The position numbers and the translations under genes were made by a program. This document shows positions 1-64,000 of a stretch of DNA of 64,000 bases, one piece after another; the first letter of the stretch is position 1, and every line of letters starts with the position of its first letter. The notes beneath the pieces are model-generated. The model was not told the DNA's origin, did no database searches, and saw only the letters and a program-made list of their open reading frames with translations. Origin of the DNA: Tomocerus qinae (taxonomy: Eukaryota > Arthropoda > Collembola > Entomobryomorpha > Tomoceridae). The stretch covers positions 10,411,501-10,475,500 of the forward strand of contig CM034550.1 in the NCBI GenBank assembly GCA_020055645.1, given 5' to 3'.

Positions 1-91
1 TCCCTTGACAAAAAGTGGAGGAATTATTTTTTACATCGATTTCGAGTATAATCTCATTCAATTTATCTTCCCTGCAATCCTTTTCATGGAG
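1..91 (+). CDS. SLC6-like gene, exon a (partial)
   Basis: Read in frame 2, this gives a hydrophobic stretch beginning LTKSGGIIFYIDFEY and ending FPAILFME, before the donor GAG|GTGAGA at 92. It corresponds to the end of TM9 and to TM10 of the SLC6 fold. The next exon starts at 172 in phase 0. The true exon start is outside the window. Confidence 0.7.
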
Positions 92-2572
92 GTGAGAAAA
101 AATTATGCTGTGATGGGCGGGTTACTGGTAATCGTCGACGAATTATGCAATATTGTAATTTGTAACATTAGGTTACAAGCACCTGTTGGATATATAAAAC
201 AGGAAGAATTCTGGATAATGCTGAGTTGATGGAGGTTGTTCACAATCGCTATTTAATTATGTACTTCTGGGTGTGTTTGCATATACTTGCTCCTATTGTA
301 ATCGGGGTAAGAAAAACACATTTTTAAAAAACATTTGATATCCATTGGATGTGTCGGATTGACCTAACGAATGTTTTTATTACTTTTCAGGCTACACTAA
401 TAATTAATATTTGTAATTATAAAACTGTACATTTCAATGCCCGAAAAGAAAGTGTTCCCAATATAGGTGAAGCTTTTACCAACATTATTTATGATCCATT
501 TATTTTGCAATCATATAATTTACGTTGTTGGTATGTAGATAAGCTGCAATACTTCACTAACATATTCCTTGCGATGCCCATTTTATTATGGGTTTTGGGA
601 ATATTGGACCAAGTATTACAATTGGATGATTTGGTAAGAAATTATGTAAATAGCTGTAAAATACACTCATTGTCAGTCATTGTTTGGAGAAATGTAACCG
701 TATAGTCTAGTATAGGCTAATGGTGTAATAAGTTTGAAAAATTTAATTCGGAGATACTTTTACCGGCAGAGAAATTGGAAATCTGTGTTTTTATCTAATG
801 AAGATAAACACCTGCATATGCATCACCATTTACTGAGTGAAGGTGGCCAAGTGAATCAGTTAGAGTTTATCGTAAACCACCGGGCTTTGGTAGATGTAGG
901 GGACGAGGAAAATATGAAGAAAACGGACCAAAGAAGGCAAGATAAGCTCGACAGTAAAATTAAACAAGCTGCAGACGAAATAACGGGAGACAACCAACTT
1001 CCCAAGAAACACGAAAGAAAAGCAGAGGTGAAAGTTGAGGAAGTTCAAAAGAAAGATGCGAAAGAATTGAGCAAGGAAATTTTGAAAGTGCTTTTCAAAA
1101 GAAACCGAACGACTGGCAAAATTCAAATAAACAAAGGAATGGTTGAGAGACTTATGTTTTGCAGGGATACGAAAGGAAATTTAACGTTTCGGAAAGACGT
1201 TCTTCGAAAAACACTTTTCCGTCTCAAAGACAATGGCAAGCTGAAAGTCAACAAAAGACACTTAGGTCAAATAATGCTTACTGAAAGCAAGGAAGGGAAA
1301 ATGTATATTCGAAAGGATGCCATCGCTAATATTTTAATACAGACAAATGAGAAGGGAGATATCAGATTGAATAAGCACCTGTTGTCGAGCTTAAAAACGA
1401 AAAAGTTGGACGCTATAGAGGATAAAATTCGCCATATTATTGGACTGGTATTTACATTTCCAGGAGCTCAAGGAAGAAGTCGAATGCGCGCAGCCCTACT
1501 CAAATTACTAATACAACGGAAAGGTGAGGAAGGCACATTTTATATTCCGAAAAAACTCCTTTCCAGAATACTCCTTCATAGAAAATACTACACTTCCCAC
1601 ACTTTTGTCAAGAAAAACGCTATTCGTACCTTGCTCTGCGACAAACCGAAAAATGACATCAACAACAGTCTCACGAGCCGTTTACCGGAATTTAAGGATA
1701 ACTTGACTTTTAAACGAGATCAACTAGGAAAATTACTATTTTATAAACATCCAAAAACACTCAAATTAACGAATTACTGCGTCCGTACTGTTATTCTGAA
1801 AGATTACCATCATGGAAATGTTGTGAGTGATAGACAAATAACCAGGATTAGAAAGTTTATGGTGAAAGCAGGAGCAGATGTGAAATTATGGAGTGACTCT
1901 CCACTGTTCAAAAAAATTAAGAAAACCACTAATGGCTACATATTGGGTAAAGACCTAGTTCACAAAGTAAGACTGAGAAAACTTTCTGGTAAAAAATTTG
2001 TGATTAGCAAACATTTACTCAAGAAAATAAAACGCAAAGGGAATTTGAATCTCGGAAAACATACAACCACAAAATTGAAACTGGCCAAGTACCCCTTCGA
2101 CAAGTATTTGGGTAATAATAAAATTATTCCAAGCACTTTCTCTTTTCCTATACAAACAACATAAGAAACTTTTCTCCAACTTTCACCAGCTAAATGGTTA
2201 TTTTATTTTTTGATTTTATAAGCTTACAATGATGCTTTTGGGAGGTTAAAGCGGGATGTTACTGGAGGACTAAAATTGCGAAAAATGATTGCTGTATTGA
2301 GAAATTTACGGAAAGTATACCGGCGAGAACATCGACATAGCTCATTTATGAGAGATCATAATCTTGTAGACCATCGTACGAAAATGGATATTCTGGTAGA
2401 AAAGATATTTAAGCATTTTGAAGAGTGGCCAGGCAGACTGGATGACCATGTCGTCGATACTGACTATTCGAATGATTCAGAAGATTCCAATGATTACCGT
2501 AAAGTTCATAGAACTCGCGTCAACCATATGCAACGCAAGGATTTAGTTAAAGAATTGAAAATGGTATCTTGA
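1..2572 (+). CDS. Divergent SLC6-type transporter, C-terminal part, with long Lys-rich repeat tail (5'-partial)
   Basis: Spliced model: <1-91, 172-306, 391-633, 716-2111, 2223-2572. All junctions are GT-AG and the phases agree (0,0,0,1), giving about 737 residues. The first ~155 residues match the end of the SLC6 family: a GGI..Y segment, a helix followed by EVTSTCWIYKTGRILDNAEL (the family's E-x(5)-W-x-YG-x(10)-EM stretch), then TM11-like YFWVCLHILAPIVIGATLI and TM12-like FTNIFLAMPILLWVLGIL. The sodium-site half lies left of the window. SLC6 proteins are plasma-membrane symporters for amino acids or transmitters; the substrate cannot be told here. The remaining ~580 residues are Lys/Arg-rich and made of ~20-residue repeats, whereas SLC6 tails are usually short. 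The gene converges with the nAChR gene on the other strand. The family assignment rests on motif memory, not on a search. Confidence 0.72.
172..306 (+). CDS. SLC6-like gene, exon b (TM10 end to TM11)
   Basis: The acceptor CATTAG ends at 171 and the donor GGG|GTAAGA starts at 307. The 45 codons start VTSTCWIYKTGRI and end LAPIVIG. The W-I-Y and D-N-A-E-L-M spacing fits the SLC6 motif between TM10 and TM11. Both flanking introns are very short (80 and 84 bp), in contrast to the long receptor introns further right. Confidence 0.72.
391..633 (+). CDS. SLC6-like gene, exon c (extracellular loop and TM12)
   Basis: The acceptor TACTTTTCAG ends at 390 and the donor TTG|GTAAGA starts at 634. The 81 codons cover the end of TM11, a long polar loop containing NARKESVPNIGEAF and a single RCWY, and a last hydrophobic helix IFLAMPILLWVLGILDQVL. 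The loop before TM12 is longer than in typical SLC6 members, which have about 15-20 residues there. Confidence 0.72.
716..2111 (+). CDS. SLC6-like gene, exon d (Lys-rich ~20-residue repeats)
   Basis: The acceptor GTATAG at 714-715 restores the phase left by exon c. A closer AG at 731-732 would shift the frame and hit a stop within about 22 codons. After a basic juxtamembrane stretch (NLIRRYFYRQRNWK) and a charged linker, about fourteen degenerate repeats of roughly 20 residues run from about 1075 to 2110. The pattern is L-x-x-I-L-F/L-x(5)-G-K/N-I/L-x-I/V-N/R-K-x-x, for example GKIQINKGM, GNLTFRKDV, GKLKVNKRH, GKMYIRKDA and GDIRLNKHL. The exon stays open to TAA at 2162-2164. The preferred model splices at 2112 because the next exon then joins in frame. 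Confidence 0.65.
2223..2572 (+). CDS. SLC6-like gene, last exon
   Basis: The acceptor TTTTATAAG ends at 2222 after a T-rich tract. Joining the lone G left by exon d to CT here gives Ala, then YNDAFGRLKRDV and an open frame to TGA at 2570-2572 (about 115 residues). It is rich in Arg, His and Asp, with a basic start (RKMIAVLRNLRKVYRREHRH) and an acidic patch (DYSNDSEDSND). No domain is recognised. It could instead be skipped, with translation ending at 2164. Confidence 0.5.
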
Positions 2573-3422
2573 ATCCCTTTGTTAGAATATTTAAGACTAT
2601 GAAAAAGTAAACATTGAGGTAAACTTTATGCTGTTGATAAAATAGCTTTGCCTTTAATAACCATTTCTTGTTTACAATACAATAGAAGTTAGTTTAGTTA
2701 TCTATAGCGTACATAGACATGTACAGTGTGCACAATGTCACACGGGTAAGTTGATTAATTCATCACAACATCATATCATTTTTCATCTATCCTAACAGTA
2801 ACTTAAACCTAAGCTTTTACTTCGCCAAAATCAACAATGTCATGTCGCTTTTGGCCGAATTGCATAGCTAAAGTAGCACATAGTATATCTGAATATGGCA
2901 CATTGCATATGCTACATATACAATTAAAACGAAAAATTGAAAGGAACTACGCAATAGGAATTAGATTAACAGTACGTAGATTCTTGTTTGGCATAGTTGA
3001 ACAAATGATTACAAAGGGAAGGGTCACAAAGTCACAATACAGTGGTTAATTAGTACAAGGGATGTCTAAACCAAAACTAACGGACATTTTCAAAAGACTA
3101 TGGTAAGGTACATAAACCTCGAGGGATTAACATAATCCGCCTCGGAAATGGGTTGTAAATTATTTAGAGTATGTACATACATAAGTTTGACATATTTGAA
3201 AGAGGAAGATCTGTATCAATTTTTGTTAGGTAGTTGTTCCTGGATTATAATTTGAAACTTTATTCTATGTCTTACATAAACTGACTTATAATTGAAGATC
3301 TTCAGAAACCAAATTTCGAGCATACTGACAAAAATACCATTTTCCTTGCAGAAACGTAATCAGTAGTCAATATTTTCAATACTATATAGTACCTAAACTA
3401 GGTAGTCAATATACAAGTCTAA
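2573..3422. other. Convergent intergenic region / 3' UTRs
   Basis: This lies between the stop of the SLC6-like gene (plus strand) and the 3' UTR of the nAChR gene (minus strand). It probably holds the plus-strand 3' UTR. I see no coding exon; the open frame at 2837-3049 has no recognisable features. Confidence 0.5.
3259..3264 (-). terminator. Alternative poly(A) signal candidate, nAChR gene
   Basis: AATAAA on the minus strand, about 430 bp beyond the receptor stop codon. It is a second choice to the nearer signal at 3423-3428. Confidence 0.25.
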
Positions 3423-3428
3423 TTTATT
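3423..3428 (-). terminator. Poly(A) signal candidate, minus-strand nAChR gene
   Basis: AATAAA on the minus strand, about 270 bp downstream of the receptor stop codon at 3694. It is the first canonical hexamer after the stop. Confidence 0.45.
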
Positions 3429-3537
3429 GTTTTTTAATACACCTATACAGATAGTACAATAGCACCACATCATAAATCTTACATTTAGATATACATCTAG
3501 TATCTTGAATGTAGACATGTTATACACATTATAATGA

Positions 3538-3543
3538 AATAAA
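3538..3543 (+). terminator. Poly(A) signal candidate, SLC6-like gene
   Basis: AATAAA on the plus strand, about 970 bp after the TGA at 2572, and the first canonical hexamer I see there. If used, the two convergent mRNAs would overlap by roughly 130-150 nt at their 3' ends. Confidence 0.3.
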
Positions 3544-3693
3544 CATTTTGACACGACACGCGTTTGTTTTTCAGCACTTCTTCTGAAGTCATTAATATTA
3601 ATTTACACAAAAAGTAACAATAGCTTCAAAACATCAATCAAAGTAACACCATTGAGCACACCAAACAAGTACGGCTTCTTCACGTTTCTTTGT

Positions 3694-3784
3694 TTAAGTC
3701 GTGAAAAGCTTGGTATGGGGTGACATATAGAGAATGCCGAATGTAGCACCGACTGTAGCAACCACAAATATCCATAAAAGGAGT
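3694..3784 (-). CDS. nAChR (minus) exon 10: TM4 and C-terminus
   Basis: Acceptor TTTTCAG|ACTC. The exon completes Arg569 and encodes [19 protein letters not shown], then [11 protein letters not shown] and TAA. The hydrophobic run is TM4, which follows the conserved V-I-D-R. The extracellular tail is short, about ten residues. Confidence 0.93.
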
Positions 3785-6700
3785 CTGAAAAGAATTTTTA
3801 TTGTCAATTAATTCCTTTATTATGCAATTAGGAAGAAATTAAGGTGGAGAGATGTCGACTTACCTGTCAATGACCAAAGCAGCCTGTTGCCATTCCAATT
3901 TGATAGTTTCTTTCCTGTCCTGGTCTTCCATACGAACCTCATTCTTTTCCATGGTGTGATGTACCTGAGTTAAAAGCCGGGTTAATCTCATCTCCCAAAG
4001 GGGCGGTCTAGCTCTCGATGAGGTAGGAGCAGAACTAGGATCCGAAGGATTTCCTCCACCACCTTCAGGAAAATGAGGGCACTTGTGCGTCGAAGTTCCT
4101 AATACACTATCATCACTGGTGATTTGTTGTGGTCCATCTCCAGATGGAATCCCTCTAACTCTCATGACCGGTCTGAATCTACTGTACAATCCACCGCAGC
4201 AATTGGAACAAGAACTTCCTGAAGTACCCGTCTGCACATTCCCATAAGATGAGTACCTAGTTTCATAAACGTTATTGTGACCCGAAACGGTTCTCCAGTT
4301 GTCTCTTCTTCCCATTGGATCATCATCATCGCAATAGCAGGATATATTCGGAGGAGGAGTTAATGGCATATTCGGATAAACGATTCTCCACGCATCAGCC
4401 TGTCGATTTGAAAATTAAAATGGCATTATATTTTTCAATTTTATAATATTAATACTACTATTTTCCGTTTACACATGTAAAAACAATTCAATTTACGTCC
4501 CTTGTTACTTTCCCTTCTAAAAAATGTAGATCTTTTACTAGCCCAGGACGTTGAACATTTTTAATCTATTTTTTAGCAGAATAGATTTTCGGAAGGATAC
4601 GAGAACAATGTGTGTACAGACTCGTAAATAATAAAATGACATATTACATGCTAGTAAGTTTATCTAAAGATTCTTGGTTTGTTCATACTTTTCTTTTCGG
4701 TTGGTGAGTCAATGCTGTACTTCCAGTCGAAATTACTCCAGTGCCGTCCGTGTTCCCGTCGTCGAGATTTTCATCAAGGATGTAGTCCCGCTTTGGGAAA
4801 TCTAAGCGTAAACAAAGAGCCTTGGCAAGATAGTTGAAAATGAACTTTCGCAAAGCATGAGGCAACTCTTGTCCGCGCATTCCCCGGTGATGAATATTCA
4901 AAGTTACGACGGATAGTCCAGTGGCAAACGACACGAGAGAGATTGTCACTCCGTAGTACAAACCTAAATTAATTAATTCCCAAAGTAAGTTTAAAATGTA
5001 GTAAAACTATCCTTACATGAGAATAATTATATACCTACTTCTATTTAAATGGCGCTATGGCTAGACTACTTCATTTCGTGGAATGTAAGATCAATAAAAT
5101 CTTTGTTGACCTCCTCTATAACTTCTCTAACCTAATCATTAAGAAATGTTACTACTTTTATTCACATAGGTACTTAGCAATAAACGAACTATAAGGATAA
5201 TCCTTTTAATATTGAAACTCAAGGCTTCATTTAGGAAGCATAGGGGTCGCCCCCAAGAAATCCAAGAAAAGGAAATTTTTTCCAAATACCAAAATATTTT
5301 GCGATTTTATGCCATTCTTAGGCCATTTTGACCCATTTTCGACAAAAAGAGCCCTTTTTCTAATAAAATATGGCTCTTTGACGCCATTGCCCCCTCCGAA
5401 ATCCACTTCTAAATACGGTACTGTTGACACTTGACATCAAGATAGTTGCATTAAAATCTGATTACTGTGATTACATTCGAGACACTTCCTACCTGCTTAT
5501 TTTGTACACTAGATTCATAATATGCGAGTCACTGATATTTTATAAGTATATACAAACACAGTTGAATATTATAGCATTTGTTCCTGTAGACTTTTCATAT
5601 TTTGATAAACTACCATTTTCATGGGGTTAAATGGCTGGATACCGCATTTAATTAAGACTTCACAAATTATAAATGCCATGTAAATTAGCGTTAGATATGT
5701 ATGGTTCATTTTGTCTGTCGTACCTCATATATTTTGAATACAAGCACCTATATAAATATGCGTACAGAATATACGCGTCGAGGTAGGATATATTATTATG
5801 TTCAAAAGAAAGCAAATGTGGGTCAGGCAGGTAGCAGAGTAGCAATAGCAGTGTATTTGAGTAAACTTGGTGTCAGAAAAAATGTAAATCCATCGAATAG
5901 GCTTTGGAAGACAATATTGCATCACTAGCACATCAATCCACCACCTTTTGAAGAAAATTCCGATTAGATTCTGCTCTGGTGAACATAGTCTGTTGTGAGA
6001 AAATCAACAGCATTTCTCCATTCTAAATGTCTTTCAGATATTCAACAAAAGTAAGGTGAGATCTATGTTAATACATATAACTTGCAGAATTCAGAACTGA
6101 AAAGTCTAAGACTGAGTACTGAAAGTTTCCTTAAAATGTTCCTACGTTTTGACAAAGAAGCCTTCTTATCTGTATTTTGCAATACCTGAATTCACTTACG
6201 CACGACACAAAATAATATAACCGTGCATATCTATAGGTATAATACAGAATAACTTGTCAAAGGAGTCATCTGACTCGAAGAGCTATACAATATCCGAACT
6301 TCAGAATAAAAAAGTAACTTCCTAAATAATTGTGCAACTTATCACACTTTTCCCACGCTGTGTATACATGTCAGTGACAATACGAAAAATAGCGGAAATT
6401 TCGCAAAATACTAGTTTTTGCCTAAAAGTACTGAAATTGATCTCTCACCTAATGACTACTGATGCAGCATAGTGCATAGGGTATTTAAAACTTCTTTTAA
6501 GTACTTTTTCAAACAGCATGAGCGAAAAAATACTCCTGAGCAAATAATCCATGTACCCAATAAAAACTAAAGTTTTCGAAAACTTTCTTATTGGGGATTT
6601 TAGGCTTATTCTCTCCACATTTCCGCTAACGTCTAAGTGCGTATAACTCTCACTGTAGTAGTGTATTCTAATATATAGCTTATACCGACATATGTTATTG

Positions 6701-9700
6701 AAATTGTGGGGAAAGTGAAATATAGAAGAACAAGAATACTTTTCGGCTCAATTAGTTTGGTTCACTGCTTTCTCTAGCGAATCGTACACTAGGAAGGAAC
6801 AAATATTGAATCTGAATTAGATTTAGCCTATGAATTCCATATATATATAATAAATAGACAAGAACAGCCGACAGGCATCATATTCATATTTGTAATCAGT
6901 TCACGAATTCTCAGAATGGGCGACGCATGTAGTAAAACTTAGATTACACATTGTAAAGAAACACGTGCACTTCCTACAATTTCAAATGCAACTTTCTTTA
7001 CGGGCGTTCGTGTTCACACTGTAATTTTTCATTATTTCACTTTCTCAGTAATGAAGAGAATGACAGACTGAGTTGTGCTTTATTTCCCTTGTATTGCAAA
7101 TTGAATGCTATGCCTGGCTTCTTTCTTTGAAATTAATATCAATTGGAGAAATGGAAGTAAAGGTGACTGGAGTGAAAGCTGCTTTCACCAGAAGTTCATC
7201 TCCGACCAATTGTTAATGGATATCAATCAAACGACGCTTAGAGGAGTTCCCTTTTACTAGTTTCCCACTTGTTCCGAGTACTGGAGCCTGAACTTTAGCG
7301 GGTATTACATCGGGATATGCTTCTATAGTCAACATTCAACATTCATTAAGACAAATGCCTCAGAAGTTAATAATAAACAACACTTACCGATAAGTGGGAG
7401 TTTCTCCGAAGTCGGTGGCATACTTTCACCAATTACCATGAGGAACACTGTCATTGAGAGGAGAGTCGTGATGCCCAAGGTTACTTTCTCTCCAGAATCT
7501 GACGGCATGTAGAAACTCAATAGCGCCAGCCCAGATATTAGCACACAAGGAAGAATCAAATTGAACACTGGAACAAAATAATCCCTTTCCTATTATTATG
7601 CCATCAAATATTAACAACTTTCTATGAACTCAAGTACTTATATTTATATTAATAAAATATCTTCCTCGAATATTAGGTAGTATATTATTACATTTAATGA
7701 TTCGGCAAAGATCATTTCACAAACTTACCGTAGAAAAGCGGCCGTCTTCTCAGAACTATTGTATACGTAATATCAGGATATGGCTCTGTGCAGCAAGAGT
7801 AATAAACGACATGCCGATTCACTTGCATCCGTATCAAATCCCATTCTCCGTTTTGAACATAGTTTGACAAATCTCCCTCTTCGGTCCCAATTACAAGATT
7901 CACCTATTCAAAGCATCAAACAATTCAAGGCACGTTCTATTAATTCTCCCTTGCAACATAAATGCAACAATTACCAAAACGTACTATTATGGCTGCATTC
8001 ACACTTTGCAATTGTGAAAGCCATACAAACAGTCGTATAATATACTTATATTCATATTTATTAGGGTCGTTCAAAAATCAGCCAAGTGTAACAAAATTAT
8101 CAAGTTGACCTGTTTTCCTTTCAGACTTGGTATTCATAACAAACTAACTATTAGCACTACTACAAATGATATGATAATAACATAGAAGTACTACTGCCTT
8201 ATCACAATTAGCTGAAAAATAATAAACTACGAAAACGAGTCCAAAGCATTGTTCTTCCTGCCTTGGGGCTTATATAAGGACACTAACATGTACCTAAAAA
8301 CGTATTCGCAGTTATTTCAATTTTCGCAACGTGTCTGTTACTTCCAACTCTCAAAGTAAATGTAACAATGTACCATGTACGTTACAGTGCACTCAACATC
8401 TGCTTCAAATTTCTATTTTTGCCTTTAAATTATATCAAATTAGTACAAAAGTGTAAGTTAAATAGGTCCTTGAGTAAGTAGGTACTAATAGCATGCTTAC
8501 ATAAGTTTTCTAGGCTTTCAATCATACTTACAATTTCTAACAAGGACTTTATTATCTACTGCATGTAATACAATATTCAAAGTATCCTACTTATGTAAAT
8601 ATAGGTGCATATTCATGCAGTGATCTCCCATCCCATTTTCATTTTAAGTATAAAGCTCTTCCGGTTAAAATCTCAAAAATACTCGACGAAAGTTCTATAA
8701 AGGATATTTTATACATAGTACTTATGCATCTGGTAGCAAAAGAGAAACTCCCGGGGCAAACTGACATAACATAACACGCTTAGCATAATTCTTTGATTTT
8801 GCATACGTAAGTAGTATTGTTTTACTGAAAAGTTAAGCTTCTTAATGTATAAATTCAGTAGCTATATCATAAACTAGTATAAACCTTTAAAACAACGACC
8901 TAGGACAGTACAGGCAGAAGTTTCAGTTTGAAACAAATGTAGTCTGACATAGATTGACAGTTTAATGCATCACAATGTATTTGACAAACATGAAAGGGTA
9001 GAACAGACTGTTAATAATACTAAGATACTAGAAATTCTATACTGAATCGCTGCGCAATAGAATTGTACAATAGAAGCGAGTGAAAGAAATGAAATTCACG
9101 TAAAATAAAGACTTTTCCATGTACCTTGTTCTACAAAAAAGAAATTAAAGACAACTGTGTTCAGAATTTTAAGTACAATTCTCTTTTTCCTCCTTAAGAT
9201 CTACCTAACTTAAAATCAGTCGACAAGACATGTCGACCAAGTTGCCAGTAGCTTTCGTCGCTCGACTTCATTTTGGATAAAAACTACCTTTACTTTAAAA
9301 AAAGCTAAATAGGGAACATTTCTTATAGTAGAATATCAACATTGGTATTTGTCATGAACCATAGAGTTTATTGGTATACGAACAGGGAATAGCAAAGGTC
9401 ACCTGTAACGGTGTAACCCTAACCTAACTGTAAGTCAGAATTGAAGAAATAGTAATGCTCACAACCCTACAGAGACAGTAAATTGCCCGGGCGCTAAAGT
9501 ACCAAACTGGAGTAGATTGGTTGCCAAGAATAGGAAATGTTCTTTCGACACGATACAAATCTAGCAGGAATTATTTATTCCTCCTAAAAGTTACACACAA
9601 TCATACAATAGAATATAAATAAGTAAAATGAATAGGATTCCTAGCTAGGATGACTTCCTTTTTTGCTACACGAAGAAAAGTAATGAAAAAGAAATAGAGT

Positions 9701-12700
9701 GGTTTACTTTTCCAGTAATAATCATTGCAGAAATATCGAGGATAAAATTATAGCACACAACCGTCAACCACATTCACATCATTGCAAACATATACGCTAT
9801 TTAAGATCAGTAAGAACCCCTAATAAACATTAGTCATAGAAATGCAAAATGCACTCAAGACAATACATAACAATAACCAACATCACGCTGCACGGTTCGC
9901 TACTGCTTTTGTACGATTACCGGAAATAAAGCGCATAGTATTAAGGAAAAGCTCCTTTTCCTACTAACGCTTTTATATCATACGGCTCCCATGTATACAG
10001 GATTGACAAAAAGGATTATATTCTCCCTCACACTAATTCAAAACGTTGTTGCAATATAATCTGGGACTTCCGGGATTATTTCTGTAGTAATTTCTATTTA
10101 GTGACTCCAAGGAGAATACAGCAATAAAAGGCAGAAAAGAGGTCAAGCCTAAAATTGGTGAGGATTCGAATCTAATAAATAGTGGTGTATTGTCCTTGGC
10201 ATTTATTGGTTGAGATTTAGAAGAATCCAGTCTTTATAGGATGCCCTGTAAATGTAAAACAAATAGAACAGTTTGTTTTCCTAATTTTTTATCAATTAGG
10301 AATGGGGAGAAGAGTTGTAAGAAGTCTGGGAGTAAAGACGCAAAAAAGGTTTGGCATGGTTTGTCTTATTGGGGAGCAGTGCTGCGAAGCACGTAGTCTG
10401 TGAAATGATACTTAAAAGAACCAACGTCTGAGCTTCTGGGCTAACAATACCTAGAATCCCTCTCCTGTTTGACTATAAGATCCATTTGGATTTAGACAGA
10501 CGACAGACTTTGCGTGTAGTGAATTGCACTGGATAGAGCAAGTCGGTCAGACAGAGAAGTCAACCCTCAACTTGTTTGACTTTGTATCGTTGCGTTGACT
10601 TTATCGTGCAAGTGGGAATACATTCTTTCGATACTACCATTTAAAAAGGAGGAGGAGAGGAGAAAGGAGCAAACTTTCTCTTGTCGTCATGTAATGCAAT
10701 GGATAGCTATGACTATTCTTCAATGAAACCGCCAAGTTCTATATGTAACAATACTTAATCTTCGTCCTCGACTTTCTCCTTAAAAAACGAGAGGCCAAAC
10801 TCTCATAAATGCCGCCTTGCTCCCTACCATTTTATTAAAACTTTTTTCAAAAGCACGTTTTTATTTCAAGGCGCCTCCAATGCAATCTAATTTGGCCTAT
10901 AATAAAAGTAATCATAAAAACATACACTGCTTATTGCCGTTTATACCAGAATGTACGTACAGCATAACCGTTAATCCCACATCTAGTGCAAAGCACAGCA
11001 ATAATATCCCAAGGAAACATTTGTTCCACTCTCGCTCTACCAAAACTGACCTTTACAGTCTTGGGATGTCTCATAGATACAATCAAACCAAAAATTCAAG
11101 TTGATACTGGAGAAAGCTAGTTTTACTTACAGTTTATATACCTTCACAATAGTTCCAATTTGTGTCAGCTTGAGATATTGTCATTTTTGATACACTAAAG
11201 AAATATAAAACGATAAGTGCTTCCTCGTGATAGAAAACAATATTTTTTTCAATCTGCTAGATAAATCTTGATTCTTGACACTCGTAAGTGTAATTGTGAT
11301 GAAAAATCTCAGATCTTTCTGTTTATTCACTACTTATCATTACTTTTGTCAACTTCCTAACAAATTACAATTATTACTGCAGTCGTTAGTCATTACTTAG
11401 AAGAAAATAACTCGAAGGAAATCCTTTGCACTTCAAGCAACTCAACTCAATGTCACAAAAATATTTTTACTGTCGCTGCTCGTGCTTATTGTAAGTGAAG
11501 TTGCAATTTATCATGTCATGGAGAAGTAGGATACTAACTAACTGCAGTGGGAAGGAAAAAAATGACAACTGACATTCTTTCTAGGTGCCTAAGTATATCA
11601 TTCTTCTCAGAATGTGTTTTTGTGACAAGACGACAGCCGTCATCCTATCAACTATGAAGATGAAATGAAATACGAAAAGTCAACACAGCAATACAAGATC
11701 CTCACTGAAGCATGTGTTAGTTTTGTAAACCACTATCCACGTATCTTTCTGTAGAAGCGATAGCAAATAAAGAGACTATAGTGTACAGAATAGAAAAAAC
11801 AGACAAAAAGGTCGTAGTCACGACAAGTAGAGGTCTGACTCTTTGATAGCTTTCCACCTTGGGCTAAATTCATCACGCCATGTAAAATGGATGAATTTTG
11901 TATGCAATTCTGAGTAGTAATTCATCTAAAGGGAACGTTAGATAAATAACGAGGGAGTCAAATGGAAATAAATACCTAGAGATGCTACGTCGTGGGATGA
12001 ACAAACACTGATAATATTAAATGTTTTCCATTAGTGATGAAAGATGCACGGATTCGAGGGAAATACTCATTTGCAAAGAGATTCTTCACACCTTTTCTAT
12101 GCTTAGTTTCCCTGCTACACAAACAAAGTCAACCAAACTACGGTATGTACATTGCTATAAATAATAAACAAAGTCTAGCAAATCAACACCTAAGTAAAAA
12201 CATAGCTGACAGAATTAACTTTAGATTCTGTACACAGTACAAACCGAAATTTGATTATAGTACCTGCATTACAAATAGATACTCAACCATAGCTTCCTAC
12301 TCAACACACAACCCTTCGTAGGTACATATTATACCGCTGTGCTGTTAAATCTGCACTTCTAACGAAACGTTAGTGCAAGCATGATCTAAACATTTTTAAA
12401 ACGTAGTCGTGAGCGGATACAGGAGGTTGCAATTCCAGAAGTGGAAGAATCCCTACGTAAATCACAGTAAAATTTTAAGAAATGCGAATAAAACCTCAAA
12501 TAAATCGATTTTTTGAAATCCAACGTAATTCAAAAGTTTACCATGATCAAGAATCTAAAATTATTGAAACTACTTGTCTTGAGTTTCGTCAATCAGATAC
12601 AAGTTCAAATATTAAATTGGACAAAAAGATCTCCAAGATTTGATAATTTTACAGACCAATTTCATCATTTCGGGAAACTCCGAATTTAGAAATCCTTCTG

Positions 12701-15700
12701 TATTTTTTCCCAGTTACAGTAAATACTGATATTATAATTATTTAGATGCCAGGGGTCCAATATTGTCCAGAGAATTTTACTTATAAAATATTTCCACCAC
12801 TGTACATTAAATAATGTTGGGTCAACCAGTGTTATAAAATAGTAGATGTATTGTAGTAGAGTGGAAAGGGATAGTGGCCAGGCGTGTTGAATTTCATTAG
12901 AGGAGTGCGCTGCACTGCTTTGATATTTATGATAACAGTATTCAGCAGTCACCACCCACAATGAAGCTAATAGTGACCGTCTGTCGGAACGTGTAATGTC
13001 TAGTTCTACTCTAGTGCGACTTTAGTACAAGTTAAATAAAATGCTAATGATGAGAATGATGGGATAGACTATACCACTATTGGGAAGAGTTCTTTGTGCA
13101 TGTCTGAAATAAAACAAAGTAGGTTTATGTATACAGAAGAGTCTGTAAAGAAATCACTACATTTTGTGTACCTAACAAATTACTATATTTATAGAATGTA
13201 AGTGCCTACCTGACGAAACTTCTTGGCATCATAAATAATGCAAAAGAGATGGAGATCTCATGTTAAATTCATAGAGTCTCTTCCCTCACTTTTCTAACCC
13301 AATCTGTCAGGGACATAAGAAGTGGACTGATATGGTTTGCTATAGGAGTGCAATATATTCTCTCCTCTAAGGGACATGATATGTCAATTATTAAGTGTAT
13401 CTGTTCCTTGCTGAATAGATATCACGTCGGGGTTCTTTCCAAGTTAAATTGCCAAAGTATAATAGGTAGAGCGGTGGGAATTGGGAAATACATATTTATC
13501 TCTTACAGATATGGATGAGATTTAATCAAGACAAGACATTTGCTTCTACTATCTCTTGCACTTCGTCACTTTCCTTTTTGCTATCATATTAAACGAACCC
13601 AAACCAAGCCGCATCTTTCACACCAGGTACCTAGAGAATCCACTCTCTCCTGCCTCTGAAATCCTTCGTGTGTGTCTTCAGGGCACGTAAGTTCTACCTA
13701 ACCGTGTACATTTACTTACACCTTCTTCGGAGTCTTCTTTGTTCATCAGAAAACTAAAACAAGATATCCCGAAAACCTAAAATGCTAACTTCCAAGTGTT
13801 CCTTCCTGGGAATTTCACTTGAGAACCGTCACTCTTCAAAATTGAACTACGTAGTTATACTTCGACAAAAGGTATTATTTCCATCATATCAAAAGATTGA
13901 GAGCAAAATGAAATGAAATTCACACAGTATTACCTGACACTATAAGAATGTAACGCGTAGTATTTTAAATGATTCTCTTCGGGAAAAACATTCCAATTTG
14001 CTACTCGTCTTTTGTTTCTGTTTGCCAAAATCTATTATACTTTTCTACCCAAAATACTTTCTTTTATATAGACAATGAAAATATGGAGAGGAAAAAGTTG
14101 AAAACAAAATAATATAACTAACTCAGTATTGTGATTGTGGAACAGAGTTTCTTTAACATTGCTTTGACACTTGCTCTTCATTATGAAGTTAGTAATGAAA
14201 TTGTATCTATAGCTCGTAGCAGAAAAGGGAGAAACTTTTTCAATTTTGGGTTTGTTTATTTATTTACAGTTCAGTTGTACCCGTTTGGTGAAAAGAGAAA
14301 ATTCCTTTGTTCTACCAGAAGTTGCTGTTATATAACTCTGAAAATAATTTCGGCAGTGCCTATTTCTAAATTGAGCTAATCGAGATATCTAGGATCGTGT
14401 TAAGTACAAAGAAGTTCTCTATTTTGTGTAATCATTCCTACAAATGGATAATTGAATTAAATGATGTCAAAATGATGTAAACGTATGGGATTCCATTAGA
14501 TTCTAGGAATAAATTCAAACATTCCATGCAAATGGAATTAGGTTATAATTTGTTCGTTGCAGACCAATAAATATCTCACCAGGCCAAGAGCAGACCCCCC
14601 AGTAGCTATAAAGATTGCACGTGAGGATTTAAAATCCTCGTTTGGCAACAATAGTTTAATTTACCAAACTCATTTGTTTACCGTTACGAAAAGCAGATTG
14701 CACTGAACAAACTAACAATAATAATTGACTTACGCTATTTGTTTACATTCGATGAAATGAAAGATAAATAAATGCTAATCGACAATCGATACTCTTCAAT
14801 TCCATCGTCATCACTGTACTTTGAACCCATTGTTTCCCCCAAAATACTAAAAGATACTACTAGCAATAAAATAAACTTACTTGGAATCCATCATAAGTCC
14901 AACTGGCAAACTTCATCGTACAGTTCTGCTCATCAAATGGAAAGTATTCCACATTGATACTACATGACGACTTGAAAATTGCAGTGCTCAGCCATGTAAT
15001 GTTTCCATCCGATGATATGATGACGTTCGTGCTCAGAATTGCTAAGTTATACTGACTATCCGCACTGAGCACAAAAAAGTTATACACTCATATTATTATC
15101 ATAGACAAAAATTGTTGTCTACTATCAAATATAATAGACCCTAAAATATTGTAATACCTACGCGAGAAAATTGTTATGATGATGAAACAATTTTGATTTC
15201 TGATGGAGAAAGTAGAAATGCATCTAATCTACTACTTTATAATCCTAAGACCTAGGACTACATTGCAATATCACTCCACAATTATAATTTTTTTCCTTTT
15301 TTTAATAAACAATAAAGAATTACTACCCATATAAACTCAGAATGTCTTAAGATACAATGTCTTACGCTACAAATAACATTTTTGTGCTTAGTAGCATGAA
15401 CTGATTCTTTAATGTAAAAAATCTTTTATACTAAGTATCTACATACATCTCGAATTTTGTCCGCAAAATATAGTACCATCATTTTCGATGATTCTAATAC
15501 TGCTTTATACATATCGGGATAAAAGTACTATTTTATCGACAATCTAGTAAAAAGGAATATCAGGGTTATTTGTACTGTATAAGATCTAGACAAATAAAGA
15601 GGATATATTTTCCTGGCACTTTATTCTCAATTCGCTGAAAATAAGTTGATCTCCGACTCCAGGTAAGCTTAGAGAGCTTTATGTCTGTACTATGTTTGTT

Positions 15701-18700
15701 TAAATTGCTTCTGATTCATTTCTTGAAAGGTTCAAAGATACAATTTAACGTTCTAGTAAGCACCTTACTGAAAAATCCATTAGGAATGAGATGTTTATGT
15801 GTTTGAAAATACATTTCGTTAATATTATGCAGTATTCTTCAGAGAGATACATATTATAAGCTACCATCTACTACTAATAGTAGCTGCAGTGTAATATATT
15901 TGAGAGAATTAGAGATATGCTTTGCATAAGGATTTTACTGTAATTGAGTTTAGTAAGATCATGTAGTATACACATGTGGGAGTGAGATTTGTTTTGGCAA
16001 CATTGATACTATAATGGAAAGGGCACATACTTGTTATACAAGATGATATCAGGTTTCCAAACTTTCTCCGCAGGGATACGAATCACTTTGATGCCTCCAT
16101 ACTCTGCAGGATTCCATTTCAAAGTGTAATCTATCCACATCTGAAAAACAAAATTTAACATGCTGCAAATATTCATAATTTTCCTTACTACACATTTCTA
16201 AGAACAACCAACAAACCACATGCAGAACATTGTAAGGCAATACTACAGCTATTGTGATAACCGTAATATAAACAAATAGCTTTCAGACCTGAAGCAAATT
16301 ACTACCAAATAGCCGCAAAAGCACGTTTCAATCTCAATCTACAAACATTGCAAGCAATGTTATGAGCAATAATGCAATACTGTAGAAACTACCTTAACTT
16401 TCCATCGACTACATAAACTACATTGATGTAAAATATAAACATTTAATAAAATTTAAACGTAAACGTAAAGTATTGCGTTGACATGAGAGTTATTGTATAT
16501 GTATTGAAAAAAGTTTAACATTGTAAGAAATAAATTTTATATTATTTGCAAAGGTTCTGTTCAATGGAAGATAAACTGGTAAAAGTTTACTTTGCAGTAG
16601 CAAAGCTTAGTTTTGAACAAACTGAGTTTTAATATAAACTGTAGCATGTCAATTTGTTGAGCATAATACGTCGCAGTTTCCTTACGTCGTAGTTCAATCC
16701 GGCTTTGATTTAAACTTCTCTTTAAATGTCAAATCTTTCTTTACTGGTTATTCCATGTAAATAAATTCATCTAGTAGATGTCCTTTATTTAATTATATTT
16801 TTTTCCTTTCATGACAAATTGTGGCTTAACGAGAAATGACATTTTTATAAATTGGATCAGCCGAGAGCAAATCATTGCGGTAGCTAATACAATTCCTTAA
16901 ATTGATGTAGGATATATTTTATAAGTAAATTATAATAATTTTACTTAAATAAAGTAGGTACATTTACATAAGTTGTGTAATGTGTGTTAGCATGAATTTA
17001 TTTAGCATGTGAGCTGGCAAGGGAGATATTAGAGTAGGGTATATTTTATTTTGGGATTTCTTTTCACGAGGGGAAACATAAAAGTATTTTTGGGGTATAC
17101 CAACAGATAGGTACACAAGCATCTTAAGAATAACAATGTTAAGCAGTTATGTTATGAATGCACATGCATAACCCTCACCCACATAATATTATCTCTTATG
17201 CACCAAAATGAAAGTTGATATACTACGTGCTGTATTCGCAAATGGAAGTAGTAGTTCAGGTAGTATATAGGATGCATTCTCTTATAATAGTAGAGCTACA
17301 ATAACAATGTTTCCTGCTGTCCCATTTTGATGTCTTCTCTATTTCATTCCATTTTATTTTAGCTAGGGTTATATTTTGCATGTCTCCTCATTTCCCTTTT
17401 CCTTTTTTAAGGGAGTGCTTTTCTTTCGATCCAGATTTTTGGATGGAATTCTCTTTTTAAGAGAAGAAGCTTGAGCAGCATTCAGTAGCACTCACATTAT
17501 GTAAAAATAACGTCAAGAAGTCAAGTCACTCTCTGCACTAATTTGAGTTTACACAACGGAAAACGGTTCCTATTATGCAGAATGCATGAGTACACTAGGT
17601 AATCCACTAAATAAGTCCTTGCCTCGCCTAGGCAGGACTAAAACAGACTTAAAGAATTAAGATGAGAGTTTCTAGTTTCTTTAAAAGTGTATGCATACCA
17701 AAAAGAAGTAAACACAGCTGCGAAGAAAATAAATATGACCAAAAATGGTCGGTTGGGACAGAACAAAACTGAACTATATGAACCAAATTATTACATTGTA
17801 TTTGTTTAGTTTGCATTTTGTCAGCCTTTATGGGTTTTCTGACTGGGGTTTCTATTGCAGCACAGCACATACGTTTAAACGTAAAATAAAACGGTCATTT
17901 TTTACCCCAGTACTTTTCCACTCCCGCTCACAGCTTAACCACGTAAACTCCTACTTACATTTTCCCAACTTTATTTAGACAAAGTTCTCGGTCGAGATCG
18001 CCTTTCATATATGCATCATTGGAATCACTACATTCAAATTAACTATATCTGTAAGTTACAAGGCCCGAGGGTGTTCGAAGCTATAGTTATAGAGCTTTGA
18101 AATTTACATATTTAACTCCAATGAGACCCGACACCCTCATTTGCAACATCAGCCCCACAGCACACACACAACACAACAACAACAACATAACATCAAAAGT
18201 TTATATGTACTTTTGGTATGACTGTTTATGTTGATCACCTAACCTACATAAAAAAATATCGTGAAATTTACTATTGATGTTATAACTAAGGTTAATAGAT
18301 ATTATAGTACTAGTACTACTCATGATACTAGTACTATATATCTAACCTATTTACATTACTAACATCCTAATCCTACCTTAAAACAAAGAAGTAACAAACA
18401 AACACTCATTTTGTGTTTGACAATTGTGTGCTACACAGCTACGCATTTTTTTCTAGAAAATTTTCATCTGTTGACAGATAAGTTCATTTTATTTATTAAT
18501 TTTTTTCATCTTCTCACAGTTTAATTTCTTTAACTGTTCTAAATGGCTGAAAAACTTGAGTGGGCAATGACTGAAATAAATATTACCTACAAGGACCTTG
18601 TAGATATTTTTCGTTTAGGTGCAAAATTTAGCAATTTCTTGCGTTTTTAGACATAAATTGATGTTATTTCTTGGGGTAGTAATAACTAGTAATAACTAGT

Positions 18701-21700
18701 AATTGAATAGTAGCAATAACTAATAATGCTAAGTAACGAATAGTAGTGAGAATAACACATTATCACTACTATTCACATTCAACATTTACACACACATCAT
18801 TACTCAAGCACAATGCACAAGTCGGGTGAGCTAAAATGAGTGCGGTCGGCTCCCATTGCACACCTACCTCTTTCCTCTCCTTTCAACCCTTTTCCTATCG
18901 CGACCGTTTTATTTTTAGCTTAAACCTATGTGCACAGTGACCTTTACTTTTATTGTCCTTCTACGATAAGCTTTTAGTAATCGCTACATCTACCAAACCT
19001 GATGCTGTCTTCGTCTAAAGACGTTCAAAAATTACTGCAGATTGGCTATGGATATTATGCCAAGTACGAATGAAAATAAATTTTAAACTAAGACAAAGTT
19101 CATTTTCATTGCAATCTCTCCTAATTTTATTGCGGCATAACAAAAAAAACATTCACCACTATTTTCAACATTGTAAACGATAGTTTTCATCTAAAATATT
19201 TTTTTTTCTAGACCAAGACTTTTTTTCTAAATATTGGGTTCGGTGGTGATTTATAGTTACAGTAGTTATAGTATACGATTTTGGCTCAGGAAACGAATAA
19301 TACTGTAAGATTTTGTTGGCAACTGCAATCTGCACCAGTCTAAAGTTATTTCATGGAGCCGTAGGCAGAGTTTAATGATAAATGGAAACAAAAGCATCTG
19401 TCATATGCATGAGTAGCAATTTGAGATTTGAAAAAGTAGCAATTTATAATTTTGAAAGTTTCCGCTCAGAATTGTGTGTATAAACTACTATGGTGTGAGA
19501 ATAGAGAAAAATGGGTGAAATCTTTCAGAACAATTTACTTTGGTAAATCGTTTCGGCACCTTTAGTATGCACAGCTTCAAGGAACACGTAATAAGTATTC
19601 TCATTTCTTTGGGTCGTAACGGTAAGTAGCAGGAGGTTGGTTTCCAGTTTCTATTACACCACGATAGTCATGAAATTGAATTTGTCTACTTAACGAATGT
19701 GATAGCTTAACGAATGTGGTACATATGTAACTAGGTATGTACCTACAAATAGTGCAATCTATTCTGAAATGCATTGTTGCAACGGGTGCGAAGAAACACT
19801 AGGAAGTAGAGTGGAAGTTCTGTGATGTGAATGTGAAGTATAAAATATAGGATTGACTAGAGTGAGTGAGTAAGTAAGAGAACCGAAAGATCATGATGCC
19901 AGGAGATTTCGACAAGATTTTCCCTTTCTACCCTAGCAAAACATCATCTAAATCTAAAAAAACATAGCCAAACTTTTAGCTCCTATTCCTATACACATTT
20001 TCTTTATCCAAGATATGCTAGTTTACGGCCAAAAAGAAAACGATGGATGAAACTACGTAAGCTGACTGAGAAAAATGACATCAAATCTTCCTAAAGACAG
20101 CTAACCATTTGTTCCGGAAAAGCCTAAGCACCAACCTCTGGTCAAGAATCTCCTCCACTTATATGACCAAGCCAAATTGGACTCCAGATATCTAGCTTTT
20201 ACCGACTGCCTCCCAACCCACGGCGACAAATATCCTTTGGGTACACAAGATCTTATGAAAACAAAACTCAGCACCAATCGATACCCCAGATTTAAAATTC
20301 ACCGTAGAAAACTCTCATACTTAGGTATTCTTTTTTATCCAACATTTATTGCTTTATTTGATTTGAATATCTAGCCAGTAACAATCATCTCTACACTAAA
20401 TCCAAAAATAGTGGAAGCATAAGGTGTAGAAAATATCTTTTGCTTAATATAACTACCCTAAGGATAATTTTTCTTTTTCGATATACATAGATATTCGATT
20501 GTCTATTTATAATAATTATGACACTGATAACTTGACATTGAAATAGACTCAATTCTTCGATTGTTTATTGATACAAATATTTATAGCTAGTGATCCTATA
20601 AAGTCAACAGTGTATCTATTCCATAAAGTTACCACAGATAAGACTCCTGAGGGAGTCTTGATTTGCTGTCATTTTTTTAGGAGAGAGCTACGAAGTTTCT
20701 TGGCAAATAAATAAAACAGTCGTAATGCCCCATCTGAATTTTTCAGCACGTCTTTCCCATGAGCCTTGTTTCTGCGTTGTTGTCAAAAAGGGATGTTAAT
20801 TTCGGGTGTGTCTATTTTGTTTGCGATGACACGTATAAATGGTCCCAAAGCATTAAGCCTAATTAGATACATTTGGGAAGATACTATGTAGGAACTACTT
20901 AATGATGTGCTGAAATCATTCGTGCTGTCTCTAGTCCCCGTGTTAAATGATGCACATGCAATTTGACAATGGTATGATTAGAGCCATTTCATCGGAATAT
21001 ATGGCCACATTACAGGAGTATCTTTCTGTAGAGGATTTATAGTGTATCATTCACATGATAAATGGTATATAGATATTTAGAGTTTAGTAATCACGCCTGA
21101 GTGGTGAAACAGCAAGAGTAAACAACGGAAATTAACTATCGGTAGTGAACATCAAATTTTACGCTAGGAGATAGTGAACGTGGCCGTGGGAGATCCTTTT
21201 TAGATTTACTACCCTTTAACTGACCGTGTGGGGCTTACTGACTTTTGTGTGACAATAGGTGAAGGATCTTTATTTAATCGGATTTTGACTTTCAGCAAAT
21301 ATTGTCCAGTTTAAATAACTGCCATTTCTATTTCTGATCCTATAATTAACACGCAACAGTGGTCAATAAGTACGAAAAAAGATTTACTAGACGATAATAA
21401 GGTTTTTAGATGACTTGTGTTTTTCCTGCCCTTTATTTCCAAATGAAAGGACAGTCAGAAAACTGACGGGGTAGAACAGTCTGAGTATTTGATACAAAGA
21501 ATAGAGTCTTGACTCACATCTCAAAGATACAAAGGGCAAAGTAAAGGAAAACACAGACGCAGGCTTAACTCAATAATTGTCTCTCTTGTCCAAGGGAGCC
21601 TTGAGGAAATAGCAAAGCCTTTGTTAAGACACTAATTGAGACAGAAAGCTCTTTGAGTGAAATATAACGGAATATGTTGTACCTGAGCGGAAGATCAAAC

Positions 21701-24700
21701 TAAAAAAAAGTTCTATACGCTCCTAAATCTGCTATGCTCTATCAATCATTGTCACATAAGGAAGGATACGATCACAGAAAACAGAACCAGTGGTATTTGT
21801 GTTTGATGTCGTAAAAGTAGTTTTATGATTTAAGTGACACATCAAGCTAAATTAACACAGCGTGATACCCTTCGGTAAAATACCTTAGCTACATAAACAG
21901 AATAGTAGGATTAAGATCAAAACTAGATCATTATATAAGAAAATGTAGGTACTAATCAACTTTACGTAATCTATACACCTAGCGGATTATATGGCACTAA
22001 TTATTTTCAGGAAAGTGAGTGGAGGGGTCATAGAGGTCAAAATTCTAGAATAAATATACGATAGATATGCACAAGTATTAAAACACAAGAAAGTAAGGGC
22101 ATCATATACAGATAATATTAGGAAGGCCAAATCAAGGTTCCGCTAACAGTTTTAGTAGCCCGGGTCTCCAGAGCTTGGCTATTGACACGTATGACTTTTG
22201 CCACAAAACCAGTAGAGCTTGTATTGACAATTTTAAACAGAAATGACATTTTTGGTAGATAGAGTATTCTGTATAGAAATTGCTGTGCAGATGACTTGTA
22301 ATTGGGTAGTTATTCTACGTCTGAGAGCTATAACTACATAAATATATATTTATGGGCTACAAATTCGGTTAGAGGTGATTGGAAGTGGTATTACAAAATA
22401 AAGTATACAGAAAACCAAATTGCTTCTCGTTAGTTTATTTTTAAATGTATAGGAATGTTATATAAAAACGTAATTATGTAGTCCATTTAGACTGCAATTT
22501 AAAATAGCAGATGTAAAATTGTAGATAGAAATGGTATAGTTGACTGGATTTGGGAGACAGTAAGGAACAGTGGATGTAGAGAGTGAAATAAGAAACTCAC
22601 CAAGGGTAAATCTAAATAGTTAATGCATGAGCGGATTTGGAAGAGAGTTCTTACGCTATTTTACCACTTGCCCATATTTTATTCAACTCGAGTTGTCTCT
22701 TTTTTCGCTCTAATAAATAGCCATGAAAAATGATGACTTTGATGGCAAAAGAGAAAACGTCTTTTTTCAACTGGTAAGAGTTTTTAAATTTGGATGGTTA
22801 AGCCACTGTTGTCAACATGTGTCTATAAAATGACAATTTCTATCTGTGAATATAGAATTGTAAAACTTTGAAATGTAAACTATTTTCACAAAGTTCAGTA
22901 AACAGATGTTGAAGTTTTAGAAAGGAAGTCGCATCAGATTAGTGATCCGAATGAATATTGTGTAATAATAAGTTATGTACTTCCCAAGACATAGTATCTA
23001 GTGTCTAGGCAGGTTTAAGCAGAGTTCAAAAGTGGAAACACGTCAAAGATGAGGAGGGCATAGTGCATCTTTATAAAATCCAAAATGCCTAGTTACTAAT
23101 TTAAAGTGATAAAGAAGACATTCCATCCGAGTTTCAAATGGATATCAAATTAATTTGATAAAGAGAAGTCAATGCATTAAAGAAATAGGAAGCTCAAAGT
23201 GAAAAGGATCCTACATTCTTTGAACCTAAGGAAAATTCATAGTTAGTACCCGACTAATCATAAGAAACGAAATACAAAGAAAAAATATAATGAGATGGAA
23301 ATCTCAGAAAAGACGGAAGCTGCTCACCAAGTAGGCATTATACATGTCTTAAACATGTCTAGTTATATCTGCACATTACCTGTCAGTTTTTATATAAATA
23401 CAGATTTACAGTCAACACCAGGAGACGAGTGAAAGTGAAATCCTGTCTGTAAACGATGTTGAAGAGTAAAGAAATGTGATATGACTTGAGTTGAGGGAAA
23501 GCTGAAGAAATAGAGAAAGTTCAAAAGAAAAAAGAGATAAAATTCCAAAGAAAACTGTCTGCGTGCCAAAAGAATTCTTAAGACGCGTATATAGGCTTCA
23601 CTTTATTAATCATAAATCCTCCGGAAGGATGAGAAGTGAAAGCTTTTAAACATGGCGGAAATCGGTGAAAGGAATCTAAAGAGAATGCATTCAGGCGTCA
23701 TGTCATAAGGATCCGTCATCACTTTTTTATTATTATTTATATACACATTGAAAATGGTCAACCTAAGATCTTTCTATCTACTATTTTATTTCCACAATAA
23801 TATTTGTTGAGCCACAGACACTAATATTTGTGTAATGGGCAGAAAGAGAGCTGTGTGTGCCCTGAATGTTTAAATGAACAACTAAATAAATATGTTGACT
23901 CAATGCAAGTGTATTTACTCTAGTCAGTATATAAACAAAACTACCCAAACTGTCTTCCACATAAACACAGTTCTGTAATATCTATTGTAAAATGTAAACA
24001 TCCACTGCCCAATGTTACCATACTTATATTACTGACAGAACTCTGTTACATCTTCTAGAAGCTAGCTACTGGGCTTTGTCGAATTTATGATATAATAAAC
24101 TTCTATTACAACATACCGAGATTTCTAGGATAAATATTAACCCAACCACAACATTCTGCACTTTGTGCTTTCGACAAAAAATATACATGCATGTATAGTC
24201 TACCACAATGATGCTGCACACAACTGTGCAGACTATATTTAGGTAACCACATAGAAACATGTTAATCATGTAGCATTGCAACTGTCCCGGTGTATCTCAA
24301 AGTACTTAACAGTTATATAGTGCACACCACTAAAAGATAGTAATATTTCTTGAATGCCAATGGTAAATTAGCTCTGAAGACAGAAAAGGGTAAGGAAGAT
24401 CATCTTAGGTTTACTTCCTTTAATGTACACTTTCACTCAGGATTAACCTTCGCTAGATACTAAGGTAATAAGTTACGGGCCTAGCATCCTAAGTACTATG
24501 CTCGTCTTTTCGTCTACTACCTAGTACGAGTATTTCGATAGTCTTCCGCTTCAACAACTCACACCAATGATTTTCATGTAAGGAAAACGAGGACAAGACA
24601 GGATCCTGTCGTGAACAAGATTTCTCATGAAAAGATTGGAAATTCTCCCAAGCGTTCCCTATTCAAGTTCTAATCAGTCATTTTCTATACAGAGCTACCA

Positions 24701-27700
24701 CCATGAAATAGCCTTCTATCCTACTATATATCTACTACATTTATATATTATGGATACTTATCAGCAACAATTTGGGTTCGCTAAGCATTATATCATTCCA
24801 ATACTCTTCTGAAGAGACAAAATACTATCACACTTTTTCACAATTTCCATGTGTGTAAGTCTTTTGATAAGCAGACATAAAAGACCAGGTAGGCAAGCTG
24901 CAACGGAATGCACAGTGAAAAAGACTTACGAAAGCATGCAGCCTTGTCTATACTACGCTTCAATAATGAAAATAAAAGATGAGTGTATACCTACACGAAA
25001 AGGTGACAAAAGAGTCGTCTTAATAGAAATTCCACCTTTCAAAAGATTCTATAGATTATATATTGAGTGTACTAGTCGCAACGAAAGTGTACATGCTCAA
25101 TACTGTACGAATTTGAATGTGCACGAGCACCAAGTGATGTGACAGAAACATTTCTCAACTACTTTCAGAAAAACTTGCCCTATTTTCAATACCTTAATAA
25201 GAATGACAAGTGTTCCGGGTCGGTAGGTCACGTCATATCATGTTCAAATTAAAAAGTCTGCAAAATATAAAATCTTTTCTCACATTATATTGCTATTTTA
25301 TCCATATTTTGCGAATACTACTCTAAAGCAGTAAAAAGTAGTTCATAGGGGTAGGAAAAAATCTCAGGACAATGATTAAAATTGACTCGTTTAAAATATG
25401 TTCATTGCCTAAAAAATTTATCAAAATTTAACCGACTTTGTAGCAAGATTTCAACAACCTACATAATTCAAGGAATATTTGACAAAGTTTTACAGGAATC
25501 ATAAAAAAGTTGCAAAAAAAGTTATTTTGTTAAATTTTGTACCGCGATGAATCCTTACTCTGTGGAGTACTCTGGACTGACACACGAGGATCTAAAGGGT
25601 ATTAGTTGCATAATAATAAGTGCAACGGAAGAAGTACAGGCTTATCGATATCGACAAACAGATATTTATGATTGGGTATGTGTTATCTCTGTGGCACAGG
25701 CAAGAAGTTATTGGAAAACCCGGGGATTTAAGGTTGGAGCTTACTTTCACCTGGATGTAAGGTAAATAGGTTAGTAGATACGACATTTGGCAAAAAATGG
25801 AATTGCATGCTCATGAGAAAGTTCTTAATCATGTCAAGATGGTTTCTTTTACGACTCATAAAAAGTAGATTTGTGAGATAACCAACATTATCCGCTTAGA
25901 GTGCAATTTGTAGTGAAAACTGGTAAAAAAATAGTGATATTTATTGCAACTGAAGTCTTAATACAGCAAAACGTAGTCACCCCTAATGTCAGTGCACTAA
26001 AGCTTTACGTAAATGAGATGGTTAGGAAGCATGACTGTATTTAGAAGTGTATTTGCGTAAGCCAAACCATAAAGTAAAGCAGAGACAATGTTTTGGGAGG
26101 ACTGTATTATCCATGCAAAAGCAAATGAAAAGCTATAGAACTAAGCATTTGTTATTGCTAGCTAACAAGGAAGGAATTCTGCGTCTTTTGCCAACAGAGA
26201 GAAAATGAGGAATGCTGAGCGATTTGGATGTAGTGCTTATTGTGGCGCTGATGTCCTCATGGCCTTTCCTACACAGAGGCAACTCTATTCCCATTGTCTT
26301 CACTTCACTTTCGTCCAAGTCTAATCCGATTTAGTAGATTGATGTCAAAACCACCAAGACATACATATATCAGCTTAGGAATAGCATACAAAGAGGATTA
26401 TTTATATCTTCAAATTCCTATTATTTCCCAGCAGAATGGCTTATTGGTTGTAAGTCCTTTAACATACTTATGGAAATTCGACTATTCCTACCTCATTTTA
26501 AAGCAAGACACAAAAGGCATCTGTCAAACCCAACAATACAGATACAATGCACATTTCCATTCACTACAAGTGCTATAAATAAGTATCAAACTCCATTTGT
26601 AGTGAAACACCATAAAACACTCTTGATTGTACTAATTCTGTTATTCACTACAGAATGTCATGCTATTTACGACAAATTAAGGTAGAATTCTCTAAATTAC
26701 CTGATTGAGCCAGCAGTTGGTCGTCAGAATTTGGTTTCGCTCGTCCTGAAAAGGAAAATAAATGATACACGTTATTAGATGATGTACTTTGCGAATAATT
26801 AATTACCGAAGATACACGTATATTGAATTACATACTAATTATGTTAATTAAAATTTGTAAGCTTCAGCAGTTTTCCATCTAAGCCTAGTATTATCGATTA
26901 ATTTTGAGCAGAAGATTGCTAATGCAAAAATTACACTGCAACCAACGGCACTTTTTGTAATGCAGATACACGTACCTATAGTTTGTAATTATTTTATAAA
27001 GCATCATAAATATCACAAGCAGAAATCGTTTTCTTAATGCTTTGCCTACCAACTGTCTATTAGTAATCCTTGGATTTTGGACTTTCTCCAGAATGAGAAT
27101 TCTCTCTTACACATACTCATAAAATCCTCATTTGCATATCCGCACATAACCCACATTGCAAAGTGATCCACTTCAACTTGTAGTGAACATTATAGTAATA
27201 ATTTTATCTAGGAGCAATAAATGTGTCCAACCTGTTTGCAATATTATTTAAAACTACTCACAAAAAATGTTGATGATTTAACATATCGTTACAAAAGGGT
27301 TATTTTCGTTGCTTGTCTTTCATCAACATCAAGAACTGTGCTTAAATATTTTTGAATATCAGTGAATTTATATTCTTCAGTTTCCTTACACTTATTTCCT
27401 TACGCTTAGACTCTGGCACTTGTACATAGTTAAGAATTATGGATATGGTACATGTGTACCGAATTACAAGCCTGAGACGCAAGAATAACCGTACAATATG
27501 ATGCAATTGGCCATGACAAATTTCAGGGAGCACTCAGAACATCTTGCTTAGCTCATTGTGAGCGTGTGCCCAATTTCACTTTGAATTACCTAAATTATGC
27601 ATTATCATTCCATTAATTTTCCATGTGAATACGATGAGGTAATACTGTTATAGATATTGGGCTAGACATAATAATAGTACCTATGTTCAAATGAATGAGA

Positions 27701-30700
27701 TGTCTAAACTGCTCTGTCACTTTATTAACCAGCTAATCTTCACATCTCACTACACTAATCTACATAACAGCCTACATACAGTGTGCTTCACGTGTAAACA
27801 ACAATTTTCTATTACCCCTCTGACTATCACATTTATTTGGCGTTTTAAAGACGTTGTCAGTTTTTGAACTGCTATATTTAAAATAAATTTAATTACGATA
27901 GATTACATATTGCAGAGATACGTTTTAGATAAACAAAATTTCAGTAGTACTTCATTAAAATTAAATCGTAATGATATGTATCTACTTTCACTACTAATTT
28001 TCACCCTGAAATCGATTTTAATTATCATTCTCCAGTTTTACATAATGAAATTAATTTTAAAAAGCAGTTTCAGCTGACCATTCGTTATTGAAATTGAGAT
28101 TCGTAGATTTTCCTCAATGTCAGTGCCAAATGACGAGGATTATGACCCACTAGTTACAGATCTGCAGCTGTTGAGCTGCTACACATATATATTTTGCCAG
28201 CAATCTTCCTTCTCACGGTTTGCTTTTCTACGATTGAGCGAGCAAAGGCAATTGACTTAAATAGCTTTCGCATCAAGACCACAATCTAATTTTCCACGCT
28301 GTTATTATGGAATGAGAAAATGGCTCGATGCATATCTCACATGCTTTGCGTCTCATTTCTTTTTGAATCGGTACGGTAGAGAAATTCAGTGGAGGACTTT
28401 CATAAGATTAATATTAACGGATCTCTCTTAGCTAGTATACCAGGATGTTGTCGTCAGCTTTACTATTTCTATAAGGAATGGTATCACGTAAAAATAGTAA
28501 TTCCATCGTTCCCGGATGTTTTCTTCCTTATTAGATTGACTACAGTCGAAGCTGTCTATTTTAACAATAGATTGTAAATCAACCAAATACTACCTACCAT
28601 GCTTGAAAATGTAGAATTCTGCATGCATAAAATATCTATTGCGGTGTGGATTGAAAATTGAAAGAAACACCTTGGGCAATGCTTTCTGAGTGTGTAAGCA
28701 CAGATAGTATAATGTACCGATGAAATATTATGCAAACGCTATTTCTACTACGAAACTGACTGCATTAGAAATTTCTGCAAGAAAAAGAAGATTTATGAAT
28801 CTCTGTGTTTTAGTTTTGTGATTTATTACCCCTGTGGCAGATCCTCTAAAGTAGAACCCGCAACTGCAGCAAACTGAAGGAAAATCTAATTGTCATTTTT
28901 TAGATTTCAATTAATCAACGCAATAGAAAAGACGGAATTGGTTACGAAGTGCAAGTAGGTATCTCCCAGTCAGCTACATTCCATTGAAAAACACTATCCT
29001 CATTGAAAAATGAATCTTCGCTCAGGAATTTGCATTATTGAGAAATGAGAAATCCTGGATTCGGTTATATTAATTTCTATTCTCTCGAATTTCTCATTAC
29101 AAATTGTATTTCAGATTCTCATATTCAACTTTTGTTCCATATTGTATAAAATTGTCAATGATGACACTTTAGGAGTAGTAACTTTTTTAAAAGTGTTTTG
29201 TTTATTACACAACATAGTTCGGAGTGACTGAGTATTCTCCTTATAATCTGCATGATAAGAATTTATCATTTACCAAGTAAAAAAACTGTAATAAGTGTTT
29301 ATTTTTTCTCAAAGTACCCCTATTATTCTTGCCTGAAAGATCTTTCTTGCCATAAATTACAAGTAGGTATTAAAAACAGAATCCCGCTGCGATAACCTTA
29401 AAAAAGCTTAAAGATATTTAGAGAATCTAATGTTGAAATATTGCTCCCATTTGTTTGGGAACCAACCTAGTTAGTAAAATTGAAAGGTAATCTTCCACAG
29501 TCAGTTAAGCGTTTACAAGAACTCCTAACTCTCATCAATCCTTGGAAGAAATTCCATAAATTTACTTAAGAATTGTTAACACAGTTGAAATTCTTTGACG
29601 GAGGGAGTTAAAAAAAGAAGCTAGAAGTTTCTTCCTTTGTAAACTACAGCAATTATGGTAGAATTCTTTAATTTTTTTAGGAATGCAATTGTGAGCAAGT
29701 TTGCAATAGAATCTCGTTTGTTTGCAAGAATATATATCGTTTTCATGTCGGTATTTGATACAACAACCTAATGGTTTTGGTATATCATTGGTTATAAGTT
29801 GTAACTCTAAATGGTGCTTTGACACATTCGACTATTCATGCCATATATCTTCGTCTCGTCTCGTTAAGTTCAGAGATAGTTGGGGAGAAGTTCCGTAAAG
29901 AAAACGATTGCCGTTTTTTGCTGTGTAACTTAACTTAAGTGTTAGTGTCTAGATTGTGTAAGCGCGGGACTGGAAGGCGAGGCGTTGAAAATTCGGTTCA
30001 CTACCTCGCATTCACGCTAAACACGATATAGAAATCAAGGAAAACCTATTACACGAAGTTTCCGATGTTCACATGAAATCTGCCTAAACCCTCAGTGTCT
30101 CCTTATTCCTATAATAATACTTCTATATAGACATATGGAGACGTTAGTCTGGCCGGTCTGGCTCTGATGGATGTTTGTTTTGAAACAAGTTTGTTTGTTA
30201 TCCATCATCATTGCATGCTAATGTTGAGCTAATGTTTTACTATTACCCGCTGTGATTCATGCTTATCTTATGGAGACATATGTCGAACAACCGTAAAATC
30301 AGGAATTTGCATGCTTTGCTTAGTTTAGCCGCTTACTTTGCATTAGGGGCCCCTGCTACTTGTTATTCCACTCTTCCCTGCTCTTCTTCTACTTACGATC
30401 CTCTATTTTATTATTGTTCGCACAAGCCATAACTATTGATACAGTAGCTACAGGCTTAAAACTCACGTACGTACCAAACTACTAAATCCTACCAGACTAC
30501 GAAGGAACATTGAAGCTAGTGTATATAATAATCCTGTTATGTTCAATCTACCTGCGCTGCTATTTCTAATGTTAATTATAGAATTAACTTTTACGTTTAT
30601 TTACCTTCATCAATATTTGTAGCAGGTGTGCTATGCTTGTACATTTCGCAACTCACAAGTGGCTTTTGGTTTTATTGCAATGATCACCCAGCTTTCACTA

Positions 30701-33700
30701 GAATGTCCTTACTCACAGTAGTTAACATTCGGACTGTGATGAAATTATTACGTAGACTTTCTATTCTCCCGTAAATCCAGATTCTGAATTACTCATGGTA
30801 AAATACACTTTCCTCACGACCACTACACACACGTAGACTTCTTATAATTACTACACATTAGTACTAACGTAAGGTGAAAGTCATAAAACATTTCTTTTAC
30901 AGTTATACAACGGCAGGACTTTCTAAATTTTATTACCGTTTCGTGCACTACTACTACAGTATTTACTTAAGTAATTACTGTCTATATTTATATTACGTAA
31001 GCGTGATCGTGATCCTGATTTATGGGGCAAGTACTACAAAAAATTGTATTTCCCAAACAGATTTACTATTCATTCCGTTCCTAACGACATGCTACAGATG
31101 TACATTTAACATAAAAACTACATTCCGCTTTTTTAATCAGTTCTCTATATGTTTGAATAGGAAATTAGCATGATCATGTTCCCCCATGCATGCTTTTTCT
31201 GCCAGTTGCCTACATGCGTAATTATAAGGTCTTTTCAATTTCGGCCATTCTGTAATCTGTCATGCAGGTGATTTGCACACAGGTAGCATTTCCTTTCATG
31301 CATTTACATAATAGTCGTTTGGTCGGATGGACAAATGGCATTTTATGAGTTCTAGTGCATCGCACATCGCACGCTGCAATAATGTCACTTGTATACCTAC
31401 TCTAAATATGCCAATGCAAGTGAATGGTCCTTATTCTACACTATTCATTTAGTCATACACAAAAAAGGCAAAGAAAAAATTTCTCGTCAAAAATCGATAA
31501 AATATGCCTTAAGCGACCCTTAAGTTAAATTAGAGCATATACTAGTAACTCCTGCTTGAATTAAGAATTTCATTATTTACAAACTGATGATAATGTCTAT
31601 ATACTAATTCTTGATAGATTATTCAGGTTATAACTTAGAAATTGAGTGGTTCAAATATTGTGTAGAGTGCGGCAATTCTTTTTACATCCAGCTGCGAACT
31701 CGTTTACTAGAGATATAACTTACTTTTTATCTTATCGAATGACGGAAGTGCATAAATCAAATGGTGACTCTGGAACACCCTCAAAGTTATAAAAGGTCAC
31801 ATAATATGATTTTAAGCTATTACTTGTTCCGTACTTGCCACCTTCCACTTTTATCATTATATTCGAGTATAGTAAGTATCATAGCTAATGGAAATATATA
31901 GCAGTATGGAAGTAAAATATAATATGAGCAACTGATCTAGGTACATTCTAGATACGTTATGAAGTAGAAGATACGCTCGAATTAATCAAAAATGCTCAAA
32001 TTAATAAGCAAAAGCAAAGTCGTTGGAATAGGCAATTGTCGTATCGCAACCTTCAAAGTTAATACCCACGTCATTCATCATTCGGACAAATATTCGTTTC
32101 ATCCTTCTGAATAAGTAGTGTTTACCCATCTTTTGATGACCTAACTATAGACTACAAAGTATTCAAAAGAACAGCACAATTTTCCTCGTTAGTATCAAAT
32201 TACAGTAGTATATATTTATACACTTAGTCAAATATTTCATACACCAGCAAATAGGTCACACTCAGTTCATAGTACCATATGGCAAAAGCTATTTTCACAT
32301 CACTTTCTCTTTTCTTATGCCAACTGAATATAAAACTTTCACCGACCTTTCACCAGTTTAGTCTATCTTTGAAATTTTGGCGTTGAAAGCTAAAATTTTG
32401 ATAAGGGGTCAGAGAGAATCCTATAAGGTATGTACCATATACAACTGTATAGAGAATAAATAATGTAATTAGGTAAAGCTTTCATTGATCACTTGAAAAT
32501 TGATTGCTATTGTACATGCATAACATCCAATGTCTATAGTTTTTAATTTATTGGCTGCCTAGTAGTTCCAAATAGCACTAATTAGTGAAATTCTTGAAGA
32601 GAACAAGAGAAAAGAGAAGAGCTGATAAGTACGGGGCTACCGACGAATACAAATTGAAAATAGTATTAGACAGGACTTCCATTTCAACGATGTAGGACGT
32701 AGGTGCATAGAAATGCTAATCTTTAGTACAAGAAAATAGTGTACAACTCTTATCTTTGCTAAAAAGAACTTGGAAATGGCTAAAGTTTCTAACTGCCACT
32801 AATTAAGGATGTGCTTCCAGTTATGTGGCACTCCATAGGATATATCTAATCTATACATTGTGCATAGTGGAAGATCGTACTCTATTAGTATGCGAAAAAA
32901 AACTTTGTCTGTTATTGGTGGTAGGTAATAGCAGTAATTTGACTTAGGAAATGGAAAGCACACCCACGTTGTTTCCACAAGAAGCATTTTTGGCATTGCA
33001 AATTAAGTATAATTTCATGTATTTGTAATGAGTTATGCGAAAGTAATTTTAACACTGTTGAGGATAATGGGATGAGATCCGCTAGGAAGGAATTACGAAC
33101 CGGAGGAGTTATAGGTTATTAAGAAACAAAGTACAAAATGCTAGAGCTCTCTTTTCCGACGCTATTTCATTCACGGTAAAAGAGTTCTTGATAGACATCT
33201 TAAGTTCTTCTCTATAGATTTCAAATTAATCTCTATAACTTTAGAGAGCCAAAAAGCAATAAATTTTACTTAGATGGAGAATATCTAATTGCATAGTTTG
33301 ATTTACGATGTTTGCTCGAATCCAGAGCAGACATCCATTTCATCATTTTAAAAAACTGAAATGAAAAATGTACCTAACGAATTCATTTATTCATTCTCGA
33401 GTTCATGCAGTACACTAATATAAATAGAATATTATGTATAATATATAGCTTATGGAATTGACAGTTATATTTTGTAATCTAATTTAGGAAACCTGAGTAT
33501 TTCGACATACCTTTGAGGAAGCAAAGAAACTGAAAACGAACCCTAGGTAGCCAACTATTTATGAATTTATAAATCACAAGGACGCAGTATTACTTATTTA
33601 CTTTTTCTGTCAAGCTGCCATGTTTTCAACATATATCTAAGTTTAAACTACTTTCACTGCATTTGCTCTTTTTAATCAAAAACTTTCTTTCATTTAATTT

Positions 33701-35220
33701 CTTTGGTTTGCCAAAGCCATTCCCATATGTCAGAAAGTAACTCACACGGTAACTGCGGTATTACCCAATGAAATACACAGCGGAAAACCAGAGAGAGACT
33801 TTTGTCCCATAAAGATCAATTTAAAACTCTGTGAGTGTACAATATGGCTTCTACTTAGTATATAGTTACCAGAACAAGCTTAAAGTCCGAACCACTCAGG
33901 TCGGTTAAATTCCAGAGATTTAAGCGTGTCCATACAAGTGAACAACAAAAGCGTAATATCATAAAGGAAAAGTGTTTATAGGAAAAGAGAACCTTACCAC
34001 ATCAATAATTTGAGTAAGTGCCAGTCCGAATGTGACATTTAACGGCTCTGTCGCATTCTTGGATGGACGAACTGAAGTGTCATAGTCCTCCATAAGTTTT
34101 CGCACCAGTTTCCTTTCATAGTTTTCACCGGTACAGTCACAACCTACTGGAATACATTAAGATAAGATAAGAAACCTTTAACAAAGAACAAGACTAAACC
34201 AGATTTTCCCTTCGTTTTCCACCCTTATCTTTTCTTATTCTGATTTCTCCGGCGTTTTCACGATTTAATTTTAAACAATAATTTAATTGTAGTAACACTA
34301 AAGCTAGGTCAATTTGATACATAGTCAGTAATCAGTATGTAATTAGTAACGAAATCCTGACGTCATATGGAGCGAATATTGAAATTCATAATTCGACAAG
34401 GAAAGGTCAGAGATATAATAGGGCGGATATGCTGACTCGAAAATATAGTTTGATTCGTTAAATTATAGCTTATTATTCGCTCGGAAAATATAGGGACTGA
34501 TTATGAATTTCGAGCAAATTTTTGAGGGTTACTTTTACGAATTGCCTGCGTTACTATACTTCACTTCACAATAGTATATTATAACATTAGGCGGAGTTAT
34601 TATGACGTCAGAGTATTTATAATTTCCGTTTATACAATAGGTACTTTCCAGAGACAATGCAATTTTAGTTACGTTAGCACTATTTTGGCAACTTGGGCGG
34701 GGTGGTGTAGTTTATTTGTCCTTTTCTATCGTTTTATCAACGAAGAAAAAACACGGAACGATTATTACATAGTGGGAGGTTAATAATGTGATTAGTGTGT
34801 TTATATGTTTGCAGAAATGTTGAGCTAGCTTTTAACAGTGCAGAAACTAAACAACGAAATCTTTGCAACCGACGCTAAGTACCTATAAAAGCCAATTATA
34901 AATCAAACTATGTTTTCTTGGCTAGCCATTGTTCCCAGATATTGCCGCTAAGGGCCCGTTTGTACAGAACTACTGAAGTGGTGAACAAATAGAAAGTATT
35001 GCTCGTTAGGGCTCTTGAGATATCAATATTGAGAATCTTGAAATGATAATAATAATCCTTCTCAACTTTCTAGCTGATCTATACTGTTTTGATAGATATC
35101 ATTAGGTACATTAAAAGTGGGGTACAATGTAATTTTAGATATAAATAGATCAAAATTTGACTTACATCTTAGTAAAAATGTAGCGAAAAATATCAAACAC
35201 AAACTCCATAAGGCTTTCAT
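3694..35220 (-). CDS. Nicotinic acetylcholine receptor alpha-type subunit (alpha9/alpha10-like), complete, ten exons
   Basis: Join on minus: 35220-35166, 34143-33998, 26745-26701, 16140-16031, 15064-14881, 7903-7729, 7567-7388, 4963-4689, 4399-3864, 3784-3694; 1797 nt, 598 aa, all GT-AG with consistent phases. Residues 1-18 are a signal peptide. Ligand-site landmarks are WKPD (loop A), W174TYDG (loop B) and Y215-S-C217-C218 (loop C), whose Cys pair makes it an alpha subunit. The Cys-loop is C153-C167. TM1 spans ~239-259, TM2 ~266-285 (GEK at -2' to 0', L275 at 9', E286 at 20', as in cation channels), TM3 ~300-322 and TM4 ~570-592. It would form part of a pentameric ACh-gated cation channel in neurons or muscle. 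TM3 ([21 protein letters not shown]) recalls vertebrate alpha9/alpha10 more than the insect alpha1-7 core; this is from memory, so the subtype is tentative. Confidence 0.95.
3864..4399 (-). CDS. nAChR (minus) exon 9: intracellular loop and MA helix
   Basis: 536 nt between AATCGACAG|GCTG and GACAG|GTAAG. It encodes most of the TM3-TM4 cytoplasmic loop. This starts [17 protein letters not shown] and has an unusual Cys/Asp cluster (SCYCDDDDP, residues 410-418), a second Cys cluster (SSCSNCCGG, 452-460) and a Gly/Ser/Pro-rich section. The charged amphipathic MA helix ([20 protein letters not shown]...) leads into [10 protein letters not shown]. The loop is the least conserved part of nAChRs and carries trafficking and regulatory sites. 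Confidence 0.93.
4689..4963 (-). CDS. nAChR (minus) exon 8: TM3 and start of cytoplasmic loop
   Basis: Acceptor AATTTAG|GTTTG, donor AGAAAA|GTATGA. It encodes [19 protein letters not shown] (TM3), [19 protein letters not shown] and [15 protein letters not shown]. The last part has acidic and Ser/Thr stretches. The donor GTATGA is non-consensus at +5/+6, but reading on gives a stop after one codon and exon 9 joins in phase 0. Confidence 0.92.
4964..7387 (-). other. nAChR (minus) intron 7
   Basis: 2.4 kb intron. Its only distinct content is a patch at about 5225-5420 with G/C runs, unlike the AT-rich surroundings (see findings). No extra exon is recognised. The overlapping open frames at 5660-5931, on both strands, look like chance. 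Confidence 0.6.
7388..7567 (-). CDS. nAChR (minus) exon 7: TM1 and TM2 pore
   Basis: Acceptor TTGTTCCAG|TGTTC, donor ATCG|GTAAGT. It encodes [19 protein letters not shown] (TM1), [17 protein letters not shown] and [11 protein letters not shown] (TM2), and [12 protein letters not shown]. The GEK motif before TM2 and Glu at 20' are the rings that make nAChR pores cation-selective. Leu at 9' is the gate residue and 2' is Thr. Confidence 0.96.
7729..7903 (-). CDS. nAChR (minus) exon 6: loop C with vicinal cysteines
   Basis: Acceptor TTGAATAG|GTGAAT, donor TACG|GTAAGT. It encodes [49 protein letters not shown] and VLRRRPLFY. The adjacent Cys217-Cys218 with Tyr215 and Tyr222 form loop C of the acetylcholine site, the defining mark of alpha subunits. 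Confidence 0.96.
7904..14880 (-). other. nAChR (minus) intron 5
   Basis: 7.0 kb of AT-rich sequence. I see no exon, RNA gene or clear transposon. The open frames at 10817-11104, 12034-12321 and 14131-14379 lack recognisable domains and credible splice context. A short palindrome lies at 14623-14639. Confidence 0.6.
14881..15064 (-). CDS. nAChR (minus) exon 5: Cys-loop and loop B
   Basis: Acceptor TGCTCAG|TGCGG, donor TTCCAA|GTAAGT. It completes Asn119 and encodes [33 protein letters not shown] and [15 protein letters not shown] (Cys-loop, C153 and C167), then [12 protein letters not shown] with the conserved loop-B Trp174. The sequons N140-I-T and N166-C-T are potential glycosylation sites. 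Confidence 0.96.
15065..16030 (-). other. nAChR (minus) intron 4
   Basis: 966 bp intron, AT-rich, with nothing further recognised. Confidence 0.7.
16031..16140 (-). CDS. nAChR (minus) exon 4: loop D/A region
   Basis: Acceptor CAG|ATGTGG, donor AACAA|GTATGT; 110 nt, ending in phase 2. It encodes [37 protein letters not shown]-x-D-Y-x-L-x-W and VWKPDIxLYN are hallmark nAChR extracellular motifs, and an exon of 110 nt is the size usually found here in nAChR genes. Confidence 0.96.
18150..18195. repeat. AC/AAC-rich microsatellite
   Basis: A run of CA dinucleotides grading into CAA trinucleotides, within intron 3 of the minus-strand nAChR gene. Confidence 0.7.
18303..18338. repeat. Palindrome, 13-bp perfect arms, extendable
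   Basis: The arms TATAGTACTAGTA and TACTAGTACTATA (18303-18315, 18326-18338) flank a 10-nt loop. Imperfect pairing continues outward through AGGTTAATAGATAT on the left and ATATCTAACCT on the right, so the full structure spans about 18285-18355. Confidence 0.8.
18738..18774. repeat. Palindrome, 12-bp perfect arms
   Basis: GAATAGTAGTGA (18738-18749) and its exact reverse complement TCACTACTATTC (18763-18774) flank a 13-nt loop. It follows a stretch of AATAACTAGT-like short direct repeats at about 18680-18725. Confidence 0.8.
26701..26745 (-). CDS. nAChR (minus) exon 3
   Basis: 45-nt exon, acceptor CTTTTCAG|GACGAG, donor AATCAG|GTAATT. It encodes [15 protein letters not shown], the N-terminal beta-strand motif (D-E-x-N-Q-x-L-x-T-x-x-W) found in nAChR subunits. 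The peptide is identical to that of the plus-strand paralogue at 59398-59442. Confidence 0.96.
26746..33997 (-). other. nAChR (minus) intron 2
   Basis: 7.25 kb, AT-rich. It includes one copy of a 42-bp dispersed repeat (32301-32342). No exon, RNA gene or complete transposon is recognised. Confidence 0.6.
32301..32342. repeat. 42-bp dispersed repeat, copy 1
   Basis: Matches 44770-44811 at 38 of 42 positions by eye, in the same orientation. Similarity ends abruptly on both sides. Confidence 0.5.
33998..34143 (-). CDS. nAChR (minus) exon 2: mature N-terminus
   Basis: Acceptor CCAGTAG|GTTGTG, donor GATGTG|GTAAGG. It completes Cys19 and encodes [39 protein letters not shown] and LALTQIIDV: the N-terminal helix (ERxLxxxLxxxYD..VRP) and first beta strand of the ligand-binding domain. 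Sequons are N48-A-T and N54-V-T. 39 of 44 aligned residues match the plus-strand paralogue. Confidence 0.95.
34144..35165 (-). other. nAChR (minus) intron 1
   Basis: 1.0 kb intron of phase 1, interrupting the codon for the residue after the signal peptide. Nothing else is recognised inside. Confidence 0.7.
35166..35220 (-). CDS. nAChR (minus) exon 1: signal peptide
   Basis: ATG at 35220, donor AAGAT|GTAAGT. It encodes [18 protein letters not shown], a typical signal peptide with Lys at position 2 and a hydrophobic core. At 55 nt it is exactly as long as exon 1 of the plus-strand paralogue and ends in the same phase. The start is supported by that match and by the shared sequence around the ATG. 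Confidence 0.9.
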
Positions 35221-35225
35221 GTCAT
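35217..35225 (-). promoter_or_regulatory. Two-codon uORF overlapping the start codon
   Basis: Reads ATG ACA TGA on the minus strand. Its stop overlaps the receptor ATG (ACATGA). The plus-strand paralogue has ATG TCA TGA in the same place. It is likely to influence start selection by termination-reinitiation or leaky scanning; this is inference. Confidence 0.6.
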
Positions 35226-35970
35226 TTCTCGTTTTCACCGACGAATTCTTAGCTCCGGTTTGTGTCTCTTGAAGAAAATGAAGTAAAAGTGGTTTCCAGT
35301 TTCCTTGTTTGATATGGATATCAAAACTATTGTAAAATTATGGTAAGAAAAGCTACTTTTTTGATCTTATTCGTTAATATTGAATGTAAAATGAAGAAAA
35401 TCAAAATATCATTAGTTTAATTTTAATCCACTTTTGAGGTTAGCTTTGGAAGCACTTCTAATAGGGTCCCCTACTGAATAATCTACCCAGACCTATCCAA
35501 CAATAATTCTTGAAATAAGAAAATTGAACCAAATTATTCCGTGGTAAGTAGTTGGCACTTAGGTACTTTTAGGTTTTGTTTATTCACGTTTTCCCCGGAA
35601 TAAGTACTCAACTATTCTTTTAGATGGTCGTAAATAAATATTAAGAATAACACCACGGGGGCACACAAACAAAATTCTGTATTTCAAGCTGAGACTGATA
35701 TCCAGAAAATATGAATGGAGATGCAGAGACTCGGTTTCGAAAAAGTTTGGGCAGAGTCGGTAGTTTGAGATGCGGGTTATCCTTAAAGCAACAGTTCACT
35801 TTTGGCTTTTCTCACTAGTTTTCTCCCCATGAAATTTGTATATTTTCTGATGGTGAAAGTTTGAGTGTAGAAAATTTTTCTTGCACGTCACACTGTGTAA
35901 TAATAGGTTTTTGTATTTTTTCATGTGAATCTAATGGTTTTTGTAAATAAAGAAAGGTCCGATTACTTAC

Positions 35971-36034
35971 TGTCTACTGTTCGGATTCCAGATACTAACT
36001 GCCCGTCTCCAGCTTCTTGTTTGCTCCTTTTATA
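35971..36034 (-). promoter_or_regulatory. Candidate promoter and 5' UTR exon, minus-strand nAChR gene
   Basis: On the minus strand, TATAAAAG (36034-36027) sits inside the palindrome TTTTATAAAA. About 34 nt downstream is an initiator-like GGGCAGTTAG (A at 36000), then a consensus donor GACA|GTAAGT at 35970. A matching acceptor, CATTTTCTTCAAG, ends at 35268, upstream of the coding exon. This suggests a short non-coding first exon of about 30 nt. It rests on consensus matches only. Confidence 0.35.
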
Positions 36035-39000
36035 AAAGTGTGGCCCTATGAATGCCCTGTTATATATAGTTCGGGATCGTACATTGTGCTTGAGAGCGAG
36101 ACTTGTCTTTGCTTTCGTTTACTTTGCTTACTTAGATATTGCAGGGCGTTTCGATGTTCACTGAGTATTTTGGCTTCCCTGGTTGATGTATTTTACAACG
36201 CATAGAACTTTGAGTGTGCATTGTATGGCTACGAGTGTCTTGGAGTTTATATTAGGTAGTAAAGGGGCTTAAGCGACCAAGACAAGCTGACATTCTATTT
36301 CTAGTAGGTATACTATACTCTTGAAGCCTTAAAGTATATAAATTCAGTCCAACATTTACAGAGTTCACTTTCTCGGTCAAATTGCGATGTAAATTGTCAT
36401 AAACGCCTTTGTTATCAACATGAATTAGTCCAAAATTGTTTCAACCGTTTCTAATCAAATTTCTTTATTTCCCTAGGATGAGAATCCCAAATGTACGTCA
36501 TTTAAATATCGAAGTGCAGAATCTCACAGCATGCATATCAATACGCATAGAGATTGATTTCCATTTTTTTACGTTGTTTCTGTTTCTGAACTAACCACAT
36601 ACGCAAGATGAAAAGCACTTTGCATTAGAAAGCCTGCCTAAATCCTATTTTAAGAACAAATTGTAGAATTGAATGGGGAAATGTCTTCTGAATTACAATT
36701 TGCAATATTCTAATTCTTTTATCGATTGTGCTAGAGGAGCTGAGAGATTTTGACGAAACTGTGCGGCTTATTTCAGAACACTTGCGGTTCCGTGATGTTC
36801 TGTCTCGTATATATTGTGTAGTGTCTTACTACTCTAGACTTTCCTGTGTAATGATGCTTTATCCTTCCTTGAGCTTTTTTTTACTACTTTATATGCAAGT
36901 ATTTCATTTTACATTCGGTATTATATTTTAATATTTTTTCATATTATGCACTAAGTATACTTTTGTAGTGCCTCATATTGGGTCGGTTGGGTTATAAGTG
37001 TATACTCTACTATTTACTATAGTCATTATGGTATATCATTTGGCAGGTATTCATATTGCATCATGGTTAGTTGGAAATTGTTCTGATATTATCTCTAGCC
37101 TGAGGAAAAAGGTATGCGGAAACTGTAACATGATGCCAACCAGTTGCAGTAGAACACAGAGAATGTGTGTGCACACGGTGAATTAAATCTAAGTGCATTC
37201 GACAGTACCATCATCTTGTAACGATGCATGCTAGTAAGACAAAAGGGAAAAGACACGACACAAGACATTGTAAACGTAGAACTAAAGAAAACGAAAAGAA
37301 AGACCTAATTTCTGATATGTATGCATAAGTAGCTTTTTATGATAAATGGCCATACATATAAAGTATACATTTGCATAGGGAAAATACTAACAAAGAAATA
37401 TTGTGGTAGTAAGATTGAATAAAGTATTATAGGATGTCTAGCTTTGGATATTATAATTAATTACAGTAAAATGTTAGCAACAATAATAACTGGTCAGGAC
37501 TGCCTGGCGTGACAGGACCCTATAGTAGATACTATAAGCACATTCAAAACACAATGGGATAATATTTTGTTTCTCTACTCGGTAAATCAAACAAAACCAC
37601 TCATGACTCGACTGGTTACTGTTTTTGTCCAATTTATGTAAGAGCTTGCATAATGAAAATGTTTTTTCATTCATTGCTATTGAAAGAGAGAAAACTAAAT
37701 ATTACCTATGCTGAAATGACATTGTTTAGAAACTGAATTTGGCCGAGTAGTCTTTACAATTGAATAGTAGCCGCATTGCAGCTAAAATCGCAGGTGCTAA
37801 CATAAATGTCATTGAATTGTAAAGTTTCTGTTAATTAGACATAGCTAGTCTCTTGTCAATCCCTCTATTGTTTTTCCTATTATTCTCATTTGGTACAGTC
37901 TGTGAATATAAAGATTTACTTTAAACATTTAGAATCAACGACACGCTTTGTATTTATAAATGTAAAACGGAGATTTCCACTACTTAATTAATACAAATTT
38001 TGATTAATTTGCACATTAATTTTCCTACCACGCACTTTATCCTTTTAGATTAGTGATCCATTTTTTTCACTATTTCCATTTTAATTGAATTTATTCTTAT
38101 TCATAGTCATCTCCTTCAATTATTTTTTAAACTTCTTACATTACAGAGGATATTGTTGATGTAATATAGATATTGTTATCACAAATCATCAAAAAATGCG
38201 TATTATCGATCATGCGTCATGTCATGCATTGTAATTGCAAAGCAAAATTAATTAGAGAGAAACTAATTGTAGGTTTGTGATTTGAATATTCGTTTATGCT
38301 TTATTAGTTAAATAAAATTGTTCATTCACCACTTAGTGGAATAGTACTCCAATTCATATCGTATTAGGGTTACAACATTTTTCGAAATAAAGATCATGTA
38401 CTACATAAGATAGATAATAGATTTAAATGTGAAATATAAATTTATGATTTTCTTAGGGAAAAGTAGTAAGAAAGTTTGAATTTTCGTTGAAGAAATAGTT
38501 TCTAGTAGTATACTAATATAACGAAAACTGTAGCGCTGTGATATGCTATAAAACTGTGTACACTATTTGCATGTTTCCAAAGACTAGGCGGATGAAAATG
38601 TAAGACTAAGGAAAAATTACTACAAAATCTATTCAATAGAGATTTAGAATAAATCCCCTAAAACACCTGCATAGGAAAATTTGACATCATGTTACACACC
38701 TTATTAGGTTGCACGACCACCTCTTCTGGGCGGGTGTCTAGTGTGACATTAGATATGAGCAAAGAAATGATGAAGTTGAACTATGAAAAAAATCTGCGTA
38801 AATGAGTTCTCGTTTCTTGGGTGTTCTATTTCTTTCTGTCGAAAAAGTTTTAATGAACCTGTCATTTGCATTTGACGAAATTCATAGTCAAGGACTTATC
38901 ATTATTCCCTTATAATAATTCTCATTATTCTAGGATTCTCATAATTCATGCATTTATGGAGCCCAATAAAGAATTCCGACTAAGTATGCGGAGAGCTATT

Positions 39001-39410
39001 ATTAAAGTGTCAGTATCCTGTCACTTTTACTGCACTTTGGCCGTGCAACATAATTTTGTAGACATCGGCGGAAACGGCAGCATCCGAGTTATTCATAAGA
39101 AATAGGTATATTTCCAATGAGACATAATAAAGCATGGTAAAACGTTGTACACAAGAGATGAGATGTATTTAGTAGGATTCCTTCAGATTGTAGAGAAAGT
39201 GTCGGATATGATAGAATGGTAATGAAAGTGTGCAGTCGGTTTTACAGTGAAAGTGTAGATGTCATAGTATATGTAAGTACATAGCAACCGGCTAATCTTC
39301 TTTGTAAATCCCTTTTCCAGATAAAACAAGCTAGAAGAGAGGTTCTCTTATCTTCTTCGTGAGATGTAATAAACAGAACACAACATAAACTTCAAAGGAA
39401 ATCTAAGACA
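36035..39410. other. Intergenic region
   Basis: Between the likely promoter of the minus-strand receptor gene and the orphan membrane-protein gene. AT-rich; no exon or RNA gene recognised. Open frames at 36728-36931 and 38866-39105 lack any supporting feature. Confidence 0.5.
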
Positions 39411-40136
39411 ATGAATTTTGGGAAATTACCCGTGGGGTTTTTTCTCCTCCAGGTCTACGCTCAATTAAACGCCTGGTTTGCCATTTATTTAGCTAGGCTC
39501 ACAAAGAATCACGATGAATTATGGAAAAACGTCGTTTTCCACGAGCTTACTCTCAATCCTCAGGAACGTAAAGTGCACTATAATTTCGAAATACCTCTTT
39601 GGGACTCTAATATTTTCACACACGGTGTAAAACGGTTTTTAAATGGGAGCTTACAAATGAGCTCTTTAACTTATTATGCTCTACTCATCTGTGCGTCGGA
39701 AACTCTCATTTTCCTCACTCTGTCAACATTGTCTAAAGTCAAGTACCGTAATTCGATCTCATTTTTACTAATTACTAATTGTATTTCCTTCGTGGTTGCA
39801 GCCTTTTGTGCTATTTATCTCTTGCTCAGTCTCATACCTAAGGAACAGGGAATCTACCGCACAATGGACGAAATTTTGTATCACAAAGATGAGATCGGTC
39901 AACTTCTTTTGAGAAAAACTTTTAAAAACGCTCGCACAGAGACGTCAGGGCATTTATGCAGATATATTTCTTACTTTGGATCTTCCTCTGATAATCAGCT
40001 ACCTTTTGGAGATGACATTTGTACCTATTGGCTTCAGAAAATATCTTGTGCAGTTTTAACTCTCGGTTATTCTATCTTTTCAGCTTTTCTTGTTTTCAAA
40101 GGCAGAGAATTGGGCTCAATTAAGTCAAAACTTTGA
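39411..40136 (+). CDS. Unrecognised single-exon membrane protein, 241 aa, about four TM segments
   Basis: Continuous ATG-to-TGA frame, long for such AT-rich DNA and clearly protein-like in composition. Hydrophobic segments lie at ~8-29 (PVGFFLLQVYAQLNAWFAIYL), ~86-107 (LTYYALLICASETLIFLTL), ~116-142 (ISFLLITNCISFVVAAFCAIY) and ~207-229 (ISCAVLTLGYSIFSAFLVF). The loop between the first two has a sequon, N78-G-S, and IPLWDSNIF. The loop between the last two has Cys183 and Cys204, which could pair if extracellular. Four helices with N- and C-termini on the same side recall claudin- or clarin-like tetraspan proteins, but the claudin W-GLW-C-C signature is absent, so no family is assigned. There is no intron, and AATAAA lies about 200 bp downstream. 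It sits between two divergent receptor genes, so a retrogene or lineage-specific gene is possible. Confidence 0.7.
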   Translation: MNFGKLPVGFFLLQVYAQLNAWFAIYLARLTKNHDELWKNVVFHELTLNPQERKVHYNFEIPLWDSNIFTHGVKRFLNGSLQMSSLTYYALLICASETLIFLTLSTLSKVKYRNSISFLLITNCISFVVAAFCAIYLLLSLIPKEQGIYRTMDEILYHKDEIGQLLLRKTFKNARTETSGHLCRYISYFGSSSDNQLPFGDDICTYWLQKISCAVLTLGYSIFSAFLVFKGRELGSIKSKL

Positions 40137-40339
40137 AAGAAACTACAGGATTTTGATAATAATTTAATTTTCCATGGAATGTACTACAAATTAGGATAAT
40201 TTCATTGTTTATCGATGATAGTGCAAAAATGTTATGGCGGAAATTGTTTATTAACTGATAAGTACGAAAGTAATTGTTCATTTAAGTATTTCTAAGGTTG
40301 AAATGAAGTGAATATTGTGTAATACGGCTAAATACTATT

Positions 40340-40345
40340 AATAAA
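40340..40345 (+). terminator. Poly(A) signal candidate of the 241-aa gene
   Basis: AATAAA about 200 bp after the TGA at 40136, the first canonical hexamer after the stop. Confidence 0.45.
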
Positions 40346-43300
40346 TCAGAGTATTTAGTTAGATACATTATAATATGCATCTTCTCTGATTTATTGCTAC
40401 TAGATTTAGGATAGTACTATGTAACACATGATTAAGTATTTAAGGGTAATTAGAAACGGAGATGAGTTAGTGGTGTACAGTATTTCTGTCTGCATTTGGA
40501 AAGACATAATTGTTGCTTGCAGGTTCTTTATGAGGTATAAAGCTTCACAAATCTCGTTAAATGTAGCGAATAGAATTGCAGTGCATTTAATAATGCAGCA
40601 TAATAGAAATACTCACCGAATGTGTACTTTATATAACTTGTGTAATGTGCATTAGAAAGTATTACAACATAATGCGATGCCAGCAACCTAGATTAGGTAA
40701 TTACATTTGTATTTTATACAACATATTAGGTACTACAAATATACAAACATCTTACAAGACGAAAGCAAACTTTCTAATCTTTGAAGGCGGAGACGCTATA
40801 AAAGAGCACGAATGGACGATTGTATTTAACTGAATTCGATGTTGGTAAACATGGTAGGGAATGTACACAAAAGGGCCATGAAAAGATAAGAGATAGCTAT
40901 TTCTTCAAGTGAAACTAATCCAAAGAAGCTAATTTCTTGCGCAATATTGAATTCATTGTGTACTGGAAAAGTTATATTACCAACCATGCGAGTCTATAGA
41001 ATAGAATAGCGGGTACGACAAAATACAACAAAAATCACTCACTACTGCATGTATGATAGTAGACATAAACACTGTGTAACTCTTCTTGAATATCTACTGC
41101 AACAGTACTCTCGGTAATTTGCTAATGCTCAACTCAAGTGTATTATGCACAATATTGGGTAAAATAAAGTTTTACAGGGTGATTCATTCCTAAATGTCTG
41201 TCTTAAAAATTATCTATTCGTTCTTATACAAATCAATCATTTAAGTACAGAGACAGTTCTCCAATTGTTATCCAATAATTAGAAAAGTTGTTTTACTAAA
41301 TGGCAAATTGATTTCAATTTTTTGTTACGTTTGTCACCTGTAGGTCCCACACTAAATATCGCAATTTAATTTATTTCTAACACAAGTGTAATAAGTTAAG
41401 CCCCCAATCACTTTCTTAAATACGCCGATTCAATCAACTGACATTATTTTTAAAATCTTGATTCCAAAATCGTTAATCTGTGTTATCTGTAGATCCTCAA
41501 TCACTACTAGACAATGTTTATACCGAAACATATCGATTGTATTAGTTTAAGTTTGTGTAATAACGTACTATAAAATCAATGCACTTTGATCAATTGAGAA
41601 TATTTACCATTTTACGAAGTTTAGAAAATAATTTTCACTGCCCCTGTACTAGCCACTCCTTACATTTAGACTTCAAAATGAACATTTCTAGTTTATTTTC
41701 TGAAGGAATGAAATCAACAATAGAGTCGTTACTGAATTAAATTGATGATAAGAATTACAAATCTGCTACGTATTTTAGTTTGATATGGATAGTGAAAAAT
41801 TGTGCAAGGATTTGCCTAGTTGCAGTTGCAGAGAATTGAATTGAGCAATAGACGGAGTTATGGGGTTGGATACGATTTTAGGTCTAAATTTATTTGCATA
41901 ACTGATGTGATAAAATTGGATGCACTATATTGCAATCATGTGTAAGAAAGTTAGAAATAGATTTGAAGATTTAACTTTTGAATTTCAAGCCCTGTTTGCT
42001 ATTTTCTGTATCTTTTTCCCCATGCATGAATGTGTAGGTTTAGTATTAGTTATACGCCTTCGCACATCATTAGGCAAGAATTATTTGGGGTTGGAAGAGA
42101 CATGGGAAGAATCGTAAAACAGAAATTACTTTTTTAAAACATTTTGAAGATGCATGTGTTAAATATGAGGGTATCAGTAAATTCAGGCATAGCTTCCCTC
42201 GTCTATATAAGTAAGCTATATTCATACATTCGCATTAGGTTGCTATTCCAGACTAAAAGTACCTGAGTATGTAAAGTAACTACGAGTAGCCAAAGAGTTC
42301 ATTACAGATTAGTATTTTCTGTTGAGAAAACTGTATTGTATGAGGTTCGCTATCTCTACACACGACTTTGAGATGTGACTGTACGGATTGCATGGAACGG
42401 AGAAAAGTCTAGAAGGAAGTTGGGAGATTTGAATAAAACCAATTCCAAGATATTGCACTTGCAGATCGGTTTTCCTCCTCCGCTCTTTTTGCAGTCGTTG
42501 AAAAGATATGCATATAACTAGTATACTACAGCTTTGAAGCTTATCTTGGGAAAGTATGTACAAAGGAGTAAAGAATGTAGGGATGCTTACCCTTTTTTAT
42601 TGATAACGACGGCTACTTACACTCACATAAGTATAATATACAACAAAATACTTTTCACTTTAGCCCTTGGCACCCCACTCCGTTCTTTTGCATGAAATAT
42701 GCCTACACTCAAATCATTCCTACATTTAAAATGTATATAAAACGCAGGGCAAATAGTATTTCTCAAACTGAATGGAAATGGGACATCTATAGCCTAAAGC
42801 CTAATAAGTTAAGAACTGTGCAGTACAAGAAGCTTTACTTGAATGTAAAAAATAAATGCTTATAGTCAACGTGTCAGCATGTTTCAGGTAATAGAATTCC
42901 CCAACCCCCGCCGTTCTCCTTTCATTCAGAAGTTGTTTCTCATTCAAAGTTGTCTATCTACAATGTAGCTTGCTATCGGTTTATTTTTACTGGTAGGTAA
43001 AAACTATTGTGTAGAGATTCATTAAAAATATAACAATAATTATTATTTCGTTAAATTAGCATTAACCCTTTTTAGCACGAAAAGGAGTATTTGTCTATGT
43101 ATGAATTTAGTGTACAATTTTGTAGTCGATTTTAAATGAAGAGTCAAATATGACTTCGTCATTCGCTCAAAGTACATATAAATACTAAATTATTAGTCTT
43201 CATTGTCACAATTGGCTAGTTTAAAGTATCGCGTAAATGTAGTCATTCAAATAAATGTTAGATACATCTTCAAATTATATTGAATTCATAATTACTTGGT

Positions 43301-44034
43301 TGCGGGGGTAAGAAAGTCTGTAGTGAGAGAATCGAGAAGGGAAATATTGTTGTTGAAGATGTTTGGGATTTATTTCTAGCAACTTGAGAACTGAAGTTCA
43401 ATGTTGGCACTGTAATCTTATCTACCGAATCGCAACTTGCCAGACACGCTACATTTAATTCAGCTCCTTTCAGGTTTGCCACAGTACTACATATTTATTT
43501 TTTATGCTGATGTCAGAATGTTGAATGGCAGTTTCTCATTATCAATGGTAATTGCATAAATGAATAGTGTCAGCACAATAATAATATTCCATGAAATGTA
43601 TTCAAAATTGAAAAATTAATTTTAAGCCATTTATGAAGAATTTTGAAAATATTATAATTTTTATAATAATCAGCAGATATGAAAGGATTCAACTTGAAAA
43701 TCAGGTAACATGCATAAATATGAATCCATCATGTTTTCCATAGAATTAAAAAAATATGCTGTGAAAAATTGAAAAAATTATTTAATACAGCCATTTTTAA
43801 TTTGAAATTAAATTACTTGCATTAAAATGTCAATTTTAATGCATAAGAGGTTGCTAAAATTAAGACATTATAATTAACTAGGCCCTTAGTACTTCTCCTA
43901 TTGAATTTCAAAAGATTTGTGGGCCAATATTTGGTTTAATTTCGATACATTCTTCCCAGAAGATTGTAGTTCATTATTTTATGTAATATGCCTCGCTTTT
44001 GCGCATTTAGGCTTTCCCTAACAGACATAGAGAC

Positions 44035-44049
44035 ATAGATAGATAGATA
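44035..44049. repeat. Short GATA microsatellite
   Basis: About four units of ATAG/GATA next to two further ACATAGAG-like units. It is simple sequence only. Confidence 0.6.
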
Positions 44050-44769
44050 GGTTGGTAAATTTATTGATTTATCCCAGACTGTGGTTATATATTAGATTAT
44101 TAATGGGTAACTACCTACAACATTATAGGATATGATGCGACTAAAACTAAGTCGAATTAAATCGTAATAGTAAACCTAAGGTGTATACCATGAAGATGCT
44201 CTCAAAGTCTCAAATATCTGTCTAGAAAGTACTAATTTTGTTTTTTTACCAAGGATGAGACATGAGACAGTGCTGTGCACCATTTAGCTCACGAAATGGC
44301 AATTCCTTGGTAAATGAAGGTTAGCAAATATTCTAACCACCGAATAAAATTCAAGTTGAAGCAGATTAGGCAGTAAAAAATGTTTATTGGGATCAAGCAT
44401 TGAGAATGAAAGATACATTTTACAGCATAGCATATTCAAATGAAGCCAAGTAACAACGATGAAAAGTTTGTAACAGTTCGATTAAAGTTTGCCAGTGACA
44501 TGGTAAGTTATGTGATAGGGACAACTATTATAGTAATATTTTTTAACAATTGTTCCGAGTTATAAACGCTCTGTATTAATGGACAATATGGAGTAGAAGA
44601 ACAGTTTCTGAATTGTTAAGATGTGCTTCATTTACCGTGATAATAGCTAATTTCTTGGAAAAATTAGTGAGTTTTACTTAATATTAGGAGACTTTATTGG
44701 AAGAAGAAATTATTTATTTTCTTAGAATCATCATGCATCATTACATCATTCATCATGCATATTACATTA

Positions 44770-44811
44770 CACTTTCTCTTTCCTTATTCCAACTGAATAT
44801 GAACCTTTCAC
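44770..44811. repeat. 42-bp dispersed repeat, copy 2
   Basis: 38 of 42 positions match 32301-32342. It is directly preceded by short CATCATT-type repeats. Confidence 0.5.
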
Positions 44812-44934
44812 TTAACCAACGAGCAATGTCGACTAAATTTAAAAGTAGGGCTTTAGGTTCACGTCGCCAGACACCCCAATATGGGACTACTGTATGTTAG
44901 TACATAGATATCACCATGTACTTCTCATATACAT

Positions 44935-44972
44935 TCTATATTCTATATCTATTCTATATCCTTCTATATTAT
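44935..44972. repeat. TTCTATA short tandem repeat
   Basis: About four to five imperfect units of a 7-11 bp TTCTATAT motif in a row, immediately downstream of the 42-bp repeat copy. Confidence 0.5.
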
Positions 44973-47842
44973 CACTGCTGTACCAAAACTTTTCTAAAAA
45001 ATGACTTAAAATCGCATACTGAACATGGGGAAAGTGGTCTATAGAGATGTCACATCACCATTAACCGAATCTAAAATGTTTGAACCTTTTTTCCTTTATA
45101 CTTCTACAATCCTTGCCCTTCACAGAAAATTTTGTGAATGAAGTTCCATATAGAAAAACGATGTCTGCTCATTTTATGTGATACTGTTGAGAAATATCAA
45201 TTTCTGAACCTTGTTTAGTCATTTTTTAAAGGTCACAACTAAGACTAGGACAAACAACGTAAAACAATAGCCTTAAGAGGTGGAAAGACTTTCACCAAAA
45301 GACAAAAGGAAAGCATTCATTGAAAGAATTCGGAGTATAGTGAATCATAGATATTTTCTAGAAATTGTACCTTTGTCACCTTTAGAGCGTTTTAAAAATA
45401 ATTATATTTTGTCATAGTCGAGATATAAGAGTATTAAGGTAGTTTTTTCTGGATATTGGGAATATTAAAATGGTTCAGGGTATGTGGCAACCTTTTCTGA
45501 GAAATGATTGAGGTGATTCAATGGAAGAATGAGGACGTGACGGATGAGATTGCAATTTAAAAGTAAGCATGTATACACTCATGTCATGTAAATGGTGAAG
45601 AGTGTAGTAAATGCCTAGTAGGAAATGAGGAAACTAATATGGCTAATTATCATTTGCTCTAGTGACTCCTTTAGTACTTGCTTGCTTGCACAGTGGATTC
45701 AGAGTAGATGAGTCGAGACTAAACGGGTGTAGAGGGAAGGCAAGCAAAACTCATTTTGAATGAGAGTATCATCATCACTGATTGTCTCCAAGTTTGCCCC
45801 GTTACACATTCTAATATAAAATGAGAATCAGTTACTCCTCTACATGGTCTCCGACCAATTTAGAATCGAAATAAATAGAATCCATAGCTATAATTGTAAA
45901 TTCTTCGTAAATTACAAATAAATGAGTATAGTTCTCGTCAGCATTCTTAAAATGGAGCAAATGAACCTTGACAATTTTAAATATGCAATAATAGATCGAC
46001 TACTCCATTTACGAAGGAAAACGAATGTAATTTGGATATCATGTTGGTAAATTAAATTAAAATGCACTCCATTTCATTCTTCTGCTATATTGATCTGATT
46101 ATAAGTGTTTTGTCGCTATATGTGTGACATATTGCGCAGTTCTGAATTTATGTTTGAGATCCTCTGTCAGAAACAGGAGTGTAAAAGGAATGAATATCTT
46201 TTCAGTGGTACCACTTAACAATGGTGATTAAATAATTCCTAGTTTGGTAATATAAATTTTCATTTAGTTTGGTAAGCCATTGAAATGTTTTTCATTTGTA
46301 CACTGCTGTGTAGTCCACTTGAACTTCTTAAGGATGTTTCCTATTTTCCCTTATTAATTAAATGTGTCTTTGTTTAGGGAACTACATGCTTTCTCTGTCA
46401 ATAGACATACATCATCGCATCGTAAGTACATTACGAAATGTGTACCACCCTCATTACGAAGAGTCTTTACTATATAAATTGAAAAGGTTGAGTTTGCACA
46501 ATGATAGTATATGTATAAAGGTATATATTTGAGGAAAATGTATGAATGAATCCAAAGAGTCATTGTTTGCTAGAAATTAAAGTTTACAGAATGGTAGAGT
46601 GAGTCGTTGTTGACGTCCTTCCACTTAATCGTTAAAGGTATGAGCAGCTAACAAAATACATCTTTGCACAGATTGAAAATAGAAGCTGAGTTGATGTGAA
46701 GGAGCTATTCCTTCGTTTAGTTTCAAACTGAGACGAATTGTGCCAGGATTTCTTGTGTGAGTAGCAGCATGATTCCTTTGTTGAGGCTTCCTTCCCAATA
46801 CTATATTATTAAGTATGTTAGTACCTACACGTTGTCACTACATACTACATGGATACCAAAAAGGGATATGTAGGTAGCTCTAGTCAGGTAGGTAGTATCT
46901 TCTTATTTGGCCTGCCTATGGTGTTTGGCAGAAGAGAGCGGGGGAAGATAGGGCAACGTAACATAACTCTCCTTCTCTCTGAATGAATTCCTTGGTCGAG
47001 CAGTCTCACTTTGGACTCTCTGCTGAACGGATAAGACCCCTAAGTATTACGAACGTTACCAAAAGCTTTACTAATCGCAAATTAACTTCCACTGTTTATT
47101 CAATCTTACGATTTTAATTGATAACCTTGTAAATAGAATCAAGCATATTTAATTTTTCATCAATTTGTGAATTTCTTTTAATGTTTTTTGGAGATAGCAT
47201 CTGAAATTGTGAATATTTAGTGTACCTTGTATTTCCACTATCAATAAACTTATTCTTTACTACCACTAGCACGTTTTCCCGACACACTTTGTAGACACAT
47301 TATACAAAAAGGTTCAATGTGTCAATGGTGCATTATCTCGGTAAATTCTCATATCGTGACGGTCACATGTAAACATTTCCATTGACTGGCTCCATTAGAA
47401 GGTTATAAACGGACGATCAAGTCATATTAAAGATTTACAGTGAAAATTGAACTCTTTTATCAATACAATAAAGATAGCGGAACTGATCCGATCTCTACGT
47501 ACGTATAATACAAATGCATACACTATAACTATCTGTACACTGAACTTCACAACAGTGCATCTGAATAGATAGGAGAGGACACTTAAAGGTTCCCCTTACA
47601 CAGTGCATTACAAGCAGACTACAAAAAGAGCGGAAAGCCGTAAAGTTTTTCACATGCCCTAGTAAATCCATTTTACATGGATATTTCACACATGATAACC
47701 CGACAAGCAATAAAAATGTCTTAGTTCTCCTTGCATTCTGAACTGAGCTGTGTTGTAGTTTTGTGATACTTTCACTACTTTTCTCAAGTAACGAACGTGA
47801 ATATAACTCTTGCGATACAGAAAAGTGTAGTTAACTTAGCAG

Positions 47843-47872
47843 TATAAAGGAAAAGTGGCGAAAGTAGTGCAG
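47843..47872 (+). promoter_or_regulatory. Candidate core promoter, plus-strand nAChR gene
   Basis: TATAAA at 47843-47848, followed 28 nt later by an initiator-like GCAGTG (A at 47871). This is close to the 30-31 nt spacing usual in arthropods and about 110 nt upstream of the receptor ATG. No splice sites are needed between it and the ATG. Confidence 0.45.
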
Positions 47873-47977
47873 TGAAAGTTTTCGTTGCTATTCAAGTGAA
47901 AACGCTTCCTTCCTTAAATCAAATCTTCAACGTATTACAATAATAAGAAGCCTTCTATGCACGGAAACAGAACAGAA

Positions 47978-47986
47978 ATGTCATGA
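47978..47986 (+). promoter_or_regulatory. Two-codon uORF overlapping the start codon
   Basis: Reads ATG TCA TGA; the stop overlaps the receptor ATG at 47983. It is the counterpart of the uORF at 35217-35225 on the other strand. Together they give the shared start context AAATG(T/A)CATGAAAGCC. Confidence 0.6.
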
Positions 47987-48037
47987 AAGCCGTTTACAAA
48001 GTGTATTTGTGTGTCATCTGGCTGATATTTTTATCTC
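47983..48037 (+). CDS. nAChR (plus) exon 1: signal peptide
   Basis: 55 nt from ATG to the donor ATCTC|GTAAGC. It encodes 18 residues with a hydrophobic core (YLCVIWLIFL). The last base joins the next exon to give Arg. Length and phase equal exon 1 of the minus-strand paralogue. Confidence 0.88.
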
Positions 48038-51000
48038 GTAAGCATGATTTACAATTAACCATCTATTTAGTACCCACAACTGCGGAGAAAGTACCTTTCA
48101 CTATTAACCTTTTATTATACAATCAACTTAAAATTCCTGTCTCACCTTTAATTGCTACAGATTATTCTCAAATTATTTATGGGGACAGAATAAACAGTTA
48201 TTCTTATGAAATAGTGCTATGATTTTAAATGCATGATCTTAGATCACCTACTTAATATCTTTAGTACATACATAAGTAATAAGTTCGCTTAGGGAGCACT
48301 TAAAGTTGCAGAAAAATTTGACCCTTGGCATAATAAATGCAGTAGTAAATTAATTGAAATGACATGGGGAAAATGAAAGGGCTTGTAGGAGGAGGAGATA
48401 TATTTCATTTTATTACATTGCCCTGGACATTAACATGCCAGATCGGATAAGTACTGTTGTATTGTAATTTAGGTTGCGGTACGGGTGAAAACTACGAGCG
48501 GACATTAGTGCGGAAACTTTTGGAGGATTACGACACCTCAGTACGGCCCTCACAAAACGCCTCGCATCCACTCAACGTGACATTCGGGCTTGCCCTCACA
48601 CAAATTATCGATGTGGTAAGTAAAGTACTTACAATCCTTTTTCCTGTTAAAGATAAACCTAGAACTTTTTATCCAAGACATCGAGGGCTATAATTCATCT
48701 CTTACTTTTTGGCATTCAGTCACCAAAATGAAGAGAAACGAGTAGATTAATGTGTTTAGTAAAGCACAGAGGTATTATGAAATGTCTAATGATATTACAA
48801 ATGTGTGCCAGTTTCTATTAATTGGAATAAACCTAAGCTGTCTACTCTCTTAGGATTATCTTTTACGAACTGCTAGAAGACAGAAACACAAAGGTAGCTT
48901 AATAAATAAAATGAATCTCAGGGGAAAATAAAGAAAAAGACTGACAGAAAGAAATCTGAACCAATTTTATGTAGACAATCCCTTGTCCGTCTATTCTCTC
49001 TTTGACTATTATATCATTTTTTATTTCGCTAGCATTGGAAAACTGTTTCATCTGTATTAAAGCGTCATGTCAGTTCAATTCAGTTCAGCTCATGTTAAGG
49101 ATAACCCCATTCAAACAAAGTCGTGTCAAGTCTGAGAATTCATAGTTAAGGAAGCTACTACATAAAATGTCTGGGATAGCTCTGCAAACTTCTTCACATA
49201 GGACTTCTGGCTTTTCTAGTAGATTTACTCCAAATACTATCTTCTATGTTATTCAATATAACACACGTTGTATAGGCATGCATAGGTTGCTAAAGCAGAG
49301 CCACTCTTTTTATAGCCTATGGGCTAAGGACTTTTAAATCAGATTATCCGCAAGGTCTACAGGGTCTCAAAGAAAAATTTGGCCTTTTTTACATAGGCAG
49401 AAATCCCTTGTAGCTCTTTACATTGTTCTGCCTATCTTTGAAATACAGACACTCTGTACCAAATGAGACTTTCGACTTGTGAGGTAATAAAAGGAGGCGT
49501 TAAAACGAAAGGCTGTATCAACGCTTTGAAACAACAGAACAGTAAACAGAAAAACGGGAGTGAATGACGGAAAGGATTCTGTGGTAAGCCACAGGAAAAC
49601 TGGACAGAACTAGACTACTGGATGACCACCACTCAGATCCTTGTCTCTTTATTTATTTCGATTGGGTATTTGCCCTAATTTGTTCTGATGTAACTGTGAC
49701 TGCCTGGCTTCTTTCTCTTCTGCTTTCCTTTTCGTTCTCTCTGTCTCGACATTCCCGCAACCTTGTTTTCTTCTTGTCTTGATGTGACATTATTGAAACG
49801 ATACAATTTATTTCTATTTTTATCTCCATTCTATCTATTTCGACTTGTTTTGCTCTATTTAATTGGGAAAACAAGAGGATTTTAAGGATTCATAGACGTC
49901 ACGTTACGAAATCGGCAATTAAGAAAAGTTTTTCTAGAGCTTTTTCATCTGCCTTTGATTATTCCAAAGTCGCAGTGGAATTTTAATGGCGATAGATTCT
50001 AGTAGTTCTAGATAATTTATATTCATCTTACGCTACATTATTGTACTGAGAAAAGGAATTGCATAATACCTACCAAATGTAATACGGAATTTACAATGTC
50101 TAATGCTGTCGTAATAATAGGTATTACAATAAACCTTGTGAAACTTTTCTTTGATGTTGATGATAGCCTATTTCTAACTACTTAGTTTCCTGCAACTACG
50201 AGTTTTTCACCTCAAAAGATGTGGTCTTCGGGCTTTTTCCATTGTAGCATATTATTCTATATAGTATTATTCATACATCATTTCATTATGTGAATAAACT
50301 TCTGTCTGATACCGTAATAATTATAAGTATTACATAATAGTAGTTATATACCTTAACCATTCTATTTCACCGTCATAATACTTTAATTTTGCCTCCTACG
50401 GTTTACATTACAAATGAAATAATTTTGGAATAAATGTTAGGCTGCTTTTGGATTATTTGTTTTACAACTTTTGCGTCAAATATTGTTTTTAAATAGAATT
50501 TATTAATTTTAACTGGTATTAGTAGATCTGAAGTTGTTATTTTTTTGTCTTTGATTTGTATTTGAAATGTTTGCTATCCCAGTAATTAGTAATCACTAAT
50601 CACGAATCAGTACATGTCTGTACCTAGGTGGATAGTTTTAGTAGTACACAGGTATTAATTATTTAACTCTTCTAATTTACATTGATTTTAATTCAGTTTT
50701 CATTTTTTCGAAGACAAATGACACTGACAAGACTTTAATTTATTTTTTAGAGATTTTTTACCACATACTTTCATATTATATGTATTATGTATCTATACTC
50801 TAAGGAAGAAGGCTCCAATGTTCCCAAAAACGTCTTGAAATATTATACTTGCTATTCTCTAAATGGTCGGCTTGTTAAATTTCTTCTAAACTGCTTTTCC
50901 GTCGTAGTAATTTGAGTGAGATCATAAGTTGGAATTTTCTATATCCATCATGAATTTCCAAAAACTATATCCGGGTTGATTCTGAAAATTGGGTGAGTTA

Positions 51001-54000
51001 TCCGTATACATTTTGGCAAAACACTTGTAAACTGATATGATAGATGATACAGGTAGTCCTAGATTCTATCTCTATTTCACACATGCGAAAACGCTATAAA
51101 TTCAATTCAAAAACGAATGAGAAACTTTATAGCATGTATGTTGGCATGTTTTGTAATGTACAAAAACTGATTTTGTGTCATGTGTGTCGAATATTGGACA
51201 TAATATCGTAGCTAATGAATTTTCTTTGAATTTACATTTTGGATTATAGTATTGTATAACTTCAAAATTAAAGTGCGAGAAAAGGGAAATTGAAAGAGAG
51301 GAGAGTAGGATTAGGTTAGTATTTATTTTGCAGGATGTATTATTTCATATCTGTCCAAGTTGATTCCAGTAGCAGATTTACAGATATTATGGTATTGAGA
51401 AGTGAATGTTCACAACAGTTGGGATTTGAATAGAAGTCTGGGGTAGAGTGTGTAATGTATTCACAGCTTAGAGCGACATATTATGAGATAGGTACCTAAG
51501 GTTTTTCATCAGTTTCATGTGTAAACAATTTGGAAATATTTCATTGCAAGGGAATGAAAGTAGAGAGAAGAAGAGTAGGCAATTTCATCTTTAGTCAATA
51601 CGTGAGAATTGAGTCAGAGAGAAAGAATAAGAAGAGAAAGCGAAAAGCCATACCATGCCGAATGACTCGTGAAGAGATGAAAGGTGAAATGAAATTGGTT
51701 ATTTTGTACATAAAAGTTCAACATTGAATTGAACACATGCATCTCTAGCTCATCTGTAGAAAAGGTGTGCACTTCAAAGTATTTCACTTACATGTTTACA
51801 GTGCACCAAGGCCGAAGGATAGATACGCAGGTACATCTCTCCGTTATTATTATGTACAAACACATTTAGGACATACAATTTCGGATCACTAGAATATTCC
51901 AAGCTTGGGGTTTCCCTGTTGGATATTTCCTATGGCTATACAATGTGTATTCAACTTTTACCTTTCTCTATTTTTCGCATTCCAAATTAGCAATAACTCA
52001 GAAATGGTGCCGCTAAAAAACAATTCTGACGACCATTTGTATGGCTCAGTGAATATTATTACTATATTCGTATGTATAGCGTAAATCATATTTAAATTCA
52101 AGGAAATGAAAAACATGTCCTCAAGGAATTCCTTTTCCTTGTCCTTCTTAGTTTCTTATGTATTTATATAAACCCTTTTAGGTAATTAAATTTCAAACTA
52201 GCAGCCTTTACTAAGACCGACTTGCACTGAAACGTGAACCATGCTTGAAAATTTGAAGCTTGTTTGGTTTATGTACAAAACGTAACGCTCTGAATGGCAA
52301 ATACATTGGCTAGAGCTATATGCACGTAAATTTTCAATATTCTTCCCAATTTAGATGCATTTTATATTTTAATGTTGTAATATTGACAAGGATAAAATGT
52401 TTAATCATTGTTGTCGCTAAATCATTTAAGAATATCGAAAATTTATACAGTCCTAGCCAATGCATTTGCCATCCCGACCATGAACTACACTAGAAAATCG
52501 AGTAAGAACGTTTGCATAAATTGCAAGAAGTGCAAAAAATTGTTTTCCAAAACTGAACGCGGATGCATAGGTTTTACCTGCATTATTAATTATATAGATT
52601 AAAATTTGATGCAGGTGTAATTTTTGTATATTGTTCAACTTATCAAAATTCGAAACTTTTAAAATTATTTTTATTTAATTCATATTTGAACAGTTCTTCT
52701 ACTAACCCTTTGTACAAGTATATCAGCAGCTTAATTTTGCATTCTTGAGTACTACAGGTTATTACGTGCATGTTTTCATGTTGCTACAATTTGCCTGTTG
52801 CAATGCAAATATAATTAGATACCTTTCTCTAAGTATTCATTAATTACATTACTACATAATGTTTGAAACCAAAGCAATTGAAATGTTTTATGAGTCTAGT
52901 TAAGTATCTCTTCAATGTTTAAAGTGAGACAGAGGCTTGGATGTGACTGTATTCCGCAGACAGACTGCTCTGTTTTCGACATCTTTTGTTCTAGTGCAGA
53001 ATGCAATGTATATTTAGCTTAATTAATAGTATAACCATTGCCTCTATTTAATAGAGAAGAAAAGCCTCATAACAGTGGCATTATACATGAGTTCATACTA
53101 TGATTCAGTTAATCCAATTCTACAGATAATTTTGAATATTGTATTAATGTATTTTCTGAACCCATTTTGGTGAAATGAATTTTACAGTTAGACGAGTCTT
53201 TGAAACCGTCATTTCGAATGATCAAATCAACTAGGTAACTTAGTACATGTCATTATATTGTGGTACAATGGAGCAGGGAAATTTTCTGTAAGGAAATTCA
53301 GCTGTGAACAATTTCATTAGGTATATCGAACATCTTTTTTGGAGAAGTGAGCACCATTGGACTGTAATAAGTAGACATGAAGCATACATGTAATGTCACA
53401 TGCTCTCTCTTCCATAGTCTTGCTCTATTCATCTTGACATCTCCGAACATTATAGATGCTTGCACACATGTCACCGAAGAATAATGTCGGAGTATGAAAA
53501 TATTAGTAAAGTATATGCATATTATTTTAGGAAAGATATTTTAACCCATACTAGAAGTGGTAGCAATCGTGCGAATTAGATGTTCTGGTGCGGTTAGAAA
53601 TGGTAAGTGCTATTGTAGTGTGGGATTTGGTTTAGTCATTTTAGGTCAAGTCTAGTCTGTGGCATGTTAAGCCATGTCTTTGGCGAAAATGAAAATCTGA
53701 TTTGTAACAGTTCTGTAAGTGAACCAAAAGTGTATATCGCTTTTCATAGCTAAATGACGTGTCATTTCATATGCATAGATTTTATATATCAGGTCATATA
53801 GTCTCAACTACCCGTAATAATCAGGTCGCAATCTTATATGTAATTTGAATATTATCAGGGGACGGGTGACTTGTGATTGCACATTTAATATATTAAAAAT
53901 GATATGATAAAATGTAAAGTTACTTGACAAATGACAATTCTTGAAAATGTTTATGGCATGTCTTGACATGATGGTTGACACAATTGGGACTTATAATGTT

Positions 54001-57000
54001 CATTTTCCAGCTTCTCTTTTCGAGAGAAAGTAAAGCAAATAATAAAGTAAATGTAATACTAAAGTTTCGTCATGATGTGAGATTTTATGTAAATTGTTGA
54101 AACTCTTAATGTAATGTACTACATGGTAGGGTATGACGTAGAGAATAAAATATTCGGGAACTGTCAGCACTTACATTAACTGTCAAGATTTCTTTACGAT
54201 GCTAAATACATTTTGTACTTATCATTATTTCTAACTGACTCAAGAAAAGAAAGACGTAAACAATTGAATGCAGAACAATGACAATGGAGTACAATGCAAA
54301 GTCTCTCACGCTAATCATAATCTTAAGCTTGGAAAGATAACAATGCATACCTAATTACTACGTGACTTGAGAAACTTTCGACATATTCCACCATCGTCAT
54401 TACCATGTCTTTCTTAACATTTATGAGTGTAACCAAACATAAAGAGAGCATAATAGAAAGCGCTTGACTTTCTCTAAGTTTACTTTCACTCTGTCCAGAT
54501 TGAATTGTTAGCAGCCAAAGGACATTCTTTACTGTTAAAGATTTTACGATGAGGACACACAAGGGTTAAACTCTTAAATATAGTATATAGTGAGTAATGT
54601 GTGGTGAGAAAGGAGGAAATGGATTGATAAATCAAAAGACCCAAAGTACAAACAGAATAGTCCAACATCTATAAAATAGTCAATGCAATAGAAAGAATGA
54701 AATTCGACCCGCTGAAGTGGACAGACAAGACAAAGACACCCGCAATATAATGAAAATCCCATAAACTGTTCAACTTGTAGAATCATCATTGTACTTTCGA
54801 GACTATAAATCTTGTCCCAAGAGTGAAAACTTGTTTTTTCTCTAACCAACACTGCCAGACATTCCAACACAGCCAAACCAGACTAGATCCAGTTAAGAAA
54901 GGTTACTTCATACACACACTCGTGAAATACGGGACTACCATTTCTTCATCACTCCCCTCTGGAAAAAAATTCTATTTCTAGACAGTTTGGAAAAATGGAG
55001 AGAATTTCCGAAATCCTAGAAAATATTTCAATTTACAGATAGCATGGAACAATAGAGAGAATTCCCGAAATCCGACGAAAGAATTTCTTGAATCTATGGA
55101 ATAAAGCGTTCAATTATTCCTACCCTAGAAAAAGTAAAAAATTTTACTACCCTGAAAGAAATATTACATTTTTATATCGACCCAGTGAATATAGGTTAGC
55201 AAATTGTACTAGCAAATAACTCGGAACCCTGTAAAAAGACATTTTTTAAATACCCTGTGTATTTACTAGGAGACTTTTTCTATTTCCGGGAAAAAATGAA
55301 AAAAGTTCTAACTATTATGACCCTGGAAAAAGAGAAGGTTAATTTCCATGTGAAAATATATACAGATAAGTAGTACCTTCTTCCTTGTAAAGATAAACTT
55401 TCCTCTTGGGAGGAGAGGCGTCTTTGTGAAGATGATTTTAGGTCCTGAGGTCTTGAAGAAATCGGGCACCCGTGTAAACCTTTTTGGACGTGTCAGTTTA
55501 CTCTGCCTCTTTATCTTTCCAAGAAGAGCTAGGGAGTTTAACTACTCTTTGCAACAAAACACCAACATACTAAATATTATTACACTCGAAAAAGAGTAGC
55601 CATAACCTTCGTTCAGTTCCAGTAATAAACTAGATATAATTCACGACACGCATTTATAGTTTACTATTTACAATCTATTTCGTCTATAGATTTCTTTGAC
55701 CTATAGAATGTGTAGTATGTCTATAACGTAATCGCTCCAGTCCCAGTTTTATTAAATTTATCTGAGAAACGCTCATGGAATTGATTGTGATAAGAATTAT
55801 TAGCAGTTCCCCCTCTAATAAAACATTCTAGTGCATTTCTCCGAGGTCATATTTCTCTCAACCTTAAATGCAGTACATAGTAAGGCTACTTCAATAAGCT
55901 CTCTGTCTGTGGACCACATTAGTTTCTCATATGACTTAAACCCTAGGTACTCGTGTGTACTGCAAACAAACCCATAAATCATCGATATCGTTGAGTTCTT
56001 CAGTTTAATATCAGTCTTGTCATTATCTCCACTCTTGTTATTTACATAACATTATAACTATACACCTGGGAAAGCTAAACGGTTATGTGCGACTATTCAA
56101 TAAGAAGAAAAGTGATTGTCTGGCCTAGGCTCTGGCCCTGACAACTAATACCTTCTTACTACATCTTAGTTTAATTTTATTATTTTTGATGTGCATTTAA
56201 CAATTTATTAGCTCGCCTGAATAAGGCAGCTTATAGAACCGCACAGTCCGTCCGTCCGTTCGCCAACACTGTAACTTTTGAATGCAACGACGGAAATTGA
56301 CCAAACTTGGCAAAAACAATGCCTATGGACCACTGACGAACCCTATTCAATTTGGTTCAAATCGGTCTATAGGTTGCTGAGATGCCGCGCGCTCACTTTG
56401 TCTTCATTTTGATAGTCAAAATGAAAAATTGGCATTAAATGGACATTAAAAGTTCAATTGTGTTTCCTAAAAATTGTTCAATTAATAGTATGTAATATTT
56501 AACTCCGCTTCAACCAAATTTAAGATTTTATATTGAAGTAAATAAAACAGGATAATAACTATTATAGAACGGAAATAAATCTATTATGTGGTGACAGACA
56601 AATTTACATTTTTCGAAGTATCTTTTGTTATGATAGTTAATATCAATCGATTTTGATTTTCTTTTGGTTTTCATACTCAATATTAATCAATTTTGATTTT
56701 TTGCTTATTTTGATACTAAATATTATTCAATTGTGATTTCCTGTTGATTTTGATACTCAATATATTACTCAATTTTAATTAACTGTTGATTTTGATACTC
56801 AACATTAATCTATTTGGATTTTCTGTAGAATTTGATACTCAACGTTAATCTATTTGGATTTTCTGTAGATTTTGATACTCAACATTAATCTATTTGGATT
56901 TTCTGTAGATTTTGATACTCAACATTAATCTATTTTGATTTTCCATCGATTTTGATAGCCAACGTTAATTTATTTTTGTATTTTGAAAAATGATCATCTA

Positions 57001-59442
57001 ATTTGTATTACTGTTCACTTTAGTAATCAAAATAAATCTACTTCTATTATTCTACCAAAAATGTGCACACGGTCCCCTTTACTCAGGCGAGCTTCTGTTA
57101 CGGCTTGCTGTAGGTTTTTTGAAAATAGAATGACAAGACTGCAAGACCTAAATATGTAATTATCGTGTGTACACCAAAAATGTGTGGAACAACAATAATA
57201 GTGTATATCAACGAAATTATGCTAGAAATTGTTTTGCACTTCAGAAAAATGCTTTAGAAAAATTTTGCAGTTAAAATGTACCATTGTGGTAGGAAAAAGG
57301 CTTTGATAGGAATTTGGAAGAAAAATATGGTCTTTGTTTACATTAGCAAGTAAAAATATTGTTAGTACGCAGTAAATGCAACGCTGAGGGACTGCGGCAG
57401 ATTGATTTCATGATATTTGTGTGTCGGAGTCATAATACCGAGGTTTAGTGACATATTGCATAAAGAGTCCATCATCTAGGTTGTTGGATTGTTACTTGAG
57501 CTATAAAGTGTGAGTGTAGAAAGTGGAGAAATGTATTTTGGTAGGATTTTTAGTACTTGAGTTGGTATGCCTAACATGTGAAAGTATTTTGCGATAGGAA
57601 AACAGAAAAATGTTTATGCCAAAGAGGTTTTACTTAGGAAGAAAACGTAATCCCATTGTAAGTATGGGTGTTTGAATTTCGACATGGCTGTCTGACTGTG
57701 GATAAATAAGTATTTACCTAAGGAATGGATAGTTTTGGAGTAGACAGATACACGTGAGTAAATGTTTGTCCTAAAGCTACAGAAAATACACGTTTTCGAT
57801 AAATTGTCCGTACAATTGGTTTGTCTTCGGTCAACAGACTGTAAAAGCCGCCATCACCGACATTCTGCTGGTTACATCTGTGTTTTGTATAGTGGAATTG
57901 AAATGGACCCGAGTAGCCACAGAGAAATGTTAAGAAATTGTTTCTGGGTGAATAGTCTTGGCTGGGGTTGGTGGAATCGACAGAAGCTTTAAAACCGGAC
58001 ACTGCATCCGGATTTGATTCGATTTCCTTTAGTGTGGGAGTAGATTTCCTTTGGCTACTTCTTCTCTCATCTTTCAAGGGAAAGATTCCATTTAGTTATA
58101 AATAGCATGCAATGAGCAAGTCGATTATAGACCAAGTTGTGGCTTGGGGGAGCTTATCTTGTCTTCGAGATTTTCACTGACCTCCTTTTCCACTTATGTA
58201 ATATTGTTTGACTTAAATTGAGTTTCGACAGTCTTTTTGTATGACTACCTCCTTAGATCTTCTCTTCTTCTAGATAAATACCTATGTATACGGGTGAATG
58301 CCAATTTCTTCCTTTGGTTTAACCTGCGTACGGCGAAACAAACTACTATTTCCCATTCCGACTCTTACCGTCTTATCTACATCAGATACGCATCCTATTC
58401 CTCCGAAACATTTAAGCATATGCATTTAAACCAACGTTTTCATAAATTCTTACCTTTTTACTCCTTCTTATCTTCACTATTCGTTTCTTGGTAAATAAAT
58501 TACGACCACAAATTTAAATACGAGAATATTTAACCGATACTAAAATTTTCTTACAAATAAATTAAATTTTGCTAGAAAATCTTGCTTACCTAACATATAA
58601 TATAGCTTGCGTATTTGTAAAAAACTTCTTAGAGGATGTTCCTATTCATGTTATTCTACTGCCATTTTTTACTTCCTTTGTGGCAATTCGGAAGTGTTTT
58701 CTCTAGAGACACCACATAGTCATGACTCATGACTTTTTTCTAAATAGGTCTAATTCTTTTATTCGCAACGTTATACAGTGTGCTTTGTAGTACACAATAC
58801 ATTATTCACTAATTTTGTTCATTACGTAGTTATTATAAGGGCCACCTGTATGTTTACTCTAATACAAAATACAAAATTCGAATTTTGTTGGATATATTCA
58901 TTCAGTACGCAAGTGTACGTAATATAAATATAATAGAGGTTTTATACGTTTTGTATAAATTAATTTTTCCAGCATATACTAAGAGTAGGGTTTTTGATGC
59001 TTGAGGTAGTAGTACTATAATATTAGTTTTTCCTTTAATTAGTTAATGTCTAGTCTACCACCTACTAACTGAACTCTTGTCTCTGTGGCTTAAATTCTGT
59101 GTAAATTGATTTTTGACTTTCATTACCAAGTATAGTGGAGAGTAAGAGAGTGTTTCATTCGTATAGTAGGTAGGTAAATTGTTTAAGGACTTTTAGACAC
59201 TTATAATTGAAGCGGAAATGTAGGAAATTATGCGTTGGAAAGAATACATAGAAAATCGACAGATGTACATTTTGTAGATCAATAAATCTCTGGGCAACTA
59301 TAGCCATGAACTTGTGATAAGTAATTATGAGAAATAAACTTGCGTGGATTCTATTTTGGAGCATATTGTGATAATTACTCTCTTTTGCTTGTTACAGGAC
59401 GAGAGGAACCAGATTCTAACTACGAATTGTTGGCTTAACCAG
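47983..59442 (+). CDS. Second nicotinic acetylcholine receptor subunit, first three coding exons (3'-partial)
   Basis: Join on plus: 47983-48037, 48473-48615, 59398-59442, with phases 1 and 0 as in the minus-strand paralogue; 81 residues are visible. It encodes a signal peptide (MKAVYKVYLCVIWLIFLS), then [48 protein letters not shown] and [15 protein letters not shown]: the start of a Cys-loop ligand-binding domain. Sequons are N-A-S and N-V-T. The rest (Cys-loop, loop C, pore) is not in the window, so alpha or beta type cannot be decided. The subunit would join a pentameric acetylcholine-gated channel. High similarity and opposite orientation point to an inverted duplication. Confidence 0.93.
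48473..48615 (+). CDS. nAChR (plus) exon 2: mature N-terminus
   Basis: Acceptor GTAATTTAG|GTTGCG, donor GATGTG|GTAAGT. It encodes [38 protein letters not shown] and LALTQIIDV. It is one codon shorter than the paralogue (146 nt there) and lacks that gene's third early Cys. Confidence 0.93.
54975..55335. repeat. Degenerate repeat field (GAGAGAATT / ACCCTGAAAAAG motifs)
   Basis: GGAGAGAATTTCCGAAATCC recurs about 60 bp later as AGAGAGAATTCCCGAAATCC. Then a motif close to ACCCTGGAAAAAG appears at about 55122, 55149, 55226, 55252 and 55319. The spacing is irregular, as in decayed satellite or transposon-derived sequence. Confidence 0.5.
56210..57093. mobile_element. Non-autonomous TIR element (MITE-like) with internal minisatellite
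   Basis: The left end AGCTCGCCTGAATAA and the reverse complement of the right end AGCTCGCCTGAGTAA match at 14 of 15 positions, giving an 884-bp element without coding capacity. Near the left end lies a GTCC run (about 56246-56261) and a less AT-rich block than its surroundings. The interior carries the 40-bp tandem repeat. No target-site duplication is obvious, so exact ends and superfamily are unsettled. Confidence 0.6.
56640..56970. repeat. 40-bp minisatellite inside the TIR element
   Basis: About eight units with the core TTTTGATACTCAACATTAAT followed by CTATTTGGATTTTCTGTAGA. The central units (about 56780-56930) are nearly identical, and those at the edges diverge. Confidence 0.85.
59398..59442 (+). 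CDS. nAChR (plus) exon 3
   Basis: 45-nt exon, acceptor TTGTTACAG|GACGAG, donor AACCAG|GTGAGA. It encodes [15 protein letters not shown], the same 15 residues as the paralogue, from a DNA sequence with ten silent differences. Confidence 0.96.
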
Positions 59443-62400
59443 GTGAGAAATAATTAATAATTTCACTATCGTATATTTCCTGTTTAATTTCATTCATGTT
59501 CATAATATTAGAAGTTGTACATTAATGTGAAGATACATTCATGCGTATCCATTCATAGTGGCGTATAACCAAGAATTTATTGCGGTTGTGGAAATAAGGA
59601 TTGTCTCTAACTATATATAGATGAAAGAAGATTCTTATATTTAGAATAATATACAAAGTTAAAGAATAAAAATGATTTTTTAAAGAATAGGGTATGAAGA
59701 GATTAACAAAGGATCTCTGTAGCAAATTACGTTGTTGAAGGCATTAAAAATCCATTAGAAGGAACTAAATACTTGGAAAATGTGCAAAATTGCGGCGAAA
59801 GTTATTGAAGCATGGTAAAATCCTTGCTGCTGCTTCTCAAATCTTTAATCCACTTATAGACAATCAGGAACTTTGTAAATAACATTACTACAGAGCACCA
59901 GCAGTAATGGTAACTAAACTGTTTCTAACATAACGTAGCAAGTAAATAACTCGGAGGGATACAGACTCTTTTGTTCTTGGGTATATACAATATAGAGAAT
60001 ATCTCATATCTGTAATACAACAAAACAAGTATAGCAGTGACTCTTGTGATTGTTTCTGTCTGTCGTTTTTCTTAATGTTACCCCAAAAAACAATATACTA
60101 CTCTCACTGTAGTCCTTTTAAATGTCTGTGCGAACACTAGTTATATTTATTTTAGTAGGTACAGAGTAGACAGTTATAAGGAGTTTTTGGAGCAGTAGGG
60201 TGCATTCTGTGTAAAAACAACAATTATAATACCTACGTAAGTCTGTCTTATCTATCACCTTATTACGTCTCTATGTTATGTTGGAATAAGCACAATTTGT
60301 GATATTTGAGATATAAGACCTTGTTTGCTCCTATTTATAGAGGATGAGCACGCATTGATGCACAGACACTATTTTGCTACCATTTTGTCAAGTTGAAAGC
60401 ATGGTAGACCACACTAATTGAAAGAATAGCATTTCACACAATATACTGAAGGATAGAATATACTTAGAGACAGACTTTTTTTCACATTAGTGAGAGAAAG
60501 AATTGGATTCTGTATTAGAGAAGCTTACTTCCATCATACTGTTACAATAAGTAGCAATTCCGTATGTAAGAAACCGACAAAGAAAGTTTTTTTCTATTCA
60601 GTACTCTATATTCTCCTTTTTGTATTGCATCACTAAGGATCTCTTTCTAAATATATATCTATTTTCCAACGCTTACTATCTAAGTAGATATTCAGCACGC
60701 TATTTTCTCCAGAGATCATACAATTTTTATGAGCATCGTTATTAATAATTGTTTAGTTAGTTACTTTGTCGGAAATGATTTCTGAGAATCCAGTGTTGGG
60801 CTTTTCTATTGCTACCGATAGCAAATTAAATTTTTATATTAGGTAACAAGAGAAATTGTATTACACCCCAGGAAGCAATAAATAGAAATATCTATATACA
60901 GGTATTGCGTATCTATGCTATATAATAATCGCTTACAAATAGCAAATGATATATATTTGCTATAGTTTGGCGTCAGCTTGCTCCCCTATTTTTAGGAGGA
61001 AAATGTTAGTGAAAGTGTTTTTTTCCTTTCGTTTGGATTTTTTACAGTATAGTATTGGATATTGATGTATTAGTATTGCAACGTCTATATAAATAAAATG
61101 AACTGTTTTAGATGGCCTGCTTTGGTCTTGGCAGAAAATTGGAGAAATGCAGAAGTGGCGTAAGTAGGTTGATAGCCAGAGTTCTTTGACTCAAATAATA
61201 TGAATTTGGTGGGTAGGAAATAATAGTAGCATATATGTAGAGTCTGTCGATCTACTTTAGTTGAGTCAGAATCAGGTTCGTCGTCGGCTTATTGGCAACT
61301 TTCACTTTGGTTGCACGGATTTGGCTTGTGAGATACATGGGGTTGATTGTGGTGACAATAAATGAACGGGTGGAAGCTTCGTTTCCTCTTTTCTAACAAT
61401 ACGGAATCCTCTGGATGTGATCTGATGAGTTTTTCTTCCTGCTTCGCTGATCACAAGATAAGAAAGAGAATATTAGGCATTAAATGTTTCCTTGCTCATT
61501 TTCCCCGCTTTCACTCAGTACGACGGAGTGTGCAGCTTGCGAATAGATTCCTTATGCGTACTTAATATAAATATTCCATCCATCCGTATCAAAGGAGATT
61601 GGTTCCCTTTTCTCTATCAGATCCAATGATAAGTGCGTATTTACCATTTTAGCAAATCTATGAGTCAAAGTCTCATTTCCCAAACAGACGTGCTCTGGTT
61701 TAGACTTTCTGGAGTCTTGTGGCTTATCCTCAGCACAATGTCAGTCTTTCTACCTCTGTCTGCCCACGTCCGAGCTCTGTGTCTGTTTGTCTGAGTGTAA
61801 AACAGAGATCTTATGGTATTTGAGTACCTCACAGATTACTCAGAGTCAGCAAGCTGCACAATACTAATAGTAATTGTAGTTTCCCTTAATTAATGCGTTG
61901 TGCTACGCTATGCCAAATTGTACAATAATTGTGCATGAACATCATTGAGAACTTCTATCTTAATTGCACCAGATGTTACGACAATATTTTCTCATGATAT
62001 CCTCACAATTACAACCATTTTCTCCATAGAAGGAAATAATTAAAGATATCCTGCTTTCATACTGTCTATAGAAATACCAAATCTCGACCTATGCAACCTA
62101 TTTTATGTGAGACACTAATAATATAGCAGGAAAAAAGGACTCTGTGTCAGCTAGTCATTCATACCTAGACAATTAGCGTCGAAAAGTAATTATTTTTCTT
62201 ACTTCTTATCAAAAAATTGAAGGTGAATTTTTTGAGTGGGTGTAGCAATCAAAATTATTTTTTCATGCTGACTTCTCTTCGGTCTTTATGACTTTTGAGT
62301 TTTGAAGATACCGAAATACTTGAAGGTTTTTTTGCAAGATAAGCCTAAGGACTGAAAGGAGTTACAACTGCATGATGTAATTAATTTTTCCAGTCGAGCC

Positions 62401-64000
62401 TTTTATTTTTGGGTATAAATAGTGTCTTTTTTGTACTTAGGTATCAAAAGTCGTAAGTTGATAAGATTTTCCTTTAATTATCAAACGTGATTCCTCTCTC
62501 TGGTAGTTTTCTTTCTATTCACGCCTACACATTTTGTGCTGCGGCACGTAGTCATCTCGTTTTTACTCTGACTTTCATTTGGACTAATATAAGACAAGAT
62601 CTACTGCACTAAGAAGCAAAATGAGTAAATAGTTTCACAGTAATTATCCCTTTTATTTCCTCTAGAGCCACTTACTTGAATTACGCATTTGTTGTTCACG
62701 GCGGGTAGATTAGTACTCTGTGGTAAACACGTACTAATTAAATTGCACAATACTATACATATAAATACTCAAGACTCTTCCGTTTGTATAAACAAATAGG
62801 CTAAAATTCTGGAATGATTTTTCTCTGATCGATCTGTCTGGCTAGTTTGAGGTCAGCATGATAAAGTCAATTTTCAAGCTTAATCTCCTTTGATATCTTG
62901 GCGTGGGTTAAATATTATGATAAAGCGTTGGTAGAAAATGAGATTTTCACTAATGTAATGTGAAAATGGAAACATGTTTTTGATTTTCGCTGATCATTAC
63001 TTAAGGAACTAGTTTGTAGAATACCTAATCATAGCTAGAATTTTATTTCGACATAAAACTAAATGATCTTGGGATGGAATTCCGCTCTGAACTGGCATTG
63101 GATGTGCCGCATGTGTTTCTGAGTTAAGTTTGTCTATTCTGCTCTTTGCTTTTCACAGATAGAAGATAAGACATCTTCTTTATATATCAGAAATCTAGAT
63201 AAGTGAATTTTAGTCACAATCTCCTCCTTCGGAGTACATAGGGCTACACTCTAAATTCACGACCTGAAGTTCCTACTCTGCCCCTACCCACTCTACTGCT
63301 ATGTAGTGTATTATTACTTTTTTATCCAGCCCGAATCAATGATTTACATCTCACTCATGCAAAGATGTAGTATGCGATATGGACATAGACATAGGCTCAA
63401 CTTCAGCTTTAGTGCCATAAATCAGATCATGCGATTTCTGTTATGGCCTAAATAGATTTTTTTCCATTCACGTCTATTTACATGAAAAAATATTCCAAGC
63501 GCGAATCATTTTACTGACATCGTTGCTACTCCGTCTCGCCGCGTCTGTCAACAGACACAATTTCATGTAAATTTTTATTTTCTCAATTGAATTTTTACTC
63601 TCTTCCAATTTTCTTGACCCGTGCACTATACATCCAACTATATCTATAAATCAATACACCCACTTCCTTCACAAGTCCATACTGCATCGACTCAACAATA
63701 CAAAAGATAGATTATGGACATCAGATCATGTATTATTACCGAATACTGACATCGATAAAATAAAATCAGTAAACTTCCACTGCATTGTAATATTATGTAG
63801 TTGAAATTCTTCCCATATACATACCATAAGTAACATTTGGAAATCAGTCAGCATGTCGGCTACATTGCTACAATTTTAATGCAGTGCCTTATTTTTGAAA
63901 TGTTTTCGTCCCATATTCAATTCAACCACAATTGATCTTCTCCCGGAGAATGTTATTTTTAGCGAATGCGTTTTTCGAGGTATTTCGAAGAATGTAGTTT
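59443..64000 (+). other. nAChR (plus) intron 3, start only
   Basis: 4.6 kb to the window edge. I looked for the expected next exon (the W-x-D-Y-x-L-x-W / WKPD region) and did not find it. The corresponding intron in the paralogue is 10.6 kb, so the exon probably lies further right. No other genes are recognised. Confidence 0.6.

Follow-up and report, generated by a model that had tools for sequence, protein, structure and literature searches.

A divergent SLC6-type gene of Tomocerus qinae that probably encodes a 581-residue basic tail with a 20-residue repeat

As drug targets, SLC6 transporters have been studied intensively; their C-terminal tails are known as short trafficking signals. Bedraggled (bdg) is a long and divergent insect SLC6 with its extension on the N-terminal side. 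In PMC7144082, bdg is cited as an SLC6-like gene of Drosophila. In PMC5085708, the function of insect SLC6 orphans is said to be unknown, the silkworm orphans are reported to be divergent in TM1 and TM6, and one of them, BmSLC6-16, is 1145 residues long (Table 1 of that paper). In Drosophila, the male germ line requires the SLC6 protein Ntl (PMC3029318), which shows that SLC6 proteins can serve sperm. According to that paper, Ntl resembles GlyT2 and has every critical SLC6 residue, unlike the protein described here; its text does not contain the terms 'repeat', 'extension' or 'intracellular domain'. No description of an SLC6 protein with a repeat tail was found among the titles, abstract openings and selected passages of openly licensed papers that were searched.

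Here, we analysed a window of 64,000 nucleotides of T. qinae (contig CM034550.1, positions 10,411,501 to 10,475,500). The window start falls within a gene whose 5′ part lies outside the window, and 18 kb of upstream sequence (segments L031 and L032) was added. The resulting model has 13 exons, runs from L031 position 6543 to window position 2572 and codes for a protein of 1321 residues; the features inside the window are listed in Table 1. All 12 introns are of the GT-AG type and 71-132 nt long, and the model has no internal stops. Two of its splice sites are weak: the donor of exon 8 (GTGATT) and the acceptor that precedes 716. The start ATG is our choice, and an extra 5′ exon is possible.

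Table 1. Features of the putative SLC6-type gene inside the window (window positions)
Feature	Position	Strand	Basis or remark
SLC6 exon 9, 3′ part (TM9-TM10 region)	1..91	+	begins upstream at L031:8888; frame, GT donor at 92
SLC6 exon 10	172..306	+	phase 0 at both ends; aligns to GAT1
SLC6 exon 11, putative last membrane helices	391..633	+	phase 0 at both ends; hydropathy
Intron, 82 nt, phase 0	634..715	+	donor GTAAGA, acceptor TATAG, weak pyrimidine tract
Exon 12: post-TM12 segment, charged linker, basic repeat tail	716..2111	+	frame, coding signal
Five tandem 20-residue units, residues 861-960	1076..1375	+	x-x-L-x-x-I-L-F-x(5)-G-K-I-x-I-N-K
Candidate degenerate unit, residues 1000-1019	1493..1552	+	7.9 bits held out; weak
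Candidate degenerate unit, residues 1065-1084	1688..1747	+	9.0 bits held out; reached by 32/1000 shuffles
Intron, 111 nt, phase 1, frame-keeping	2112..2222	+	if retained, stop at 2162-2164
Exon 13, last coding exon	2223..2572	+	without significant repeat

The first-pass annotation had linked the membrane part to SLC6 by its motifs, and a profile search with the upstream exons added made that link firm. Residues 1-772 matched the Pfam SNF profile with E=1.4e-60 (205.9 bits, cut-off 27), while the window exons alone scored 21.2 bits, under the same cut-off. The match consists of two stretches, the best of which spans profile positions 144-500 of 524, and it reaches residue 687; window-exon residues 4-30 fall inside it, which supports the exon at the window start. 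In a phmmer search, the membrane part matched solved GAT1 structures (PDB 7sk2 and 7y7v) with E=6.2e-39. At E<=0.001 it matched 77 distinct PDB sequences, and the 60 listed among them are named as neurotransmitter or amino-acid transporters or just as 'Transporter'. A simple hydropathy scan gave 11 peaks, two of them overlapping and none at the TM1 and TM3 regions; the peaks that mark exon 11 span residues 646-664, beginning in exon 10, and 717-735. The protein shares with GAT1 the SNF domain, most residues of the Na+/Cl- sites and the external gate pair, and differs from it in the long basic tail, which GAT1 does not have, and in the gap between the two GAT1-aligned stretches, which is 129 residues here and 12 in GAT1. 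The second outer loop is enlarged, in the L031:7433-8010 region of the gene. When the membrane part was searched against the 334-Mb genome of the same species, there were 36 matches among the best candidates scored, 12 being the gene's own exons and 24 lying elsewhere, the latter over short stretches with 22-42% identity (E 4e-8 to 0.23). The gene is apparently single-copy; it can be called so in appearance only, since the genome search scores the best candidates.

Site residues were compared by hand on the GAT1 alignment, and GAT1 numbering is used throughout. Thirteen positions are identical (G59, Y60, I62, G63, N66, R69, Y140, Q291, G297, N327, S331, D395 and S396). The changes are S295 to T, D451 to E, A61 to M, L64 to I and Y86 to F and, further, F294 to I, L300 to N, G65 to H, L392 to F and D410 to S. 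We take the ion-site residues to be G59, I62, N66, Q291, S295, N327, S331, D395 and S396, with the Na1/Na2 side chains presumably being N66, S/T295, N327, D395 and S396; the latter positions carry N, T, N, D and S, all of which fit the SLC6 expectation. At the chloride site, assumed to be Y86, Q291, S295 and S331, the residues are F, Q, T and S, that is, two kept, one conservative and one lost. In the external gate, which we take to be R69 and D451, R69 is kept and D451 is replaced by E. The presumed internal gate aspartate, D410, is absent (S), which weakens the claim of transport and leaves the SLC6 homology untouched. The presumed TM1 glycine of the substrate site, G65, is also absent (H). 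Its absence was not counted against membership because silkworm orphans are reported to be divergent in TM1, and the changed TM1 and pocket residues here fit the TM1 and TM6 divergence described for those orphans (PMC5085708). As read from the alignment, the protein retains most of the ion sites but has an altered substrate pocket and no inner gate aspartate. Of the roughly ten named site residues, three are gone altogether (G65 to H, D410 to S and Y86 to F), so that transport by this putative symporter is doubtful.

Beyond the putative last helix, 581 residues (741-1321) follow the exon at 391-633. They contain 135 K+R and 65 D+E (net charge +70), in agreement with the Lys-rich tail of about 580 residues noted at first pass, and the last 576 residues have a pI of 10.3. 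The open frame 716-2164 has 482 codons; given how dense stops are in the 17-38 kb region, a frame of this length has a chance probability of about 4e-15. The exon 12 frame has a 3-base periodicity ratio of 6.9. In 30 control windows of equal length, taken from 17-38 kb and assumed to be non-coding, the ratio averaged 1.3 and never exceeded 2.75. The ratio of exon 13 is 3.4, with 2.2 also in the 1 kb beyond the last stop, and exons 9-11 reach only 0.9-1.3, being short pieces and too short for this measure.

That this tail is read in the frame of the transporter is supported by the splice signals and the matching phase of the intron between 633 and 716. The exon 12 frame opens at 716, and the acceptor AG just ahead of it also forms the last two bases of an in-frame stop. 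Within the searched range, the frame stays open with any of 33 donor/acceptor pairs, so the phase match alone is weak proof. The start of the tail has no significant likeness at any useful place to the last exons of paralogs. In 12 comparisons of six paralog pieces with the tail and with the whole protein, the best match (16/300 shuffles) fell in TM1-TM2; this is the wrong place and was rejected as support for the join, and a resemblance after TM12 seen by eye was discounted. From frame and splice signals, the join is likely, and it is very probable that the 581-residue basic tail belongs to the SLC6 gene.

Last exons were picked by eye in three of the six fetched 3′ regions of paralogs and have open frames of 55, 75 and 106 residues. 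Paralogs with ordinary short tails are thus apparently present in this genome, and the contrast drawn at first pass with the normal short tail holds for these three of six paralogs; in the other three no last exon could be made out. A short tail could also come from the gene itself, as one of two isoforms, if intron 634-715 is retained in some transcripts and spliced in others, which would make the long tail optional. The frame through this intron goes 23 further codons to a stop at 703-705, and the acceptor before 716 is weak; however, plus-strand positions 1-958 contain neither AATAAA nor ATTAAA, and exon 12 is long and coding-like. We regard an optional tail as rather unlikely. Less likely still is a division into two genes, in which the SLC6 gene ends near 705 and a separate basic repeat protein starts at the first ATG of the exon 12 frame (818) or at another one (914). 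Both ATGs are in the tail frame and no homology ties the tail to SLC6, but the tail frame has no stop as far back as 716, directly after an in-phase donor/acceptor pair, neither polyadenylation signal precedes 959, and a second promoter and 5′ end would need to be packed into about 110 bases or to overlap with exons of SLC6.

The first-pass annotation had also described about fourteen degenerate units of about 20 residues in the tail. The repeat itself was confirmed, with five tandem units, each precisely 20 residues long, at residues 861-960 (z 6.1 at lag 20 and 7.9 at lag 40, 0/5000 shuffles), and the number of units was not. Lag 20 also stands out in the whole tail (z 4.8, 0/5000 shuffles) and in a repeat region of 330 residues (z 5.6, reached at no lag in 1000 shuffles). 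In the rest of exon 12 (residues 961-1205), lag 20 has a z of 2.06 and the best lag, 55, was reached by 2155/5000 shuffles; residues 741-860 and the last exon, tested in the same way for periodicity, have no significant period. Only five units are therefore regular, and about fourteen is an overestimate. When a profile was built from these five units only, its top match in the rest of exon 12, which was held out, was 9.0 bits (reached by 32/1000 shuffles) and in the last exon 4.2 bits (150/1000 shuffles). As a control, the membrane part gave 5.8 bits (339/1000 shuffles). Other candidate units score below those at residues 1000-1019 and 1065-1084, and a set of ten units from a refitted profile was rejected because refitting inflated the count. 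Lag 40, being the strongest, hints at a two-unit super-repeat.

Pairwise identity among the five units is only 3-6 of 20 residues. At the DNA level, second codon positions agree at 0.61 for lag 20 and 0.63 for lag 40 (other lags 0.28, sd 0.05), first positions at 0.35 and 0.42 compared to 0.32 elsewhere, and third positions at 0.20 and 0.28 compared to 0.26 elsewhere. Tandem Repeats Finder reported nothing within 1076-1375. Agreement at second and not at third positions, together with the absence of a DNA tandem repeat, argues that the pattern is held in the protein and does not come from recent DNA duplication, as for a repeat that is old and maintained at the protein level. AlphaFold models from the single sequence have a mean pLDDT of 36.5 (354 residues) and 40.3 (114 residues). 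In each model, three to four of the five units take the shape of a short helix and then a hairpin, and because of these low pLDDT values, structure prediction of the tail gave only a hint of a helix-plus-hairpin unit fold.

Searches for relatives of exon 12 covered Pfam, PDB, viral, phage and prokaryotic sequences and the same genome, and exon 13 was compared with Pfam. Exon 12, cut into three pieces, matched no Pfam family at E<=10; RTX_C, Cap4_nuclease and MARTX were far under the cut-off for exon 12 and vanished when it was cut into pieces. Three Pfam families were found for exon 13, all under the cut-off (E 0.073-1.1). PDB matches to exon 12 (E 0.068 and 9.6) were taken as chance, and a profile of the repeat units found 0 PDB sequences. 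In searches that find close relatives only, the exon 12 frame gave one unconfirmed pattern match among viral contigs and 28 pattern matches in prokaryotic genomes, of which 0 were confirmed; there was none among phages. In the same genome, the tail found itself and ten chance-level matches (E 1.6-8.7), and three of these ten loci were read. Two of them (L034 and L043, C1, about 132.41 Mb) lie in a minisatellite array with many open frames on both strands and were rejected as relatives for this reason, as was L036, which encodes an unrelated acidic repeat protein. The absence of relatives in the places searched and of significant periodicity outside the five units would also fit a tail that is a non-functional, drifting addition to a gene that evolves fast, its basic character being a matter of composition. 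Against this, the frame is intact across 581 codons and the five units agree at second and not at third codon positions, and we give drift little credence.

The adjacent upstream gene (L031:3651-6206, plus strand) has an HMG box (E=1.3e-7) and a very long K/R-S-S-G-G repeat tail that consists of DNA tandem repeats of 30, 33 and 384 nt. By its sequence, its product looks like a sperm nuclear basic or sperm chromatin protein; HMG-box sperm nuclear basic proteins are described in PMC13148410. Further upstream, on the minus strand of L032, exons of a zinc-finger protein and a CDK8-like kinase were seen by eye. Downstream, a neurotransmitter-gated channel subunit gene stands tail-to-tail with the SLC6 gene, with exons at 7332-7589 and 14863-15087 (minus strand; Pfam E 1.8e-24 and 1.6e-23) and further pieces seen by eye at 3863-5006 (minus strand; Pfam none or E 0.14). 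An open frame of 257 residues at 39363-40133 (plus strand) has the look of a multi-helix membrane protein (best Pfam match E 0.12). Elsewhere in the genome, one 7tm_6 odorant-receptor match was found among 21 candidates scored (31.7 bits, cut-off 25.8), which is few for a winged insect at that number scored.

What the sequence of the modelled gene contains is an SLC6 membrane domain with most ion-site residues and a changed pocket, continuing in one frame as a basic tail of 581 residues. The first-pass annotation had seen a new architecture in a tail of this length, but the protein is not entirely without precedent, since the silkworm orphan BmSLC6-16 reaches 1145 residues; both are orphan-type SLC6 proteins of more than 1100 residues, a likeness of length and of the description in PMC5085708. 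With bdg the protein shares length and divergence, and it differs in that its tail is C-terminal and the bdg extension N-terminal. We favour, with moderate confidence, a 1321-residue SLC6, highly divergent and apparently single-copy, that belongs with the insect 'orphans' and whose cytosolic basic tail would act as an anchor by binding an acidic surface. The tail after the last helix would lie in the cytosol, and its five putative helix-plus-hairpin units and other basic segments may bind tubulin tails, nucleic acid or phosphoinositide lipid as candidate acidic surfaces. In this way the tail would hold the transporter, or a sensor that descends from it and no longer transports, at a single site within the cell. 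Such an anchor function, whether cytoskeletal, nucleic-acid or lipid, is a guess.

We also guess that the cell belongs to the male germ line, because the next upstream gene resembles a sperm-chromatin HMG-box protein; a testis role is only a guess since gene adjacency is weak evidence. Membership of SLC6 is what the protein has in common with Ntl as described in PMC3029318, and the testis context is here only suspected. A bolder form, which we consider a long shot, is a new architecture in which an SLC6 carries a cytosolic solenoid of 20-residue basic units docked on an acidic polymer of sperm (axonemal tubulin or condensing chromatin), coupling solute transport or sensing to the shaping of the spermatid. 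A tail of nearly transporter size, with a regular repeat for which the families searched gave no match, would show how a transporter can gain a scaffold. The long-tailed SLC6 gives a concrete, testable handle on the insect orphans.
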